From assembly GCA_007693595.1 (NCBI GenBank), contig REDI01000053.1, forward strand, positions 1-61,613: a stretch of DNA of 61,613 bases, in the 5' to 3' direction. How positions within the stretch are numbered: position 1 is the stretch's first letter; every line of letters starts with the position of its first letter. Both the position numbers and the translations under genes were made by a program. This document shows positions 1-61,613 of the stretch, one piece after another. Below the pieces are notes generated by a model. The model was not told the origin of the DNA and made no database searches. It saw nothing but the letters and a program-made list of their open reading frames with translations. Source of the DNA: Deltaproteobacteria bacterium (lineage in GTDB: Bacteria > Myxococcota_A > UBA796 > GCA-2862545).

Positions 1-55
1 GGCTCCTCGTCGAAGGGCTCCTCGTCGAAGGGCTCCTCGTCGAAGGGCTCCTCGT
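1..55. repeat. 15-bp tandem repeat, 3.7 copies visible
   Basis: Three perfect copies of a 15-bp unit (1-15, 16-30, 31-45) and a 10-bp partial copy (46-55) are visible. The unit is in frame in the minus-strand gene and encodes EEPFD. The array is cut by the window edge, so its full length is unknown. Perfect identity suggests recent slippage and likely copy-number variation. Confidence 0.9.
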
Positions 56-320
56 ATGCGAGGAGCGTCGCGTCCAACATGACGACGTATCGGTACGCGC
101 TGATCGCCGCCAAGAGGTTGCCGCCCCCTGGAAGGCAGCAGAGGCTGAGCCCGAAGTAGAGCACGGCGCGCAGCCCAAGCCCTCCCACGAGATCCTCGAA
201 CTTTGGATCATCGCCTAGCGCCATGCCTATCCACATGTGCCCAGCCCCCGGAAGGAGCAGCGAGACCATCGCGGCGGTGCGGGCAGCGGGCATGGTGAAC
301 TCGACCTTGTCGTCGGTCAC
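1..320 (-). CDS. Small membrane protein with EEPFD tandem repeats (3' end outside window)
   Basis: This reading frame starts at a GTG (318-320), with a GGAG ribosome-binding site about six bases upstream, and runs off the left edge, so the C-terminus is missing. The visible ~106 residues have a short polar N-terminus, a PGAGHMWIG segment like the start of TM2-type small membrane proteins, a Gly-rich stretch, and a second hydrophobic stretch with a CC pair (about residues 52-85). After that the protein becomes a repeated acidic pentapeptide, EEPFD, encoded by a 15-bp DNA repeat. It is probably an inner-membrane protein with an acidic cytoplasmic or periplasmic tail. The TM2-like comparison rests only on the PGAGH motif and is weak. 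Function unknown. Confidence 0.6.
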   Translation of the reverse strand, partial: MTDDKVEFTMPAARTAAMVSLLLPGAGHMWIGMALGDDPKFEDLVGGLGLRAVLYFGLSLCCLPGGGNLLAAISAYRYVVMLDATLLAYEEPFDEEPFDEEPFDEE

Positions 321-803
321 AGCATCTCCGCGTAAGGTGTCGATCGTCTTCGACGGCCCCCTTAGCTCGGTTTACCGTCGAACGCTCCCTTCACCTTCAG
401 CGAGCGGCACATCGCGACAGCGATCGCCCCGTTCAAGGGAATCGGCCCTTCGAGCACGGCGACGGATCGTCGTCTCGTGGGCAACATCTCGAACAACCGC
501 CGCCTCGGCGCTCTGAAGCCTGCGTCACCTCCTCAGCGAGGGATCGTTCGAGGCCTCCAGACCCTTCCGGTCATCACTCCCGTACCGCCCTCGACCAATC
601 GGTGCCCTGTCAGGAGGATGGTTCTTCCGAGCGCAGCGCTTCGGATATCAGACGCACGGCGATCCCGTTAGGGCACGCTTCCCGTTCGACGACCCCAGAC
701 CCACGAGACGGTATGGTCTTGGGCCCCCCGGCCTCAAAGGTTCGAGTATCGAGAGCCGCCGGAGCGTCGGTCTCGTCCATACGACACCGTCCACCCGGGA
801 GTA
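321..803. other. Non-coding or decayed stretch
   Basis: No frame in this ~480-bp stretch shows a plausible start, ribosome-binding site and protein-like composition together. Open frames present are short, Arg/Ser/Pro-rich and mutually overlapping, as expected by chance in GC-rich DNA. It probably holds the promoter of the leftward gene at 320 and of the remnant at 804, but no convincing -35/-10 pair was found. Confidence 0.5.
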
Positions 804-1010
804 ATGCCCATGATCCAGCTCCTCTCCATGATCGTGCTCAGCCTTGGCGGGACCGCCCACGCCTAAGACCGCACGAGGTCGAGGCCCTCCTCGCCCGCGC
901 CCAGGCCTCGCTGGCTGCAGCCGACTCCAACGCCGACTATAAAGCCACAGCTCGAGCGTTGAACGAGGCGATCAAGGCCCTAGTTGGGTCTTCTACGCCG
1001 ACCCGCGACC
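804..1010 (+). pseudogene. Frameshifted remnant of a small secreted protein
   Basis: A GGGAG site (797-801) precedes ATG 810 (ATG 804 is too close), which opens a clean signal peptide ending in GGTAHA. The frame then hits TAA at 864-866. Shifting frame there reveals a protein-like helical sequence: PHEVEALLARAQASL, then a Tyr/Lys segment, then ARALNEAIKAL, to about 1000. The downstream frame breaks down after ALVGSS. The parent was therefore probably a small periplasmic helical protein, now disrupted by an indel and truncated. A sequencing error could explain the single frameshift but not the poor sequence after it. Family not recognised. Confidence 0.5.
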
Positions 1011-1038
1011 CGAGGGCAGCGGGCCTCGCCCGAAACGA

Positions 1039-1059
1039 ACCCGATGGAAGGCATCGGGT
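1039..1059 (-). terminator. Stem-loop after the methyltransferase gene
   Basis: A perfect 8-bp stem (ACCCGATG pairing with CATCGGGT) with a 5-nt loop lies just downstream of the methyltransferase stop at 1062. On the transcript strand it is followed by a T-containing but not T-rich stretch, so it is only a possible intrinsic terminator. Confidence 0.45.
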
Positions 1060-1061
1060 CG

Positions 1062-1898
1062 CTAGGTGCCGAGCTTGCGGCCGAGCAGCGCGTGGCAAGA
1101 GGCATCGAGCACGAGCGGTCGGTCGGGTCCGCCCGAACGCTCCGATAACGACTGTACGAACGTCTCTTCAACGGCACGCAGCTCCTTGGGGTTACAGGCT
1201 CCGAGCAGCGTGCCGGTGACCGGATTGTCGCGCATCGCGCGCCACGCGATCCGCGGGCTGGGCAAGACGAGGCTCGCGTTCAGCACGTAGACGCGCAGGT
1301 CGCCGATCCCGACCTCGCGGGCGACCTCGGCGCGGAGAGCGGGAGCGTCGGCGATGTCGAGCCAAGAACGGGAGGGTCTGGACAGCAATCGTTCAGGAAG
1401 TGCACGCATCAGCGGCTGCATTTGCGCCCGGGCCATGTCGTTGTGAGCTGGACCGCGCCAAACCGTCGTGGCGAACAGGCCACCGGGCCGAAGCACCCGC
1501 CCAGCTTCGCGCCAGCCCGCCTGCCGCTCGGGAAACAAAAAGATGCCGAAGCTTGAGAAGACCGCGTCGAAGCTCGCATCGGAGTAGGGCAAATCCTGCC
1601 CGTCGCCCACCTGGCAGGTCGCGCTGGAGGCGAGATCCGCGCTTCGGAGCCGCGCCTGGGTTCGCTCGATCATACGGGAGGAGGCATCGATCGCCTCAAC
1701 GCGCGCCCCCACCTCGCGCGCCCACTGCGCGAGCGGCAAGGTGAGGGCGCCACAGCCGCAGGCCACATCGAGGACCGCGCGGGCTGTGGAGATCTCTTGG
1801 TTTGCCAGGCGGAACAGGCCAGCAGAGAGCTGGGACGTCAGCGGCTCAAAGTAGCGCTCATAGGTGTCAGCGTGTGCGCTCCAGGCATCGGCGAACAT
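1062..1898 (-). CDS. Class I SAM-dependent methyltransferase
   Basis: About 278 residues. The glycine-rich SAM motif I reads VLDVACGCGALT (near residue 42). An acidic residue at the end of strand 2 is seen in VEAIDASSRMI. The motif around DLPYSDASFDAVFSSFG and the post-motif RVLRPGG match the UbiE/Methyltransf_11 type of small-molecule methyltransferase. Two ATGs are adjacent at 1901 and 1898. The second is better placed relative to the AGGAGG site. It lies 16 bp downstream of the DUF1428 gene and is probably co-transcribed with it. The methyl acceptor cannot be told from sequence. The stem-loop at 1039-1059 may end the transcript. Confidence 0.85.
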   Translation of the reverse strand: MFADAWSAHADTYERYFEPLTSQLSAGLFRLANQEISTARAVLDVACGCGALTLPLAQWAREVGARVEAIDASSRMIERTQARLRSADLASSATCQVGDGQDLPYSDASFDAVFSSFGIFLFPERQAGWREAGRVLRPGGLFATTVWRGPAHNDMARAQMQPLMRALPERLLSRPSRSWLDIADAPALRAEVAREVGIGDLRVYVLNASLVLPSPRIAWRAMRDNPVTGTLLGACNPKELRAVEETFVQSLSERSGGPDRPLVLDASCHALLGRKLGT

Positions 1899-1917
1899 CA
1901 TACCTCCTCGTGCCAGA

Positions 1918-2274
1918 CTAAGGGGTGTTCACTATCGGAACAAAGCCACCATAGATCATTCGCTTTCCGTCGAAGGGCATCGGGTTGGACTCGGCTGCCA
2001 GGCGCGGATCGGCCATCGCAGCCGCCATCCCGCGCGCACAAGCTTGTTCTGACGCCCACGACATCCACCCGAAGACGATGGCCTCGCCACTGCGGGCGTC
2101 GACCGCTCGGTAGAAGTCGGTGAGTTCGCCGGGTGGGACCTCGTCGCCCCAGCACTCGACGGCAAAGAGCACTCCATGTTCACGAAAGACTGTTGACGCG
2201 GTACGGGCATGTTCAAGGTATGCCTGGCGGCGATCGGCAGGTACAGGGAGCACAAATCCGGTAAAATACTTCAT
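1918..2274 (-). CDS. DUF1428 family protein (YbaA-like)
   Basis: 118 residues, the full usual length of this small soluble family. Recognisable family features are the N-terminal GFVLPVP, the REHG segment followed by CWGDEVPPGE, the central VFGWMSWAS, and the C-terminal MPFDGKRMIYGGF. The family folds as a dimeric alpha-beta barrel. Its members are often annotated as RNA-signal-recognition-like or environmental-stress proteins, but no activity is established. It is the first gene of a probable two-gene unit with the methyltransferase 16 bp downstream. Confidence 0.85.
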   Translation of the reverse strand: MKYFTGFVLPVPADRRQAYLEHARTASTVFREHGVLFAVECWGDEVPPGELTDFYRAVDARSGEAIVFGWMSWASEQACARGMAAAMADPRLAAESNPMPFDGKRMIYGGFVPIVNTP

Positions 2275-2505
2275 AGGTGGACTCCGGGCAGATCGGTAGA
2301 GGACGGGTGCGGCGAGCCGCGAGGCGCAGGACCTCCCATCGCCCCTTCGACGTTCACCGATCGCTTAGGACGGGATCGTGTCTCGGGCGCGACGGTCGAG
2401 GCTCCTTGCTCCTCGCTGTATAACTTGATACCACCCTGTGTTGGCCATCCTCGACTCGAGAGATGAGGTCAACGAAGTTCCCCGCAGCCCTACTGGTGAT
2501 CACCG

Positions 2506-3393
2506 ATGCCCCTCGCAGCCTGTTTCTGGTTTCCTGGCTCCGCGGGCGAGGCTCTGTCGTTCTATGAGCGTCGGGTGCCTGGCTTCTCGATCCGGCCGAC
2601 ACACCCCCTCACGGCAGCCCAAGCGGCCTTGGTCGGCGCACCCGAGGGGCAGCCGCTGACCTATGACTTTCGGATCTTCGATCTCGACGGGGTCGCGATG
2701 GGGCACGCGCCTGGCTTCGTGCTCAACCCCTCCCTCTCCTTGCACCTCTCCCTGCAAGATGAGCAGGCGCTCCGAGAGCTCTGGGCCGCCTTGGCCGACG
2801 GGGGCACGGTCATGATGCCCCTCCAGCCGTGGCCTTGGAGCCCCCTCTATGGTTGGGTCCAGGATCGCTTCGGCCTGTCCTGGCAGCTCACCCTCACCGA
2901 GAGCGGATCGCCGTCAGCCGCCCCTGCCCTGCTGTTCACCGGCCCGAGCTACGGTCGGGCCGAGCAGGCCATCGAGCGATACACCGACCTCTTCGACCCA
3001 GGTCGAACGCTCCTCTTGTCGAAGCACGACGGCAGCGGCCCGGACCCCGACGGCGAGCTGCAGTACGCCGAGGTCGAGCTCCACGGTCAAAAGGTGATCG
3101 CCGTACAGGGTGGCGGGCCCGAAGCCCACCCCTTTACCTTCAACGAAGCGGGCTCGCTCGTGGTTCGGTGTGCAGACCAAAGGGAGATCGACCACTTCTG
3201 GCATGGTCTGACCGCCTCGCCCGAGGCGGAGCAGTGTGGCTGGCTGAAGGATCGCTACGGCTTGAGCTGGCAGATCGTGCCAGCAGAGCTCGTCCCGCTG
3301 CTCTTCGCGCGCGACGAGGACCAGGGCCTTCGAACCATGAGGGCGATGCTCGGCATGAAGAAGCTCGACCTCGACGCCCTGCGCGGAGCCTGA
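2506..3393 (+). CDS. Two-domain VOC (glyoxalase-fold, PhnB-like) protein
   Basis: 295 residues forming two tandem PhnB-like VOC domains (about 1-130 and 140-290). The N-terminus has the family signature CFWFPGSAGEALSFY. Each half ends in a similar WGLSWQ-type segment (RFGLSWQLT and RYGLSWQIV). Domain 1 also has the paired GYVQDRFG-like loop before its last strand. Cytoplasmic; members of this family are usually of unknown substrate and often lack a complete metal site. The first 15 codons contain the 45-bp segment found again in the broken gene downstream. No strong ribosome-binding site is visible before the ATG. It is followed closely by the GT-C pseudogene. Confidence 0.85.
   Translation: MPLAACFWFPGSAGEALSFYERRVPGFSIRPTHPLTAAQAALVGAPEGQPLTYDFRIFDLDGVAMGHAPGFVLNPSLSLHLSLQDEQALRELWAALADGGTVMMPLQPWPWSPLYGWVQDRFGLSWQLTLTESGSPSAAPALLFTGPSYGRAEQAIERYTDLFDPGRTLLLSKHDGSGPDPDGELQYAEVELHGQKVIAVQGGGPEAHPFTFNEAGSLVVRCADQREIDHFWHGLTASPEAEQCGWLKDRYGLSWQIVPAELVPLLFARDEDQGLRTMRAMLGMKKLDLDALRGA
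2515..2559 (+). repeat. 45-bp direct repeat, copy in VOC gene
   Basis: This segment encodes AACFWFPGSAGEALS of the VOC protein, where it is native because it carries the family N-terminal signature. It recurs at 3635-3679 with a single mismatch. Confidence 0.9.
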
Positions 3394-3450
3394 GACGGAT
3401 CGAGCCTTGAGCGATCGGGGTGGGGAGCGGGGACCCCTCCTCGCGGCGAA

Positions 3451-4540
3451 ATGGGGCTCGGCCTGGACGATGGATACATTCAGCTCGCGGTGTCCGAGCA
3501 GTATGCCCAGGGTCGCGTCGGGGTCACCGCCGGGGAGTACGTCGTCGCATCCTCTTCTGTGCTCTATCCGTGGCTCCTCGCCCTAGGGGAAGGAACGCGC
3601 TTCCATCTTTGGCTCCCTTGGTTGTTCAATAGTGGCAGCCTGTTTCTGGTTTCCTGGCTCCGCGGGCGAGGCCCTGTCGAAGAACCTCGCCTTCTGGCCT
3701 ACAGGGCCCATCTTGGTGCTCGGTGTGGCCGTGGCTTGGATCCGGGCCAGGCTTCGCGCGACGACGGGAGACACCCAGGTTGTACTGTGGCTTTCCCTTG
3801 TGTCCGCGCTTCACCTGATGGGTTCTGGGATGGGAGAACGGTCGAGATATGAGGGCTACTTGCTCGTTCTTCTATGCCTCACCCACCTCTGGCTCTCTCG
3901 TCCGATCCAGGGGCAACAGACCCGCCCCCTCATCACGCGTGGCGTGATCCTCGCCCTCCTCGGAGGGGCAATCGCTTTCTCGCCCATGATGTCCCGATGG
4001 GGTCATCACGTGTTGAGTGTTCGAAACCAACACGGTCAGATGCACCGCTTCGCCACAACGGTGGTACAGGGGCCCGTCGCCGTCAACGACCTTGGGGTGG
4101 TAGCCTGGAACAACCCCTACGGCGTCGTTGATCTCGTAGGACTCGGAAGCGATGAGGTTCGTCACTGGCGGGTGAGTCGGGTGCGTCCCACGGCGGGAGT
4201 TCTCCGCGAGGCGTGGACCTTGGGCCTGTTGAACCCTTCGACCAAGGACTTCATCCGGGACGCCAGCCTGCCGCCCAAACTCAGCCCCTCCGCCATGCGC
4301 GACCTGATCGAGCGGCGCGGCGTGAAGGTCATCATGATCTATGAACACTGGTTTCCAGAGGTGCCGTCCTCTTGGCGACGCCTGGGCACCTTGGTCACCT
4401 CGCCACCCGACTCCGCAGCTTCGAGACGGGTTGCTTTCTGGGCAGTCAATGGTTCGGTCGCAGCGGAGCTGACCCCCGGCCTCCAGCGTTGGATCACCGA
4501 TCTCCCTGAGGGCGTCTCCTTCGAGGCCGAGGCAGACTAG
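3451..4540 (+). pseudogene. Broken GT-C fold glycosyltransferase (internal deletion plus frameshift)
   Basis: The 5' part (3451 to about 3634, frame 1) reads LDDGYIQLAVSEQYAQG and SSSVLYPWLLALG, the typical first periplasmic loop of a GT-C membrane glycosyltransferase. The 3' part (about 3680-4540, frame 2) carries four hydrophobic segments and then a soluble end with GPVAVNDLGVVAW and DLVGLGSDEV, typical of the C-terminus of the same family. Normal members are roughly 500-700 residues with 8-12 membrane segments, so most of the middle is missing. The N-terminal membrane segment is also absent. The two halves are joined by the 45-bp copied segment and sit in different frames. A shortened product from GTG 3632 is formally possible but unlikely to be an active transferase. 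Confidence 0.7.
3635..3679 (+). repeat. 45-bp direct repeat, copy at glycosyltransferase break
   Basis: Nearly identical (one mismatch) to 2515-2559. It lies exactly between the two halves of the broken GT-C gene and matches neither half's expected protein sequence. That makes it look like templated filler at a deletion junction. Confidence 0.85.
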
Positions 4541-4565
4541 CCCACGGCATCTCCAAGATCCTCGT

Positions 4566-5828
4566 CTATCTCGCGATGTGCCTCCACCTTCTCTGAGGGG
4601 CGATCTCTTGGGTGGAGTTTGAAAAGAACCGCGCGTCCGTGAAGTTGTTCTCGATGAACTGGTCGAGGATCTCGTCGAGAACATTGCTAGCGAAGGCGCG
4701 GGCGTAGTTGGACAAGAACTGGGAGAGGGTGGGCCGCTCGTTGGCGGCCACCGCTTCGCGAAGGGTCTCAACAGCAGCCCCCCCACTTGAGCTGACGAAC
4801 GTCTTGATGACAAGCTTGGCCGTATCTCGACCCAGTCGGTTCACGAGCGAGCGCCCAAGGTTCGTGTTCGTGAGCACGCGTCCAGCCACCGCGTCGGCCA
4901 ACGGTCCACCGAACAAGGCGAGCGCAAGGTCGATGGAGAGCGACCGACCTTCCGCAGCCCAGTCGATGGGCTCCCCACTCGACCATCGAACGCCAACATC
5001 GATCGATTGAGCGACCACCACGCCTGTACCTGCGATCACGGCGCTGGCTACTGTGCCCGTGCCCGCGGAGGCTGCGGTCACTCCGACCGCGATCGAGGCG
5101 TCACGGACGTCCCTGGAGGTCTCGTAGGTGTTCTCGAGGGAGTCGACCTGGCTCCGGTGAAGCCCCTGAAGCCCGTCCTCGACCTCGACGGCCTTTTCGG
5201 CCGCGACCCTGATCCGATCGAGGAAGAGATCGAGATCCCTGATGGCCCTCACGCCACGGGCTTCCCCGATGACCCTGCGGATATCCGCGAGCTTGTGGTG
5301 GAGGTGGCGGGTATCATTATCACCGTGCATTCTTGTGATGACATGCTCTTCCTGCACTTCGTCGAATGCTCGAACACGGCCCAACAGCTCTTGGTACCGA
5401 CCCGATACGAAGCGCAGGAGGGTGGAGGCCCCTCGACCCTCGTCTTGACCACGTACAAAGTTGACTTGAGGTGCAGCGCGACGCCCGTTGTGCATGTGCG
5501 TAAACCGTAGGCGCCCCTCTTGGTCCCACAGCATCGAAGACCATCCATCAGCTTGGGCAGCGACGTCGCCGGTCCCTCCATTCATGATGTCGAGCAGTCG
5601 AGCGTTCTCCCGCATCGCGATTTCAGGGCTCCTTCGCTCCCCCCTGGGACGAGACTCTGCCGCCTGTTCCGCCACAAGACTCCAGTCGATCTCACTGGCC
5701 TCACCAGCATCCTGACCTGACAGTTCAGCCTGGACCTCGGAGTTTGCCACGGCAGGTTCCAGGTCGCTCGGCGAGCTCGTCGGGGAGGGCGACGCGGGCC
5801 GGGAGGCACTCCTACGGGTTCGGCTCAT
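4566..5828 (-). CDS. Hypothetical protein: disordered N-terminus, Gly/Ala hydrophobic core
   Basis: 420 residues, with a good GGGAG site seven bases before the ATG. Residues 1-70 are Ser/Pro/Arg- and Glu-rich and probably disordered. Residues 80-240 are charged and helical, with a His-rich patch TRHLHHKL. Residues 244-280 are a Gly/Ala/Val hydrophobic run (TAASAGTGTV then IAGTGVVVAQ), and 297-315 form a second hydrophobic stretch. The C-terminal 80 residues are soluble. There is no signal peptide. Such layouts occur in effectors delivered by contractile injection systems and in pre-toxin proteins of myxobacteria. That is only a resemblance, since no toxin motif and no injection genes are visible here. 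Confidence 0.6.
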   Translation of the reverse strand: MSRTRRSASRPASPSPTSSPSDLEPAVANSEVQAELSGQDAGEASEIDWSLVAEQAAESRPRGERRSPEIAMRENARLLDIMNGGTGDVAAQADGWSSMLWDQEGRLRFTHMHNGRRAAPQVNFVRGQDEGRGASTLLRFVSGRYQELLGRVRAFDEVQEEHVITRMHGDNDTRHLHHKLADIRRVIGEARGVRAIRDLDLFLDRIRVAAEKAVEVEDGLQGLHRSQVDSLENTYETSRDVRDASIAVGVTAASAGTGTVASAVIAGTGVVVAQSIDVGVRWSSGEPIDWAAEGRSLSIDLALALFGGPLADAVAGRVLTNTNLGRSLVNRLGRDTAKLVIKTFVSSSGGAAVETLREAVAANERPTLSQFLSNYARAFASNVLDEILDQFIENNFTDARFFSNSTQEIAPQRRWRHIAR

Positions 5829-5955
5829 TGGAGTCTCCCTTTCGCCCGACGCGGACGCGGCTCACGGGTGAAGGTACACGGGACGATCTCGACCCAATCA
5901 ACCTACGATAACCTCTCAGCGCACGACATGGTGTCTTTTTCGCTTCGAAGTCAGG

Positions 5956-6063
5956 GCGTACCCGCTCCAGCGCCCACCTGGTCCTAGCCCACCCGGTGCC
6001 GCCCTTCGTCACGATCCGCCCGCTGAGCGTACCCGCTCCAGCGCCCACCTGGTCCTAGCCCAC
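5956..6063. repeat. Pair of 37-bp direct repeats (5956-5992, 6027-6063)
   Basis: Two copies of a 37-bp sequence, apparently identical, are separated by a 34-bp unique spacer in the gap between two leftward genes. Each copy can fold a small CCAG/CTGG hairpin. On the minus strand a stop codon (6055-6057) ending a short protein-like frame (6058-6177, GRTAVDLSRAGAP) falls inside copy 2. The remaining bases to 6217 show nothing else. Confidence 0.85.
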
Positions 6064-6217
6064 AGCGAGCAGATCGGCGGCCTCCACAGCATCCGAGAGA
6101 GGCGCCCCAGCCCTTGAGAGGTCGACCGCGGTACGCCCCAACGACTTCCGTGCACTTCGCGGCAAGTCCAGGACCCCTCACGCGACCGAGGGTGGGGGGC
6201 TCCATCGCCTCGGAGTC

Positions 6218-7324
6218 CTACGGGGCCGACCTCCGCAGGCCGGGAACCACCACCACGTTGCCTGGGTGCCTGCCTTCCCACTTGGCATGGAGGGCCTCGT
6301 GGAGCGCGTCGAGGGGATAGGTGGCGCCGACGTGCGGGCGCAGGTGGCCCCCCCCCGCCCAGGCCAACAAGCGTTCGAGGCGCTCCCGCCGCAGGGATGG
6401 GTCGCGGTGGACCGCGATGGCGGCCGGGGAGCCCAGCACGTCGATGCCCTTCATGAGGATCAGGTTGGTGGGGAGCACGTTGGGGTCCTGATCCCCACGT
6501 CCGGCGAAGGGGGTGGACGCCCAACCCACCACGACGAAGCGCGCCCCGAAGGCCGCCGCGCGCAGGGCCTCGGTCGAGAGTGCCCCTCCCACCGGATCGT
6601 AGACGACATCCGCTCCACGTCCCTCGGTCAGGCCCTTGACCTGGTCCCTCAGCCGCGGCGCGTCGGGGCGAAGGTCGAGGAGAGCGTCCGCCCCCTCTGC
6701 CTGGGCCCGGGCCAGCTTGTCGGGAGAGCGACCCGCGGCGAGGACCCGCGCCCCGAGGACCTTGGCGAGCTGCACCGCCGCGAGGCCGACCGAGCCGGTC
6801 GCCCCAAGGATTAAGACCGTCTCTCCCGCCCGTAGGCGCGCCCGATGGACCAGGGCGTGGTAGGCGGTCTCGGCGCCACCGAGCAAGCACGACGCCTCTT
6901 CGAAAGGGAGCCCAGCAGGGATGGGGATCGCGGCCTTGGCTGGAGCCACGGCGTAGCTCGCGAAGCCCCCCTGGCTCCGATAGCTGCCGAGGGATCGAGG
7001 GCCAGTCAGCAGACCATCGGCGATCACCCGATCGCCGACGGACACGGTAGAGACCCCGGCGCCGACCTCGAGCACTTCGCCGGCGAACTCGAGGCCGGGG
7101 GTGTAGGGAGGCTCCGGCACGTGCTGGTATTGGCCGCTCCCCATGATCAGGTCGACCCAGCCCACGGTGGCAGCCCGCACCCCGATGAGCACCTCCTCGC
7201 GTGCGAGCTCCGAGGCGGCGGGCCGCGGCTGGGGCTCGAGCAGGAGGTGATGGTCCACGGTCTCGAGGGGCGTTCGCCCCAGAGCGGTGATCCGCGCACG
7301 GCGGCCGGATGGGTGCATCGTCAT
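6218..7324 (-). CDS. Zinc-independent MDR-family oxidoreductase (quinone oxidoreductase-like)
   Basis: About 368 residues from ATG 7324 (a second ATG is two codons later); the frame extends upstream but without family-like sequence. It has the GroES-like N-terminal domain with PYTPGLEFAGEVLEVGAGV and VGDRVIA. The Rossmann domain carries the NADPH-binding loop LILGATGSVGLAAVQLA (around residues 160-176), followed by GADVVYDPVGG. This pattern is typical of NADPH:quinone reductases (QOR/Zta type). The zinc ligands of alcohol dehydrogenases are not evident. Cytoplasmic; it probably reduces quinones or activated alkenes. It is divergent from the lipoprotein gene at 7537. Confidence 0.85.
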   Translation of the reverse strand: MTMHPSGRRARITALGRTPLETVDHHLLLEPQPRPAASELAREEVLIGVRAATVGWVDLIMGSGQYQHVPEPPYTPGLEFAGEVLEVGAGVSTVSVGDRVIADGLLTGPRSLGSYRSQGGFASYAVAPAKAAIPIPAGLPFEEASCLLGGAETAYHALVHRARLRAGETVLILGATGSVGLAAVQLAKVLGARVLAAGRSPDKLARAQAEGADALLDLRPDAPRLRDQVKGLTEGRGADVVYDPVGGALSTEALRAAAFGARFVVVGWASTPFAGRGDQDPNVLPTNLILMKGIDVLGSPAAIAVHRDPSLRRERLERLLAWAGGGHLRPHVGATYPLDALHEALHAKWEGRHPGNVVVVPGLRRSAP

Positions 7325-7536
7325 GGGCTGGAGTCTACACCAACCGCAGGGATCTCGGCCCGAACGGACCTCACGCCCGACCAACTCACCGGCAGACCGC
7401 GCCCCGAAACCGATGAATAACCCTGCGCTATCCAACGGCCGAATGGACCCCCGCCGTCGTGCGTCTCTCTGACCTGTTCAAAGAGCAGACCACGCGGGGC
7501 CCCAGCCGCGGGCCCGCGAACCGTCCGGAGGACCTC

Positions 7537-8154
7537 ATGCGATTCATGACCGTACTTGCCGCACTGCTTGCCACGACAGGCTGCGAATACGACCTCACGG
7601 CGGCCCACCACGAGTCCACGCCCAACACCCAAGAGCCCGTCGAGGTGGCGGGTGTGTACCAGATCACTTCGTGGGGGGAGGCCCTCGACGCCTGCGAAGC
7701 GCCCGACCACCAGGTCGAGCCACCGGCGGACTACTTCTTCATCGCGTCGACCGACGACGTAGACGGTCCTGCGCTGGTGGCTGCGGTCTGCGACGGGGAG
7801 CAGGACTGCCTAGAGCGCTTCCCCAACCGCGTCGGGCTGTCCGACATCCTGGGGATCTACACCGAGGTGCACGAGTCCGGGGCCTGGGAGGACCTCGAGA
7901 TCCACGTGACGGAGAGCTGGGAGAACGGATCGATCGCTCCCTGCCGCGCGACGATCGTCCACAACCGTCTGCTCGAGCTGGGCTCGGGGGAGGTCGAGCT
8001 TCAGCTCAGGGAATACACCTTCGACGCTCCGCTGGACCACCAAGGGTTCTGCAGCGACGAGGGCGCGATGACCGCATGGGAGAATCAGCCTTGCCGAGCT
8101 GCGCAGACCATCCGAGGGGCGTGGCTTGGCCCCCACGGGGCCGACCTGCGCTGA
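7537..8154 (+). CDS. Hypothetical lipoprotein
   Basis: 205 residues from ATG 7537, chosen because GGAGG lies five bases upstream and the frame then begins with a lipoprotein signal, MRFMTVLAALLATTGC. The mature part contains several Cys pairs (ALDACEAP, AAVCDGEQDC, APCRAT, GFCSDEG, QPCRAA) that suggest disulfides in an exported protein. No family was recognised. The 3' end converges with the small membrane protein gene only 8 bp away. Confidence 0.75.
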   Translation: MRFMTVLAALLATTGCEYDLTAAHHESTPNTQEPVEVAGVYQITSWGEALDACEAPDHQVEPPADYFFIASTDDVDGPALVAAVCDGEQDCLERFPNRVGLSDILGIYTEVHESGAWEDLEIHVTESWENGSIAPCRATIVHNRLLELGSGEVELQLREYTFDAPLDHQGFCSDEGAMTAWENQPCRAAQTIRGAWLGPHGADLR

Positions 8155-8162
8155 CAAGGGAC

Positions 8163-8423
8163 TCAGTCGAGTTGAACCTTGCTGGGCAAGGCATTGAGGA
8201 TCGCAAAGACGATGCCTCCGCCGACGGCCCCGCCCAGGAAGCCGCAGCAGATCAGCCCCAGGCCCTCGTCTCCGAGTAGGATCAACGCCACGATGATCGC
8301 CACGATCTCGGAGAGGATCCACGCGACCGGAAAGAGGGCACACAGCACGACGGACCGCCCCTTCTGTCGCAAGACTCCCGCGAGGTGGCGCGTTCCAAAG
8401 ATGAGCGCCAGGATCTCCAGCAT
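8163..8423 (-). CDS. Small two-helix membrane protein
   Basis: 86 residues. ATG 8423 is preferred to the upstream TTG because GAGG lies six bases before it. Two hydrophobic helices are visible: CALFPVAWILSEIVAIIVALILLG and, after a short loop with CC, a Gly-rich segment ending FAILNALP. The layout is common in small inner-membrane proteins of unknown function. It lies just upstream on the minus strand of the gene ending at 8539 (an unrelated unit). Confidence 0.65.
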   Translation of the reverse strand: MLEILALIFGTRHLAGVLRQKGRSVVLCALFPVAWILSEIVAIIVALILLGDEGLGLICCGFLGGAVGGGIVFAILNALPSKVQLD

Positions 8424-8538
8424 CGCAGACCTCAAGTGAAATCAATGGTTCGCCGAGCCGCGACGAGCGCCTCTGCGGCGATGGACTATGCCACAGCTCA
8501 AACGTAGCGGCCAGCGCGATCCTCGCGATCGCCCTTTG

Positions 8539-11500
8539 CTACGGAACCTCAGGGTCCGGATCTGCAGGCAGCACCACCCGATGCACGAAGTGGGCGAAAG
8601 CGCGGATCTCGCCAAGACCCTCTCCTTGCTCCCCTGCAAGGGCCCGCTGCACCCGCGCGACAACCTCGGACGGGCTGAGGCGGGCTCGCTCGTCGAGGGC
8701 CCCGATCTCGCGGAGGTGCTCGGTCAGCTCCTGCTGCTTGGCGCTCTGCCAGCGGCTCAGATCGTCGACGCCGCGCAAGAAGGCCCGGGCGTCGTGACCA
8801 TGCGCCAGGTACACCCCTCGCACACGATCTTCGAAGACTTTCGTAATGGCTCCACTCTCGAGGACCTGCTCGAAAGAGAAGGGGCGGCCACGGCCGATCC
8901 GCAGGGCGTCGACGGTCGCACGCACGATGCGGCAGCGCTGGCGCGCCAGCGTGAGCAGCGCAGGGGCGAGGGGTAGCTCGCCCCCGTGTTCGGCCAGATC
9001 GAGCTGGGCGGCCTTGAGGAGTCCCCGTTCGGCCGCTCGCGCGGCTTGGGGGAGGTGATCGTGCAAGAGCAGCGCCAAGGGCCACACCCGGGCGCTGTCG
9101 TACAAGGTCGGGCGAGTCAGACCGGCGTCGTCGCACCAGCTCACCGCGTCGCGACCGGCGACGGGGGGGAGCTGCCGCGGGGCGACGGGGAGCGCGGGGC
9201 GAGGTGCCCAGGCGGGATCGGGGCGATCTCTCAGCAGGAGCAGCCTGGGGGCTTCATGACCGCTCCGCTCGGCGAGAGCTTCCCAAGCCCGGAGCTCCTC
9301 GGCGCTGGAGGTGGCGTAGAAGATCTGCCGCCCTTGCGAGGCGAGCTCGAGGATCGCCCTCGCCACCTCGGCGAAGCGGTGGGGATCGGAGGTCGAGAGC
9401 GCCTCGTCCAGAAAGAGGGGCACAGGGCGGTCGCCCTCGCTGTGCTCCAGATAGGCCAGCCGAGCCGCGAGGAGGAGCTGCACGCGGGTGCCGTCGGAGA
9501 GCTCGGGTAGGGTCAGGAGGCGGTCATGGTGCAGATCATGGGCCCGAAAACCTAGATCGGCGTCGACCTGGAGGGCGTAGCGGTGCTGTGTGAAGGTCGA
9601 GAACCAACGCCGCGCGCGGGTGAGCAGGGCGGGGGCATGCTCGGCGTTCTGAGTACGCCGGAGCCACTCGATGAGGCCTTGAGCGGTGTGGGCGACCGCC
9701 TGATCGAAGAGATCGGCTGTGAGGACGTCGAGGCCCACCTCTTGGTCGGCGAGGGCCTGCTCGACGCTTCGCCCGCGGCGGCTCTGGATGATCTCGGCCT
9801 CGATCTCGGCGATCTCGGCGTGGGTCTGCTGGGAGGAATCAAGGAGCCGGTCGAGCTCTTGAAGCTCGGCGTGGAGGGCGTCGAGGTCTTGTGGTGGAGG
9901 TTCGGGGAGGCCGCGCTCGAGCTCCGCGAGGCGCGCCTGACCCTGCTCGATCTCGCGGCGGAGCTTCGCGCAGCGCTCGGCATGACCGACCCGCTCAGGC
10001 AGGCGATCCTGCGCCTCGGGCCCTAGCCCGAAGGGCTGGAGGATCTGGTCGAGGGCGGCGGCGGCCTCTTGATGCTCGCGCTCCGCGGCGGCGAGCAGCC
10101 CTCGATGCTCGCGCTGTGTGCTCAGGGCCTCGGCTCGACGTCGAACCCAGTCGCGGAGGTGCTGACTCGCATCGAGCAGATGGTCGGGGCGGTCGAGAGG
10201 TTCGAGGCCGGGGAGCCCCAGAGCGATGAGCTCCGCGCGCAGCGCGTCGCAGGGCTCGTCGAAGGAGGCCTCAGCCGAGGTCTGGGCAGCACGAGCGCGC
10301 GCAACGTCGGCGCGGGCTTGGTCGAGGGCGTGCAAGCGACGAGCGCGACGCAGCACCGTGAGATCGGCAAGCCCCGGCTCGATCCCCAGCCGGGCCACGA
10401 GCGCGTCGCGTCGAGCCTTCGCGACGGCGACCCGCTCTCGCTGCTTCGCGGCGGCCCCGCGCTGCTCCTGTCGGCGCAGGAAGGCGGCGTGAGCGGACTC
10501 TAATGAGAAGATCTGACGCTCGAGTTCGCGCACCTTGGCCTCGACCTCGGAGGCCTGCCAGCGGTCGGGGGCGGGGTAGCCCGCGTCTCGGTAGCGCGCC
10601 GCGATGGCCTCGCTCGGATCCTCGAGGGGCCCCGGGCGCTGCGCCTGCCGCTGAAGCAAGACCCCAAGGACTCCCACCCCCGCCCCGAAGAGCAAGCAGC
10701 CCACGCCGACCAGGATCCCCCCTGCGACCCCGTACAGGGCGAGCAGCACCAGGCCGATCGCCCCCAGGATCCCTCCGAGGAGCGACAGTCCAAGCCCGAT
10801 CCCCCACCCCAGCCCGGAAAATCTCGGCGCCTCGACCAGCGGGCGGGGCGCACGAAGCCAGGCGTTGAGCATCGCGCGAGCCTCGCGCAGCGCGTCGGCG
10901 CTCTGGGGCCGCTCTCCCGCCTCGGGCTCAGGCAGGGCCTCGAGCCGACGCACCTCGCGATCCGCCCCCTCGATCGACGCCTCGAGCTGCTCGAGGTCCT
11001 CGAGGCTAGGAGGGCCCGCCTCGGACGCCCCCACAGCGTGGACTTGCGCCTCGCAGGCTCGCAGCGCGGCCTCGGCCTCGGCCCGGCGCGCCTCGGCGCG
11101 CCGCAGGGCCTTCAGCTCCTGGATCAAGGCTTGGGCCCGCCTCACCAGCCCCTCGGCCCGCGCCTCGGACAGGGTCAGCTCGGCGATCCCCAGCCGGTGC
11201 AGCACCTCCTCCTGCGCCTGCACCTCGGCGCGATGTGTCGCAGCCTCGCCCTTTGCCCGATCGATACGCCGGGTGAGCTCCTGCGCCCGGTCCACGGCGT
11301 CGCTCGGAAAGACCTGAGGGGCCGAGGGGGTCTCTGCGAGCTCGCGCTGGGATTCCTCGAGCTCAGAGAGCACCTCAAGCCGCTCCTTCGCCCGCTCCAG
11401 GAGCGCGCGCCGCCTCGGCGCCGCCTGGATCCGCCTGAGCCGCTCACGGAGCGGGCCCAGGCTGGCCTCGCGACGGGCCAGGGCGTCGCTGTTAGCGAGG

Positions 11501-11982
11501 AGAGTCGCCAAGGCGTCGTTCGCCTGCTCATACGGACCCCTCTTGCTTGGCAGGGGTCGCTGACGCGGCGGGTGCGGAGGCTCGAGCGCCCGAAGGTCAA
11601 AGCCCCCGTCGAGCTGGGTCTGGATCGCGCGGGCCGTGTCGGCGTCGGACTGGTTTGAGGCGAGCAGATCGTACAGGGAGAGGTGGACGAGGGGCGCGAG
11701 CCCAGCCGGCGCGGACAAGGGCTCGCCGTGCCAGGCGACGTGCCGGAGCGAGAGGGTCGCGCGATGCGACGGCCCGTCAGCGCTCGACCGCCAGGAGGTG
11801 AGGGCGTGGAGGAGGCGGTCGGAGCTCTCGGGCCACAAGGTGGCGCGCAGGACCGCGCCGAGAGTGGACTTGCCGCTGGCGTTGGGCCCGTAGACGAGGT
11901 TCAGCCCCGGACGGAGCCCCTCGAAGCTCGCGTCGAGTCGACGGCCATCGGCGTCGCGCAGGTGGATCGCTTCGACGAACAT
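8539..11982 (-). CDS. SbcC/YhaN-like SMC-family ATPase with extra C-terminal domain
   Basis: 1147 residues. The ATG overlaps the nuclease stop as TGATG. Walker A is GPNASGKST (residues 32-40), after NLVY. A long Arg/Glu/Ala coiled coil follows, interrupted at about 387-440 by two hydrophobic helices, as in Bacillus YhaN. A second coiled coil leads to the signature LSDGTRVQLLLAARLAYLE, then Walker B and D-loop in PLFLDEALSTSDP (about 855) and the H-loop-like FYATSS. Canonical proteins end here. This one continues about 250 residues (AWCDDAGL-type region to the end), starting with an Arg/Pro linker and rich in helices. It forms a complex with the phosphoesterase and probably processes DNA ends at the membrane. 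No zinc-hook CxxC is visible. Confidence 0.85.
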   Translation of the reverse strand: MFVEAIHLRDADGRRLDASFEGLRPGLNLVYGPNASGKSTLGAVLRATLWPESSDRLLHALTSWRSSADGPSHRATLSLRHVAWHGEPLSAPAGLAPLVHLSLYDLLASNQSDADTARAIQTQLDGGFDLRALEPPHPPRQRPLPSKRGPYEQANDALATLLANSDALARREASLGPLRERLRRIQAAPRRRALLERAKERLEVLSELEESQRELAETPSAPQVFPSDAVDRAQELTRRIDRAKGEAATHRAEVQAQEEVLHRLGIAELTLSEARAEGLVRRAQALIQELKALRRAEARRAEAEAALRACEAQVHAVGASEAGPPSLEDLEQLEASIEGADREVRRLEALPEPEAGERPQSADALREARAMLNAWLRAPRPLVEAPRFSGLGWGIGLGLSLLGGILGAIGLVLLALYGVAGGILVGVGCLLFGAGVGVLGVLLQRQAQRPGPLEDPSEAIAARYRDAGYPAPDRWQASEVEAKVRELERQIFSLESAHAAFLRRQEQRGAAAKQRERVAVAKARRDALVARLGIEPGLADLTVLRRARRLHALDQARADVARARAAQTSAEASFDEPCDALRAELIALGLPGLEPLDRPDHLLDASQHLRDWVRRRAEALSTQREHRGLLAAAEREHQEAAAALDQILQPFGLGPEAQDRLPERVGHAERCAKLRREIEQGQARLAELERGLPEPPPQDLDALHAELQELDRLLDSSQQTHAEIAEIEAEIIQSRRGRSVEQALADQEVGLDVLTADLFDQAVAHTAQGLIEWLRRTQNAEHAPALLTRARRWFSTFTQHRYALQVDADLGFRAHDLHHDRLLTLPELSDGTRVQLLLAARLAYLEHSEGDRPVPLFLDEALSTSDPHRFAEVARAILELASQGRQIFYATSSAEELRAWEALAERSGHEAPRLLLLRDRPDPAWAPRPALPVAPRQLPPVAGRDAVSWCDDAGLTRPTLYDSARVWPLALLLHDHLPQAARAAERGLLKAAQLDLAEHGGELPLAPALLTLARQRCRIVRATVDALRIGRGRPFSFEQVLESGAITKVFEDRVRGVYLAHGHDARAFLRGVDDLSRWQSAKQQELTEHLREIGALDERARLSPSEVVARVQRALAGEQGEGLGEIRAFAHFVHRVVLPADPDPEVP

Positions 11983-13259
11983 CAGCCCCCCTGCCTTGCG
12001 CCGCGCTGATCGAGGAGCTGGTCGAGCAGGTGAACGAGGGCGGCGCGCAGGACCCGGTCGCGATCCGGTAGGGGGACGCGCTCGGGGTCTGGACGCCATG
12101 GGCTGGACTCGAAGGCCTCGACCCCCAAAGGCACCGGGACGTCCGCGAGCGTGCCGGCCTCGAGCTGGTTGAGCAAGGCTGCGATCTGGCCCCGTGGGCT
12201 CGGCTCGCGCGCCAGCGCCTCGAGGTCGACGGCGGGACGGGTCCCGTCGACGACGTCGTGCACGATCCAGGGGATGCCAGCGACGGGGAAGCACCGCTCG
12301 GCCAGTGACAGCTCCGCGAGCTGTTGTACCGCGGAACGCGCGTGGGTACGGCCCGTGAGGTGCAGCGAGACCCCGACCCCCTCATAGTCTCCATCGCTGA
12401 GCCAGTGGTGCTCCGCGACGTGCTCGGCGAGCGCTTGGTGGATGCGCACATGCAGCGCGTCGAGGGCGCCGTCGTCGGCGGGGAGCGAGCTGACGTCGAG
12501 AGCGAGCTCCGTCCAGGCGACCGGCCCCAGGAGGAGCTGCTCGGCGCGGAGGGTGCCGGCCGGCTCAAGCGTCACCAGCCAGGGGCCGCGAGGTCCCGTC
12601 TCGCTGCGGTCCAGACCGACGATGGACCCCAAGTAGCCGATCGGCCGCGGCTGCAAGAGATCACCCGGCTGGTGGATATGGCCGAGAAACCATGCATCTA
12701 GACCCACCTGCTCCAGCGCCGCCCGCTGGACCGGGGCGTAGGGGCTCTCGCGCACGTTCAGATCACCATGCAGCACACCGATGGCGTGGGACCCCGCCCT
12801 TCGCGCGTCGAGTGCCGGGTCCAGTCCGGGCGAGAGCAGCGGATCCTGCCGGTGGTGCCGCTCGGGGAAAGACCAGCCGATCAGGTCGACCCCCTGCAAG
12901 GGGAGCGCCTCCCAAGTACCACCGCGCCCGAGCAAGTGAAAGGCCTCGATGCGATCCGCCAGCCGCGGAAGCGCGATGTGATCGTGGTTGCCCGCCACGC
13001 CGATCACCCTGACGTCCGCGCGAACGAGCTTCGCGACCGCGTCGTGCAAGACAGACCACGCCTCGAAGCGGTCCTTGTCTTGATCGACGACGTCCCCCGC
13101 GAAGACCACCGCCTGCACGCCGTGGCGGATCGCGGCCTCGACCGTTCGATCCAAGGCGCTCGCTGGCCCAAGGCGAGCCACCTCGAGGCCCGCACCGTCG
13201 AGGCGACGTGGCGTGCGACCGAGGTGCAGGTCGCCGACAAAGAGGATGGGTGCGCCCAA
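11982..13259 (-). CDS. SbcD/YhaO-like DNA exonuclease (metallophosphoesterase)
   Basis: 425 residues, starting at a TTG preceded by a G-rich stretch. All five calcineurin-type phosphoesterase motifs are visible in order: GDLHLG (8-13), GDVVDQ (about 55), GNHDH (about 92), VLHGD (about 163) and GHIHQP (about 195). These bind the two catalytic metals, as in SbcD/Mre11. The C-terminal 200 residues match the capping and partner-binding region. The stop overlaps the ATPase start (TGATG), so the two are translationally coupled and almost certainly form a nuclease-ATPase complex in DNA repair. The pattern resembles YhaO-YhaN more than canonical SbcDC. Confidence 0.88.
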   Translation of the reverse strand: MGAPILFVGDLHLGRTPRRLDGAGLEVARLGPASALDRTVEAAIRHGVQAVVFAGDVVDQDKDRFEAWSVLHDAVAKLVRADVRVIGVAGNHDHIALPRLADRIEAFHLLGRGGTWEALPLQGVDLIGWSFPERHHRQDPLLSPGLDPALDARRAGSHAIGVLHGDLNVRESPYAPVQRAALEQVGLDAWFLGHIHQPGDLLQPRPIGYLGSIVGLDRSETGPRGPWLVTLEPAGTLRAEQLLLGPVAWTELALDVSSLPADDGALDALHVRIHQALAEHVAEHHWLSDGDYEGVGVSLHLTGRTHARSAVQQLAELSLAERCFPVAGIPWIVHDVVDGTRPAVDLEALAREPSPRGQIAALLNQLEAGTLADVPVPLGVEAFESSPWRPDPERVPLPDRDRVLRAALVHLLDQLLDQRGARQGG

Positions 13260-13442
13260 TCTTTACCCCCCGCGCGCCAGCCCACTCCCTAACCCATCTC
13301 CCGCCCACCGCCGACTCCAAGCGAGCGCTAGGTCAGGCGCCAGCGCACACGGCAGACCATCGCCGAGCTCCACAGCGCTCGCGGGCTGGAGAGGTGTAGT
13401 ACCCTCTTGTCCACAGATCGATCCTCGCTGAGACCCACCGAC

Positions 13443-14426
13443 ATGATCGCGACACTCCCCCACACCCTGATCGACGAGATCGTCGAGCGGATCCAAGCCC
13501 TCGGGCTCGGCGACAGCGCCGTGGCCTGGACCTACCGCAGCACCGAGCGCCAGAGGATACGTCCCGGAGCCTCGGCCATGACCGACCCGTCGGTATCACG
13601 AGCCCCAGAGCTCCTCGCGCGCTGCATCGACGCCATGGGACCCGCCTACCGTCGACACATGGCGCGCGAGGCTCTGGAGCGGCCCCGGATCGCCTCTTGG
13701 TCATCGATCCGCGAGCGCACCGGCGAGATCGGCACCCTCTTCGAAGACGAGATCCTCAACCCTTGCAGGGTCTCGGACTACCTACGCGCCTATGTCGTCG
13801 TCGGCGATCAGGTCTTGGGCTTCCTCAGCACGAGCCGCAGCGTCGGTCCCCCGTTCGGCAGCCGGGAGATCCAGCGATTCCAGCGAGCGCTCAACCCCTT
13901 GAGCCGACAGATGGCCTCCGTCTTACGGGCGGAGCACCGACTCCAGGAAGAGGCGCTGTTGTTCGCTCCCGAAGGTCAGCTCCTCCACGCCACCCCCGCA
14001 GCGTGGGCTCTCCTCGATCGACTCGGGAGCCCCGACGACGTGGGGCGTGCCTTGGTGGGTCCCTTGCGCTCGCGTTCGTGCACGGTCGAGCTCGGCGAGG
14101 TCTCCTTCGCCCTTCGAAGGCTCGTCGGACCCGCGGGGTCTGCGGTGCTGGCCCGCCCCATCTCCCCCGCTCGGGTCCGGGTCAACCCTCTGGATCTGCT
14201 CACCGACCGCCAGCGCGAGGTGGCGACGCGGGTCGCCCGCGGGGGGCCCTTGACGCAGGCAGCCGAAGATCTCGGGGTCAGGCCCTCCACCGTGCGCGCC
14301 CACCTCAAGGCGATCTACGCAACGCTCGCGATCGGCACGCGGGCCGAGCTCGTACAGGCGGTGGAGCGCTACGTGCGAGCGCTCCACCCACCTTTTCACG
14401 TTCGCGGCGTGAGCACGCCCTCATGA
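13443..14426 (+). CDS. LuxR-family transcriptional regulator
   Basis: 327 residues from ATG 13443; an earlier in-frame start at 13407 is less likely. The C-terminus is a clear GerE-type helix-turn-helix: LTDRQREVATRVARGG, then AAEDLGVRPSTVRAHLKAIY, then RAELVQAV. The N-terminal 230 residues look like a GAF/PAS-type sensory region (FEDEILNPCRVSDYLRAYVV, VLGFLSTSRS) of the kind found in stand-alone myxobacterial LuxR proteins. No receiver or autoinducer-binding signature was seen. It is divergent from the nuclease operon and 30 bp upstream of a lipoprotein gene it may share a transcript with. Confidence 0.85.
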   Translation: MIATLPHTLIDEIVERIQALGLGDSAVAWTYRSTERQRIRPGASAMTDPSVSRAPELLARCIDAMGPAYRRHMAREALERPRIASWSSIRERTGEIGTLFEDEILNPCRVSDYLRAYVVVGDQVLGFLSTSRSVGPPFGSREIQRFQRALNPLSRQMASVLRAEHRLQEEALLFAPEGQLLHATPAAWALLDRLGSPDDVGRALVGPLRSRSCTVELGEVSFALRRLVGPAGSAVLARPISPARVRVNPLDLLTDRQREVATRVARGGPLTQAAEDLGVRPSTVRAHLKAIYATLAIGTRAELVQAVERYVRALHPPFHVRGVSTPS

Positions 14427-14456
14427 CCTCCCTCCCACTCACCCAACGAGGCTCCG

Positions 14457-15101
14457 ATGGACCCGAGACTCAGACCCTTCATCCTCCTCGGCACGCTCGC
14501 GCTCGCGCTCGCCTGCGCTGGCTTCGGCACCGGGGGCAACGCTCTCGACCTCGGCTGCGGGCATGAGGTCGACCCCAGCGCGTTCCTGTCCTCCAACAAC
14601 AAAGACATCCCCGAGTATTGGTCGGAGGTCGAGAACCTGGACGAACGAGCGCTTCAAGCCGTGATCTGCGACCCCAGCTCCCCCAGTCTAAAGGCCAGCA
14701 TCGCCCTTGAGCGACTCGCGACCGCCAAAATCAACAGCGGAGAGGCTGCCGAGGGCGTCCAGCTGATGATCGCGGCGGCGGACGACTTCGTCAACCCGAC
14801 GGCCATGGTAAGGCTCGCCGCCCTCTACCAACGAGGCGACTCGAGCCGCGGGACGAACATTCGCGCCAATCCCACCTTCGCCTTTGTCTACCACCACGGC
14901 GCGAGCAGGATCGTCGACCATGTAGGGAACACCTACGGACGTCCCGCCGCCTCGACCTACGTCACGCCGGTGAGCGGCATCGCGATGATCATGAGCACGG
15001 GTCCTCGGGGATCCCTGGCCCTGCCTGAGCATGATCGAGACTTCGCCACGAGGTGGATCGAGGCGCTCGTCAAGCGCTATCAGATGCTCTACTCAACCTA
15101 G
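14457..15101 (+). CDS. Hypothetical lipoprotein with Sel1/TPR-like helical segment
   Basis: 214 residues; a GAGG site precedes the ATG. The N-terminal signal ends in a lipobox (LALAC at about residue 20). The mature protein has a central helical piece, ERLATAKINSGEAAEGVQL then AMVRLAALYQRGD, that recalls a Sel1/TPR pair. The C-terminal part with FAFVYHHGASRIVDHVG is unassigned. It lies 30 bp after the LuxR gene and ends in a convergent gap holding a strong stem-loop. Function unknown. Confidence 0.7.
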   Translation: MDPRLRPFILLGTLALALACAGFGTGGNALDLGCGHEVDPSAFLSSNNKDIPEYWSEVENLDERALQAVICDPSSPSLKASIALERLATAKINSGEAAEGVQLMIAAADDFVNPTAMVRLAALYQRGDSSRGTNIRANPTFAFVYHHGASRIVDHVGNTYGRPAASTYVTPVSGIAMIMSTGPRGSLALPEHDRDFATRWIEALVKRYQMLYST

Positions 15102-15143
15102 ACCACCGCTCTGCCCAAAGCTGGCGCTCCTACCTCATCTTTC

Positions 15144-15164
15144 CGGCGATTCCGCCCATCGCCG
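15144..15164. terminator. Stem-loop between convergent genes
   Basis: A perfect 7-bp inverted repeat (CGGCGAT / ATCGCCG) with a 7-nt loop lies in the 80-bp gap between two convergent genes. It could terminate both strands. No T-tract is present on either side. Confidence 0.45.
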
Positions 15165-15181
15165 ACCGAGACCCCGTCGCC

Positions 15182-15814
15182 TCACTCCTCGGTCCGTTGC
15201 TGCTCCTGCCAGACGTCTTCGCTGATTCGCTGCCGATGCTGCAAGCGCTTGAGCGAGAGCTCCCTTACGCGCTCATGCGGGGCGAAGGCCACGAACTCTC
15301 GATGAGTATGGCGGCCGTAGTGGACCTGGAGCTGCCAGGACTCGAAACCCTTGACTTCGAGCTCTTCGACGCTCAGCGTACGGGTCGGTCGCGCCTCCTC
15401 GTCGTCCGAGTCGGGATCGGTCGACCACCTCGTCGCGAAAATGCAGGGAAACTCTTCGCAGTCGATCCAGTCGATCTCGTAGGGTGTGCCCGCGAAGGCC
15501 CGCTCCAGGGTCTCGCGGGCCTGGTGCTCGGCGAACGCTTCGGGGAGCGTGTCGGGCCACGGAGGGGGCTCACCGATCAGCTCGACCTCGGTCGCGCGCA
15601 GGCCGCGGATCAGGTCTTCGGCGATCTGGAGGCGCTGCTCGAGCTGCTGAGACTCCCGGACCGCGGCGATCTGCTCCGGGCAGGGCGAGTCGCGGGCGAC
15701 CGGCTCATCGGAGGACACCGAGGGGGCCGATCCCGACGCGAGCACCCACGCGGAACCCGCGGCGCCGAGCACCAGGCCGACCGAAGCACCGAGCACGATC
15801 CGAAGGGCGATCAT
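15182..15814 (-). CDS. Single-pass membrane protein, DCEE-PCI family, paralog A
   Basis: 210 residues. An N-terminal membrane anchor (about 5-28) is followed by a short linker, a helical stretch, and a globular part with GEPPPWPD and the two-cysteine motif DCEEFPCIF (about residue 118). The next gene upstream encodes a paralog with the same order: anchor, helix, PWP, DCEE-x-PCI. The cysteines may form a disulfide in the periplasm. The start overlaps the paralog's stop by 4 bp (ATGA), so the two are translationally coupled. Function unknown. Confidence 0.75.
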   Translation of the reverse strand: MIALRIVLGASVGLVLGAAGSAWVLASGSAPSVSSDEPVARDSPCPEQIAAVRESQQLEQRLQIAEDLIRGLRATEVELIGEPPPWPDTLPEAFAEHQARETLERAFAGTPYEIDWIDCEEFPCIFATRWSTDPDSDDEEARPTRTLSVEELEVKGFESWQLQVHYGRHTHREFVAFAPHERVRELSLKRLQHRQRISEDVWQEQQRTEE

Positions 15815-16470
15815 CGAAAGCTCTCATCGTGAACGCGCTCGACGCGGACGCGGGTACGTTCGACTCGCGAGACGTCGTCGGTCTTGGGGGTCGGGATGAA
15901 GGTCGTGACCGACCAGAGGCCCTCTCGCTCGGCCCTCGAGCTCACGGCGCTGACCGATCCGCCCGGACCGACGGCCTCGGCCAGCGCGCCTCGGAGCGGC
16001 ATAGGAAGCACGACGTCGAGGGGCTCGTCGCCAGGCCCGACGATCAGCACCACGATGCATGGACTCTCTTCGCAGTCGCTCCGCAGCTCAAAGGGGGCCG
16101 GGAGGTCCTCGAGCGAGGCCTCGAGCACGTCGTGGGCCTCGGCGAGGACCTGGGCCCGCTCGTCTTCGGGGTCCGTCCCAGGGGGCCACGGCTCGGAGAT
16201 CCCACCCAGGAGCGCGATCTGACCCCTCAGGACGTTGGCGTGAAGCTCGGTCGCCTCGACCCGCTCCCGGAGGGGGTCGAGCGCTTGAGGTTCCGCCGCG
16301 CAGTTCGAAGCCCTCGGGCCGGCCTCCGCCCTCTCCAACCCCGAAGCACCGGGCTGCGGAGGCAGGAGCCAGGCGATCGCGACCGCCCCGACCACCAGCC
16401 CGACCGCCCCCGCCCCGACATAGGACAGCATGATCGCTTTGGGATCCCCGCGCTTGCCTCCGCCCGCCAT
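15811..16470 (-). CDS. Single-pass membrane protein, DCEE-PCI family, paralog B
   Basis: 219 residues with an N-terminal anchor (about 15-37), a helical linker, SEPWPPGTDPEDE, and DCEESPCIVV (about residue 133). It is clearly related to paralog A in motif order, though the overall sequences are well diverged. A GGAGG inside the last codons of the PEGA-like gene provides its ribosome-binding site, and the two genes are 2 bp apart. This predicts coupled translation of PEGA-like protein, B and A. Acts in the envelope; role unknown. Confidence 0.75.
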   Translation of the reverse strand: MAGGGKRGDPKAIMLSYVGAGAVGLVVGAVAIAWLLPPQPGASGLERAEAGPRASNCAAEPQALDPLRERVEATELHANVLRGQIALLGGISEPWPPGTDPEDERAQVLAEAHDVLEASLEDLPAPFELRSDCEESPCIVVLIVGPGDEPLDVVLPMPLRGALAEAVGPGGSVSAVSSRAEREGLWSVTTFIPTPKTDDVSRVERTRVRVERVHDESFR

Positions 16471-16472
16471 CG

Positions 16473-17057
16473 CTAACGCCTCCGCTGACGGGCCCGGCCG
16501 CTGCCTCGCACCATCAGCCCAATGCCGAGCGTCGTGCCCGCGACCCCCCCGATGGCGCCGATCCGACCTGCGCGACGCCAGCCGGCCCCCATGCCCTCCT
16601 CCGCCCCACCGATCGCGTAGTCCATCAGCAGGAAGGTGCCTCCGATGATCCCCAGGGTAGACGCGATGGAGGTCAGCAAGAGCCCCGACATGAACAGCCC
16701 AGGGCGCCCCCGTCGGACGACGAGATCGATGTCGCGGCCCTCGTAGCGGTGCATGCGAAGAGGCACGGACCAGCCCTGCCCGCTGACCATGAGGGCCTCG
16801 GAGCGGGGGGACACGCGGATGGTACAGGGAAGATCACAGACTTGCTCCCAGCTCGAGAACACGACCGTCCCCTCGCTACCCTGCCCCATCGCCGATCCTG
16901 CCATGCGCAGCAGCACGCCTTCTTGCCCGGGCCGGCGCATGGTCAGGCTCAGGCGAACCCGCTCCCGCTGCTCGGGCGTCACGCCCTGCTCGACCTCGAT
17001 GGCGAGGGCCTGGGGGCTCCAGAGCCCCAGAAAAATGGCGGGGAGCAGTGCGGGCAT
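16473..17057 (-). CDS. Secreted or membrane PEGA-like protein
   Basis: 194 residues from ATG 17057. A signal peptide (MPALLPAIFLGLWSPQALA) is followed by a beta-rich part with VCDLPCTIRVSPRSEALMVSG, resembling the PEGA or Cys-x-x-PC extracellular modules of myxobacterial envelope proteins. Two C-terminal hydrophobic segments follow (LFMSGLLLTSIASTLGII and GRIGAIGGVAGTTLGIGLMV), then a basic tail, RARQRRR. The protein is probably membrane-embedded with its N-terminal domain in the periplasm. It heads a three-gene unit with the two DCEE-PCI proteins. Confidence 0.65.
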   Translation of the reverse strand: MPALLPAIFLGLWSPQALAIEVEQGVTPEQRERVRLSLTMRRPGQEGVLLRMAGSAMGQGSEGTVVFSSWEQVCDLPCTIRVSPRSEALMVSGQGWSVPLRMHRYEGRDIDLVVRRGRPGLFMSGLLLTSIASTLGIIGGTFLLMDYAIGGAEEGMGAGWRRAGRIGAIGGVAGTTLGIGLMVRGSGRARQRRR

Positions 17058-17209
17058 CGAACGCTCGAGACAGGGCGGCCGGTCGGAGGGCCCAGACGCC
17101 TGGGTTGGACGGGGAGTGGATCGCGCGAAGGATGCAAACCATAGCAGTCGGCCCCCAACTCCACAAGCCACGCCCTCTCGCCGTCGTGACGCAGCCGCTC
17201 CCCGAGCCG

Positions 17210-17884
17210 TCAGGTGCCCAGATCCCAGTCCGCCGGCCCAGGAGGCTCCGCGAGATGTCCCGCCTTGTTCATGGAGGTCGGAAGGGGCGCAAGCGAGAGC
17301 GGCGGAGGGCTCCATCGCTCGAACGCCGGCACCGGACCCTCCCCCAACCAGGCGTCGAGCTGTTCGGAGGGCACGATCACCGGCATGCGATCGTGGATAC
17401 GCTCGACCGAGGGATGCGCCGCGGTGGTCAACAGACTCACCGCCTCCACCGAGACCCCCTCCCGCTCGAAGGTCGAGGCGATGGCCGCCAGGTGCAGCGG
17501 CTCCCCTCGGGCATGATGGATCGACACCGGCAGCTTCCGCCCCCCTCGGCGACTCCACTCCACATAGGCCGTCGCGGGCACGATCCGACGCCCCCGCCGA
17601 AGCGGCCCCGCCCAGGTGCGCTTGCTCGCCGCCTCCTCCCCTCGCGCGTTGATCAGGGCCCGACTCCATGGATCCTTGCCCTGCCGCGCCAGCCACGGCA
17701 TCGGAAAGCCCCATCGCGCGAGGCGCCCCTCCCGAGCCGCCCCCACCCCTCGGATCACAGGCACCCGATGGGTCGGACAGACCGACCACGAAGGCGCCCA
17801 GCCCGGATCCGCCCCCGACGAGGCCAGCCCGTACAGCTCCACGAGCTGTGTCCAGGTCAAGGCGAGCTGAAAGCGACCACACAT
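17210..17884 (-). CDS. SRAP (HMCES/YedK) DNA-protein crosslink protein
   Basis: 224 residues, typical for the family. The initiator Met is followed by the catalytic Cys2 (MCGRF), which bonds to abasic sites in single-stranded DNA. Other active-site elements are the Asn in NARGEE, the Glu in YVEW, and the His in HDRMPVIV. A WGFPMPW-like loop also fits. The enzyme shields abasic sites in the cytoplasm during replication. It lies 70 bp downstream of the permease gene on the same strand and may be co-transcribed. It is well separated from the SbcD/SbcC-like repair operon. Confidence 0.93.
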   Translation of the reverse strand: MCGRFQLALTWTQLVELYGLASSGADPGWAPSWSVCPTHRVPVIRGVGAAREGRLARWGFPMPWLARQGKDPWSRALINARGEEAASKRTWAGPLRRGRRIVPATAYVEWSRRGGRKLPVSIHHARGEPLHLAAIASTFEREGVSVEAVSLLTTAAHPSVERIHDRMPVIVPSEQLDAWLGEGPVPAFERWSPPPLSLAPLPTSMNKAGHLAEPPGPADWDLGT

Positions 17885-17954
17885 GCTCAGCGCTTAGCCG
17901 TCGCCCGCCTCGGGCGCCCGCTCGCTCGCCGCATCGCGCGTTGGCGCGCCCCCC

Positions 17955-20126
17955 TCAGGCCAGCACGCTCTCTCGCCCAGAGTCCTTGAGGAAGACACAC
18001 ACGCCGCCAGCCTTGGCTTGCATCGCTCGGAGGCTCTGGAGGTTGGGCTCGCGGGCGAGGCCGAGCAGGGTGACGTCGGCGGTGACGGTGGTGCCGAGGG
18101 CGTCGAGGAAGGGCATGGAGACCGCGTGCTTCACCGTCTCTTTCGGGAGACGACCCAGCTCGACCAGCTCGCCGAGGAAGGCGCGGGCGGGCCCGACCTG
18201 ATCGGGATCGGCGACGGCGCTGGCGATGTGCAGCCGTCCGCCACGGAAGCTCGAGAGCAGCAGGCCAGCGAGCATGGGTAGATCGAGGTTAGCCAAGTGC
18301 AAGCCGATCTCCCAGCTCGGGCTTCGGTCGCTGACCCACACGGCGATCTCGCTGCGCGGGGTCGGAGCCCAGGCTTCGTCACCCGAGGCATGCACCGCCA
18401 ACCCCCTTCGCTGGACCTCGCACATCGCGAAGAGCCCCTGAAGGCTGTGCTCGTCGAGCTCCGCCAGGTCGACCAGGACGAGGTTCGGCGGAAAGAGCGC
18501 GCCCTGGAGGGCGTCGAGGGCGATCCGGTGCAGCGGACCCCGGGAGCCCGGGGCGGTCGAGTCTTCGGGCAGTCCGCTGAGCTGCACCCAGCGAGCATAG
18601 AGACCGCGGGCGACCAGAGCCTCTTTGTGGGTGTGCAGGGCCTCGGTCAGGGCCTCGTCGGCCCCGATCCCCACGAGCATGACCGAGCCGGACTGGTGCG
18701 TGAGGCCCGCGATGAGAGGGGACAGCCGGTCCAAGGTATCGGCGCGCTCCACGATCACGCAGAGGTCCGGCCTCCACGCTCGTTCCCCGCGCTCCGCCTG
18801 CCCGAAGCGGCGCGCGACGGACGCGGCGATGGTGATCCCGATGCCCGATCGCGTCGTCTCCCATGGCGTCGCCAACTTTCGGTGGTTCAGCCAGTAATAG
18901 ATCCCTCCGACGATCAACAGCTCTACCAGCCCTCCCCCCGGGCTGGTCAGCACCAGCGCCACCAAGCACGACAGGCTCCCCACCAGCGGCAGCCACTTCG
19001 GCACCTTGAAGGTCGGCCGGAAGCTGATCATCCCGAGTCGTTGCTCCAGGAGGACCACCCCGTTCACCGCGAGGTAGGTGACGAGGAAGAAGCTCGTGAT
19101 GATCGGCGCGATGGCGTCGAGAGAGCCCGTGCTCAGGGCCAGAGCTGCTAGCACGAGGGTCAAGATCGAGGCGTTGCGGGGATCGCCCGAGGCTGTCGTG
19201 CGACGTAGCCAGCCCGAGGCGGGGACCACCTCGTGCTCCGCCATAGCTTGGAGCAAGCGCGGCGCGGCCACCAGCGAGGACATGGCCGCCATGAGCGTGC
19301 TGACCAGCACCCCAAAGATCACTAACGGCCCGAAGAAGGCCTTATCGAAGAGCACGGTGCGGTTCTCGACGAGCTCCTGTGGGGAGGCGATACTCGCGTA
19401 CAGCACGGCGCCGACGGCGTAGACCGCGAAGGCCGATCCCCACGCGGCCAAGGTGCCCCAGGGGATGCTCTTGCGCGGGTTGGCGAGGCTGCCGCTCATT
19501 CCGACGCCGACCATGATCCCCGTCGTCGCGGGGAAGAAGATCGCGAACGCCGTGAGCGGACCGATCCCCGCTCCCGAACCGAAAGCGGTAGGCGTGACGA
19601 GGTCATTGCTGAAGAAGCCGCCGAAGGCGGAGGCCAAGGCCAGGCCGACGACCACCAGCATCACCGCCTGGGCCTTGAACGCCCACTTCGCGCCGACCGC
19701 AGCGATGGCCCCCACCCCCAAGAAGGCAACCGCCACCACGAGCCCCGGCGGATGGCTCGGAAAGAGATAGGCCCAGACCTCGGTAAAGGCGTAGAGGTAC
19801 ATCGCGGAGCTGGCGGTCTGGGCGATGTAGAGGGGCACGGCGATGGCCCCACCGCCCTCGAGGCCCAGCGCGTTCGAGATAATCGCGAAGGCGCCCCCGG
19901 CCTTGACGCGGGTATTGGTCGCGATCGACGCGAGGCTCGCCGCCGTCGTGCCGGTGATCACATGCGCGACGCCGATCAGGACCAGGGCGCCCACGAGGCC
20001 CAGGCTTCCGACCAGCCAGCCCTCGCGCAGATAGAACAACGCGCCCATGATGGTGAGGAAGGTCGGGCGAAACACCCCCGAAAAAGTTCTGAACTTGGAG
20101 CTGCTCTGGGGTGTCTTCGCGCTCAC
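17955..20126 (-). CDS. APC-superfamily permease, cation-chloride cotransporter-like
   Basis: 723 residues from GTG 20126, with GGAGG four bases upstream. The first ~430 residues hold about 12 hydrophobic helices. The N-terminal sequence FSGVFRPTFLTIMGALFYLREGW is typical of bacterial homologs of Na-K-Cl cotransporters (SLC12-like). The conserved NTRVKAGGAFAIISNALG segment also fits. The C-terminal ~290 residues form a soluble cytoplasmic domain, as in that family (DLCVIVERADTLDRLSPLI and so on). It probably moves a cation with chloride or an amino acid; the substrate cannot be read from sequence. It is divergent from the lipoprotein gene at 20301. Confidence 0.85.
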   Translation of the reverse strand: MSAKTPQSSSKFRTFSGVFRPTFLTIMGALFYLREGWLVGSLGLVGALVLIGVAHVITGTTAASLASIATNTRVKAGGAFAIISNALGLEGGGAIAVPLYIAQTASSAMYLYAFTEVWAYLFPSHPPGLVVAVAFLGVGAIAAVGAKWAFKAQAVMLVVVGLALASAFGGFFSNDLVTPTAFGSGAGIGPLTAFAIFFPATTGIMVGVGMSGSLANPRKSIPWGTLAAWGSAFAVYAVGAVLYASIASPQELVENRTVLFDKAFFGPLVIFGVLVSTLMAAMSSLVAAPRLLQAMAEHEVVPASGWLRRTTASGDPRNASILTLVLAALALSTGSLDAIAPIITSFFLVTYLAVNGVVLLEQRLGMISFRPTFKVPKWLPLVGSLSCLVALVLTSPGGGLVELLIVGGIYYWLNHRKLATPWETTRSGIGITIAASVARRFGQAERGERAWRPDLCVIVERADTLDRLSPLIAGLTHQSGSVMLVGIGADEALTEALHTHKEALVARGLYARWVQLSGLPEDSTAPGSRGPLHRIALDALQGALFPPNLVLVDLAELDEHSLQGLFAMCEVQRRGLAVHASGDEAWAPTPRSEIAVWVSDRSPSWEIGLHLANLDLPMLAGLLLSSFRGGRLHIASAVADPDQVGPARAFLGELVELGRLPKETVKHAVSMPFLDALGTTVTADVTLLGLAREPNLQSLRAMQAKAGGVCVFLKDSGRESVLA

Positions 20127-20300
20127 GTCGCCTCCGACCCCCGCCTATCACGGCTGCGAGGCCACGCGCATCAGCTCCGAGCTCGAGGCCTGTGGGCGCA
20201 TCCCCTCAGAGCGCGGCCGAATGACAACCTTAGACCAGGGTGCGCGAAGCCCTGAACAGCGGGAACGTCTCTCTCTCCACCACCTAAGGGAGCAGAGCCC

Positions 20301-20957
20301 ATGCGAACTCTCGCGCCAATCGCCATCGCCTTCCTCTTGACCGCCTGCGGCGACGAGCAGGACCTCGACCTTGAGGGATACGGCCAGCGCTGGGCGGAGG
20401 GGGAAGAGGAGGAGCTGCCGGAAGACGGGGTGGGACCCGCCAGCCCCAACAGCGGGCCAGCAAGAGTCTTCCTTACCTCTACGGTCTTTACGGGCGACCT
20501 GAACAACCCCTTCGGCGACACCCCCGCCGAGCGGGCCAACGCACTGTGTACCATGCACGCCAACCTCGCCAACTTGAACGGGGACTGGATCGCGTGGATC
20601 TCCGCGTCGAGTGATCATGTCGTGAACCGACTCGTCGATCGGTCACCCTGGGTGCTCACCGGCAGCGAAATCGTCGCGATCTCCTCCCTCGACCACTTGT
20701 GGCTCCGCGGACTCGACCACCCTGTGCTCGTCGATGAGTACGGAAGTCCCCTCCCGGCGGGCACCACCTACATCTGGACCGGCAGCGATAACTACGGACG
20801 ATCGACGGGCGCCAACACCTGCCACGCGTGGTCGAACGGCCAAAACGGCTGGGGAACGGCCGGGGTCATGGAGCATGATGGGGATCGTTGGTCCTGGACC
20901 ATCGCCGAGTACCGGGACTGTGACCTCGGAGCGCGCCTGCTCTGCATGGAGCAGTGA
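20301..20957 (+). CDS. Lipoprotein with DUF1554/lectin-like domain
   Basis: 218 residues. The signal peptide ends in a lipobox (FLLTAC). An acidic linker precedes a domain beginning VFLTSTVFTGDLNN, with GDTPAERANALCTMHA, GDWIAWISAS, NTCHAWSNGQ and a final RLLCMEQ. Paired cysteines and a G-x-W-x-A-W pattern match the C-type-lectin-like fold of the DUF1554 type. An exported binding protein is likely; the ligand is unknown. The stop codon lies directly against the stop of the convergent MORN gene, with no gap. Confidence 0.6.
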   Translation: MRTLAPIAIAFLLTACGDEQDLDLEGYGQRWAEGEEEELPEDGVGPASPNSGPARVFLTSTVFTGDLNNPFGDTPAERANALCTMHANLANLNGDWIAWISASSDHVVNRLVDRSPWVLTGSEIVAISSLDHLWLRGLDHPVLVDEYGSPLPAGTTYIWTGSDNYGRSTGANTCHAWSNGQNGWGTAGVMEHDGDRWSWTIAEYRDCDLGARLLCMEQ

Positions 20958-22709
20958 CTAGATCCCCTCGGGAAAGTCGACCAACCACAGCGTGTGGTTC
21001 TGCGGCGGAAGCGCACGTCGGAAGTCGGCCTTGTCGTCGCCGAGGGTGATGCGAAGGCGGGTGCCAGCCGCGACGTCCGGCAGTCGGCCTCGCTCGCACT
21101 CGAAGTACACCCAGCGAGGCTCGTCGGCGCGAGGCTCCGCGCAGCGCAGCTCGTAGTCGATGGGCTCGCCGGTCGAGGCGTCGGTGAAGTGAAGCGTGAG
21201 CGGGCCCTGGGGCGGCGCGTCGACGTACATGGCCGAGGTGAACGACACCGGACCGCTCTTTTCGCGGGTGATGGTGGTGGCGTGGCCCGTCGAGAAGGCG
21301 ACGCGGCGCGCTGGGTTCGGTGTTGCCAGGCCGCGCTGGGTCAGATCCGCCTCGACCCGATTGAAGAAGGGGTGGGAACGCTCGGGAAAGCGCTCGATCT
21401 GCTCGGAGAGGGGGGCGAGCGCCGTGTAGCGCTCGGAGGCGGAGCGCCGCTCGGTGGAAGCTCCTGGGAGGGGAGCCCAGATCTCGCGATGTTCGATCCG
21501 CGGACCGACCATGACAGGGACCGCTCGACCTGGATCGATGCGGACCTCTCCCCCACTCCAGGTTCCCTCGACAAGCGCCCCTTCATCGAAGCGACCCGTC
21601 CACAGGGCTTCGTGCAGGAGGCTCCTCCCCTCGCCGAGGTCTTGCTGCTGCGCCACGTAGAGCGCGCCCAGGCCATGCGGCGCTCCCTGTGCGAAGGCCC
21701 CGACGTAGAGGTCCCCCCCCTGGGCCAAAAAAAAGCCCTCGCCCGTAAAGTCTGCCGGCTCGGGCTCCCCTGACGGGCCGAAGTACGATCCCGTGAGTTG
21801 ATGTTCGACGACGTCGCCTGTCTCGCCAGGAGCTTGGACCGTGAGCGCCCGATCGCCAGGTGGGTGACCCATCGCCTCCTGGATCGCCTTGCTATGGGGC
21901 AGATAGTAAAGATCCGCGCGCTGCAAGACCCCACCCTGCATGAGCCCCCCACGGGCCTCGGTCGACGGCATGGGGGGCGCCCCTGGGGGAGGCAGGGCTT
22001 GCAGACGCCAGGGGCCCGCTTGCTCCTTGCCAAGGTGAAAGCCTGTGATCCTATCCGGCACGTTGGAGCCGGAGCGGACGGGCTCCCAGGTGCCCAGCAG
22101 AGGCAGCCCCGCCCGGCTGACCAGGCCCACGAAATGGGAATAAGGATGCATCGGATAAATGCTCTGAGGACCCAGATCGTAGGTCGCCGCACGCAGGACG
22201 CCGTGGTGGAACCACCCGTTGCACCGCCGGAAGAGGGTCTCGGGGCAGGGCTCGATCGTCCCGACGCCGTGGGGCACAAAGGCTCCGAGACGTCGGGAGC
22301 TCGGCCGATCGGAGCGGATCATGCCCCCGTCGCGCACCAGCGGAAGGTCCGGGATCTCGCGCTCGCGGAAGCGGACCTTGGTCGAGGTGCGGAGCGTCCC
22401 GCTGAGGTGCTGGATCAAGGGGATCTCGGCGCGATGGATCGGGCCCAGGAAGCTCTGCTGATCCCGGAAGGTGCCGACAAGAAAGTGGTAGGTGAGCCGC
22501 GCTCCTTCTGTGGAGCCCGCGTCGGTGCCCTCGACCACCAGGTACACGCCCCGATCCGCGTTGCAGTCGCCGTGCACACAGCCCTCCGCGAGGACGGTGG
22601 GCGAAGGGCTCAAGACGGCGGGGTCCAAGGGCTTGGGGTTCGGGTAGAAGTCCCCTACCTCGGCAGCGAGGGCAGGAGTCAACCAGAGTGCGCTCAACAG
22701 AAACAACAT
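20958..22709 (-). CDS. Secreted protein with MORN-type repeat
   Basis: 583 residues from ATG 22709, where a signal peptide begins (MLFLLSALWLTPALA). Residues ~30-300 are unassigned, rich in Cys near the N-terminus (GCVHGDCNAD), with a YPMHPYSHFVGLVS stretch. Around 318-345 a clear MORN repeat reads GEGFFLAQGGDLYVGAFAQG then APHGLGAL, and a second degenerate one follows (WTGRFDEGALVEGTW). The C-terminal 200 residues include a beta-rich part. MORN repeats in bacteria often sit in envelope proteins and may bind lipids or partners. Here the signal peptide places the protein in the periplasm or beyond. No enzyme motif was found. Confidence 0.65.
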   Translation of the reverse strand: MLFLLSALWLTPALAAEVGDFYPNPKPLDPAVLSPSPTVLAEGCVHGDCNADRGVYLVVEGTDAGSTEGARLTYHFLVGTFRDQQSFLGPIHRAEIPLIQHLSGTLRTSTKVRFREREIPDLPLVRDGGMIRSDRPSSRRLGAFVPHGVGTIEPCPETLFRRCNGWFHHGVLRAATYDLGPQSIYPMHPYSHFVGLVSRAGLPLLGTWEPVRSGSNVPDRITGFHLGKEQAGPWRLQALPPPGAPPMPSTEARGGLMQGGVLQRADLYYLPHSKAIQEAMGHPPGDRALTVQAPGETGDVVEHQLTGSYFGPSGEPEPADFTGEGFFLAQGGDLYVGAFAQGAPHGLGALYVAQQQDLGEGRSLLHEALWTGRFDEGALVEGTWSGGEVRIDPGRAVPVMVGPRIEHREIWAPLPGASTERRSASERYTALAPLSEQIERFPERSHPFFNRVEADLTQRGLATPNPARRVAFSTGHATTITREKSGPVSFTSAMYVDAPPQGPLTLHFTDASTGEPIDYELRCAEPRADEPRWVYFECERGRLPDVAAGTRLRITLGDDKADFRRALPPQNHTLWLVDFPEGI

Positions 22710-23037
22710 CGCCAGACCTTGACCATGGGGCCTCCAGGCCCGTAGAGAGTCAGGAGGACGTAACGCGAGGAATCCAGCGAGCAACAAACGTACCGAGCGC
22801 GATCAAGCCCGAAGCGGCCCCGCGCGCGCCGCAGGGTCATCGATGCTTCACGTCGCCATCGCGCGGCCCTTCTTGAACCGGACCGGGCACGGGATGGCTC
22901 GAGCTCCCGCGTCCAGCCCGGCGGCGCCGCCAGGGCCCGCGTCGGCCGCTTCGGCCTGAACCTCGCGCCATCCCTGACGCGAGCTTTGCAGCCACGCGCC
23001 CCCCCCATGGCTATCCTGACTCGACCTTGGAGAGTCG
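22710..23037. other. Divergent intergenic region
   Basis: This 328-bp gap separates the divergent MORN and MopE-type genes and must hold both promoters. No convincing -35/-10 pair or hairpin was found. Reading frames here are Arg-rich and without ribosome-binding sites, so they were rejected as coding. Confidence 0.45.
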
Positions 23038-24258
23038 ATGTCCCTGCTGTGGTCCCTGCTGTGGATCTCCCACCCGGCCGCCGCCGACGAGCTGCTCGTC
23101 ACGGAGCGGATCGCCATCGGGGTCAACCCGGACGGCTCGCTGTGCATGTCGGGCGGAGGGCTCTGCATGATGTACGACCCGGACGGCCCGGACGGCCCGA
23201 TCCCCCTCGGCGGCGACCTGCTGCTGCCGGGTCGACCTTTCGAGGCCTGGGGTGCGAGCTGGAGCCAGGGTGACACCTCCTACACGGTGCGGGCCCAGGC
23301 GCCCGACGCGCTCGGTCCCACGACCCTCGACTGGGAGCCCTGGCGACAGACGCCCGACTTCGTCAGCTTCCGCGGCCAGGCTGATCTGGGAGGCGGACTC
23401 ACGATCCAGATCGACTACGACCTGCCGCGCCGGGGCCACGTGGTCTACATGACCCACACCTTCCGTGCCCAGACCCCGATCCGTCAGCTCTCGGCCACCC
23501 GCACCGTCGACAACGATCCAGACTACTTCCGAGACGGCAGCTACGCGAGCGTCAACTACGCCCAGGGCTCCGTAGCCATCGCCGCGAGCCGCTACGAGCT
23601 GGGGCACACCCTGGCGGTGGGCCTGGATCAGGGCTTCGCCGCGGTCTGCCAGTGGTGCGTCACCCCAGCCGAGGTGCGCGACGGGGGAGCGGGGCCCATC
23701 ACCGCCGACCGGGTAGTCGGCGTGGCTTCCGAGCCGGTCGACCTCGAAGAGGGCCAGGAGCTGGTCTTGCGCTTCGTCTACGCCCTCGCCGAAGACCCCG
23801 ACGTCGCTCACGAGCGTGCCCTGACCGCCATGACCGCTACCGATCTCGACGGAGACGGCTTCACCGAAGACGACGGCGACTGCGATGACCGCGACGCCAC
23901 GGTCTATCCGGGCGCCCCTGAGCTCGCCGATGGGAAAGACAACAACTGCAACGGCGAGATCGACGATGATCCCGTCCACCTCGACGGTGACGGCGACGGG
24001 TTCACCCCCGCCCAGGGCGACTGCGACGACACCGATCCGCGCATCTACCCCGGCGCCCCACCCGTCCCCGGCGTGCTCGACGCCAACTGCGACGGCGTCG
24101 CCGATGAGCAGCCCTTCCTCGACAGCGAACCCCCCGAGGGCTGGGGGCAGCTCACCGACGAGATCGGCGTGGCCTGCGACACGACCCGCGCGGTCTCCAC
24201 CCTCCCGATCCTCACCCTGATCCTGCTGAGCCTGGCTCGACGTAGGCGGCATCCATGA
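23038..24258 (+). CDS. MopE-type calcium-motif surface protein with C-terminal anchor tail
   Basis: 406 residues; GGAG five bases before the ATG. It has a short signal peptide (to about residue 17). An unassigned ~240-residue N-terminal domain is followed by two MopE motifs: DGDGFTEDDGDCDDRDATVY with PGAPEL and DNNCNGEIDD, and DGDGDGFTPAQGDCDDTDP. These are putative metal-binding repeats common in Myxococcota. The C-terminus has a Cys (GVACD), a hydrophobic helix (VSTLPILTLILLSLA) and RRRRHP. This is the tripartite layout of MYXO-CTERM-like sorting tails, although the exact consensus is not reproduced. The stop overlaps the next gene's ATG by 4 bp, implying coupled export of two surface proteins. 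Confidence 0.75.
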   Translation: MSLLWSLLWISHPAAADELLVTERIAIGVNPDGSLCMSGGGLCMMYDPDGPDGPIPLGGDLLLPGRPFEAWGASWSQGDTSYTVRAQAPDALGPTTLDWEPWRQTPDFVSFRGQADLGGGLTIQIDYDLPRRGHVVYMTHTFRAQTPIRQLSATRTVDNDPDYFRDGSYASVNYAQGSVAIAASRYELGHTLAVGLDQGFAAVCQWCVTPAEVRDGGAGPITADRVVGVASEPVDLEEGQELVLRFVYALAEDPDVAHERALTAMTATDLDGDGFTEDDGDCDDRDATVYPGAPELADGKDNNCNGEIDDDPVHLDGDGDGFTPAQGDCDDTDPRIYPGAPPVPGVLDANCDGVADEQPFLDSEPPEGWGQLTDEIGVACDTTRAVSTLPILTLILLSLARRRRHP

Positions 24259-25868
24259 GATCTCTCGCCCTCCTTCCCTTGATCGCAGCCTGCGGTGGCG
24301 GGGTGGCGGACTGGTACACCGATCAGCCCTGGAGCTGGCGTCAGGTCGACGTCTCGGTGGCGCCGGTCTTCGACCCCAAGCTTCAGGGCGATCCACAGCT
24401 CCAGATCCAGGTCGCGATCCCCGCCGCCCTCCCCCCGAGCTGTACCGTCGATCTCACCGCCACCACGGTCGCAGGGTACGCGGGCACCCTCGCCCAGATC
24501 CCTGCCCCCGAAGGTCCCGATGGCGCCATCGTGACCTGGGACGGCACGCTAGGTGGGCTGCCCGCCGATCCGGGGCCCGTCCAGATCGCGGCCGAGCTGC
24601 GGTGCACCGAGCGACTCGCCGGCTTCGGCGAGGCATGGACCCACATCGTGCGCCTCGGTCCCAGCGCGCTCGACTTCCGCGGCGAGGCCAAGGTCCCGCT
24701 CGCCTGGCACAAGGCGGACCTGGTCACCCGCCGGATCTCCCTCTGGCCCGACGATCGGGCGGAGTGGGCCCTTCACGGGCACGCCCTCGACGCCCTCGAC
24801 GGCCTCCCGCAGGACCCTCCCCCGCCTTGGCACGATCCCCACACCCCCCCTTGGGGTCCGGGAGAGCCCTCGGAGCTCGCGGCGCGCAACCTCCCCATCG
24901 CCTACCCCGCAGGCGAGCGATTCACGGTCTGGTTCACCCCCGGAGTCCAGGCCCGCTCCGCCCGATCGCAGATCCCTCTCGACGTGCGGGGCCCCGCCGA
25001 GACCCACGACGACCTGCCCACCCTGAGGGTCGTCGCCGAGGGGCTCCACGCCGAGGATCCTACCTGGGCGCCCGGCGAACCCATCGCCTTTGAGAGCCTC
25101 GAGGACACCCTCCCGACCACCCTGGGCCGCCATGAGCTCGAGCTCACCTGGCGCTTCGAGGCCCAGGTCGACGACGCCTGGGTCGAGGTCCCAGGATCCC
25201 TCACCACTACTCACCGCCTCTACGTGCTCGCCGGCCCCACCGCCGTGCTCAACGGCATCGCCTTCGGCGCCTCTCCCCCCGCGTCCTGGGTCGGCGTGCT
25301 CGAAGACGTCCGCCCTGCCGTACAAGGCCTCCCTGCCGACGATCCCGTGGCCGCCCTCGACGCCCTGCGCGATCACCTCTACACGAACGCCTGGTACATC
25401 TACAACCCCAACGACAGCTCCTACAGCAGCTTCTCGGGGTCCTACATCTACTGGAACCGGATCTGGACGGAGATGAGCGACTTCTTGGACCGCACCCAGG
25501 GGCTCAACCTCTACTGCCACTCCGTCGCCTGCCTGCTCGCCTCGCAGGCCAACCACTATGGCATCGAGGCGGAGTACGTCACCATCGTGCACCGCGACCA
25601 CCCGACCGCCCGCACGAACTTTCGCACCTGGATGACCCGAGCCGCTGGCCGGGACGACTGGCGCCGGTGGACCTTCAACTCCCACGGGGTGACCGGCTTC
25701 GATGACCTGATCTGGGACGCGGCGGTCGACATCGACGGGGGCGACGATCCGGGCTCCGAGCCCGTCGAGCCCTACGCCCCAAAGGCCATGCCCTTCCAAG
25801 ACTACCTCGAGCTGCTCACCGCGGATCCCATGGTGCAGGTCAACGGCGGTCGCTGCTACAACTATTGA
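24255..25868 (+). CDS. Lipoprotein with transglutaminase-like C-terminal domain
   Basis: 537 residues. A lipoprotein signal (LLPLIAACGGG, Cys near residue 13) leads to an N-terminal ~330-residue beta-rich region. The C-terminus carries a plausible papain-like triad: Cys in LYCHSVACLL (about residue 421), His in FNSHGVTGF (about 476) and Asp in LIWDAAVD (about 487). This spacing matches transglutaminase-like proteins found in surface and envelope contexts. Catalysis is inferred. The triad could be used for peptide cleavage or crosslinking, and the domain could also be inactive. The start overlaps the MopE-type gene's stop (ATGA). The two products may act on the cell surface together. Confidence 0.6.
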   Translation: MRSLALLPLIAACGGGVADWYTDQPWSWRQVDVSVAPVFDPKLQGDPQLQIQVAIPAALPPSCTVDLTATTVAGYAGTLAQIPAPEGPDGAIVTWDGTLGGLPADPGPVQIAAELRCTERLAGFGEAWTHIVRLGPSALDFRGEAKVPLAWHKADLVTRRISLWPDDRAEWALHGHALDALDGLPQDPPPPWHDPHTPPWGPGEPSELAARNLPIAYPAGERFTVWFTPGVQARSARSQIPLDVRGPAETHDDLPTLRVVAEGLHAEDPTWAPGEPIAFESLEDTLPTTLGRHELELTWRFEAQVDDAWVEVPGSLTTTHRLYVLAGPTAVLNGIAFGASPPASWVGVLEDVRPAVQGLPADDPVAALDALRDHLYTNAWYIYNPNDSSYSSFSGSYIYWNRIWTEMSDFLDRTQGLNLYCHSVACLLASQANHYGIEAEYVTIVHRDHPTARTNFRTWMTRAAGRDDWRRWTFNSHGVTGFDDLIWDAAVDIDGGDDPGSEPVEPYAPKAMPFQDYLELLTADPMVQVNGGRCYNY

Positions 25869-25875
25869 GCCCCTA

Positions 25876-25888
25876 CCCCGCTCCGGGG
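25876..25888 (+). terminator. Short GC hairpin after transglutaminase-like gene
   Basis: A CCCCG/CGGGG stem with a 3-nt loop, followed by another short CATCG/CGATG stem, lies directly after the stop. No T-tract follows, so termination is only suggested. Confidence 0.3.
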
Positions 25889-25982
25889 CCCATCGGGCGA
25901 TGACGAGGCCGGGCTGCCTGGGTAATGTAGCCCACGCGACCCCGACCCTGGAGCGCGCGTGACGCAGCAGGGCTCCGCGTGA

Positions 25983-28232
<2,250 letters not shown>

Positions 28233-28295
28233 GCTGGCTCCCCCGACATCCCACCGCGCAGCGCGACGTGCTACATCAAAGGGGTCGGAGGCTCG

Positions 28296-29777
28296 ATGCG
28301 ACTGCTGCCCAGCCTGCTCCTTCTCGCCGCTTGTAGCGAAGCCCCGCCGCTCCGCCAGCCCCCCGCCCCGTCCGGCAGCGACGCCTCGCAGAGCGACCCA
28401 GGCTTCGAGCAGGTTCAGGTCGGCCACGAGCGGGAGCTCCGCGGGATCTGGTTGACCACGGTGTGGAACATCGATTTCCCCACCAGCTCGTCGATGTCCC
28501 AGAGTGCCCAGCGCGAGGAGCTCCTCGAGATCCTCGATACCGTCCAGGCCGCCGGCTTCAACGCGATCTTCTTCCAGGTACGACCCGAAGGCGACGCGGT
28601 CTATGCCTCGTCGATCGAGCCCTGGAGTCGCTTTCTCTCGGGCACGAGCGGCCAGGATCCAGGCTACGACCCGCTCGAGCTGATCCTCCAAGAAGGCCAC
28701 GCCCGAAACCTCGAGGTCCACGCCTGGATCAACCCCTACCGCGCCAAGGTCACGGCGAGCCTGACCATGGGGGCGGGCCACATCAGCGTGACCCACCCCG
28801 AAGCGGTGGTGACGTACGGCAACAACGCCTGGATGGACCCCGGGCAGGAGGTGGTACAGGATCGGCTCATCGACGTCATCGAAGATCTGGTCACCCGCTA
28901 CGATCTCGACGGCATCCACTTCGACGACTACTTCTACCCCTACCCCATCAGCGGCACCCCCTTCCCCGACAGCGCGACCTACAGCGCCTACCAGTCCGGC
29001 GGAGGCACCCTCTCGCTCGAAGACTGGCGCCGCGACAACGTCAACATCATGGTCCAGCGGGTGCACGAGGTCGTGCGCGATCTCGATCCTACCGTGCGCT
29101 TCGGCATCAGCCCTTTTGGGATCTACCGGCCGGGCCAGCCCCCTGGGATCCTCGGCCTCGACGCCTACGCCGCCCTCTACGCCGACCCCGTCCACTGGTC
29201 CGAGCAAGGCTGGGTCGACTACCTTGCCCCCCAGCTCTACTGGCCTTCCACTCAGACTAACCAGGCTTTTTCCCCGCTCATCGACTGGTGGTCGGATCTT
29301 GGCGACGGGCGGCACCACACCTTCGCAGGGCTCTACCTCTCGCAGCTCGGCGAGACCTCCGCCTGGACCCTCGACGAGTTCGAGATCCAAACCACCCTCT
29401 CCGCCGCCCACCGCAGCCGCGGCTCCAAGGGCAACATCTGGTTCTCGTACCGCCCGATCCACACCGATCGGCAGGAGGTACGAGACTTCCTAGCCACTCG
29501 GATCTATCCGCAGCCCGCCCTGACCCCGGCCTTCGGCGACCGCTCCAGCCCGGTCGAGCCTCCCCGGCTGGTCCTCGAGGGCGCCACCTTGAGCCTCGAT
29601 CACGACGATCCCCTCCGCGCCTTCGGGATCTACGCCCCGACCGACGCAGGCTGGGACCTCCACCAGATCGTGCCAGCCTCAAACCACAACCTCGACCTCG
29701 CGCCCGGCCGGTGGGCCGTCACCGCCGTTCACCGCGACGGGCACGAGAGCGTCGGCCTCGTCGTCGAGATCGAGTAA
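28296..29777 (+). CDS. GHL10/family-10-like glycoside hydrolase lipoprotein
   Basis: 493 residues; GGAGG four bases before the ATG. The lipoprotein signal ends LLLAAC. After a ~30-residue linker the catalytic-like barrel begins ELRGIWLTTVWN. Other family marks are QAAGFNAIFFQVRPEGDA, HAWINPYRA, YDLDGIHFDDYFYPYP and RFGISPFGIYRP. This is the DUF187/GHL10 (YngK-like) family, whose members cut peptidoglycan strands or related glycans. The C-terminal ~90 residues form a small beta-sandwich domain. The protein is anchored to a membrane facing the periplasm or outside. Confidence 0.9.
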   Translation: MRLLPSLLLLAACSEAPPLRQPPAPSGSDASQSDPGFEQVQVGHERELRGIWLTTVWNIDFPTSSSMSQSAQREELLEILDTVQAAGFNAIFFQVRPEGDAVYASSIEPWSRFLSGTSGQDPGYDPLELILQEGHARNLEVHAWINPYRAKVTASLTMGAGHISVTHPEAVVTYGNNAWMDPGQEVVQDRLIDVIEDLVTRYDLDGIHFDDYFYPYPISGTPFPDSATYSAYQSGGGTLSLEDWRRDNVNIMVQRVHEVVRDLDPTVRFGISPFGIYRPGQPPGILGLDAYAALYADPVHWSEQGWVDYLAPQLYWPSTQTNQAFSPLIDWWSDLGDGRHHTFAGLYLSQLGETSAWTLDEFEIQTTLSAAHRSRGSKGNIWFSYRPIHTDRQEVRDFLATRIYPQPALTPAFGDRSSPVEPPRLVLEGATLSLDHDDPLRAFGIYAPTDAGWDLHQIVPASNHNLDLAPGRWAVTAVHRDGHESVGLVVEIE

Positions 29778-29794
29778 GCGATCGTGGAGCGGGA

Positions 29795-30451
29795 TCAGGT
29801 ACCGCTATAGGGGCCGGAGCGCCGCACGGGCTGCGGCAGCTCCCCGACCAGGGCCCGCATGGTCTCGACGAGGGACTCGAGGTACGGATCTTGGATCCCG
29901 TGACGCCGAAGATAGAACACCAGAGGCAGCAGGTAGAGCGCACCGCGATCCCGATCGGCCTTGGTCGGGGTGGCGTGGAGCAAGGCGCGGGCCTGCTGGG
30001 GTAGCCCGAGCTCGATGTAGCGGGGGTGGTCCGGGTTGGTCGCGTAGATCAGCGCTTCGTGGCGTTCCCCATCGACCTCGACCTCGCAGGTGCGGCGGCG
30101 GTAGGGACCCGCCTCGGGATGGGCCGGGTCGACCCCTTCGCGCCGATCGACCGCCCGCGCGACCTCGCCATCGGGATCGTCCCAGGTGACCAGGGCCCCC
30201 GCCATGACCGTAGAAGGCTTGGGTCGAGCGCCCAACACCAAGGAGCGACGGAAGTCGGGTTCGGCCAAGAGGGGCTCGACGATGTGAGGGTAGCGGGCGC
30301 GCGGGCCGGGACAACCTCGGTAGGTGCTCGTCAGGTGAAAGCCGCGGGACCACCCGTGGACCCAGGCCAGCTTCACGCTGCGCACCCGCTCCGGGCACGA
30401 AGGCTCCTCGATGAGCGAGCCATAGCTGAAGGCGGTGAAGGTGCGACTCAC
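29795..30451 (-). CDS. ChaC-like gamma-glutamylcyclotransferase
   Basis: 218 residues. The start is GTG 30451, which overlaps the creatininase-like stop by 4 bp (GTGA). The N-terminal motif FSYGSLIEEP matches the nucleotide-like YGSL loop of ChaC and GGCT enzymes. The putative catalytic Glu lies in DRREGVDP, followed by GPYRR as in ChaC. These enzymes cleave gamma-glutamyl bonds in glutathione or related amides to release 5-oxoproline. Here the fold is clear but the substrate is not. The C-terminus is longer than in typical ChaC proteins. Confidence 0.75.
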   Translation of the reverse strand: MSRTFTAFSYGSLIEEPSCPERVRSVKLAWVHGWSRGFHLTSTYRGCPGPRARYPHIVEPLLAEPDFRRSLVLGARPKPSTVMAGALVTWDDPDGEVARAVDRREGVDPAHPEAGPYRRRTCEVEVDGERHEALIYATNPDHPRYIELGLPQQARALLHATPTKADRDRGALYLLPLVFYLRRHGIQDPYLESLVETMRALVGELPQPVRRSGPYSGT

Positions 30452-31473
30452 GACGGTCCCTGAGGCCCATGGTGGGCTTCCTGTTCGGCCCACGGAGGTT
30501 CGGCCATCGGGAGCTCATGGGAGCGACTCAGGCGGCCATCGAGGGTCAGCGGCGCCAGCCATGGGAGGATCGCGCCGACGGGCTGCGCGCCTTCGAAGAC
30601 CTCGAGCGCGTGCGCCGTGTAGCGGTCGAGGAGAGCCTCGGCGAAGATCGCGCCGGCGTCGGGGTTCGCGAGGTCCGGGCGACCCGAGTAGCCGGGGAAG
30701 GGGCGCAGGCTGTACCACCCCGTGCCCTCGGCGGCGAAAGCCAGCTCGCGCGAGAGACGCTCCCGTCCTAGATCTGCGGCGATCTTGGAGAGGCGCTGGA
30801 GGGTAGGATCGGCGCGCCAGGCCGGGCAAGCGGGGACCTCGCGCCAGCGAGGATCGACGGTGTGGGGGGCGTAGTGCAGCGAGAGGGACGTCTCGAAGAA
30901 CCCGGCGTGAAAGTCCTGATGCGCAGCAGCGCGCACCGCCTCGCGGGCGCGGGGATCTTCGATGGTCTGAAAAGCGCCCTCGATCGCCTGGGTACGTCCA
31001 TCGATCAGCTCGTGTAAGGCCAGGCTGAGAGGGACCAAGGCCCGCACCCCCCGCGCCTTTAGGGCATGGACCCCGGCCTGAAGGGCGATGGAGTGCATGG
31101 GGCTCCCGTGGAACGAGAGCAGAAAGACCCGCTGGGCCCCGAGGTCCGCGAGCCCCTCGCAGGCGGCCACCACCCGGCGCCGCACCGCCCGCAGGGAGTC
31201 TGGCCGGGAGCCGGGGCCGGGGCAAGGATCGACCCCCATCTCGAGATCGTCGGCGATGAGCAGGGGATGCTCCCCCAGTGGCCCTTGCAAGCGTTCGTGC
31301 AGATCTGCAGCGAGCCCCTGGCTCACGAGGCGGTCATTGTGCAGCGAGAGGTGAGGCCCGTGGTATTCGACCGGGTTCACCAGGAGGTAGACCGGCGTGC
31401 CCCGCTCCAGCAGGATCCTCCGCTCGCGGGGTGGCAGATCGAAGATCGGAGTCGATGGCGCGTCGGACCTCAC
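30448..31473 (-). CDS. Creatininase-family amidohydrolase
   Basis: 341 residues from a GTG overlapping the glpK stop by 4 bp (GTGA). The N-terminal sequence VNPVEYHGPHLSLHND has the Glu, His and Asp metal ligands of the creatininase family, followed by a conserved LLSFHGSPMH segment with another ligand. GFFETSLSLHYAP also matches. These enzymes open cyclic amides or process peptide precursors with divalent metals. The mature protein is longer than creatininase (~250), because of a C-terminal stretch of about 60 residues with PWLAPLTLDGRL. It is translationally coupled on both sides, to glpK and the ChaC-like gene. Confidence 0.85.
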   Translation of the reverse strand: MRSDAPSTPIFDLPPRERRILLERGTPVYLLVNPVEYHGPHLSLHNDRLVSQGLAADLHERLQGPLGEHPLLIADDLEMGVDPCPGPGSRPDSLRAVRRRVVAACEGLADLGAQRVFLLSFHGSPMHSIALQAGVHALKARGVRALVPLSLALHELIDGRTQAIEGAFQTIEDPRAREAVRAAAHQDFHAGFFETSLSLHYAPHTVDPRWREVPACPAWRADPTLQRLSKIAADLGRERLSRELAFAAEGTGWYSLRPFPGYSGRPDLANPDAGAIFAEALLDRYTAHALEVFEGAQPVGAILPWLAPLTLDGRLSRSHELPMAEPPWAEQEAHHGPQGPS

Positions 31474-32945
31474 GCGATCTCGACCGCCGCTAGCCAGGCC
31501 TCGCGGGCCCGAGCGATCTCATCGGCATCACCGCTGGGCTCGAAGCGACGGTCGACGCTCCAGGAGTCGGCGACCTCGTCGAGGGAGCCCCAGAACCCCG
31601 TCGCGAGGCCGGCGAGCAGGCCGCTGCCCAGGCCGGTGGTCTCGCGGACGACGGGACGGACGCAAGGTACACCCAACAGATCCGCCTGGCGCTGCATCAG
31701 GAGCGCGTTGGCCGAGGCGCCCCCATCGACGCGCATCTCTTGGAGGGCCCCCCCCAAATCCGCCGCCATCGCGCCCAGGATGTCGACGAGCTGGTGGGCG
31801 ACGCCATCGAGGACGGCCCGCGCCAAGTGCGCCTTGGTGGTGCCTCGGGTGATCCCACGGACCAGGCCCCGTGCGTGAGGCCTCCAGTAGGGCGCCCCCA
31901 GTCCCGCGAGGGCCGGAACGAAGACCACGCCCCCTGCATCGGGCACGGAGGCCGCCAAGGACTCGACCTCGGCGGCGTGCTCGATCAGGGTCAGGCCATC
32001 GCGGAGCCACTGGACCGCCGCCCCCGCGATGAAGGCGCTGCCCTCGAGGGCGAAGGTGGGCCGGCCGCCGAGCCTCCAGGCGACGGTGGTGAGCATCCCA
32101 TGCTCGCTGGGCACGGGCTTATCTCCCGTGTTGAGTAGAATGAAAGCCCCGGTGCCATAGGTACACTTGGCCAGCCCCACAGCAAAGCAAGCTTGGCCGA
32201 AGAGGGCCCCCTGCTGATCGCCGATCAGACCCGCGACAGGGATGCCGTCAGGCAGGCACTCGAGCCCGCGGGTGTGCCCGACCACCTGGGAGCTGTCCAC
32301 GATCTCGGGCAGGCATGCGCGTGGGACTTGGAAGAGCTCACACAGATCGTCGGACCAGCTCGTCGAGGCCAGATCCATGAGCAGGGTGCGGCTGGCGTTG
32401 CTCGGATCGGTGACATGGGCCCCGGTGAGCCGATGGGCGAGCCAGGTGTCGATGGTTCCGAAGCGCAGCTCGCCTCGCTCGGCGCGCGCCCGCGCCCCTG
32501 GGTGATGGTCGAGCATCCACGCAGCCTTTGTTCCCGAGAAGTAAGGGTCGAGGACCAGGCCCGTTCGACGGCGGACCTCGTCTTCGTGGCCTGCCTCCCG
32601 CAGGGCCTCACAGCGGTCGGCGGTCCGTCGGTCCTGCCAGACCAATGCCCGGCCCAGCGGCTCCCCCGTGGACGCGTCCCAGAAGAGGCTCGTCTCGCGC
32701 TGATTGGTGATGCCGATCGCCTTGACCCGGTCCGCGCTCACCCCCGCCTTGTGCAGCACCCCGCGGATCGCCCCGCGGACGGACTGCCAAATCTCGACCA
32801 CGTCGTGCTCGACGAGGCCCGGGGCGGGGTAGTGGTTCGGGAAGTCGACGGTGCGCGTCGCGAGGACCGAGATGTCGCGATCGATCAGCATCGCGGTGGT
32901 CCCCGTGGTCCCTTGGTCAATGGCGAGGATCAGGTCGGCGGACAT
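31470..32945 (-). CDS. glpK: Glycerol kinase
   Basis: 491 residues, the standard length; GGAG is five bases before ATG 32945. The FGGY-family signatures are clear: the phosphate-1 motif LAIDQGTTGTTAMLID, NQRETSLFWD, the IDTWLAHRLTG segment, the central GLIGDQQGALFGQ and the adenine-site GGASANALLMQ. The enzyme phosphorylates glycerol to glycerol-3-phosphate in the cytoplasm. No glpF, glpD or glpR gene lies nearby, which is unusual. Instead glpK is coupled to creatininase-like and ChaC-like genes. It is divergent from the gene at 33112. Confidence 0.97.
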   Translation of the reverse strand: MSADLILAIDQGTTGTTAMLIDRDISVLATRTVDFPNHYPAPGLVEHDVVEIWQSVRGAIRGVLHKAGVSADRVKAIGITNQRETSLFWDASTGEPLGRALVWQDRRTADRCEALREAGHEDEVRRRTGLVLDPYFSGTKAAWMLDHHPGARARAERGELRFGTIDTWLAHRLTGAHVTDPSNASRTLLMDLASTSWSDDLCELFQVPRACLPEIVDSSQVVGHTRGLECLPDGIPVAGLIGDQQGALFGQACFAVGLAKCTYGTGAFILLNTGDKPVPSEHGMLTTVAWRLGGRPTFALEGSAFIAGAAVQWLRDGLTLIEHAAEVESLAASVPDAGGVVFVPALAGLGAPYWRPHARGLVRGITRGTTKAHLARAVLDGVAHQLVDILGAMAADLGGALQEMRVDGGASANALLMQRQADLLGVPCVRPVVRETTGLGSGLLAGLATGFWGSLDEVADSWSVDRRFEPSGDADEIARAREAWLAAVEIA

Positions 32946-33111
32946 GGGCACTCCACGGCGGCGGGGCCTGCATGGTAGCAGGTTCGACGCCGCGCAGCCC
33001 AGGCGGACGCCGCGGTCGTTCCCCGCCACCGCTCCTCCGAATGGGATAGGCTAACTTCGAGCTCGTCGTCCCCACCCTTGCCCCGGAATAGGGAACCTTC
33101 CCAGAGTCTTC

Positions 33112-34035
33112 ATGTTCCTCGCGACCACTGGACTGCCCGATCCCGACCGCCCACTTCGGTGGATCCTGACCTGCGCGACGCTGATCGTCCTGTGGGGGGC
33201 GGCCTGCGCCGCGAGCCTCTCGGCCTGGTCTGTCGCGTGGCTCTTCCAGCTCCTCCGCACCCTCTTGGGGAGCCTCATCGCGCCGGAGCTGCTGCTCCCC
33301 TTCTTCGATAGGAGCCTGCCTCCTCCCCCGGATCCCCCCCCGTTGCTGAAGGTCGAGATCGACGCCCCCTACCTCGACGAGGCCGCTCTGGAGGTCCCCG
33401 AGCCCGAGGCCTTCCTCGGCGATGCCCCGCCAGCCTGGAACCCGCCACCCTCAGCCCCCCTCTACGCATCCATGAAGGCCCAAGCGCAGGGTCGTGCAGA
33501 GGTCCTGACCCTCCTGAGCGCCTTGGACTCTGGCAGAGATCCGAACGGCTCCCTCGACAGCCTCTTCTCAGACACGGCCTTGACCGTCGACGGTCGCAGC
33601 GATCCCTTCGGCGACCTCGAAGCGCAGATGACCCTGAGCGGGACGTTGGGGGACCAGGCTGTGCTCGGGACGCGCCGCGGCGGCGAGGCAGCGGGCTCTA
33701 CCCGCGGCGAGGGGGCCCAGGGCATCGGCGTGCTCGCAGCGATCAGCGGCACCGGAACGGTCGGGGGCCTCGGAGGTGACCTCACGCCGTCCACCGCTTC
33801 CTCCGACGCCACCTCGACCTCTCGCCCCGATCGGCTCACCCTCACCTCCGAGCTGGCCCCGGCCAGCGGCGCTCGCTGCATCGTCGTCCGCGAGCCCTCC
33901 GCCGGCCCCGAGGCCCGTGTGGTACGCGGCTGCCCCGAGGATCTGCACCCGATCGTCACCCAGCATGCGCTCAACCAGCCAGCGCCTCGCCCCAACCGCG
34001 TCACGGTTATCGTCCGACCTCCCCGTACACGGTAG
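33112..34035 (+). CDS. Single-pass membrane protein with Pro-rich linker
   Basis: 307 residues. An N-terminal hydrophobic region (about 15-50, WILTCATLIVLWG and on) anchors the protein. A Pro-rich stretch (SLPPPPDPPP) and an acidic segment follow, then a Gly/Thr-rich low-complexity middle (about 190-225), and a C-terminal beta-like part with two cysteines ending VTVIVRPPRTR. The order anchor, Pro-rich linker, Gly-rich, small C-terminal domain recalls TonB/AgmX-type envelope proteins of myxobacteria, but no TonB box or C-terminal TonB motif is clear. No strong ribosome-binding site was found. Function unknown. Confidence 0.6.
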   Translation: MFLATTGLPDPDRPLRWILTCATLIVLWGAACAASLSAWSVAWLFQLLRTLLGSLIAPELLLPFFDRSLPPPPDPPPLLKVEIDAPYLDEAALEVPEPEAFLGDAPPAWNPPPSAPLYASMKAQAQGRAEVLTLLSALDSGRDPNGSLDSLFSDTALTVDGRSDPFGDLEAQMTLSGTLGDQAVLGTRRGGEAAGSTRGEGAQGIGVLAAISGTGTVGGLGGDLTPSTASSDATSTSRPDRLTLTSELAPASGARCIVVREPSAGPEARVVRGCPEDLHPIVTQHALNQPAPRPNRVTVIVRPPRTR

Positions 34036-34094
34036 CCGGTAGCCCCAGCAACCTGTAGCGCTCGCTCGCGCCTCGGTGCGCTCCTGCCTGCTAG

Positions 34095-34205
34095 GGGGCG
34101 CGAGCCCAGAACGCCGGAGCGTTGAGCATGGGCGGACGAAGGGCAACCCTAACAAGCACCCTACCGTGGGGCGCGAGCCCAGAACGCCGGAGCGTTGAGC
34201 ATGGG
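34095..34205. repeat. Pair of 38-bp direct repeats (34095-34132, 34168-34205)
   Basis: Two apparently identical 38-bp copies are separated by 35 bp in the gap after the S8 protease and the convergent membrane-protein gene. Each copy contains an AACGC-CGGA-GCGTT hairpin flanked by CCCA and TGGG. Copy 2 lies inside the 3' end of the S8 protease and encodes its last ~13 residues before the stop. Spacing and length resemble the 5956-6063 pair. Confidence 0.85.
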
Positions 34206-35420
34206 CTCGGGGTGTCGACCCGAAGCGCCCGTCTGACCCGAATAGCCCGTCTCTCCCGTCGAGAGCATGGCGCGGCGCACATCCTCTACGCTCGCCTCGG
34301 GGTTGAGGGTGAGAAAGACCGCCGCCGCCCCGGCGACGATGGGGGCGGACATGGAGGTCCCACTCTTCCGGCCATGCCCCCCGCCGGGCATGGTGGAGCG
34401 TACCCGCACGCCGGGCGCGGTGACGTGGACGGCGTCGCCAAAGTTGGAGAAGGAGGCGAAGCCCTTGTCGGTGCCATCGGAGGCGTCGTAAGCGCTCACC
34501 ACCAGACCCAAGCCATAGCCCGCCGGGGCGTAGCTCGCGGTGTCGGAGCCGTCGTTCCCGGCCGAGGTGACGATGACCACCCCCCGCCGCTCAAGCTCTT
34601 CCATGACGTCCTGGCGGGGGTGACGACGGGATAGATCCGCGCGCCCGCCGAGCGACATGTTCACGACGCAGATCTCGGGGTTCTCGACGACGTACTCGAG
34701 GCCGGCGATCGTGTCGGAGACCCGCCCGCTACCGTTTTCGTTGAGGACGCGGATCGCGTGGAGAGGAAAGCCTGGCGCCATGCCCGCCACCCCGTCGCCC
34801 GTGACCGAGGCGGCGATGGTGCCCGCGACGTGCGTGCCGTGGCTGTGGGGATCGCTACCCGGAGCAGGGGTGCCCCCCGAGCGCGCCACCAGATCGAGCT
34901 CGGCCACCACGTTGAGCTCGCGGTGGCTCGCGTCGATGCCGGTGTCGAAGACCGCGATGTGGCAAGGGTCGTCGGGGGTGGTCAGGTAGGGCCCGCCGAC
35001 CCGGGCGAGCGCGCTCGGGACCTCGTTGTCGCCCAGCAACGGCTCAAGGTCGCGGGGAGGATCCCGCGGAGGATCGTTGGGGTTGTCGGGCATGGGCAGC
35101 TCATCGGACGGGATGTCGGGGAGCTGCGGCCGGTTGGGGTCGAGGATGACTTCTTCGACGTGGCGCTGACGCTGGACCCGCTCGGCCATGCGCGGCGTCA
35201 TGGGCATGGCGAAGCCGTTGAAGAGATGGCGGTAGATGTAGGTGGGTTCGACGCCGAAGATGTCACTGATCTCGTTGGCCTCCGCCACCGAGTCGGTCAC
35301 GCTGGGCGAGAACTGCACGATATACATGTCGAGCCCGGTGAGATCGGCCAACCAGTCTTCGCCGCATCCCGCGAGCAGCAAGCTCGCCGCCACGAGCACA
35401 CCCATCTTGCTTCGACGCAT
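34161..35420 (-). CDS. S8 family serine protease lipoprotein
   Basis: 419 residues from ATG 35420, with GGAGGAG upstream. The lipoprotein signal ends LLLAGC. Residues ~35-90 form an I9-type inhibitor propeptide, followed by a Pro/Asp linker. The subtilisin triad is intact: Asp in VFDTGID, His in HGTHVAGT and Ser in SGTSMSAP, with the oxyanion Asn in SAGND. It is an exported, lipid-anchored subtilisin. The last ~13 residues (from PMLNAPAF) come from the intergenic repeat, so the natural C-terminus may have been altered. It is divergent from the TPM-domain gene. Confidence 0.93.
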   Translation of the reverse strand: MRRSKMGVLVAASLLLAGCGEDWLADLTGLDMYIVQFSPSVTDSVAEANEISDIFGVEPTYIYRHLFNGFAMPMTPRMAERVQRQRHVEEVILDPNRPQLPDIPSDELPMPDNPNDPPRDPPRDLEPLLGDNEVPSALARVGGPYLTTPDDPCHIAVFDTGIDASHRELNVVAELDLVARSGGTPAPGSDPHSHGTHVAGTIAASVTGDGVAGMAPGFPLHAIRVLNENGSGRVSDTIAGLEYVVENPEICVVNMSLGGRADLSRRHPRQDVMEELERRGVVIVTSAGNDGSDTASYAPAGYGLGLVVSAYDASDGTDKGFASFSNFGDAVHVTAPGVRVRSTMPGGGHGRKSGTSMSAPIVAGAAAVFLTLNPEASVEDVRRAMLSTGETGYSGQTGASGRHPEPMLNAPAFWARAPR

Positions 35421-35695
35421 CACTCCTCCTGCCTGCATAGGTTCCACCTAACGCGCTTAGACGATCCGATCCCGGCAGACCTTCAACGTCTACCGCGCCC
35501 ACCGCACCAGAGCTGCTAGCCCCTGAAGGAGGCGATAGATTCCCCTCCGTTCTCTCGACGGACCTCCTGCCCCGACGCGGTGCAAAGGGGTGAGATCGGC
35601 CGCTCGGAGCCGCGACGGCACCACGACGGGCCTTGACCCTGCGGCGGCCTTATACGAGAGTCGCTTCCAGCTCTTCCCCACTCCGAGGCCCGCCG

Positions 35696-38600
35696 GTGCA
35701 CGCTCTCTTTCTGACCCTCCTGCTCACGCTCTTCCTCGCGCTGCCAGCGAGCGCCTTCGAGCCGCCGCCGGTCCCCACCTCGACGCGCCTGAGCGTTCAG
35801 ATCAGCGATCCGGTCCCGGAGGCGGGCCGCGCCCAGGTCGAACGGGCCCTTCGCGAGTCCAGCGTCCGAACCTTCGTCGTGATCAGCGACGAGGTGGTCC
35901 AGCCGGGTGACAAGCCCGCCCCCTGGTCCAGCTTCACCGAACGCGCCATCGAAGACACCTTCTCAGCCTGGCGCCAGAGCCCGGGCTTCGACGTCGCCCA
36001 CGACGTGATTCTGTTCGTCGGGCTCGACGAGCGCGAGGTTCGGATCCGCGCGGGCTCCTTGTGGGATGCGGAGTACGGTATCCACACCGATGAGCTGACC
36101 CGGATCACCGACAGCGCCTTCGTACCCCGCGCCCGAGCGGGCGACACCTACGGGGCGATCGCGGCGACGGTGCAGGCCATCGATCGGACCTTCTCGGAGC
36201 TGCGGGACATGCCCGAGAGCACGCCGAGCCCCGTCGGCGCCTCAGTCTCGGTCTGGCCCCCGCGACCCATCCTCCCCAAGATCCGCCAGGGCCTTCGGAA
36301 CACGCCCTTCCACAGCCAGCGCGCGCAGATCTTCGTCGCGCAGAAGCTCCCCCCCGGCACCGAGCTCGACGCGCTCGCCGACAGCTTGCTCTCCGACGAC
36401 CATGATGCCCTGGCGATCGTCTGGGACGTCCGTACCGATCAGCTCGGGATCGCGGGGAACGAAGGCTGGCCCCCAGCTCACCTCGACCGGCTCCTCCACG
36501 AGGGACGTCCCGACGGAGAGCTCAGCCCCGAGACCCTCTTCCCTCGCCTCGACCGCGAGATCCGTCGGGCGCGGGCCGAGCTCACCCTAGAGCGCCTCGC
36601 CGGATCACCGACCGCGCGACTCGACGGCAAGCTCCACACTTGGCCCTCCGATCTCAACCTGCCCAAGACCCAAGCGCTCCTGCTCGACACCTGGGTCCCG
36701 GTGAAGGTGGTCGCCATGAGCCAGGCCGACACCTACCCAACCTCGACGGCCCCCAGCGGGGAGCCTTGGGCCGAGGTCGTCGCAGAGCGCTTCGGATCGA
36801 ACTCCGCGGGGCCGACCCTCGTCGTCATCCAGCACCCGCCAAGCCTCTACCTTGAGAGCCGACCCCTTCAGACACCCGAGGGGGATCGCATCCGCGGAGG
36901 CTCCTACCCCCTTCGCAACGCCGAGCCCCACGGCACGCTCGACGAGACGATCGCCGCTCACCTCGCGACGATGCTGCAGCAGATCAACGCCCAGCACCAT
37001 CGCTACCTCCAAGAGGCCGAGGAGCAGCGTCGCAACGAGCGCGTGGCGCAGATCGCGGTCGGCGTCATCCTCGCGGGACTCGTCCTGATCGGCCTCTTCA
37101 CCCTGCTCTTCGTGGTGTCGAGCGACCGAAAGACGCGGTACCGGGTCTTTCGTGACGATCTGGAGTCGGCGGTCGAGGGGGCGCGCTTCCGCTACGGCTC
37201 GCTCCGACTGGGGACCGAGTTCGAGCGACAGGTCGGGCTCATCAAGGATCGGGGCGAGGCGACGAGCGCGCTCTACCGAGACGTCACCTCCAAGCTCGAT
37301 GAGATCGAGCTGGGCCTGAGGGTCCTGGAGCGGCGACTCAAGCGCAACCTCAGTCCGCTCGAATCGCTATTGGGGATCCTGCTCCCGCCTATCTGGACGC
37401 GCGCCACCAAGCGCCTCCATGCGGACCTGCAGATCCGCTCCTCCCCCACCGATAAAGTGCTCTTCGCCCCAATAGAACACGCGCGTGAGATCAGCCCTGA
37501 GTCCTTCATGCAGGAGCTTCAAGACAGCTACCTCTTGGTCACCTCGGGCTGGGACCGGCTGATCGAAGCCGCCAACCACACCAACCGTCCCCTCTCGGCC
37601 GAGCTCGAAGAGGCGGACCTCGACGCCCTGCGGGGCAAGCTCTGCGAGTCCGGCATCCCCGTGGCCTGGATAGAGCGCCACCCCTTCGTGGGCCAGCCCG
37701 AAGAGCTCGCCCGACTCGACGAGCTTCGACGGAGCGATCCCGTCGCCTACGTCGAGGGGCTCGAGGCGCTCCGGGTCCGGGCGAACGACATCACGAGCGC
37801 CCTCGAGGACCTCCTCCGCGAGCGACGAGCGCTCGAGACCAGCAAGGCGGCGGCCGAGCGCGTGCTCCAGCGCGAGAGCCCCGATCTCGTCCTTCGCCGC
37901 TGTGATGACCCGCAAGAGGCGCTGCGGACGGCCCAGTCGATGGAGCGAGAGGCGCTGGAGGCCCTCATGGCGAACGAGGAGCCCTACCGCGTCGAAGAGC
38001 AGCTCGTGAGCGCCGCCAACGCCTACCGCGAGGTGGTCCGACGACGGAGCCAGATCGACACCGCCATGGCCACCGCCGAGTCGGCACTGAAGCAGGCCGA
38101 GGCCCGACTCCAAACCGTCCGCGAAGGCTACGGGAGCCTCACGCTCCGCCTCCTCCAGCTCGAGGGGCTGCACGTCAGCGCCCAGGCCCTGCACGAGCAG
38201 CTTCGCACGATCGAGCCCGAGCTGGCCGACGCCGCCTTCGAGGTCGAGCGGGCCCAGACCGCGCTCGAGGAGCGGCGGCGCGTCGATGTGCTTCACCTGG
38301 TCCGAGCTCTCTCCAAGACCCTCGAGAAGTGCGAGCAGACCACTGCGACGGTGACCGAGGCCAGCGATGCGCTCGACCGAGACTACGCCCAGGCCCAAGC
38401 CTCTCTCCAAGAGCTGGACCGACGCCGTCAGGACGCCCTTACGCGACCCCTCCTCCCGATTCCTTTGCCTCAGACCGTGCTGAGCCGGGGGGATGCGGAG
38501 CGCGCGCGGATCGAGGAACGCCTCCGGTCTGGGGAGCCGATGGACTGGAGCGCCGTGGAGGCGGAGTCGAGCAAGGTGGTTCGGATGTGGGAGCAGGCGG

Positions 38601-38893
38601 TGATCTCGTGGGAGCGTCAGCGCCTTCGCGAGATGCGTCCTACCCCACGAGCGAGCTCGCGCTCCTCGAGCCGGCGCACGTCGTCGAGCCGCTCGTCTTG
38701 GTCCAGCCCCTCCTCCTCGTCCAGCACCTCCTCTTGGTCCAGCCGCTCCTCCTCGTCCAGGAGCTCCAGCCGCAGCAGTCGCTCGTCCTTCAGCTCCAGC
38801 GGACGGAGCGGGGGATCGTCGTTCAGCTCCAGCGGACGGAGCGGAGGGTCGTCGTTCCGTTCCAGCGGAAGGAGCGGAGGATCTCGGTGGTAG
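35696..38893 (+). CDS. Long TPM-domain protein with coiled coil and Ser/Gly-rich tail
   Basis: 1065 residues from GTG 35696; GAGG is seven bases upstream and a signal peptide follows (to about 20). A TPM (TLP18.3/Psb32/MOLO-1-type) domain spans ~30-150, with HDVILFVGLDEREVRIR and a C-terminal AGDTYGAIAATVQAID. Two further weak TPM-like stretches may cover ~200-290 and 300-420. A membrane helix (about 448-475) separates this periplasmic part from a ~480-residue cytoplasmic coiled coil. Residues ~980-1065 are almost only Ser, Arg and Gly and end SGGSRW, as in shorter YgcG-type TPM proteins, which end in Gly/Ser-rich tails. Typical TPM proteins are 250-650 residues, so this one is greatly extended. 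Function unknown. Confidence 0.75.
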   Translation: MHALFLTLLLTLFLALPASAFEPPPVPTSTRLSVQISDPVPEAGRAQVERALRESSVRTFVVISDEVVQPGDKPAPWSSFTERAIEDTFSAWRQSPGFDVAHDVILFVGLDEREVRIRAGSLWDAEYGIHTDELTRITDSAFVPRARAGDTYGAIAATVQAIDRTFSELRDMPESTPSPVGASVSVWPPRPILPKIRQGLRNTPFHSQRAQIFVAQKLPPGTELDALADSLLSDDHDALAIVWDVRTDQLGIAGNEGWPPAHLDRLLHEGRPDGELSPETLFPRLDREIRRARAELTLERLAGSPTARLDGKLHTWPSDLNLPKTQALLLDTWVPVKVVAMSQADTYPTSTAPSGEPWAEVVAERFGSNSAGPTLVVIQHPPSLYLESRPLQTPEGDRIRGGSYPLRNAEPHGTLDETIAAHLATMLQQINAQHHRYLQEAEEQRRNERVAQIAVGVILAGLVLIGLFTLLFVVSSDRKTRYRVFRDDLESAVEGARFRYGSLRLGTEFERQVGLIKDRGEATSALYRDVTSKLDEIELGLRVLERRLKRNLSPLESLLGILLPPIWTRATKRLHADLQIRSSPTDKVLFAPIEHAREISPESFMQELQDSYLLVTSGWDRLIEAANHTNRPLSAELEEADLDALRGKLCESGIPVAWIERHPFVGQPEELARLDELRRSDPVAYVEGLEALRVRANDITSALEDLLRERRALETSKAAAERVLQRESPDLVLRRCDDPQEALRTAQSMEREALEALMANEEPYRVEEQLVSAANAYREVVRRRSQIDTAMATAESALKQAEARLQTVREGYGSLTLRLLQLEGLHVSAQALHEQLRTIEPELADAAFEVERAQTALEERRRVDVLHLVRALSKTLEKCEQTTATVTEASDALDRDYAQAQASLQELDRRRQDALTRPLLPIPLPQTVLSRGDAERARIEERLRSGEPMDWSAVEAESSKVVRMWEQAVISWERQRLREMRPTPRASSRSSSRRTSSSRSSWSSPSSSSSTSSWSSRSSSSRSSSRSSRSSFSSSGRSGGSSFSSSGRSGGSSFRSSGRSGGSRW
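38786..38884 (+). repeat. 33-bp tandem repeat, three copies
   Basis: Units at 38786-38818, 38819-38851 and 38852-38884 encode SFSSSGRSGGS, SFSSSGRSGGS and SFRSSGRSGGS at the end of the TPM-domain protein. Copies differ by few bases, which points to recent slippage or duplication. Confidence 0.85.
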
Positions 38894-38896
38894 CGC

Positions 38897-38921
38897 CCTG
38901 AGTCTCAGGCTTCCACTCAGG
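38897..38921 (+). terminator. CCTGAG/CTCAGG hairpin after TPM gene
   Basis: CCTGAG at 38897-38902 can pair with CTCAGG at 38904-38909 or 38916-38921. A second GCCC-TTC-GGGC hairpin lies about 30 bp further on. No T-run follows, so function as a terminator is only suggested. Confidence 0.3.
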
Positions 38922-39019
38922 AGCCCTGATGGCCCCCGATCCGCCCTTCGGGCAGGACGACCACGCCGCGGCCCTCCCTCGACTCCAGATCGGTTAGGAT
39001 CCGCCCCGAGGAGGACCCC

Positions 39020-39727
39020 ATGCGACCGATCACCCTTTTCTGTCTACTCTCGCTCGCCTGTGGCGAGGACGACCCCATCCAGACCCACGAAAGCGTCACC
39101 TCGAGCTCGAGCGAGCACGACTCGACCAGCACCGCCACGGGTTCCGACACCTCCTCCGACTCTCAGCATCAGTCCGGCAGCCGCACCGAGTCCGACGACA
39201 GCGCGATCGAGACCGGGTCCGACGACAGCGCGATCGAGACCGGGTCCGACGACACCGTGATCGAGACCGGGTCCGACGACACCGTGATCGAGACTGGGTC
39301 CGAGGGGTCCGAGCTTCCTACGGGCGAGACTTGCGAGGAAGCCATCGACGTCACCGAAGGCGGAACCTTCTCAGACACCACGGTCGGCGCGGGCGAGGAT
39401 CACGCTCCCCCCTCGGGCTGCGTCGGGGGTTGGGCCTCGACCGGACCAGATCGCGCCTACGTGCTCCGCCCCTCCGGCCCCCTCAACCTCGAGGTCACCG
39501 TGCGCGTCGATCCCATCGACGAGACCTTCGATCCCATGATCTACGCCTTCGAGGAAGACTGTGACGCCGCGTCCTGCCTGGGTGGCACCATCCTCAACGG
39601 GCCGGGTGTGCACGAAGAGCTCACCTTCATCGCCGAGGCCGGCGAAGAGACCTACTTTATCGTCGACGGCGAGATGTTCACGTCGGGCGCCTACGATCTG
39701 ACGGTCAGCGTCACCGAGATCCGTTAG
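39020..39727 (+). CDS. Lipoprotein with tandem 9-residue repeat and PPC-like domain
   Basis: 235 residues; GGAGG upstream of the ATG. The lipoprotein signal ends LLSLAC. Residues ~20-95 are Ser/Thr/Asp/Glu-rich and include four copies of a DD(S/T)(A/V)IETGS nonapeptide. The C-terminal ~130 residues form a beta-sandwich that looks like the bacterial pre-peptidase C-terminal (PPC) domain: TFSDTTVGAGED, TGPDRAYVLRPSG, VTVRVDPIDETFDPMIYAF. The protein is probably displayed on the surface on a repetitive stalk. Confidence 0.75.
   Translation: MRPITLFCLLSLACGEDDPIQTHESVTSSSSEHDSTSTATGSDTSSDSQHQSGSRTESDDSAIETGSDDSAIETGSDDTVIETGSDDTVIETGSEGSELPTGETCEEAIDVTEGGTFSDTTVGAGEDHAPPSGCVGGWASTGPDRAYVLRPSGPLNLEVTVRVDPIDETFDPMIYAFEEDCDAASCLGGTILNGPGVHEELTFIAEAGEETYFIVDGEMFTSGAYDLTVSVTEIR
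39191..39298 (+). repeat. 27-bp tandem repeat, four copies
   Basis: Four 27-bp units (39191, 39218, 39245 and 39272) encode repeated SDDSAIETG/SDDTVIETG. Units 1-2 are identical and units 3-4 differ by one base, indicating recent stepwise duplication. Confidence 0.9.
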
Positions 39728-39787
39728 GCCCACGAACGCTGCGACAGGTTGGGCGACGGGAGCCTGCCCTTCAGACGGCATCCCGGG

Positions 39788-40096
39788 CTAGCGAAAGACC
39801 TCCTCACAGTGCTCGGTGAGGTCCCAGTCGTCGCGATCGTCGCACGAGAGGTCCTCCACGCGACGCACGCAGCTCCGCGCCCCGCTCGGGTCGTACTCAT
39901 AGCCGAGAAGCTGGGCTCCTTCGATCCACGCCTCGATCACGGCGCGCCAGTTTCGGTGGCAGTTATTGTACGCGAGCTCGAGCTCATCGCACTCGAGCAG
40001 CTTGTCGCAGACCGCGGTGGCGCCACGATCGGGAAAGTTCTCGACCGCGATCGTGCACGACGCGCACAGCAACAAGAGGACGATATACCGAATCAT
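39788..40096 (-). CDS. Small Cys-rich lipoprotein
   Basis: 102 residues from ATG 40096, with GAGG seven bases upstream. The lipobox is in LLLCASC. The mature part has six Cys (VCDKLLECDEL, NNCHRN, RSCVRR, LSCDD, HCEEV), likely paired in the periplasm or at the surface. Many small Cys-rich lipoproteins of this kind occur in myxobacteria with no known role. The N-terminus ends 200 bp from the beta-helix gene on the same strand. Confidence 0.75.
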   Translation of the reverse strand: MIRYIVLLLLCASCTIAVENFPDRGATAVCDKLLECDELELAYNNCHRNWRAVIEAWIEGAQLLGYEYDPSGARSCVRRVEDLSCDDRDDWDLTEHCEEVFR

Positions 40097-40312
40097 CGCG
40101 GGACCTCGCTCCATCGATCGTAGCATGGACTACACCCGATCACCAAGATTGTGGGTGACGTCGCGGGATCTGGCGGGATCCAGGCGACGCGGTCTACGGA
40201 GAGCGGGGCCTCGAGATCCCGCCGCGTGCGTCTTGAGCCGCAAGGGACTCCAGCGCCACGTTCTCGCTCACTCTGTGGGCGATCCCCCCATTCGGCAGGG
40301 CCGTGTAGCGGC

Positions 40313-41935
40313 CTACAGCCTCTCGAAAGGACCGATGTCGGGGGCATCTCCGATGACCCGGTCGCGACCGAGCATGTCGAAGGGTAGCGGCTCTTCGGTG
40401 TCGCCGTTGTCATTGAGGTCGAACCAGTCTGAGGTCCCAATGGAGGTCCGTCCGGCGTCGATGAGGGGGGAGCCAGCGCATGGCGTGCCAACACACATCT
40501 CGGGAGAGACATCGAGCACGCCATCGCCACATACAACGCCTGGCTCCCCAGGGCAGCCACCGCGGACGATGCTCCGCTCGATCCAGAGGTCTTCGGATGC
40601 GCCGTGGAAGGTGGTCGCCTCTTGGTTCCACAGAATCGAGTTCGTGATATGAACGTAGCCCTTTGTGGACCGGGTACGCATGAGGATGTCCGAAGATCCA
40701 GAGCTCTCGGGTTCCACGCCAAACCAGCTATGATCGATGTGGACCGCCTCGGAGTTCTGGAGATCGACCTCGATTCCGCCTCCGTGAGGTGAGACGTTCT
40801 GAAGAAAGACACTGTTCTGGATCTTCAACGATCCAAAATCGCCTTGCACGAAAAGCGCGTGGCCCTCAAATCCCGCCCAGTTGCGCTCGAAGGTCGTTGC
40901 AGACATTCGCACGTGCACGGCTCGATCCACAACCATCCCCCCTCCCATACCGGACCCAAACAGCGCGAAATAACCTTGATTATCGCGAAAGGTGTTCCGC
41001 AGGAGGTCCGCGCGAAGCCCATCTTCTACGGTTGCACCCGGCCCTACGTAGACAGCTCCGCCCTCGGACGCGCGGTTGCGCTCGAAGGTACTGTCGGTGA
41101 CGATCAGCTTCGCGTCGCCCGAGATCCTGAGGGCCCCTCCGAAAGCGGCGCGGTTTCCCGTGAACAGGCAGTCTCGGACCGTCACCACGGAGTCTCCGGC
41201 TGCCTGGATCCCCGCACCATAGGCGGTGTCCTCAAGACCCTCGCCGAATCCGTTGTTCAAGAACGTGACATCACGAAAGGTTGCCGTGCTGTCGGCGACG
41301 ACGACCGCGCTGTCCAGGTTCTCTACGAACATGACGTCTCGAAAGGTCGCCTGCCCCCTGTCGATGAGCACGCTGCCCGCCCCATTATTCGAGAAGCGAC
41401 TATTGATCACCGTCACGGAGACCTCGCTTACAAAGAGGGCACTTCCGCGACCCATGTCCGTCCGACCCGCACCATCTCGGATGTGCACCCCATCGAGGAG
41501 CACCCCATCGGCGGCGGTCACGATGCGCTCGGAGCGCTCGCTGGGATCCCCATCGATGGGGCTCGATAGGGTCGTGTAGGACCCCGACGCTCGCTGATCG
41601 GGATGGGTCTCGCCCCCTTCAAAGCCACCACGAAGCGCGAGGCCCTCGGACAGGGCGTAGGTGGCTTCGTGTTCTGCCGAGGGATAAAAAATGGACGCCG
41701 TGACCCAGACCTCGGAGCAGCTCTCGTCGACCGCCGCGCCGAGCCCAGCATAGAGCGTGGCCTTGGCGTCCGCCCATGAGAGTCCTGATCCATGGTCATC
41801 GCCCGATGGGTCGACGTAGATCACGCAGGTGTCGGTGTCGGTGTCCGTGAAGGTGGACGAGACGGAGTCGCCATCACAGCCTGTCAGACTAAGGAAGGCG
41901 AAGAGAGCAAATCGGAGAAGGAATCGGTCGATCAT
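40313..41935 (-). CDS. Right-handed beta-helix lipoprotein (choice-of-anchor Q type)
   Basis: 540 residues with a lipobox LSLTGC at about residue 20, then a Thr/Asp linker. The body is a right-handed parallel beta helix: FRDVMFVENL, FRDVTFLNNG, VRDCLFTGNRAAFGGAL, VTDSTFERNRASEGGAV and further rungs. The start CVIYVDPSGDDHGSG with SWADA and the end SPLIDAGRTS...DMLGRDR follow the choice-of-anchor-Q pattern. The fold is typical of surface polysaccharide-binding or lyase-like proteins; no catalytic residues are evident. Weak ribosome-binding site before the ATG. Confidence 0.8.
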   Translation of the reverse strand: MIDRFLLRFALFAFLSLTGCDGDSVSSTFTDTDTDTCVIYVDPSGDDHGSGLSWADAKATLYAGLGAAVDESCSEVWVTASIFYPSAEHEATYALSEGLALRGGFEGGETHPDQRASGSYTTLSSPIDGDPSERSERIVTAADGVLLDGVHIRDGAGRTDMGRGSALFVSEVSVTVINSRFSNNGAGSVLIDRGQATFRDVMFVENLDSAVVVADSTATFRDVTFLNNGFGEGLEDTAYGAGIQAAGDSVVTVRDCLFTGNRAAFGGALRISGDAKLIVTDSTFERNRASEGGAVYVGPGATVEDGLRADLLRNTFRDNQGYFALFGSGMGGGMVVDRAVHVRMSATTFERNWAGFEGHALFVQGDFGSLKIQNSVFLQNVSPHGGGIEVDLQNSEAVHIDHSWFGVEPESSGSSDILMRTRSTKGYVHITNSILWNQEATTFHGASEDLWIERSIVRGGCPGEPGVVCGDGVLDVSPEMCVGTPCAGSPLIDAGRTSIGTSDWFDLNDNGDTEEPLPFDMLGRDRVIGDAPDIGPFERL

Positions 41936-42156
41936 CCGGCGATCTACCCTGCGCCGGACCGCTCGTCAAGGTGCCCCATTTTCGACCGACTTGTCGCAGG
42001 AATGCATCACCCTCCCTCCGCGCCACACAGCAGTTCTATAGACTCATCCCAGGGCCGCCGACCCCCGAATAATCAACTTTCGACCGCTCGCGGATAGAGA
42101 GGAGCACGATCTCGTCTAAGCGGGCGTCGTTGACAACCGAAGTATGGGGCGGACGA

Positions 42157-43137
42157 ATGGGTCCGATGAAGTCTTTTTATGCAGGAATGTCGGCCCTATT
42201 GTTAGGCGTGGCCAACGCCTCTGACGCGTCGCTCCAGTGGACCTTCGGCGATGAGGAACGATCCTATGAGTTGATGGGTCGCCATGTTGGGCAGACGTTT
42301 ACCGTCGCCCACCCCGACGGGGGATACACCCAAGGCGAAGACCTCACCGTCGAGTTCGACCTGACCTGTCGCATCCTCGGTGGCTCCCGGGCGGTGGCGC
42401 GAGTTCGCTGCACGATTGATCGGGCACAGTTCGACGCGAGCGAGATCGATCCACCCTCCCCAGAGGACTTCCTACCGCCACAGCCGCTCGACGAGACGCT
42501 CGATCGATGGGCCGAGGTGCTGACCGGCGATCACATCACCTATCGGTGGGCCAGGAGCGGTGAACTACGCAGGATCTCCCTGCCGACCTCGCTTAGCAGG
42601 ACCGGGGCACGGGCCACCCGCCTTCCAAGCGACACGATGCGGTCCCATCTGCTGCCCATCCTCTCTGCGTTCGACTTGGAGCTCCCCAACAAGACGGCCT
42701 CGATAGATGGCCGCTCTCGACTGAGCTGGGTCCAGAAGAGGCCCCGCGTCTTGACGTCCCTGAGTATGCAGACGGGCCCTTCGGTGAAGGAGATCCAAGC
42801 GAGGCACGTCATCGAGGACGAGCGTGAGGACCTGCTTCGGATCTCCTCCATCGGGGCCGGGGAAGGCTGGTATCATAAACATTCACGGCAGGGGACGAAC
42901 ACACCAGGCGCTGCTCCCTGGACGTCCAAGGCCGTGAAGAGCTTGAAGCGCGGCGTCATGTTCTCGGAGTCGGTCTTCGACACGAACCGAGGGCACCTCG
43001 TGAGCCGCTGGATCCATGTCGAAGGACTCCGAGCGGTGAACCGGCCCTACCCACATCAGTTCGAGGAGAGCTCAGAGGCTCGTCAAACGGACCTCGTCGT
43101 GATCAAGCTCATGCTGATCGACGATCCGGTCCACTGA
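42157..43137 (+). CDS. Hypothetical exported protein
   Basis: Up to 326 residues. Starts are possible at 42130 (TTG), 42157 and 42166; both ATGs precede a hydrophobic signal (FYAGMSALLLGVANAS). No lipobox is present. The mature part is mixed alpha/beta with little recognisable signature, and its codon use looks less GC-skewed than that of neighbouring genes. Two conserved-looking stretches are ITYRWARSGELRRI and RGHLVSRWIHVEG. Function unknown. The gene is divergent from the beta-helix gene and its 3' end converges with the metallo-beta-lactamase-fold gene. Confidence 0.6.
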   Translation: MGPMKSFYAGMSALLLGVANASDASLQWTFGDEERSYELMGRHVGQTFTVAHPDGGYTQGEDLTVEFDLTCRILGGSRAVARVRCTIDRAQFDASEIDPPSPEDFLPPQPLDETLDRWAEVLTGDHITYRWARSGELRRISLPTSLSRTGARATRLPSDTMRSHLLPILSAFDLELPNKTASIDGRSRLSWVQKRPRVLTSLSMQTGPSVKEIQARHVIEDEREDLLRISSIGAGEGWYHKHSRQGTNTPGAAPWTSKAVKSLKRGVMFSESVFDTNRGHLVSRWIHVEGLRAVNRPYPHQFEESSEARQTDLVVIKLMLIDDPVH

Positions 43138-43349
43138 CGGACCGCGCGGTGGGCCATCGATCCAGGGAGAGGGCTTGGCCCCCTAGGACGCCGCTCGGTC
43201 GGGTGGTGACCACCCCACGGAGGCGAGGTCCGCTAGCCTGGGCGGCCTCACCTCAAGCTCCTGTTCGGCCCACGCCCCGGGGCCACGAAGGCAAGACAAG
43301 CGTAGCGCGTGCTCGATGTGCCCTACCCCTCTCGAGGTCGCGATCGACT

Positions 43350-44669
43350 CTACCTCGTATCACGGCGAATCGAGGGGCTCGCCATCGCCTGAGGCGAGGG
43401 GCCATCTGCCTGCACCCAGTATCCCTCGCCACCCTGCACCGTCTGGACGATGAGATCGCCGTCGGCGACGATCAGGTGGTCGTGGGTGGCACCGGCGGGA
43501 GGGAGGCGGGGGATCCAGAACCGGCCGCCCCGGAGTCGATCGCCATCGAGCCAGGCGTGCAAGACTTCGGCGTGGGGTGAGTTGAGGTAGACCGGGTTCA
43601 TTCCCGCGACCACGTGACGTTGGCGACCGTCGCGTGGGGCCAAGAGTTCGACGAGGGCCTCGTTGGAGCTGGTGCGCCGCGCATGGTGATGCGCCACCGC
43701 CACGTCGACCCCAACGCCTTCGTAGTACGGGGCCGCGTGGGTGGCCAAGCGACTCTCGACGTCGGGCACCCCAGGCGTGCCTTCGCCGCTGAGGTCACCA
43801 CCGAAGTGCATGCGAAACGCGCCGTGCGAGAGCAACGCGACGAGGCTTCGCGCGTTCTCTTCGTTGTTCTGGTCAGTCGGCATCGGCGGCGGCGCTTGGA
43901 TCTCACGCCCGTCGTAGATGTAGCCGTTCGCGGCGAGGACGAGCAGGCTCGCGTCGTCGCTCAGGTCGAGCGCCAGAGGTAAGGCGTCGCAGTCCGCTGC
44001 CGCGACCGGATCGCCTGCGGAGACCTGCGCGCAGCTCACCGTTTCGCCCGCTCGACAGATCGGAGTATCGAGATCGGAAAACGATGGACGCCCCAGCAGC
44101 TCGCAGACCGTCTCGCCGTGGTTGGTGTTCGCGCCCGAGCCGACCTCGACGAAGCCGCGATGGACGATGCCTCGGGTGATGACGAGCCCGTCGTCGTCGA
44201 CGAGCGCGGGCAACGAGGCGATGTGATCCCCGTGGTAGTGCGTCAGAACAACCCACTCCACCTGCATGGGCTCCCGCACCCCATAGCCGTTGGCCGGCGT
44301 GAGGTGCTCCGTATTAAGCTGATACACGAGCCGGGCGACCTCTTGGTGGTGGCGCCTCGCCCCCACGTCGAGGAGCGCGATGTCACCACGGGGCCCCACG
44401 ATCACCGCCGCCTCGCCGTGGCGTGGCACCAGCGTGCCGATGGAGAGGTCGAGCAGGTACACGCTCAGCTCCCCCCGCCTCGGCCAGAGGCGCGCCTGTG
44501 GCGCCGGGCCCGCATCGAAAGGCGGCTGGGTCTCGCCCTCGCTGACGCGGCCCTCAACCACGGGCGGATCGATGACGGCGGTACTTGCGCACCCCGCGAG
44601 AAACCACGAGAGAGCGACAGGGGCCAAGGCGGGGTTCCGACGACCGCAGAGCAGACGATGACCGAGCAT
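43350..44669 (-). CDS. Metallo-beta-lactamase-fold lipoprotein
   Basis: 439 residues with a lipobox near residue 27 (SWFLAGC). The metal motif THYHGDH (about residue 145) is intact, with a preceding LDVGARRHH and later GGDLSGEG and AVAHHHARR ligands. The last 100 residues cap the fold. This layout resembles ComEC-like or hydrolase-type MBL proteins exported by myxobacteria rather than RNase Z or glyoxalase II. It acts outside the cytoplasm; substrate unknown. Stands alone, convergent with the gene at 42157. Confidence 0.85.
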   Translation of the reverse strand: MLGHRLLCGRRNPALAPVALSWFLAGCASTAVIDPPVVEGRVSEGETQPPFDAGPAPQARLWPRRGELSVYLLDLSIGTLVPRHGEAAVIVGPRGDIALLDVGARRHHQEVARLVYQLNTEHLTPANGYGVREPMQVEWVVLTHYHGDHIASLPALVDDDGLVITRGIVHRGFVEVGSGANTNHGETVCELLGRPSFSDLDTPICRAGETVSCAQVSAGDPVAAADCDALPLALDLSDDASLLVLAANGYIYDGREIQAPPPMPTDQNNEENARSLVALLSHGAFRMHFGGDLSGEGTPGVPDVESRLATHAAPYYEGVGVDVAVAHHHARRTSSNEALVELLAPRDGRQRHVVAGMNPVYLNSPHAEVLHAWLDGDRLRGGRFWIPRLPPAGATHDHLIVADGDLIVQTVQGGEGYWVQADGPSPQAMASPSIRRDTR

Positions 44670-44881
44670 GTTCCAAGTCTAACGCAGGGGTGAGGGCAAG
44701 GCTGCACGAACTCGGCCCCACGCGGGAGGGGAGACCCCACCACATGGCTTGGCTCGAACGCGAAGTCTTCGGTGTTGAAGGCGCTCTACCGCCCCTTCAA
44801 CGTCCACCGATTACGCGGTCGCCAGCTCGCCCACGACGTGGAGGGACGATAGACCTCCCCACCCCTTGCCCAGGAGCCCCG

Positions 44882-45277
44882 ATGCCCTCCTCCTCCGATC
44901 GCTCTTTTGGTGCTGCCTGTGAGCGCCTTCCGGTCGTGCTCACCTTGCAGGGCATCCCCATCCGCTGGCTAGGCCCCCTCGTCAGCGCCGGCTACGAAGC
45001 GGATCTCGAGCTCATGTCCCAGGCCGCGTGGGGTTACCTCGAGGACTGTGGTTGGCAGGAGCCCCTCCAAGACGCGGGGCCTCTCTTCGATGAAGACGGC
45101 GAGATCCGGCCCGCCTATGCCCGAGCCTTCGCCGACGCCGCCGAACGCCTCGCGGCCGCCGGAGGCCACGCAGGTCCCGAGTCGGAGATGATCGTGTGGG
45201 GCGCGTGGCTGGGCACCAACCTCGCCCAGACCTGCGCGGTCATCAGGGCTCGAACCGAGGCCCTGTCCGAGTCTTGA
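44882..45277 (+). CDS. Small hypothetical soluble protein
   Basis: 131 residues from ATG 44882, with AGGAG five bases upstream. No signal peptide or membrane segment. The sequence is helical, with ACERLPVVLTLQGIPIRWLG, a central acidic stretch and ESEMIVWGAWLGTNLAQTC. No family was recognised. It is isolated, divergent from the MBL-fold gene and convergent with the next minus-strand unit. Confidence 0.6.
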   Translation: MPSSSDRSFGAACERLPVVLTLQGIPIRWLGPLVSAGYEADLELMSQAAWGYLEDCGWQEPLQDAGPLFDEDGEIRPAYARAFADAAERLAAAGGHAGPESEMIVWGAWLGTNLAQTCAVIRARTEALSES

Positions 45278-45315
45278 GCGGGGTGCATCTGAATCCGCGA
45301 CATCTCAGATCTATT

Positions 45316-45531
45316 CTAGTCCTCGGTCGAAGGAGTTGGGCTTGGCGCGGCCGGACTCTCCTCCTCCCGGCCGGCCCCCCAGGAGGGGCGACGCGGACCG
45401 ATATCGACCGACAAGCCGAGCAGCAGGTTGCCCTGGATCGGGGTCGGGTGGCGATCGGGGTAGACCTCGGCGCCGAGGCGCGCGTAGGGTCCGACAGACC
45501 GAGGCCTCCCCGGGCCGCGATCGCAGGACCG
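45316..45531 (-). pseudogene. Possible truncated outer-membrane protein fragment
   Basis: Immediately after the ABC exporter's stop, a minus-strand frame without a start codon reads GPYARLGAEVYPDRH and LLLGLSVDIGPR, then a Pro/Ser tail and a stop. The GLSVDI-type end resembles the last strand of an outer-membrane beta barrel. The upstream coding part is missing. This may be a decayed remnant or chance; support is modest. Confidence 0.3.
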
Positions 45532-45532
45532 G

Positions 45533-47140
45533 CTACGCCCGGTGACCGAGCGCGAGGGTGCGCGCAAAGCCGGCCGCGAGGACGGGGTCGTGCGTGACGC
45601 ACAGAACGGTCACCTCGCCCTCCAGCCGGCGGAGGCTCTGGAGGATGGCGTCGCGGGTCTCCGCGTCGACGTGGCTGGTCGGCTCGTCGAGGAGCAGGAG
45701 CCCGGGCCGTCCGCACAGGGCACGCGCCAGGGCGAGGCGCTGCCCCTCCCCCCCGCTTAGCTTGGCGCCGGACTCGCCGAGGGAGGTCTCAAGCCCACAG
45801 GGCAGCCGGTCCACGAAGTCCGCCCCGGCCGCGTCGAGCGCCACGCGGAGATCCTCGTCGGGGATCCGGCGCCCGAGCGTTAGGTTCTCGCGGATCGAGC
45901 GCGCAAAGAGGACCGGGCGCTGGTGCACCATCGCCACCCGCTCCGAGCCGCCGAGGCCCTGAGGCGGGCGCCCCCCGACCCGTACCTGGCCTTCGCCGAG
46001 GGGCGCTTCGTCGAGCAGGGCGCGGAGGAGGCTGGTCTTGCCCGCGCCGGTGGGGCCAACGACCGCGAGGGCGCTCCCCGGCGCGAGGTCGAGATCAGGA
46101 AGTTCTACCCTACGCTCCCCATAGTCGACCACGGCCCCACGGAGCTCGACGGAGAGGGGACCGGGCCCGAGGGCGATCGGCGCGGGGCGTTCAGGTCCCT
46201 TGGCAAGCTCGGCCTCGACGCCTTCGAGGGCCGCGCTCGCCCGCTTCAGCAGGCTGTGCACCTCCGTCAGGCGACCGGCAGGGCGGGCGAGTAGTGCCAA
46301 CGCGGCCGCGAAGCCCGCGAGGGAAGATCCCTCGAGCTGGCCGTGGGCGACCTGGACGGCCCCGAGCCCCAAGAGCACGGCGACCGCCACCCCGATGGCG
46401 GCCTGGGTCGCCGCACTTGGCAGGACCGCGGCGGCGTCGCGCCAGACCCGCGTGCGCGCGTCGCGCTGGACGAGGGCGGCGAAGCGGCGTGCCTCGGCGG
46501 GCTCCGCTCCGAAAGCGCGCAGGAGCTGGGCCCCGGAGAGCTGCTCCTGAGCGATCGAGCTGAGGTCCGCCCGCGCCCCGATCCAGGCTCGGCTGGTGCG
46601 CGCAGCGAGGCCTCCGCCGAGCCACGACACCAGCAGCACCGGAGGGACGAGGGCTGCCGCCCATCCCAGCAGGCCCGGCGCCAGCCACGCCGCCGTCAAG
46701 AGCAGCGCCAGGACCGACCATGGGTCGCGGATCAGCCCCACGAGCCCTGCCATCGCGAACTGGACCTCGTCGATCTCGGTGGTGAGCGCCGCGAGCCGGG
46801 CGCCGGTATCCCCGGGCCCTACGCGCCCCAGGAGTCGCTGGTGCAGCGCCCGACGAAGATCGGCAGCTAAGGTGAACGAAACCCGCTGAACCAGCGCGGT
46901 CCGCCCGACGTGGAGGACCCCGTTGAGACACACGCACAGGGAAAAGGCCAGGGCCCAAGGCCAGGCGCGGGTCGGCTCACCGTCGAGGGTCGCGTTCAAG
47001 GTCCGCTCGAGGAGCAATACGGTGGCCGCGGGGATCGCGCCGGCCAGGACCACGACGCCCACCAGCCCCACGAGGGAAGCGGGTGAACGACGGAACTCAG
47101 CCCCGAGGATCCTCAAGACACGGCGGATGGGCCCCCTCAT
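45533..47140 (-). CDS. ABC exporter, fused permease and ATPase
   Basis: 535 residues from ATG 47140, overlapping the upstream glycosyltransferase stop by 4 bp (ATGA). Six membrane helices occupy the first ~300 residues (type-1 exporter fold). The ATPase half shows Walker A GPTGAGKTS (about 375), Q-loop MVHQRP, signature LSGGEGQRLALARAL, Walker B LLLLDEPTSH and H-loop CVTHD. Half-transporters of this type dimerise and export lipids, peptides or drugs. The coupling to a GT39-like enzyme hints at a glycolipid or lipid substrate, but this is inference. Confidence 0.9.
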   Translation of the reverse strand: MRGPIRRVLRILGAEFRRSPASLVGLVGVVVLAGAIPAATVLLLERTLNATLDGEPTRAWPWALAFSLCVCLNGVLHVGRTALVQRVSFTLAADLRRALHQRLLGRVGPGDTGARLAALTTEIDEVQFAMAGLVGLIRDPWSVLALLLTAAWLAPGLLGWAAALVPPVLLVSWLGGGLAARTSRAWIGARADLSSIAQEQLSGAQLLRAFGAEPAEARRFAALVQRDARTRVWRDAAAVLPSAATQAAIGVAVAVLLGLGAVQVAHGQLEGSSLAGFAAALALLARPAGRLTEVHSLLKRASAALEGVEAELAKGPERPAPIALGPGPLSVELRGAVVDYGERRVELPDLDLAPGSALAVVGPTGAGKTSLLRALLDEAPLGEGQVRVGGRPPQGLGGSERVAMVHQRPVLFARSIRENLTLGRRIPDEDLRVALDAAGADFVDRLPCGLETSLGESGAKLSGGEGQRLALARALCGRPGLLLLDEPTSHVDAETRDAILQSLRRLEGEVTVLCVTHDPVLAAGFARTLALGHRA

Positions 47141-48441
47141 GGCACCTCCACCCAAACGGCCTGCCACCGACCCAGGTCCTGGACCGATCCGCGGGGCAGG
47201 TACGGCGCCTCAAGGCAGGGCTCACCGACCGGGGCCCGAGGCCGCAGGCACCAGCCTTGGCGGGGTGGCGCGGGCCCGAAGCGCTGAAGCTGATCGTCGC
47301 GGCCCACCCCCTGCGGTCGGAACACCTCGCGGCCTGTCAACACATGGGCCAGGGCCGCGTCCTGATAGCGCTCACAGAGCAGCGGACCCTCGGAGAGCTC
47401 GGAGAGCGCCCGACGAAGTTCCTCGGCCTCGGTGAAGCGCGCCCGAAGCTCGGGGCTGAAGTGATCGAGCGGCCCGGCCGCGACCAACCCGAGGGCGAGC
47501 GCCCCGACGAGACCCAGCCCCAGGCCCGCCCAGAGCAGGCGTCCCGCCGGGCGGCAGGCCACGAGGAACCCGAGTCCGACCCAGGCGGGCGCAGGCCAGT
47601 GGGCTTCGGGCTCGCCGAAGGGAGAGGCCACCAGGAAGAGCGCCAGCACGCCTACGGCGGTCCCCGCCCCGATCCGCGCCGGCCGGGTCCACGTGCCGCG
47701 CCGCAGCCCCCAAACGACCCCCAGCGCAGTCAGAGGGCCGAGCACCAAGAGCTGATCCGCGACGAAGCGCACCGGACCGAGCCAGCCCGGCCGACGCGCG
47801 ACGAAGCCTTCGGCGAGCTGAAAGCGGACGGTGACCCCGTCGTGGTAGAGGAGCCAGCCGAGGTGGGGAAGCAGGAGGAGCACGGCGAGCGCCAGGCCGA
47901 GCCAAGGCCACGGCGTTCGCCACTCCTTGGGACCCAGCGCCAGCAGGGCCAGAGGCAGGGCCAGCAGACCCGTGTGCTTGCTGAGCACCGCCACCGCCCC
48001 CAGCGCGCCCGCCAGCAGCCACCCCCTGCCACCGATCGAGGCCGCCGCCATGACCCCCGCCCACGCCGCGAGCAGGGGGGCGTCCGGGGTCGAGAAGAGG
48101 GTGAGCCCGAAGAGGGCGGGCACCCCGAGCCACCACCCGATCGCCACCAGCCGATCCTCACTCACCCAAGCCATAGCCAGCATGCCCAGTAAGCCACAGA
48201 CCAGAGCCGGGGCGCGCGCGAGCAGCCGAGAGGGGTCCTCGATGGGTAACCAGGCGAGCAGCGCGGCGATGAGGGGGGGCTGGTCGTAGTATCCCCAGGC
48301 CAGGTCCCGGCTCCACATGAGATAGTAGGCTTCATCGGCGAGAAGGCCGAGCTGCGCTGCGAGGGCGAGCCGCACCAGCCCCACCGCCACCCCGAGGGAG
48401 GTGATCCAGAACAACGGTGGAGGGAGCGAGAGAGGGGCCAC
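47137..48441 (-). CDS. GT39-like membrane glycosyltransferase
   Basis: About 434 residues from GTG 48441 (GTG 48504 is an alternative; neither has a strong ribosome-binding site). The N-terminal helix is followed by a periplasmic loop with LADEAYYLMWSRDLAWGYYDQPP. This Asp-Glu loop is typical of ArnT/PMT-type GT-C glycosyltransferases. About ten more hydrophobic helices follow, with a short soluble C-terminus. The enzyme would transfer a sugar from an undecaprenyl carrier to a lipid or protein. The stop overlaps the ABC exporter start, and the gene is divergent from the zinc peptidase. Confidence 0.82.
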   Translation of the reverse strand: MAPLSLPPPLFWITSLGVAVGLVRLALAAQLGLLADEAYYLMWSRDLAWGYYDQPPLIAALLAWLPIEDPSRLLARAPALVCGLLGMLAMAWVSEDRLVAIGWWLGVPALFGLTLFSTPDAPLLAAWAGVMAAASIGGRGWLLAGALGAVAVLSKHTGLLALPLALLALGPKEWRTPWPWLGLALAVLLLLPHLGWLLYHDGVTVRFQLAEGFVARRPGWLGPVRFVADQLLVLGPLTALGVVWGLRRGTWTRPARIGAGTAVGVLALFLVASPFGEPEAHWPAPAWVGLGFLVACRPAGRLLWAGLGLGLVGALALGLVAAGPLDHFSPELRARFTEAEELRRALSELSEGPLLCERYQDAALAHVLTGREVFRPQGVGRDDQLQRFGPAPPRQGWCLRPRAPVGEPCLEAPYLPRGSVQDLGRWQAVWVEVP

Positions 48442-48559
48442 GTCGGTCGCCCTATCCCAACCGGACCCTCGCGTGCGCCCGAGCTCACCGATCGGGAACC
48501 GCACGACACGCCGATGCACTAAAGTAGCATCCACCGCCGCTCGATAGGAGGCACGCTCG

Positions 48560-49840
48560 GTGAGCGACTGGCTGCCATGGCTGTTGATAGAGATCGGCGC
48601 ACGATGGCCGCTGGTCTTGCTCGCCGCCCTACCCTTCCTGCTCACCGCCGGCGTGACCACGGTCTTCTTCGTCGTGCACCGCGCGGTCGCGAGTCGACGC
48701 CCCGAAGAGCTCGCGATGACCACCGAGGCCTGGGTGGAGCGGACCCTGCACAAGCAAGGCCTGACCCACGTCCGCGTCGGCCCCGTCCCACCGGGCAGCC
48801 CCGGCGTCGACGCGTTCTGGCCGTCCGCGCGCTACATCGCGCTCAAGCCCGCCACCCTCACCCGATGCGACCCCACCTTTTGGGCCATCGGCGCCCACGA
48901 GATCGGCCACGCCCTGCACGCCCGGCACCCCTTCTGGGGCCCGCTGTTTACGATGGGGCGAGGCCTGTCGCTCGGCCTCGACCGCCTGCTCGCCGCCGCC
49001 CTCCTCGCCGGTGCCTTGGTCGGTGGCCCCTGGGTCGCCACAGCCATCGCGATCGCCTTGGTGCTCGCGCTCGCAGCCAACCTCGTGGTGCTCCTGGACG
49101 AGGGCTGGGCGAGCCTCACCGCGCTTCGGCTGCTCCGCGAAGGCGGAGACCTGAGCAAGAGTCAGGTCGCCCGCGCGATCGCCTCGCTCATCGCCGCGTT
49201 GGGCGCCTACGTCGGAGGCTTCCTGGGCAAGCTGGCCGTGCTCCTCGCTGCCCCCTTCGTCGCTGCCACCCTGCTGCGCCCCACGCCCTCCCTCTCTCAA
49301 GACCTGCCTTGGTATGTCTTGGTGACCCTCGCACTGCTCAGCGCTCCCCTGCTCACGCGCGGTGCCCGGATCCTCTACCGGGTCGTGCGCCCGCGCAGGC
49401 TCTCGCGCCTCTCGGAGCTCGGCCCCCACATGATGGCCGAGAACGCCAGCGATCTCTCCGGAGGCTTCGCCGCCACCGCCCTGGTGATCGCTGCGCTGCT
49501 CCTCCCCCCATCCACCGCGAGAGATCTCACCCTGATCCTCGCCTTGATCCCTGCTCTGGTCCCCTTCACCGGGGTCCTCGGCTCGATCGTGTTGCTGCCG
49601 GTCATGGTGCTCCTTCACGGGGTGGATCGGCTCGATCGGACCGTCACGCGGCTCTCGACAGGCTTCGTGCCCGAAGACTTCCAGGGCGCCCCACGAGCCT
49701 TCGGCCCCCCCGCGCTGACCCTCGAGATGCACAACGACCAGGGGCTCGTCCGCCGAGGGCTGGAGCTGCTGCGGGTAGCCTACCTTCCGCTGCTCGGGGT
49801 GTTCTGGCTCGCCCAACTCCTAGGAGTCATCGGCCAATAG
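48560..49840 (+). CDS. Membrane zinc metallopeptidase (YugP-like)
   Basis: 426 residues from GTG 48560. The HExxH motif reads GAHEIGHALH (His113, Glu114, His117), in a short loop after the first membrane helix. A likely third ligand is Glu181 in LLDEGWAS. The N-terminal half matches the membrane-embedded zinc peptidase family of YugP (usually about 230 residues). The C-terminal ~200 residues add several more hydrophobic helices, making it roughly twice the family's length. It is probably an inner-membrane protease with its active site near the membrane. It is divergent from the GT39/ABC pair and upstream of the kinase. Confidence 0.8.
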   Translation: MSDWLPWLLIEIGARWPLVLLAALPFLLTAGVTTVFFVVHRAVASRRPEELAMTTEAWVERTLHKQGLTHVRVGPVPPGSPGVDAFWPSARYIALKPATLTRCDPTFWAIGAHEIGHALHARHPFWGPLFTMGRGLSLGLDRLLAAALLAGALVGGPWVATAIAIALVLALAANLVVLLDEGWASLTALRLLREGGDLSKSQVARAIASLIAALGAYVGGFLGKLAVLLAAPFVAATLLRPTPSLSQDLPWYVLVTLALLSAPLLTRGARILYRVVRPRRLSRLSELGPHMMAENASDLSGGFAATALVIAALLLPPSTARDLTLILALIPALVPFTGVLGSIVLLPVMVLLHGVDRLDRTVTRLSTGFVPEDFQGAPRAFGPPALTLEMHNDQGLVRRGLELLRVAYLPLLGVFWLAQLLGVIGQ

Positions 49841-49961
49841 CCCACGAAATAGGCTGGCTATACCCACATACTCTCCACGTGTCTCCGCACGAGTCGACGA
49901 CAAAGCTTGCGCGCAAGGGTAGGATCGACCATGTTGGAGCGGTCGCTGCGGAGGGCCGACC

Positions 49962-51266
49962 ATGAGCTACAAGCTGCTCGCCATCGAAGGCTCCGGCGCC
50001 TACGGGACGGTGGCCAAGGCCCGCGACCTACGGCACGGTCGGCGGCTCGTCGCCCTCAAGATCCTGCGCGAAGACCACATCGACAACCCCAGGGTCCTCA
50101 GCCGCACCCGCGACGAGGCGATCATGTTGACCCGGCTCCAGCACCCGGCCATCGTGGGCGTGCACAGCCTCGACGAGAGCCTCGGTCGCCCGATCATGGT
50201 CATGGAGTGGCTCGAGGCCATGCCCCTCTCCGATCTGATCGATAGCCACGAAGCCGGGCTACCCATCGACGTGAGCTGCGAGATGGTCGCCCAGGCGAGC
50301 CAGGCCCTCGACTACGCCTACCACACGACCCAGGGCCACCCCCCTCGCCCGCTCAAGCTCGTCCACCGCGATCTCAAGCCCTCCAACATGCTGCTCACCA
50401 TCGACGGTCAGATCAAGATCGTCGACTTCGGCCTGGCTCACGGAGACTTCGACGAGAAACAGGCCGACACGGTGAGCATGGTGCTGGGCACCCGCGCCTA
50501 TATGGCGCCCGAGCGCCTCGACGGTGCCGAAGACGATCCCAGCGCCGACGTCTACGCCATGGGCCTGGTCCTCTCCGAGTTGTTGATCGGCAGGCCCGTC
50601 AAGCTCTCGTTGAACCCACGAAAGCAAGAGCAGATGCTCACCCAGATCCTCGACGCGCTCCCCCTGGATCCCCTCAACCTCCGGGCACGGCGGCGCCTCC
50701 GGGCTCTGGTCCAAGCCATGTGTGCCTACGAACCCGAAGATCGCCCCAGCCACCTCGACGTCTGCAACGAGCTTCAGACCACCATGGCCCTGGGCGGTCT
50801 CGCCCCCAATGTTCATGCCTATGCCCGGCAGATCGTCAAGCCCATGGTGAGCACCCGGCAGCGCCAGCCCCCCGAAGAGCACCCCTGCTTCGACGATGTG
50901 CGCTTCGTCGAGATCCCCCAACCTCGGCTTCGGATCGGCGCGCCTCACACCATGGACCCGATGCTCACCGAGGTCAACGATGAGCGCATCCGAGCCCTCC
51001 TCCGCAGCGAGCGATGGACCTCGAAACTGCCGCGGCTTCGGGCGCTCCTGCGCGATCCCGCCTGGACCCCCGCCCCCTTCCTCGAGGTGATCGACCTAGC
51101 CCTCGAGGGCGGCTCAAGCCACTTTGACCCCCGGAAAGTAGCGATGTGTCTCAACCTGCTTCGGGTCCGCCCCCTCGACGAGGTCATCGAGCGGGCCCGA
51201 GACCTCCAAGAGCACCCGGACAGCCTCATCGCCAATACGGCGCGGCAGTTCCTCGACAGCGTGTAG
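49962..51266 (+). CDS. Hanks-type Ser/Thr protein kinase with helical C-terminus
   Basis: 434 residues. All kinase motifs are present: GSGAYGTV (10-17), the ATP-binding Lys33 in VALKIL, HRDLKPSN (135-142), DFG (155-157) and APE (182-184), so it should be active. The kinase domain ends near 280. The C-terminal ~150 residues are helical (LRALLRDPAWTPAPFLEV, VAMCLNLLRVRPLDEVIE) and may be a HEAT- or TPR-like partner-binding segment. No membrane helix is present, which is less common for bacterial kinases of this type. It follows the zinc peptidase gene by about 120 bp and may share its regulation. Confidence 0.93.
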   Translation: MSYKLLAIEGSGAYGTVAKARDLRHGRRLVALKILREDHIDNPRVLSRTRDEAIMLTRLQHPAIVGVHSLDESLGRPIMVMEWLEAMPLSDLIDSHEAGLPIDVSCEMVAQASQALDYAYHTTQGHPPRPLKLVHRDLKPSNMLLTIDGQIKIVDFGLAHGDFDEKQADTVSMVLGTRAYMAPERLDGAEDDPSADVYAMGLVLSELLIGRPVKLSLNPRKQEQMLTQILDALPLDPLNLRARRRLRALVQAMCAYEPEDRPSHLDVCNELQTTMALGGLAPNVHAYARQIVKPMVSTRQRQPPEEHPCFDDVRFVEIPQPRLRIGAPHTMDPMLTEVNDERIRALLRSERWTSKLPRLRALLRDPAWTPAPFLEVIDLALEGGSSHFDPRKVAMCLNLLRVRPLDEVIERARDLQEHPDSLIANTARQFLDSV

Positions 51267-51364
51267 GCTTGACGTCGTGTCGGGCGTCGATCGGAGGCCC
51301 GGCGAGCCTCGCGGAGCACAGGTCGGGGGAAGCCCGCTGGTTCGATCGCGTTAGAGGCGCTCGC

Positions 51365-51727
51365 ATGTGGCTCAAGATCAAACACTTCTGGCTCCGGCAC
51401 AAGTCGCGCTACGCCGAGGCCGTCAACCGCTACGGCGTGCCCGTCATCCTCACCGCCATGGCGCTGCGGCTGATCATGGCGGCGATCGTCCTGGGCTTAT
51501 TCCGACTGGGCTACGCCTTCGAAGAACAGCTCGGCACCACCGACGCCGGGCTCTTCGTGGCAGCCTGGGCGCTGGTCTGGCCCCTCGCGCCGGTTCGGTG
51601 GATCCTGGCCGCGGTGATCGCTCCGCCCCTCGTCCGAAAGATCCGCGCCTGGCGTGGCCTCGATCCCGATCTGCCGCCTCCAGCCGAGCCTGCGAGCGAG
51701 CCTGCCGAGAGCTCCACCGGCGACTGA
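51365..51727 (+). CDS. Small membrane protein
   Basis: 120 residues from ATG 51365; GAGG is about eight bases upstream. Two hydrophobic helices (PVILTAMALRLIMAAIVLG and a later LVWPLAPVRWILAAVIAPP segment) are separated by a short acidic loop. The C-terminus is Pro/Glu-rich. Weakly similar in layout to small phage-shock-like or DUF-type inner-membrane proteins; no family assigned. It lies 98 bp after the kinase gene in the same direction. Confidence 0.65.
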   Translation: MWLKIKHFWLRHKSRYAEAVNRYGVPVILTAMALRLIMAAIVLGLFRLGYAFEEQLGTTDAGLFVAAWALVWPLAPVRWILAAVIAPPLVRKIRAWRGLDPDLPPPAEPASEPAESSTGD

Positions 51728-51855
51728 CGTTCGATAGGTGGCCCGCGATTTGGCAGGCTTCGCGACGCAGGGCTTAGACGACAGCAGTCCGTTGTTCTTG
51801 GACTTCGGTCAAGCTCTGCCCTTGCTCGACCGGCCCCCCGACGCCGACGCTTCGG

Positions 51856-53307
51856 TCAGTCCTTCGGGGCACCCGGCTTGCGGCGCTGACGAAAGTGTAG
51901 CTTGAGAGGAGTCCCTTCGAAGTCGAACTGCTCCCGAAGGTTGTTCTGGAGGTAGCGCTTATAGCTCTCGGGCACCCCCTCGGGGGTGTTCGACCAGAAG
52001 ACGAAGGTCGGAGGCCGGACCCGCGCCTGGGTGGCGAAATACAGCCGCACGGGCCGATGGTAGCGCTGGGGTACGGTGTGGGCGTTCACCGCGTCGAGCA
52101 GGAAGCGGTTGAGCCGGCCCGTCGACAATCGGGTGTTGAAGCTACTGAAGACCCGGTGCACCATGGGGAGGATGCGGTGCACCCCCTTGCCGGTCTTGGC
52201 CGAGATAAAGAGGTGGGGCGCCCACATTGCGTGGGGGAGCTTGATGCGGAGCTCCTCCTCGATGCTGCGGCTGTTCACCTCTTCGAGATCGGGGGTCAGG
52301 TCCCACTTATTGATCAGCACGATCAAGGCCCTCCCTCGGTCGATGACCAGCTCGGCGAGCTTGGCGTCCTGGGTGGTGAGGCCCTCGGTCGCGTCGACGA
52401 CCAGCAGCGCGACGTGACATCGCTCGATGGAGCGGATCGAGCGCAGGCTGACCGAGCGCTCCAGACGGTCGTCGATCTTGCTCTTGCGGCGGACGCCGGC
52501 CGTATCGACCAGCAAGTAGCGCTGACCGTCGATCTCGACGGGGCTGTCGATCGGATCCATGGTCGTGCCTGGCATGTCGTGGACCAGGTGGCGAGCCTCG
52601 CCGAGCAAGCGGTTGACAAGGGTCGATTTGCCGATGTTCGGACGACCGATCACCGCGATGCGCAGCTCGTGGGGGAGCGGAGCCTGGGTGGGGGCTTCGC
52701 TTTCGCCGTCGAGGAGCTCACTGGGGCTCTCGGGGAGGATCGCTGGCAGGTCTTGGGGGAGGAGGGCGTCGGGATCGTCGAAGTCCTCGTCGTCCTCGGC
52801 GGCGGTTCGCTCGGGCAGACGCGAGACCACCGCGTCGAGGAGTTCCCACATCCCGCGCCCATGAGCGGCGGAGAAGGTGAAGAGCTCGTCGATCCCCACC
52901 TGCCAGAAGTCCGCGGCGAGGTCTTCGTGGGAGGGACCGTCGACCTTGTTGACGGCGAGCACCACGGCCTTGTCGGTGCGACGGAGCAGATCGGCCACCT
53001 CGAGATCGGCGGGCGTGAAGCCCGCGCGCGCATCGACCACGAAGACGATGACGTCGGCCTCGTCGAGGGCGATGAGCACCTGTCCCCGCATGGCCTGGAG
53101 CAAGGTGGTGTCGGGCCGCGGCTCGAGGCCACCCGTGTCGATGAGCATGAAGCGTCGACCATGAGCCTCGGCGAGCTCGTAGAGGCGGTCACGGGTCACG
53201 CCGGGTCGGTCGTGGACCACGGCCTTGTGAAAGCCGATGATGCGGTTGAAGAGGGTGGACTTGCCCACGTTGGGGCGCCCGACGATCGCGACCACGGGCA
53301 GGGACAT
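51856..53307 (-). CDS. der: Ribosome-assembly GTPase Der (EngA)
   Basis: 483 residues from ATG 53307, with GGAG six bases upstream. Two tandem GTPase domains are complete: GRPNVGKST, DTGG and NKVD in the first, and GRPNIGKST, DTAG and NKWD in the second. A long acidic linker (about 165-215, AAEDDEDFDDPD) joins them, longer than in most homologs. The C-terminal KH-like domain (FNTRLSTGRLN and on) is present. Der is an essential 50S ribosomal-subunit assembly factor. The gene stands alone, divergent from the DUF2490 gene. Confidence 0.97.
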   Translation of the reverse strand: MSLPVVAIVGRPNVGKSTLFNRIIGFHKAVVHDRPGVTRDRLYELAEAHGRRFMLIDTGGLEPRPDTTLLQAMRGQVLIALDEADVIVFVVDARAGFTPADLEVADLLRRTDKAVVLAVNKVDGPSHEDLAADFWQVGIDELFTFSAAHGRGMWELLDAVVSRLPERTAAEDDEDFDDPDALLPQDLPAILPESPSELLDGESEAPTQAPLPHELRIAVIGRPNIGKSTLVNRLLGEARHLVHDMPGTTMDPIDSPVEIDGQRYLLVDTAGVRRKSKIDDRLERSVSLRSIRSIERCHVALLVVDATEGLTTQDAKLAELVIDRGRALIVLINKWDLTPDLEEVNSRSIEEELRIKLPHAMWAPHLFISAKTGKGVHRILPMVHRVFSSFNTRLSTGRLNRFLLDAVNAHTVPQRYHRPVRLYFATQARVRPPTFVFWSNTPEGVPESYKRYLQNNLREQFDFEGTPLKLHFRQRRKPGAPKD

Positions 53308-53553
53308 AGGAGCTCCAGGCGAGAGGGAGGAGGGTTCCGCGCCGGGCGTGGGCGCCCCCGTCCTCCGAGGCGCGGCCCTTATCCCAGGCGTGCGCCCCGA
53401 GCCCGCTCCGGGGAGCGAAGGTGGGGTCACCTGGGGCTGGGTACGAAGGGAGAACGTCGAGATCTCCTCGTGTTCCCTCTCCGACTCAGACCTCCATGAC
53501 GGGCCATGGTTCCCGGGATACCGCCGGCTCGTCCCCACTTCCCCACGACTTCC

Positions 53554-54351
53554 ATGACCGTGATACGCCGACTATTCTTTGCATGTTCTCTGGCCGCACT
53601 CTGGGCCTCGAGCGCCTCGGCCCAAGCTGAGACGCCCGAGAAAGAGATCTTTCACCAACGCCAGATCTGGCTCGGCTACATGAGCCAGACCCGGATCTCG
53701 GACAAGGTGGCGCTATGGGCCGACGCCCACTTCGTCCCCGGCGCCTTCTACGTCTTTCGCCTAGGGTTGACCTACAGGCTCACCGATCGGCTGCACGTCA
53801 CGGCGGGCTACGCCTACTTGGGGCTCCCCGTCGGCGGGCTCACCCCGGACCTCAAGCGGACCGAACACCGCCCCTGGGCCCAGGGGGTCTACACGGCGCG
53901 GGTCATCGATCACGTCAAGCTCATCCAACGCGTGCGATACGACGCCAGGTTCCGTCGCAACGTCGCCGATGGCGCGCTGGCTGAGGGCTTCGGCCTGACG
54001 CACCGCGTGCGCTTCATGGTCGGGCTGCGGCACAATATGGAGTACCTTCGCACCGCCGACGTGCTCCCCTACGTCGTGCTGAGCAACGAAGCCCTCCTAA
54101 ACTTCGGGCCCTCCGTCGTGTTCAACCACCTCGACCAGAACCGTGTCAGCGCCGCGGGGGGCGTCTCCTATCGCGGGTTCTCGGTTCAGCTCGGCTACAT
54201 GAACCGCTTCGTGCAGCTCCCCGCCGGGGATCGCTTCGTGATGAACCACACCCTCATCCTCTGGGCCTTCCACAACCTCGATCTTCGCCGCTCTAAGGGC
54301 GAGGAGCCTGTCCCGATCGGCCCCAACGACGACGATCCTGGACCGTGGTAG
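53554..54351 (+). CDS. DUF2490 outer-membrane-like protein
   Basis: 265 residues from ATG 53554. A signal peptide (to about 23, ASSASA) is followed by repeated amphipathic beta strands: QIWLGYMSQTRIS, WADAHFVPGAFYVFRLGLTY, VTAGYAYLG, ARVIDHVKLIQRVRYD and VNRFVQLP. This is the pattern of the DUF2490 outer-membrane barrel family. The C-terminus ends in a charged tail rather than a terminal Phe. Probably an outer-membrane or periplasmic barrel of unknown function. It is divergent from der. Confidence 0.8.
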   Translation: MTVIRRLFFACSLAALWASSASAQAETPEKEIFHQRQIWLGYMSQTRISDKVALWADAHFVPGAFYVFRLGLTYRLTDRLHVTAGYAYLGLPVGGLTPDLKRTEHRPWAQGVYTARVIDHVKLIQRVRYDARFRRNVADGALAEGFGLTHRVRFMVGLRHNMEYLRTADVLPYVVLSNEALLNFGPSVVFNHLDQNRVSAAGGVSYRGFSVQLGYMNRFVQLPAGDRFVMNHTLILWAFHNLDLRRSKGEEPVPIGPNDDDPGPW

Positions 54352-54479
54352 GGCTCCTCCGGCACGGCGGGGGAGCGCCCTGGAGCTTCGCGAGAACCGC
54401 CTGCATCGCCCCACACGCCCGACCCATCTTGACAAGCGGCCTCCCAAGCGCGACGCTGCGGTCCACGCTGGAGGTCCCC

Positions 54480-55115
54480 GTGCGCACCCTGCTCCTACCC
54501 CTCGTGCTCTCGCTGAGCTTCGCGGTCGCCTGCAAGAAGAAGGTCGAGCCCGAGCCCCCGCCCGAGCCGGAACCTGAGCCGGTGGTCGAAGCCGAGCCCG
54601 AACCGCCACCTCCCTCCTGCCCCGCCCGCGATGCGCTCGTGGGTACTTGGTACCTGGTCACCCAGGTCAGCCCTGGCGCGGCCCGCGGCATGGACGGGAT
54701 CAACGGCTTCTACACCCTTGAGATCCGCCCCCGCGACGTCCCGTGTGAGGCACAGGTCGAGATTCTCAAGCGCGGTTATGGGCGAGGCTCCCTGTCCACC
54801 CAGCAGAGCCTCAAAGGGCGGACCAACATCCGCCAAGAGAACAACTGGTGGCAGGTCCCGATCGCCGTGGGCGCGGGGGGCGACCGCACCGACATGACCT
54901 TCTGGCTGCGGCAGGGATCTGGGCGACTGCAAGGCTATTGGTACTACGCTAATAACTCCTGGGGCCAAGCGCCTCTCTACGGGATCGTCGAGGGGCGCCG
55001 CGATCTCTTCGAGGACCGTCCGGCCGAGCTCCCCGGCATGCAGCGCCAGCTCGACAGCTGCGAGCTCAAGGGGCAGCCCCAGGTCAGCTACGACGACTGC
55101 AAGCCGGGAGGCTGA
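54480..55115 (+). CDS. Hypothetical lipoprotein with KKK-EP-rich linker
   Basis: 211 residues from GTG 54480, with GGAGG five bases upstream. The lipobox is in SFAVAC, immediately followed by KKKVEPEPPPEPEPEP, a flexible Pro/Glu-rich spacer. The mature domain begins ALVGTWYLVTQVSPGA, with NGFYTLEIRP, a Gly-rich loop, ENNWWQVPIAVG and DMTFWLRQGSGRLQGYWYY, and may be a lipocalin-like or beta-sandwich fold. Function unknown. Its 3' end converges with the giant coiled-coil gene. Confidence 0.7.
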   Translation: MRTLLLPLVLSLSFAVACKKKVEPEPPPEPEPEPVVEAEPEPPPPSCPARDALVGTWYLVTQVSPGAARGMDGINGFYTLEIRPRDVPCEAQVEILKRGYGRGSLSTQQSLKGRTNIRQENNWWQVPIAVGAGGDRTDMTFWLRQGSGRLQGYWYYANNSWGQAPLYGIVEGRRDLFEDRPAELPGMQRQLDSCELKGQPQVSYDDCKPGG

Positions 55116-55157
55116 GGCTCTACCCCTCGAGCGGCGCCCCCTGCGGAGCGCTCAGCC
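55110..55157. terminator. Inverted repeat spanning two convergent stops
   Basis: GGCTGAG (55110-55116) and CTCAGCC (55151-55157) form an inverted repeat that includes the stop codons of both convergent genes. The 34-bp centre is GC-rich and could fold further. It is a candidate bidirectional terminator. Confidence 0.45.
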
Positions 55158-58100
55158 CTCATCGTCGGCGTTGTCCTCCCGATCGGCTCGCCCGCGACGC
55201 AGCCTGCCGAGCCGATCGCCCCCCCCGGATCGGCCACGGCGAAGGCGACTCATGCGATCCGAGCCTTCCTCGGAGGTCTCGGTGGAGGCCTCCTCCGCGC
55301 TCCGACGGAGGCGGCGCAGCCGTTCGCGACCGCTCTCGCCGGAGGCGCCCTTGCGGAGGCGGCGCAGCCGATCACGGGCCGACTCCCCTTCTGGCGCGAG
55401 CGACTCTTGGGAGCCATCGGCAGGAGCGCTCCGGCGCAAGCGGCGCAGACGGTCCCGCGCGGACTCGCCCTCGCCCCCGCCCTCGGGACGGGCGGCGCGG
55501 CGGCGCGGGCGGTCCTCGGCCCCCTCTTTGGCGGAGGCGCTCCGTCGGAGGCGACGGAGACGGTCCCGTGCGGACTCCCCCTCGCCCTCGCCCTCGCCCT
55601 CGGGACGGGCGGCGCGGCGGCGCGGGCGGCCCTCGAGCCCCTCTTCGGCGGAGGCGCTCCGACGGAGGCGACGAAGGCGCTCGCGCGAGGAGCCCTCCCC
55701 CTCCGAGCGCAGCGCACGGCGACGGGGGCGCTCCTCGCCTTCTTCTTGCGACGAGGCGCTCCGACGCAGACGACGCAGTCGATCTCTCGCGGACTCACCC
55801 TCACCCTCGGACCGCGGAGCGCGGCGGCGCCGAGGCTCCTCGCCGCTTCCTTCGGACGGCGCGCTCCGGCGCAGCCGACGGAGGCGCTCGCGCGAGGAGC
55901 CCTCCCCCTCCGAGCGCAGCGAGCGGCGGCGACCGCTCTGCGACTCTTCGGACGGAGCGGCCTCGTCGGCCTCCCCCTCGCCTCGCGCGCTCCGACGCAG
56001 CCGACGGAGTCGCTCACGACCGGACTCCCCACCCCGACGAGGCACCCGCCCCGAGCCGCGGAGCGCCCGGCGAGGTTCGGCCGCCTCGGTGGGCTCCTCC
56101 ACGGCGTCTGGGGTGGCCTCGGCGGCCCCTGGCACCTCGTCGGTCCCCTCGGTCGGAGGTGGCGTCTCGGCCTCAGCCACCGCAGCGCGCAGGACCTCGG
56201 CGGCGCCACGAGCCGCGTCCAGGGCCTCCGACGGCGCTACGGCCTCGGCGATCGCCGCGACCGTCTCGCGTAGGGCGGTCAGAGCCTCGCTGACCGCGTC
56301 CACCGCCTCGTGCTCTCCGGCGTCGGACGCAGCCGCCTCGAGCAGCGCCTCGCCCTCGCGTACCGCGACGGCGCGAGCCTCCGCTGCCTGGACCGCCCCC
56401 TCGACGGCCGTGGCCACCCCCTCGCTCACCTCGCGAGCCGCGACCAAGGCCTCTGTTGGCTCCTCGGCCGCAGCGATCGCGGCGACCGCCTCGCGAAGAG
56501 CGGTCAGCGCCTCGGCGACCGCGTCCACCGACCCGTGCTCGACCGCCTGGGCCGAGGCCGCCTCGAGCAGCTCCTCGCCCTGTCGCACCGCTGCCGCACG
56601 GGCCTCCGCCGCCGCCTGCTCGACCGCCTGCACGGCCGCTGCGACGGCCGCCGCCACCCCCTCGGCGGCGCGCTGTGCCCCTTGGAACGCCTCCTCGGGG
56701 GACGCCGAGGTCGCGATGGCCTCGACCTGAGCCGAGAGCTGGGAGAGCGCCTCGGACACCGCCTCGACCTCCTGAACCTCCTCCGCGAGCGCGCGCGCCG
56801 CGTCTTGGAGCGCGTGCGCCTCACGGCTCGCCGATTCACGGGCCTCGTTCAGCGCGACCACCGCCGCGATCGCTCCGTCCAGGCCCTCCTCCACGGCGCG
56901 CGCCGCGTCGAGGGCGCGTGCCGGATCCTCGGCGGTCGCGATCTGCTCCACCGCCTCCGACAGAGACGCCAGCGACGCCTGGACGTCCGGGGCGTCGGCA
57001 AACTCCGCCGCGCGCGCTGAGGCAGACGCGCGGATCCGCAGCCCCTCCTCGACCGCCGCAGCCCGTGCCTGGGCGGCGGCCACCGCCTCGGCCACCCCCG
57101 ACGCGGCCGCTCGGACCGCCTCCAGGAAGGCCTCGACCTCGTCGGACTGCTCCACCCCGACCGCCCGCTCCTTCAAGGCGGCGAGCGCCTGGGCGACCCC
57201 CTCGTCCTCGGCCTGGGTCCCCGCTAGCTCGACCGACGCCTCGAGGATCCTCCCGATCTCGACCGCCGCCGCCTCTCGCGCGGCCGCCAGGGCCGCTGCG
57301 GTCTGCACCGCGACCTGGTGGGCCTCGATCGCCGCCGCGATCTCTTGAAGAGGACCGAAGGCCTCGGACGAGGCGGCTCGCGCCTCCTTCACCAGCGCCG
57401 CACGGGAGGCGTCGTCATAGGCGGCGACCAGCCGATCCCGTGCATACTTCGCGTCTTCGATCGCGCTCGCGGCCCGGCGGAGCATCGCCCTCGCCCCCTC
57501 GGGGTGGGCCTCCTTAGGGATCTCGTCGAGGGCGTGCCGGAGCTCGTGGACTCGGTCGGTGATGGGCTCGAGCTCCGCGATGAGGGCGTCGATCTCGGCC
57601 TCTGCCTCGGCCGCGCTCATCTCGACGGGCAGCGCCTCGACCGCCGAGCGGACCGCGTCGGCCGCATCGACCAGCGACGAGATCGGCTCGCTCACGTCCA
57701 TGGACACGATCGCGCCCGCCGCCTCGCGCGCCTCATCGAGGCGGAGATCGATCAGGCTCTCGAAGCGCTCCGACGCCTCACGGAGCCGATCCTCGAGGGC
57801 CTGGCGCGCCTGGGCGAGGCGATCGAGCGGGCCCTTCATCGGCTCTTTCCCCTGATGGGGCGCCGCGAACTCGGCAGCCTCCGCCGCCTGGGTGAGCGCC
57901 GGGGCACTCTGGTCACGGACCGCCATGATCCGTTCTTCCGTCTGGACGATCAACAGACCACGCTCGTGATCGTCGAGCACGGAGGTCACCTCGCGATCAG
58001 CAGCCTCCACCGCATCGATCAGCGCATCGAGATCCAGGTCGAGCGCGGGCACCGACCCGGCGTGCTCGGCGGACTGGGCCGCCTCCTTCGCGACCGTGCC

Positions 58101-61100
58101 ACGCTCTACTGCCTCTCGCAGCGACGCGGTCGCAGCATCGAAGGCGGTCAGGTCGAGCGCCGGAGGCTCCTCGAAGGCGGAGGCCCGCGCCTGGAGGGCC
58201 GCTCGGCGCGGATCCGCCCGATCCTGCGCCTCCACCAGTCGGCTCAGATCGGCTTCGAGGCGCGCCCGTGCCTGCTGCAGGGCCTCCGCTGCCGCCTCGA
58301 CATCGGTCGCGATCTGTGTCCGGGCCTCCTCGATCGCGAGGGCCACCGCCTCGCGCTGGGCCTGGACCCCCTCGGCCGCGCCTCGGGCCAGCGCCGCCGC
58401 TTCCTCGACCTCGGCGAGGGTCTCGCCGGCCTGGGCGAGCGCCACCGCCTCTCCCAGCCCCGTGAGGGCCGCGTCGTAGAGCTCGATCGCCGCGACGACG
58501 CGCTCGCACGCCGCCTTGGCCTCGTCGGAAGACGGAGTGAGGCTCTGGAGCTCCGCGCGCTCGGACGCGATCGAGGCCGCGTCGGGTAGCGAGGCGATCT
58601 CCTGCTTGATCGCCTCCGCGCGCCGTCGCTGCGCTTGGGCGTGCGCCTCGCGGGCTGCCGCGATCGCGCGCTCCGCCGCTTCTATCTTTGGCGACACCGC
58701 TCCCTGGCGCTCCCGGAGATCCGTCAAGGCCTGAGGGAGGCGCTCGATGTCTTCGAGCTGAGCGACCTGCTCGATCGCGGACGCGAGCGCCTTGGCCCCA
58801 CGCTCTGCCTCTGAGAGAGCCGACTCAGGGGCTCCGAGATCCGTCGCCCCCCGCTCGGCGAGAGCCGAGAGTTCCTCTCGGAGTGCGCCGAGGGAGACGC
58901 GGGCCTGATCCAGTCCCGCACGCTGCTCCGAGGCCTGCTCCTTCGCCTCCGCGAGCGCAGCAGCCGCGCGCTCCGCGTCGGCCGCGATGCGGGCCTGCAG
59001 CTCCTCGAGGGCTTGCCGGGCCGTCTCGATCCCCCCCAGGCAGCGCTGGGCGAGACCGCGCGCCATGGAGGTGGCCTCTTCGATCTCGTCCAGATCCGAG
59101 GCCGCTTGGGTCAGCTCCACCGCCTCGGCGAGCTCACCCCGCGCCGCCCGCACCGCCTCGACGTGGGTGCGAGCCTCTGCGAGCTCTTCTTCGGGTCCCT
59201 CGACGTGCTCGGCGAGCTGCGCCTCGAGCAGGGAGAGGGCCTCGGAGGCCGAGGCGAGCAGACCCGCGACCTCATCGCGAAGGGCGAGCGCGCGCTGGTC
59301 GCGGACCTGCGCTGCGGCCTGGGTCAGGGCGGCGGAGGACCTGGCGAGCTCGTCGCGAGCGCCGGAGGCGTCGAGCTCCAGGAGCGAGGCCGTGAGAGCC
59401 TCGGGATCGGCGGACTCCAGGCGCGCGGCGAGAGGATCGAGCCCCGCCAAGACCTCGCGTCCCCGCGCCACCGCCGCTTGGAGCGCGGCGCGAGCCTGCG
59501 CCACGGGCTCGTCGTCGAAGGCGGAGGCTCCCAAGGCTTCCTCAGCTTGGGCGATCCCTACTCGGATCGCCTCAGACTGCTCCGAGAGCGCACCCTCGAG
59601 GGCACCTCGGGCGCGTCCCAGCTCCTCCTGAGCCCGCCCCAGGGCCTTCTCCCACCGCGCGACGCGATCGGGTCGCGAGCGGAGGAGGGCGTCGATCTCG
59701 GCGTCGAGATCGACCCGGATCTCGACCGTCGAAGACTCGAGACGCTGCAAAAGAGCGCGGGCCTGAGCGGGGAGCTCGGCGAGGTCCGCCAGGGCCACCC
59801 TCGGCGCCTCCAGGGCGCTGGGAAGGCCCTGGACGGAGGCCTGAGCGGACTCGACCACCTCGCCGATGGACCGCGCGATCTCCTCGATCTCGGCGCGACG
59901 GCGCGCTCGCCACCCACGATGATCCACCTCGGACTGGATGCGCGCCTCGAGATCGGCCGCGATCGCCACGGCCTCCCGATGATCGGCCTGAGCGGCCGCG
60001 AGCAGGTCTCGACCCTGTTGGTGGACCTCGTGGGGCTCGCCGTCTTCGAGCGCCTGGAGGAGAGCTCGGATCCCGGCGGCCTGGGCCCTGCGGGCCTCGA
60101 CGTGAGACTTCAGGCTCGAGAGGGCCTCGGTCGCCTCGATCCGCTCCGCTTCGGTCCGCGCGGTGAGCGCCTGGAGGCGAGCGCCCTCCTCTTCGGCCAG
60201 CCGCTCGGCCTTCGCGGCCTCGGCTCCGAGCGCGTCACGGGTCTTCGCGACGAGCTCCCGCCGTGCCGCCGCCTGCTCCTCGAGCTGCTTGAGGCGCGCC
60301 TGGACGGCGTTCCGGTGCTCAAGGAGGGCCGTGGCCGACGCCGACGCCCTCCCCTCGGCGTCGATCGCCGCCGAGACGTGCTGGCGCGCCGCCTCGGGCT
60401 CGACCGCCGCCCTCGACGCTTCAGCCGCCTCAGCCGCCTCAGCCGCCGCGGTGCGGGCCGCATGTTCCGCCTGCTCCGCGGCTCGTAGCCCCTCTTGGAC
60501 CTCAGGATCCTCGATGGAGTCCACCAGATCTCGCAGCCCGGAGAGTGCGCTGGTGGCCTCCGCCGCACGTTCCTGGGCGGCTTCCGCCGCGCCAACAGCC
60601 TTCTCCGCCGCCTCTGCCGCGCTGGCCTTGGCCGCGACCGCTTGGCGTGCCTGCGCGAGCAGGTCCACGGTGGCAGAGGCCGCGCGCTCCAGCGCCCCCT
60701 GCTGCTCCGACGCCTCACTCATGGCCTCTGTCGCCCCCTCTTGGGCGGCGTCGAGATCCTTCTCGAGGAGGGCGCGGAGGGTGTCGATCGCGGCTGGGAG
60801 GCTCTGGCGCAGCGCCTCGACCTGAGCCTCGACGGCCTCGTGCGCCGCGAAGACCTCGGGCAGATCGGCCTCAAGCACCGCCTCGGATGTGGTGGAGAGG
60901 CTCACGTTCAGCTTCGCGAGTCCCTCTTCAAGGCGGTTGGCTCTGTCGGACAGCTCCTCGCGCAGGCGTGCGAGCGCGGCCTCGCGGGCCTCCGCGACCG
61001 AGGAGGCCACCATCTCGGCGGCCTCGCGTGCCGACGCCAGCGCCTCGTCGAGCTCGTCGGAGTCCCGCACCGAGGCGACCATATCGGCGAGGAGCGACAT

Positions 61101-61613
61101 GGCCTCTCCGACCCCGCCGCGCTCGGCGAACGCACCTGCCTCTGATCTCGCAGAGGCCAACAGGGCCTCTGCTTCCTGGACGGTTCGGGCTCGATGCGCT
61201 TCGCGTCGGACCGCCTCGGAAAGGACCTCGGCCTCCGACGTCGCCGCAGCCAGCGCCTCGGCCGGATCCTCGGCACCCGCGATCGCCTCCACCGCCTCCG
61301 ACAGCGCGCTCAGCGCCGCCGTCACCGGCTCCGCATCGGCGAAGTCTCCCGCTTGTTCGCGGGCGCTCGACAGGAGGGAGGCGCCGGCGTCCACAGCCTG
61401 CGACAAGGCCTCCGCCGCGGCGGCCTCGGCCGCTTCCTTCGCCGCACGGGCTTGGGAAACCGCCTCCGAAAGCGCCTCGGCCTCCGACGTCGCCGCAGCC
61501 AGCGCCTCGGCCGGATCCTCGGCACCCGCGATCGCCTCCACCGCCTCCGACAGCGCGCTCAGCGCCGCCGTCACCGGCTCCGCATCGGCGAAGTCTCCCG
61601 CTTGTTCGCGGGC
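55152..61613 (-). CDS. Giant Ala/Glu-rich coiled-coil protein with basic RLRRLRR tail (5' end outside window)
   Basis: The frame is open through the right edge, so only the C-terminal ~2,150 residues are seen. Most of it is Ala, Glu, Arg and Ser in long helices, with no membrane segment. Many stretches follow a recurring module, alanine-rich with a core like ALSALSEAVEAIAGAEDP and EALAAA. It occurs repeatedly: two near-identical copies at the right edge, and diverged copies at about 56.2-57.2 kb. The last ~300 residues switch to a very basic domain with ten RLRRLRR-type motifs about 30 residues apart, separated by acidic EGEG linkers, and end acidic. The N-terminal part, which would reveal any head domain, is absent. 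A cytoskeletal, scaffold or nucleoid-binding role is possible but unproven. Confidence 0.8.
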   Translation of the reverse strand, partial: AREQAGDFADAEPVTAALSALSEAVEAIAGAEDPAEALAAATSEAEALSEAVSQARAAKEAAEAAAAEALSQAVDAGASLLSSAREQAGDFADAEPVTAALSALSEAVEAIAGAEDPAEALAAATSEAEVLSEAVRREAHRARTVQEAEALLASARSEAGAFAERGGVGEAMSLLADMVASVRDSDELDEALASAREAAEMVASSVAEAREAALARLREELSDRANRLEEGLAKLNVSLSTTSEAVLEADLPEVFAAHEAVEAQVEALRQSLPAAIDTLRALLEKDLDAAQEGATEAMSEASEQQGALERAASATVDLLAQARQAVAAKASAAEAAEKAVGAAEAAQERAAEATSALSGLRDLVDSIEDPEVQEGLRAAEQAEHAARTAAAEAAEAAEASRAAVEPEAARQHVSAAIDAEGRASASATALLEHRNAVQARLKQLEEQAAARRELVAKTRDALGAEAAKAERLAEEEGARLQALTARTEAERIEATEALSSLKSHVEARRAQAAGIRALLQALEDGEPHEVHQQGRDLLAAAQADHREAVAIAADLEARIQSEVDHRGWRARRRAEIEEIARSIGEVVESAQASVQGLPSALEAPRVALADLAELPAQARALLQRLESSTVEIRVDLDAEIDALLRSRPDRVARWEKALGRAQEELGRARGALEGALSEQSEAIRVGIAQAEEALGASAFDDEPVAQARAALQAAVARGREVLAGLDPLAARLESADPEALTASLLELDASGARDELARSSAALTQAAAQVRDQRALALRDEVAGLLASASEALSLLEAQLAEHVEGPEEELAEARTHVEAVRAARGELAEAVELTQAASDLDEIEEATSMARGLAQRCLGGIETARQALEELQARIAADAERAAAALAEAKEQASEQRAGLDQARVSLGALREELSALAERGATDLGAPESALSEAERGAKALASAIEQVAQLEDIERLPQALTDLRERQGAVSPKIEAAERAIAAAREAHAQAQRRRAEAIKQEIASLPDAASIASERAELQSLTPSSDEAKAACERVVAAIELYDAALTGLGEAVALAQAGETLAEVEEAAALARGAAEGVQAQREAVALAIEEARTQIATDVEAAAEALQQARARLEADLSRLVEAQDRADPRRAALQARASAFEEPPALDLTAFDAATASLREAVERGTVAKEAAQSAEHAGSVPALDLDLDALIDAVEAADREVTSVLDDHERGLLIVQTEERIMAVRDQSAPALTQAAEAAEFAAPHQGKEPMKGPLDRLAQARQALEDRLREASERFESLIDLRLDEAREAAGAIVSMDVSEPISSLVDAADAVRSAVEALPVEMSAAEAEAEIDALIAELEPITDRVHELRHALDEIPKEAHPEGARAMLRRAASAIEDAKYARDRLVAAYDDASRAALVKEARAASSEAFGPLQEIAAAIEAHQVAVQTAAALAAAREAAAVEIGRILEASVELAGTQAEDEGVAQALAALKERAVGVEQSDEVEAFLEAVRAAASGVAEAVAAAQARAAAVEEGLRIRASASARAAEFADAPDVQASLASLSEAVEQIATAEDPARALDAARAVEEGLDGAIAAVVALNEARESASREAHALQDAARALAEEVQEVEAVSEALSQLSAQVEAIATSASPEEAFQGAQRAAEGVAAAVAAAVQAVEQAAAEARAAAVRQGEELLEAASAQAVEHGSVDAVAEALTALREAVAAIAAAEEPTEALVAAREVSEGVATAVEGAVQAAEARAVAVREGEALLEAAASDAGEHEAVDAVSEALTALRETVAAIAEAVAPSEALDAARGAAEVLRAAVAEAETPPPTEGTDEVPGAAEATPDAVEEPTEAAEPRRALRGSGRVPRRGGESGRERLRRLRRSARGEGEADEAAPSEESQSGRRRSLRSEGEGSSRERLRRLRRSAPSEGSGEEPRRRRAPRSEGEGESARDRLRRLRRSASSQEEGEERPRRRALRSEGEGSSRERLRRLRRSASAEEGLEGRPRRRAARPEGEGEGEGESARDRLRRLRRSASAKEGAEDRPRRRAARPEGGGEGESARDRLRRLRRSAPADGSQESLAPEGESARDRLRRLRKGASGESGRERLRRLRRSAEEASTETSEEGSDRMSRLRRGRSGGGDRLGRLRRGRADREDNADDEG
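55170..56032 (-). repeat. Basic RLRRLRR repeat array in coiled-coil tail
   Basis: Eight strong (R-x-RLRRLRRSA) and two degenerate motifs encode a basic C-terminal array, spaced by about 25-40 residues of acidic, Arg/Pro-containing linkers. The DNA units are imperfect, so this is protein-level repetition maintained over time. Confidence 0.8.
61226..61613 (-). repeat. 249-bp (83-codon) tandem repeat at window edge
   Basis: The unit starting at 61226 recurs at 61475, exactly 249 bp (83 codons) later. The 139 bp visible in the second copy (61475-61613) appear identical to 61226-61364. The array continues out of the window. Identity at DNA level implies recent duplication or gene conversion; assembly collapse is a risk here. 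Confidence 0.85.

Follow-up and report, generated by a model that had tools for sequence, protein, structure and literature searches.

The window analysed here is a 61,613 bp contig (REDI01000053.1, assembly GCA_007693595.1) from a Deltaproteobacteria bacterium placed in Myxococcota_A. It contains three closely packed reverse-strand genes, called P0003, B and A in reading order, which raise the question of whether their products work together and, if so, which of them belong to the same assembly. A sequence-only reading had proposed a heteromeric envelope complex of all three. The explanation that we favour, with a probability of roughly 0.55, is that A and B pair up as a heterodimer whose chains each cross the inner membrane once, and that this dimer acts as an envelope scaffold or sensor.

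The three genes and the standing of P0003

All three reading frames have a coding-type GC content by codon position (0.72/0.47/0.85 for A, 0.76/0.52/0.84 for B and 0.70/0.55/0.85 for P0003). The earlier description of three adjacent frames holds, as does the 2-bp gap between P0003 and B, but the '4-bp spacing' given for the other junction is a 4-bp overlap, in which ATGA holds both the stop of B and the start of A (Table 1). The claim that A and B are paralogs keeping a two-cysteine and a PWP motif is borne out, as BLASTP aligns them with E=5e-8 (33% over 131 aa) and both contain PWP and DCEE(F/S)PCI. A, B and P0003 gave no match to Pfam or NCBIfam at E<=1, and among the libraries searched there is no curated family for A and B, only isolated weak hits; searching the window for Rfam families and tRNAs likewise gave nothing. 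A literature search, not aimed at the CxExPC motif itself, found nothing relevant. Convergent with the three genes and 3' of A lies a plus-strand gene (14457-15101) with a lipoprotein-like start by eye and no Pfam match.

Table 1. Coordinates of the genes and protein features (window positions, except for the two pairs on other contigs of the same genome)
Feature	Position	Strand	Basis or remark
B, first gene of pair, 219 aa	15811..16470	-	ORF, AF2 model
A, second gene of pair, 210 aa	15182..15814	-	ORF, AF2 model
P0003 ('PEGA-like' gene), 194 aa	16473..17057	-	ORF
ATGA, B stop / A start overlap, 4 bp	15811..15814	-	sequence; -4 also in 15 of 20 pairs
B Cys57, coil-start cysteine, 76 residues N-terminal of CxExPC	16300..16302	-	
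A Cys45, coil-start cysteine, 74 residues N-terminal of CxExPC	15680..15682	-	
B CEESPC, aa 133-138, between domain strands 1 and 2	16057..16074	-	
A CEEFPC, aa 119-124, between domain strands 1 and 2	15443..15460	-	
B predicted ferredoxin-like-type domain, aa 101-192	15895..16170	-	AF2, VIA-align
A predicted ferredoxin-like-type domain, aa 96-179	15278..15529	-	AF2, Foldseek, VIA-align
Contig 36 pair (L012)	5620-6264 and 6261-6872		B first
Contig 63 pair (L013)	5764-6327 and 6324-6932		B first

The PEGA identity suggested for P0003 is rejected, as the PEGA profile is unmatched at E<=1 in both Pfam and NCBIfam. Two paralogs of P0003 (L016:1483-2103 and L017:1453-2070) are present in the window's own genome, on contigs 46 and 15, with no A/B match there, and all three copies share a VC(D/E)(L/I)PCT motif and a hydrophobic C-terminal region. 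The 2-bp spacing makes co-transcription plausible, and P0003 is possibly transcribed together with the pair in the window. That P0003 joins B and A in one complex is nevertheless highly improbable, and we reject it on the distribution of P0003: only one of the three P0003 copies in the window's genome lies beside a pair, only one of the three pairs has P0003, and P0003-like genes occur in 3 of the 63 genomes of the order, next to a pair solely in the window's genome. The other two P0003-bearing genomes of the order gave no outer-domain match in a profile search of 377 genomes. P0003 is a chance or lineage-specific neighbour of the pair, not a conserved partner.

The B-A pair and its relatives

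Three B-A pairs are present in the genome to which the window belongs (4.92 Mb in 97 contigs): one in the window and one on each of contigs 36 and 63. In all three, B is the first gene and overlaps A by 4 bp. At least 20 tandem pairs were counted, in 12 of the 63 genomes of the window's order and in one genome outside it, and in all 20 the second start lies between -22 and +3 nt from the first stop (-4 in 15 of them). The domain profile matches both genes in 19 pairs; the exception is L050, whose second gene (L050:7341-7589, plus strand, 82 aa) has the membrane helix, cysteine and coil, with the outer domain missing. The count is a lower bound, for which further loci were fetched and an iterated profile search was run (104 hits in 84 clusters). 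Weak hits outside the pair survey include G003:C147, G004:C29, G012:C131, G034:C8, G034:C100, G091:C117, G127:C202, G169:C214 and G243:C151, and excluded from the count were a weak fifth hit in L048, the copies in L143 and L144 that are about 2 kb apart, and short relatives that are solitary or at contig ends. Adjacency of A and B is thus maintained in 20 tandem pairs, although the third gene is no stable partner. The opposite outcome, paralogs occurring independently and far apart, does not describe the paired type, although solitary relatives do exist.

With a three-sequence A profile, matches were found in 30 of the 63 genomes of the order, and a 49-row outer-domain profile matched 57 of 377 genomes of the phylum, among which 37 belong to the window's order. 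A DNA-pattern scan of 84,980 species genomes yielded 21 loci, every one with the domain, whose titles are mostly Myxococcota, Myxococcales, Nannocystaceae, 'Deltaproteobacteria' or 'Proteobacteria' assemblies; we suspect that the labels 'Oligoflexia', 'Rhodobacterales' and 'Planctomycetota' among them are binning or naming errors.

Fifty members were catalogued from loci of the order, 30 short and 20 long. The short class has a membrane helix, a coil, PWP, the CxExPC domain and a closing R...R; one member classed as short, L074, appears by eye to be a cut-off long member. Four short members are arranged B-A-B-A with successive 4-bp overlaps at L048:8148-10979 (minus strand), with zero coil cysteines, and about 2.5 kb further upstream (L048:13476-14807) there is a fifth weak member, an odd 443-aa frame classed as short. 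Six members from another family of the phylum (L150, L151, L155, L156, L174 and L175) have a long C-terminal extension of cysteine-spaced repeats, Sel1-like by eye in those printed. More distant relatives of the domain, with WP...DCAEYPC, occur at L094, L106, L108 and L171, in Nannocystaceae and other assemblies.

Two trees bear on how the pairs were inherited. Gene position in the smaller one, of 26 rows, requires 5 changes compared with about 9 when shuffled (1-2 of 500 shuffles need as few), and a single clade (82/82) holds eight first genes. In a 38-row tree the figures are 10 changes against 12.9-13.1, and 39 and 27 of 500 shuffles need as few; overall, gene position is therefore clustered only weakly. 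Within this larger tree, first genes group with first and second with second in L057/L141, in L142/L165 and in the two L048 pairs, and the second genes of L001 and L012 group together (99/96). The first genes of L001 and L012 fall in a clade of four first genes (95/95), to which all three from the window's genome belong. On these groupings, pairs have been passed on as pairs within lineages, and pairing may have arisen more than once.

Predicted architecture, cysteines and fold

A and B have the same layout. In B, a basic N-terminus is followed by a predicted membrane helix at about aa 18-36, Cys57, a helix at 61-87 and the PWP linker, and in A the membrane helix is predicted at about aa 1-19, followed by Cys45, a helix at 46-80 and the PWP linker. 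In both models the linker leads into an alpha-beta-beta-alpha-beta-beta domain and then a C-terminal helix. Each protein contains three cysteines in total (45, 119 and 124 in A; 57, 133 and 138 in B), the third conserved one, which precedes the coil, having been absent from the earlier description, as were the two further B-A pairs of this genome and the anti-sigma-like relatives.

In all 20 pairs the partners have equal numbers of coil-region cysteines: none in either partner (four pairs), one in each (13), two in each (one) or three in each (two). The chance of such a match by random re-pairing is 1e-7, or 4e-5 with obvious relatives merged, both of which ignore shared ancestry. Part of the matching is due to inheritance, since L142/L165, L167 and L051 look in the tree like within-lineage duplications, and the independent both-or-neither cases come from two lineages only (L048, and L057/L141). 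Among the 20 long relatives, which stand alone, the coil cysteine is absent from 18. We regard this as moderate evidence that matched coil cysteines form an inter-chain disulfide in the pairs. In heptad hydrophobicity the helices of A and B do not stand out, which counts against the favoured reading. Also of note in this region is a multi-cysteine subfamily (L142, L165, L168 and L171), of which L142 and L165 are paired and have three coil-region cysteines per partner.

Could A and B instead each form homodimers, or bind separate partners, with the tandem layout reflecting repeated duplication? Homodimers are possible, given that the coil cysteine is also found in solitary short relatives (L084, L154). 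Several pairs (L051, L167, L142/L165) moreover go back to duplication within a single lineage, and PilN and PilO are described as homodimerising too (PMC5805733). However, the tandem near-overlap in 20 of 20 counted pairs, the persistence of pairs as pairs across lineages and the joint absence of the coil cysteine from both partners in two lineages all argue against separate A and B assemblies, which we consider rather doubtful. A physical A-B heterodimer is the likely arrangement, and we propose that it is covalent because the two proteins share the same plan, their genes overlap and their cysteines are matched.

AlphaFold2, supplied with 23 sequences, modelled A and B as single chains. The mean pLDDT is 78.6 for A and 79.6 for B, with block means of 85-94 across aa 101-200 of B, and in the two models the elements follow one another identically (coil helix, helix, strand, strand, helix, strand, strand, helix). 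Foldseek gave no match at E<=0.001 for either model, and its first-ranked row for A is XcpY (GspL), with a probability of 0.98 and E=0.027. By VIA-align the A model matches GspL (5hl8, Z 7.5, rmsd 2.4 over 77 aligned; 5n7l, 6.7; 2w7v, 6.6), PulM (8a9x, 6.3), PulL-PulM (8ab1, 6.3) and PilO (2rjz, 6.0); named by protein, its top rows are GspL, permuted S6, XcpY, EpsL, PulM, PulL-PulM and PilO. The best rows for B are phage tail-terminator-like proteins and permuted S6, with XcpY and PilO at Z of about 5. All of the Z scores for A and B are below 8, in a range that the tool itself flags as common, and the fold is a generic one, since permuted ribosomal S6 does roughly as well as GspL. The assignment of A and B to a fold class (alpha-beta-beta-alpha-beta-beta, permuted ferredoxin-like) is well supported by the models. 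One further candidate, NccX, was found with the short-family profile in a sequence search of solved structures (E=0.001); it aligns to the membrane helix and coil only (profile 1-109) and was set aside as compositional.

Possible envelope sensing and comparison with known systems

The 20 long relatives have an anti-sigma-type N-terminal region and a membrane segment, followed by the same coil-PWP-CxExPC domain. A same-strand ORF lies directly upstream of 18 of them, overlapping by 4 bp in 16, and all 18 of these ORFs match both Sigma70_r2 and r4. The NCBIfam 'antisigma' model NF052375 touches 10 of the 20 (best E 3e-9), although one long relative scores 15.6 bits where the cut-off is 100; zf-HC2 matches six (best E 0.005) and the T2SSM profile a single one, at E=0.29 only. 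It is on the ECF sigma neighbourhood together with these weak profile matches that we label the long relatives anti-sigma-like. By eye they also have a FecR-like look, which is rejected, as Pfam FecR matches none of the 20.

The presence of the same domain at the outer end of anti-sigma-like proteins beside ECF sigma factors suggests what the domain does in general: most likely it would engage a partner in the periplasm or envelope and relay a state or stabilise it. For A and B themselves these relatives tip the proposed role towards sensing. A and B are not themselves anti-sigma factors: their membrane helices are predicted to start near aa 1 in A and near aa 18 in B, and they have no cytoplasmic region for binding sigma. 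RseB/MucB-type regulators set the stability of anti-sigma factors, and on that model A and B might be accessory co-sensors of ECF sigma/anti-sigma systems, hetero-oligomerising with the same-domain anti-sigma proteins and setting their stability. The shared domain, the sigma ORFs upstream of 18 long relatives and the 'antisigma' profile matches all fit such a role; against it, the window's own genome has three pairs but no long, anti-sigma-type member among its six outer-domain profile matches, and a sigma gene was not recognised next to any of the three pairs (window, contig 36 and contig 63). We consider it unlikely.

The neighbours scanned (seven in the window and three at contigs 36 and 63) included no recognised pilus, secretion or sigma gene. 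Their families are nuclease-type ATPase, phosphoesterase, LuxR, SRAP, permease, transglutaminase, porin or none, with no theme common to the three pairs.

In the heterodimer that we prefer, the 4-bp gene overlap would couple synthesis of A and B, and each chain would have a short cytoplasmic N-terminus, one membrane helix and a periplasmic outer domain. The coiled-coil helix of about 30 residues, with one cysteine per chain at its membrane-proximal start, would zip the A and B chains together, and the coil cysteines would lock them by an inter-chain disulfide, while the CxExPC pair in the first hairpin of the outer domain probably forms an intra-domain disulfide. By analogy with PilN/PilO and GspL/GspM, the paired outer domains may offer a joint periplasmic binding surface. 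A broader and distinctly tentative proposal is that myxobacteria use a PilN/PilO/GspM-type outer domain as an envelope sensor outside the machines, both as anti-sigma fusions and as free B-A receptor pairs, the latter being coiled-coil heterodimers locked by an inter-chain disulfide, and in them that disulfide and the CxExPC pair would report the redox or folding state of the envelope.

A family lacking a curated profile, with matches in 57 of 377 genomes of the phylum, hereby gains a testable architecture. The findings suggest that the paired-platform design known from pili and type II secretion occurs in the envelope as free-standing units too, and that ECF anti-sigma proteins use it at their sensor end.

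Comparison with membrane-bound ECF anti-sigma factors shows that 20 relatives share the coil-PWP-CxExPC domain and lie next to ECF sigma genes, whereas A and B have neither the cytoplasmic sigma-binding region nor recognised sigma neighbours. PilN and PilO are described (PMC5805733) as having a short N-terminus, one membrane helix, a coiled coil and a core of two alpha-beta-beta motifs, and as forming heterodimers as well as homodimers; PMC3815138 describes homo- and heterodimers of the ferredoxin-like periplasmic domains of GspL and GspM. A membrane helix, a coiled coil and an alpha-beta-beta-alpha-beta-beta periplasmic domain are all present in the predicted A and B models.

It is conceivable, if improbable, that A and B are diverged GspL/GspM or PilN/PilO homologs, inner-membrane platform subunits of a type IV pilus or a type II secretion machine, with the rest of the machine encoded elsewhere. 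They share the predicted topology and fold, and the best solved-structure matches of A are to GspL, GspM and PilO. However, the PilN, PilO, GspL and GspM Pfam profiles match neither A, B nor 28 short relatives at E<=1, the PilO profile has no match in the window's own genome, and pilus or secretion genes are unrecognised among the scanned neighbours; a machine subunit would also hardly be present three times in a genome or have relatives joined to anti-sigma modules.

With PilN/PilO, which form the inner-membrane alignment subcomplex of type IVa pili, A and B share the predicted plan and the adjacency of their genes. They differ in the conserved CxExPC and coil cysteine, in having several copies per genome, in an outer domain that is also found on anti-sigma-like proteins, and in that no pil genes are recognised nearby. 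GspL/GspM (PulL/PulM, EpsL/EpsM, XcpY) provide the best solved-structure rows for A, but A and B lack the GspL cytoplasmic part, have a different cysteine pattern and have no recognised gsp genes nearby. As modelled, A and B stand outside both families by profile and neighbourhood, and are like PilN/PilO and GspL/GspM in plan and fold.

Follow-up and report, generated by a model that had tools for sequence, protein, structure and literature searches.

AglZ and FrzS are motility scaffolds in which a receiver-like, degenerate signalling head is placed on a long coiled coil, and SMC and Rad50 proteins are recognised by terminal P-loop ATPase halves and a hinge. Among bacterial pseudokinases, the families DLHK, GLW, CP1, ActPs1-3, and DYD have been published (review PMC12599244). 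Expressed eCIS clusters were reported from marine Myxococcota MAGs, with kinases unmentioned (PMC11937823). We analyzed a window of 61,613 nucleotides, which is the whole contig C45 (G000:C45) of a genome of 4.9 Mb in 97 contigs, belonging to an uncultured order of Myxococcota-like bacteria. One end of this window encodes most of a giant protein. Kinase folds, pseudokinases of bacteria, and rods of helices are already known kinds, whereas the family to which this giant belongs, its motif, its linkage to contractile injection systems (CIS), and the architecture of the giants appear to be undescribed in the literature searched.

Gene structure and pseudokinase head

The giant-gene frame, at 55152-61613 (-), is open over 2,153 codons and extends past the end of the window, confirming the preliminary description of a protein with over 2,100 visible residues that continues further. 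Its N-terminus is encoded on another contig of this genome, C10, whose first 55 bases are identical to the last 55 of the window (exact overlap). The N-terminal 568 codons occupy G000:C10:56-1759 (-), and the visible part, open throughout, corresponds to codons 569-2721 of the joined gene plus the stop. Once joined, the gene comprises 2,721 codons with a single, terminal stop, starts with an ATG preceded by GAGGGAG, and encodes a product of ~285 kDa. Because the 55-base repeat is present four times in the genome and nowhere else (two sites in C10 and two in C45, by pattern search), it is uncertain how many near-identical modules stand at the C10-C45 junction, and another in-frame join, 93 codons shorter, is possible.

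The third-position GC of the joined gene is 0.84, compared to 0.86 for the neighbouring Der GTPase gene. A second giant of this genome, the paralogue L056 on contig C89 (2,031 residues), has its head, Ala/Glu-rich rod, and basic tail on one contig, as do the giants L063 and L066 from other genomes. The open frame, the coding composition, and these single-contig relatives rule out an assembly artefact for the whole gene, which the preliminary description had considered as a possible objection; the module copy number at the junction is the one uncertain element. It is well supported that the window gene encodes most of a real protein of ~2,700 residues, made of a dead kinase head, a rod of modules, and an Arg-rich tail.

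The 2,153 residues visible here match no Pfam family (threshold E 0.01), and NCBIfam gave no match for the visible part and only weak kinase matches for the head. Membership among SMC/Rad50 proteins was rejected, given this lack of a Pfam family in the visible part and the kinase-like head.

Joined residues 1 to ~290 show a weak match to the C-lobe of protein kinases (Pfam Pkinase, PF00069; E 2e-6), the score of the head itself, 27.7, being below the Pfam cut-off of 31.7. A profile built from five heads retrieves PknE (2e-14) and PknA (5e-14) from the PDB. The head of the giant orthologue L108, used as a stand-in for the window's own head, was predicted with a pLDDT of 92.8, and this model aligns to PknA with a Z of 22.2 over 253 residues and to MST3 with a Z of about 22. 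Together, the L108 model and the profile matches indicate a two-lobe kinase fold.

The residues required for phosphotransfer in an active Ser/Thr kinase, namely the β3 Lys, the HRD Asp, and the DFG Asp, are replaced by F, A, and G, respectively, in the window head, and the set is missing from the family as well. The β3 Lys is found in none of the 40 members compared, 37 of which have F, Y, or W at this position (Phe in 31), and the DFG Asp is lost in all 40. The HRD Asp is gone in 34 members and kept in six, and the catalytic-loop Asn is replaced by Arg in 39. Where kinases have HRDxxxxN, the family has the motif HGxLxPWR, and GYG stands at the position of DFG. The Pro and Glu of APE and the subdomain-IX Asp are kept in 40/40 members. 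Since the catalytic residues are lost family-wide while these residues are invariant, selection has kept the fold and not the chemistry. Compared to Hanks-type Ser/Thr kinases (PknA, PknB, PknE; PF00069), the likeness extends to the kinase fold across the whole head, the APE motif, and the subdomain-IX Asp, whereas the β3 Lys, HRD Asp, loop Asn, and DFG Asp are replaced in the family and the score falls under the Pfam cut-off. Judged from its residues, the head is a degenerate kinase, and HGxLxPWR is the distinctive motif of the pseudokinase family that it defines.

The preliminary description had looked to the N-terminus for a head domain that might suggest a role. Such a domain is present and has a kinase fold, but it is catalytically degenerate; it appears not to be that of a well-known family either, the pseudokinase family being apparently new. 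The published example of DLHK, Hrdlrpas/GFG, resembles HGxLxPWR/GYG although DLHK retains the HRD Asp, whereas GLW pseudokinases are membrane-bound and have GLW in place of HRD (both PMC12599244). HGxLxPWR...GYG differs from the example motifs of this review, in a comparison made by the published examples alone, and the family may belong to the published DLHK or CP1 families. The terms "Myxococc-", "coiled", and "injection" do not appear in this review.

Helical rod and Arg-rich tail

Between head and tail lies a rod of about 2,000 Ala/Glu-rich residues, with nine copies of one module in two sets, at joined residues 461-788 and 2016-2391. The N-terminal modules (461-545, 554-638, 638-713, and 708-788) score 82-94 bits each, and the part of this set inside the window, 60942..61613 (-) or joined residues 569-792, contains near-identical copies and one diverged copy. 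The C-terminal set, 56145..57272 (-) or joined residues 2016-2391, comprises five diverged copies of 68-79 residues, predicted to form an array of three-helix bundles. A profile trained on only the N-terminal set matches all five C-terminal modules (9.6-36 bits) and one trained on only the C-terminal set matches all four N-terminal modules (33-43 bits), against a maximum of 4-8 bits in 200 shuffles. Two modules near the N-terminus are identical at 248 of 252 DNA positions. The contrast between diverged modules at one end and near-identical ones at the other, which had been read as growth by repeated internal duplication, is borne out by these reciprocal matches and by the DNA identity, and the duplication reading stands with it.

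The rod middle, 57273..60941 (-) or joined residues 793-2015, is Ala/Glu-rich and carries other internal repeats above shuffles; a profile scan detected no copy of the module in these ~1,200 residues. The module profile did not match the other giants scanned, and no sequence homologue of the rod was found in 20 other genomes of the host family. Several giants have internal repeats of their own, and the size and composition of the rod persist across giants.

A 229-residue piece of three modules (56145-56831) was predicted with a pLDDT of 96 and a pTM of 0.77 as tandem three-helix bundles, in which helices of ~50 residues run from module to module. The term "coiled coil" used previously probably does not fit these modules, which would form, according to this model of the C-terminal modules, a spectrin-like rod of helical bundles. 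A Foldseek search of the PDB with the module model gave nothing significant; among the matches below significance, Z is 7.3-7.8 to EzrA and 6.8 over 215 residues to β-spectrin (3kbt). The predicted helix pattern fits that of spectrin repeats; no Pfam family is matched. Spectrin, EzrA, and Staphylococcus EbhA share with the predicted rod tandem three-helix bundles with helices continuous between repeats, whereas the modules here are ~70-93 residues long and very Ala-rich, and no sequence relation was found.

The Arg-rich tail, 55155..56144 (-), has 330 residues, 27% of which are Arg, and a calculated pI of 11.4. Its motif stretch (~55194-56012) alternates ten RLRRLR[RK]/RMSRLRR/RLGRLRR motifs with Glu/Ser/Gly linkers. 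This agrees with the ten-repeat pattern of RLRRLRR-type motifs and acidic linkers described previously; RLxxLR motifs occur ten times per 330 residues, compared to a mean of 0.12 and a maximum of 2 in 2,000 shuffles. Basic repetitive tails are present in most complete giants and in many short members of the family, with differing motifs: RPRRSLRRRGE (L063), DRLARLRSRRG (L064), RRLRRPS (L056), DRLRRSRGGEEE (L069), and SLRERLKRS (L059). The giants L060 and L061 have no strongly basic tail, and there are short members in the CIS cluster that have an Arg-rich stretch of the same kind followed by another conserved domain at the end. Because the motifs differ among these tails, what is conserved seems to be multivalent charge and not the exact sequence. 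From the sequences compared, the charge pattern is a habit of the family and the exact motif is lineage-specific, so that across the family the tail is conserved in kind and not in sequence. Its unlikeness to AglZ, SMC, and crescentin, noted in the preliminary description, holds.

Distribution of the family and link to contractile injection systems

The family is present in 46 of 71 genomes of the class, all from one order, and in none of eight genomes outside this order. In a phylum sample it was found in 45 of 379 genomes, again all of the same order, with six candidates scored per genome so that absences are not exhaustive. A contig scan with the window head alone as query gave no confirmed relative. 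Most public records in which relatives occur carry the label of Deltaproteobacteria, Proteobacteria, or Myxococcota MAGs, and some are plainly mislabelled. L099 and L101 (CAMCWU01) and L098 (JAACDH01), labelled Klebsiella pneumoniae and Rhodobacterales, are evidently such mislabelled MAGs of this lineage.

Short members have ~350-1,000 residues and giants 1,800-3,700, the latter being found in one host family only, that of the window, which has several copies, the giants among them. In the remaining families of this order a single copy is present, in open frames of ~350 to 1,600 residues, some of them cut by contig ends. In a quick tree the giants group outside the clade of short members, several nodes being weak. 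The last ~150 residues of the short CIS-linked members L084, L091, L095, and L099 form a conserved C-terminal domain with the motif LPxGxW, ubiquitin-like by eye. In full-length short members, Pfam gave kinase matches and one weak EAD1, with no match for this C-terminal domain, which the window giant lacks.

In 19 genomes, including this one, a coordinate comparison places a member of the family within 15 kb of a CIS baseplate gene. The conserved neighbours of the short members include a phage-tail hub protein, gp25, baseplate J, and Tail_P2_I. The CIS cluster also encodes an active-looking Ser/Thr kinase and a ~550-residue protein that is FHA-like by eye, for which Pfam gives a weak SLT match only. 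Of the 21 genomes of the host family, 18 carry the pseudokinase family together with the order-type CIS baseplate gene; the other three have neither, G016 having a divergent partial match only. In several other genomes from the order, the CIS gene is present but no pseudokinase was detected. A YukD-type ubiquitin-like protein of the cluster, in which membrane helices were recognised by eye and the C-terminus may be a RING finger, is encoded at L095:7101-8012 (+) and, in the window's own genome, at L115:10598-11536 (-), with relatives in 12 of the loci compared.

The CIS cluster of the window genome lies on contig C54 and contains its own short paralogue, which is the cluster copy. The window giant is not a component of the cluster: giant genes are outside it and have no CIS neighbours, being flanked by ECH, OmpA, methyltransferase, and other genes. 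A CIS tape-measure role for the giant was dropped for the same reason, and because of the kinase head. Judging by sequence, the window giant is a giant paralogue of a family whose short members adjoin the CIS cluster, and essentially no conserved neighbours of giants were found beyond genus level, so the CIS tie is by paralogy only. Genus-level neighbours are an M14 carboxypeptidase gene by L056 and L070 and a methylmalonyl-CoA mutase gene by L060 and L061. The M14 gene, cytosolic-carboxypeptidase-like, is directly upstream of the second giant on C89 (L056:9032-10207 (-)), possibly in an operon, and its congener counterpart, L070:3318-4604 (-), is also directly upstream of a giant.

The short members recall the threonine-phosphorylation system of T6SS (PpkA/Fha), in which a kinase and an FHA-like gene (here by eye) also accompany a contractile machine. 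Nevertheless, the family here is one of pseudokinases, the cluster is of the phage-tail baseplate type, and the giant is outside it. The literature search found no paper joining pseudokinases with contractile injection systems. The window itself contains another Ser/Thr kinase gene, at 49962-51266 (+) (Pkinase E 1.6e-41, HRD and DFG intact); it lies downstream of the giant gene, separated from its 3' end by about 4 kb in which other genes are located.

Possible roles of the giant protein

We favor, at about even chances, a non-catalytic cytosolic scaffold or tether, in which the pseudokinase head would serve for docking and a long rod would connect it to a tail that binds polyanions. This reading retains the scaffold-type role of the preliminary description. 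Docking is suggested by a dead kinase fold that selection has kept, and the head would bind a protein partner, perhaps a kinase or an FHA-like partner of the CIS pathway. A rod whose sequence drifts, with no homologue in 20 genomes, while its size and composition persist, suggests a spacer, which would measure very roughly 100 nm by our estimate (~26 module-lengths at 3.5-4 nm). A tail of many Arg motifs suggests polyanion avidity or condensation: it may bind nucleoid DNA, RNA, or acidic membrane or, alternatively, self-condense through many weak Arg contacts. The whole protein would thereby fix the distance between a signalling complex and a polyanionic surface.

A possible, more tentative reading places the giant in the pathway of the short pseudokinase, a threonine-phosphorylation-type control of the assembly or placement of the injection machine, for example as a tether between CIS particles and the nucleoid or membrane. 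The proximity of short members to baseplate genes in 19 genomes, their joint occurrence with the CIS in the 18 genomes and joint absence in the other three, and the presence of a kinase, a YukD-type membrane protein, and phage-tail proteins in the cluster are consistent with it; the off-cluster position of the giants and the genomes of the order with a CIS gene and no detected pseudokinase argue against it, and the co-occurrence is confounded by shared ancestry. Rather speculative is the broader proposal of a lineage-specific signalling scaffold, in which a CIS-tied pseudokinase family gave rise to giants whose self-duplicating three-helix rod and Arg-motif tail make an adjustable tether of ~100 nm, by which the injection machine, or else its kinase, would be positioned on DNA or membrane. 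The Arg content, acidic linkers, ten regular motifs, and pI of the tail, together with the similar basic tails of other sequence in relatives, could also point to a nucleoid or RNA organiser whose active end is the tail, histone-like or coacervate-forming, with head and rod just setting the spacing. We consider this unlikely, as a similar Arg-rich stretch is found in short members of the CIS cluster that end in a different conserved domain.

Two further readings are very improbable. A dead signalling domain that precedes a long helical region rich in Ala and Glu, in relatives that are myxobacteria-like, is the design of AglZ and FrzS and could indicate a surface or motility scaffold marking a cell site; this likeness is one of design only, whereas the giant has a kinase head instead of a receiver, a basic tail, and modules predicted as bundles. 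The complete divergence of rod sequences between genomes and the recent near-identical duplications would be expected if the repeats of a pseudokinase gene had expanded mostly neutrally, leaving a rod and tail with little function, but stop-free frames of 1,800-3,700 codons persist in many genomes, and the helical composition recurs, as do basic tails in most complete giants.

Under the favored scaffold reading, the giants would add a case from bacteria in which a docking head derived from a kinase is mounted on a spectrin-like rod. They belong to an apparently undescribed pseudokinase family that has its own nearly invariant motif, is confined to one uncultured order, and is often CIS-linked. 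Their lengths change by module duplication, and their tails keep the charge pattern while changing the motif, which makes the giants a natural series for studying spacer length and multivalent Arg tails. In one further locus, L068:4793-8746 (-), the place of the rod is apparently taken by a winged-helix domain, an NTPase, and TPR-like helices (all by eye), fused to the pseudokinase head.
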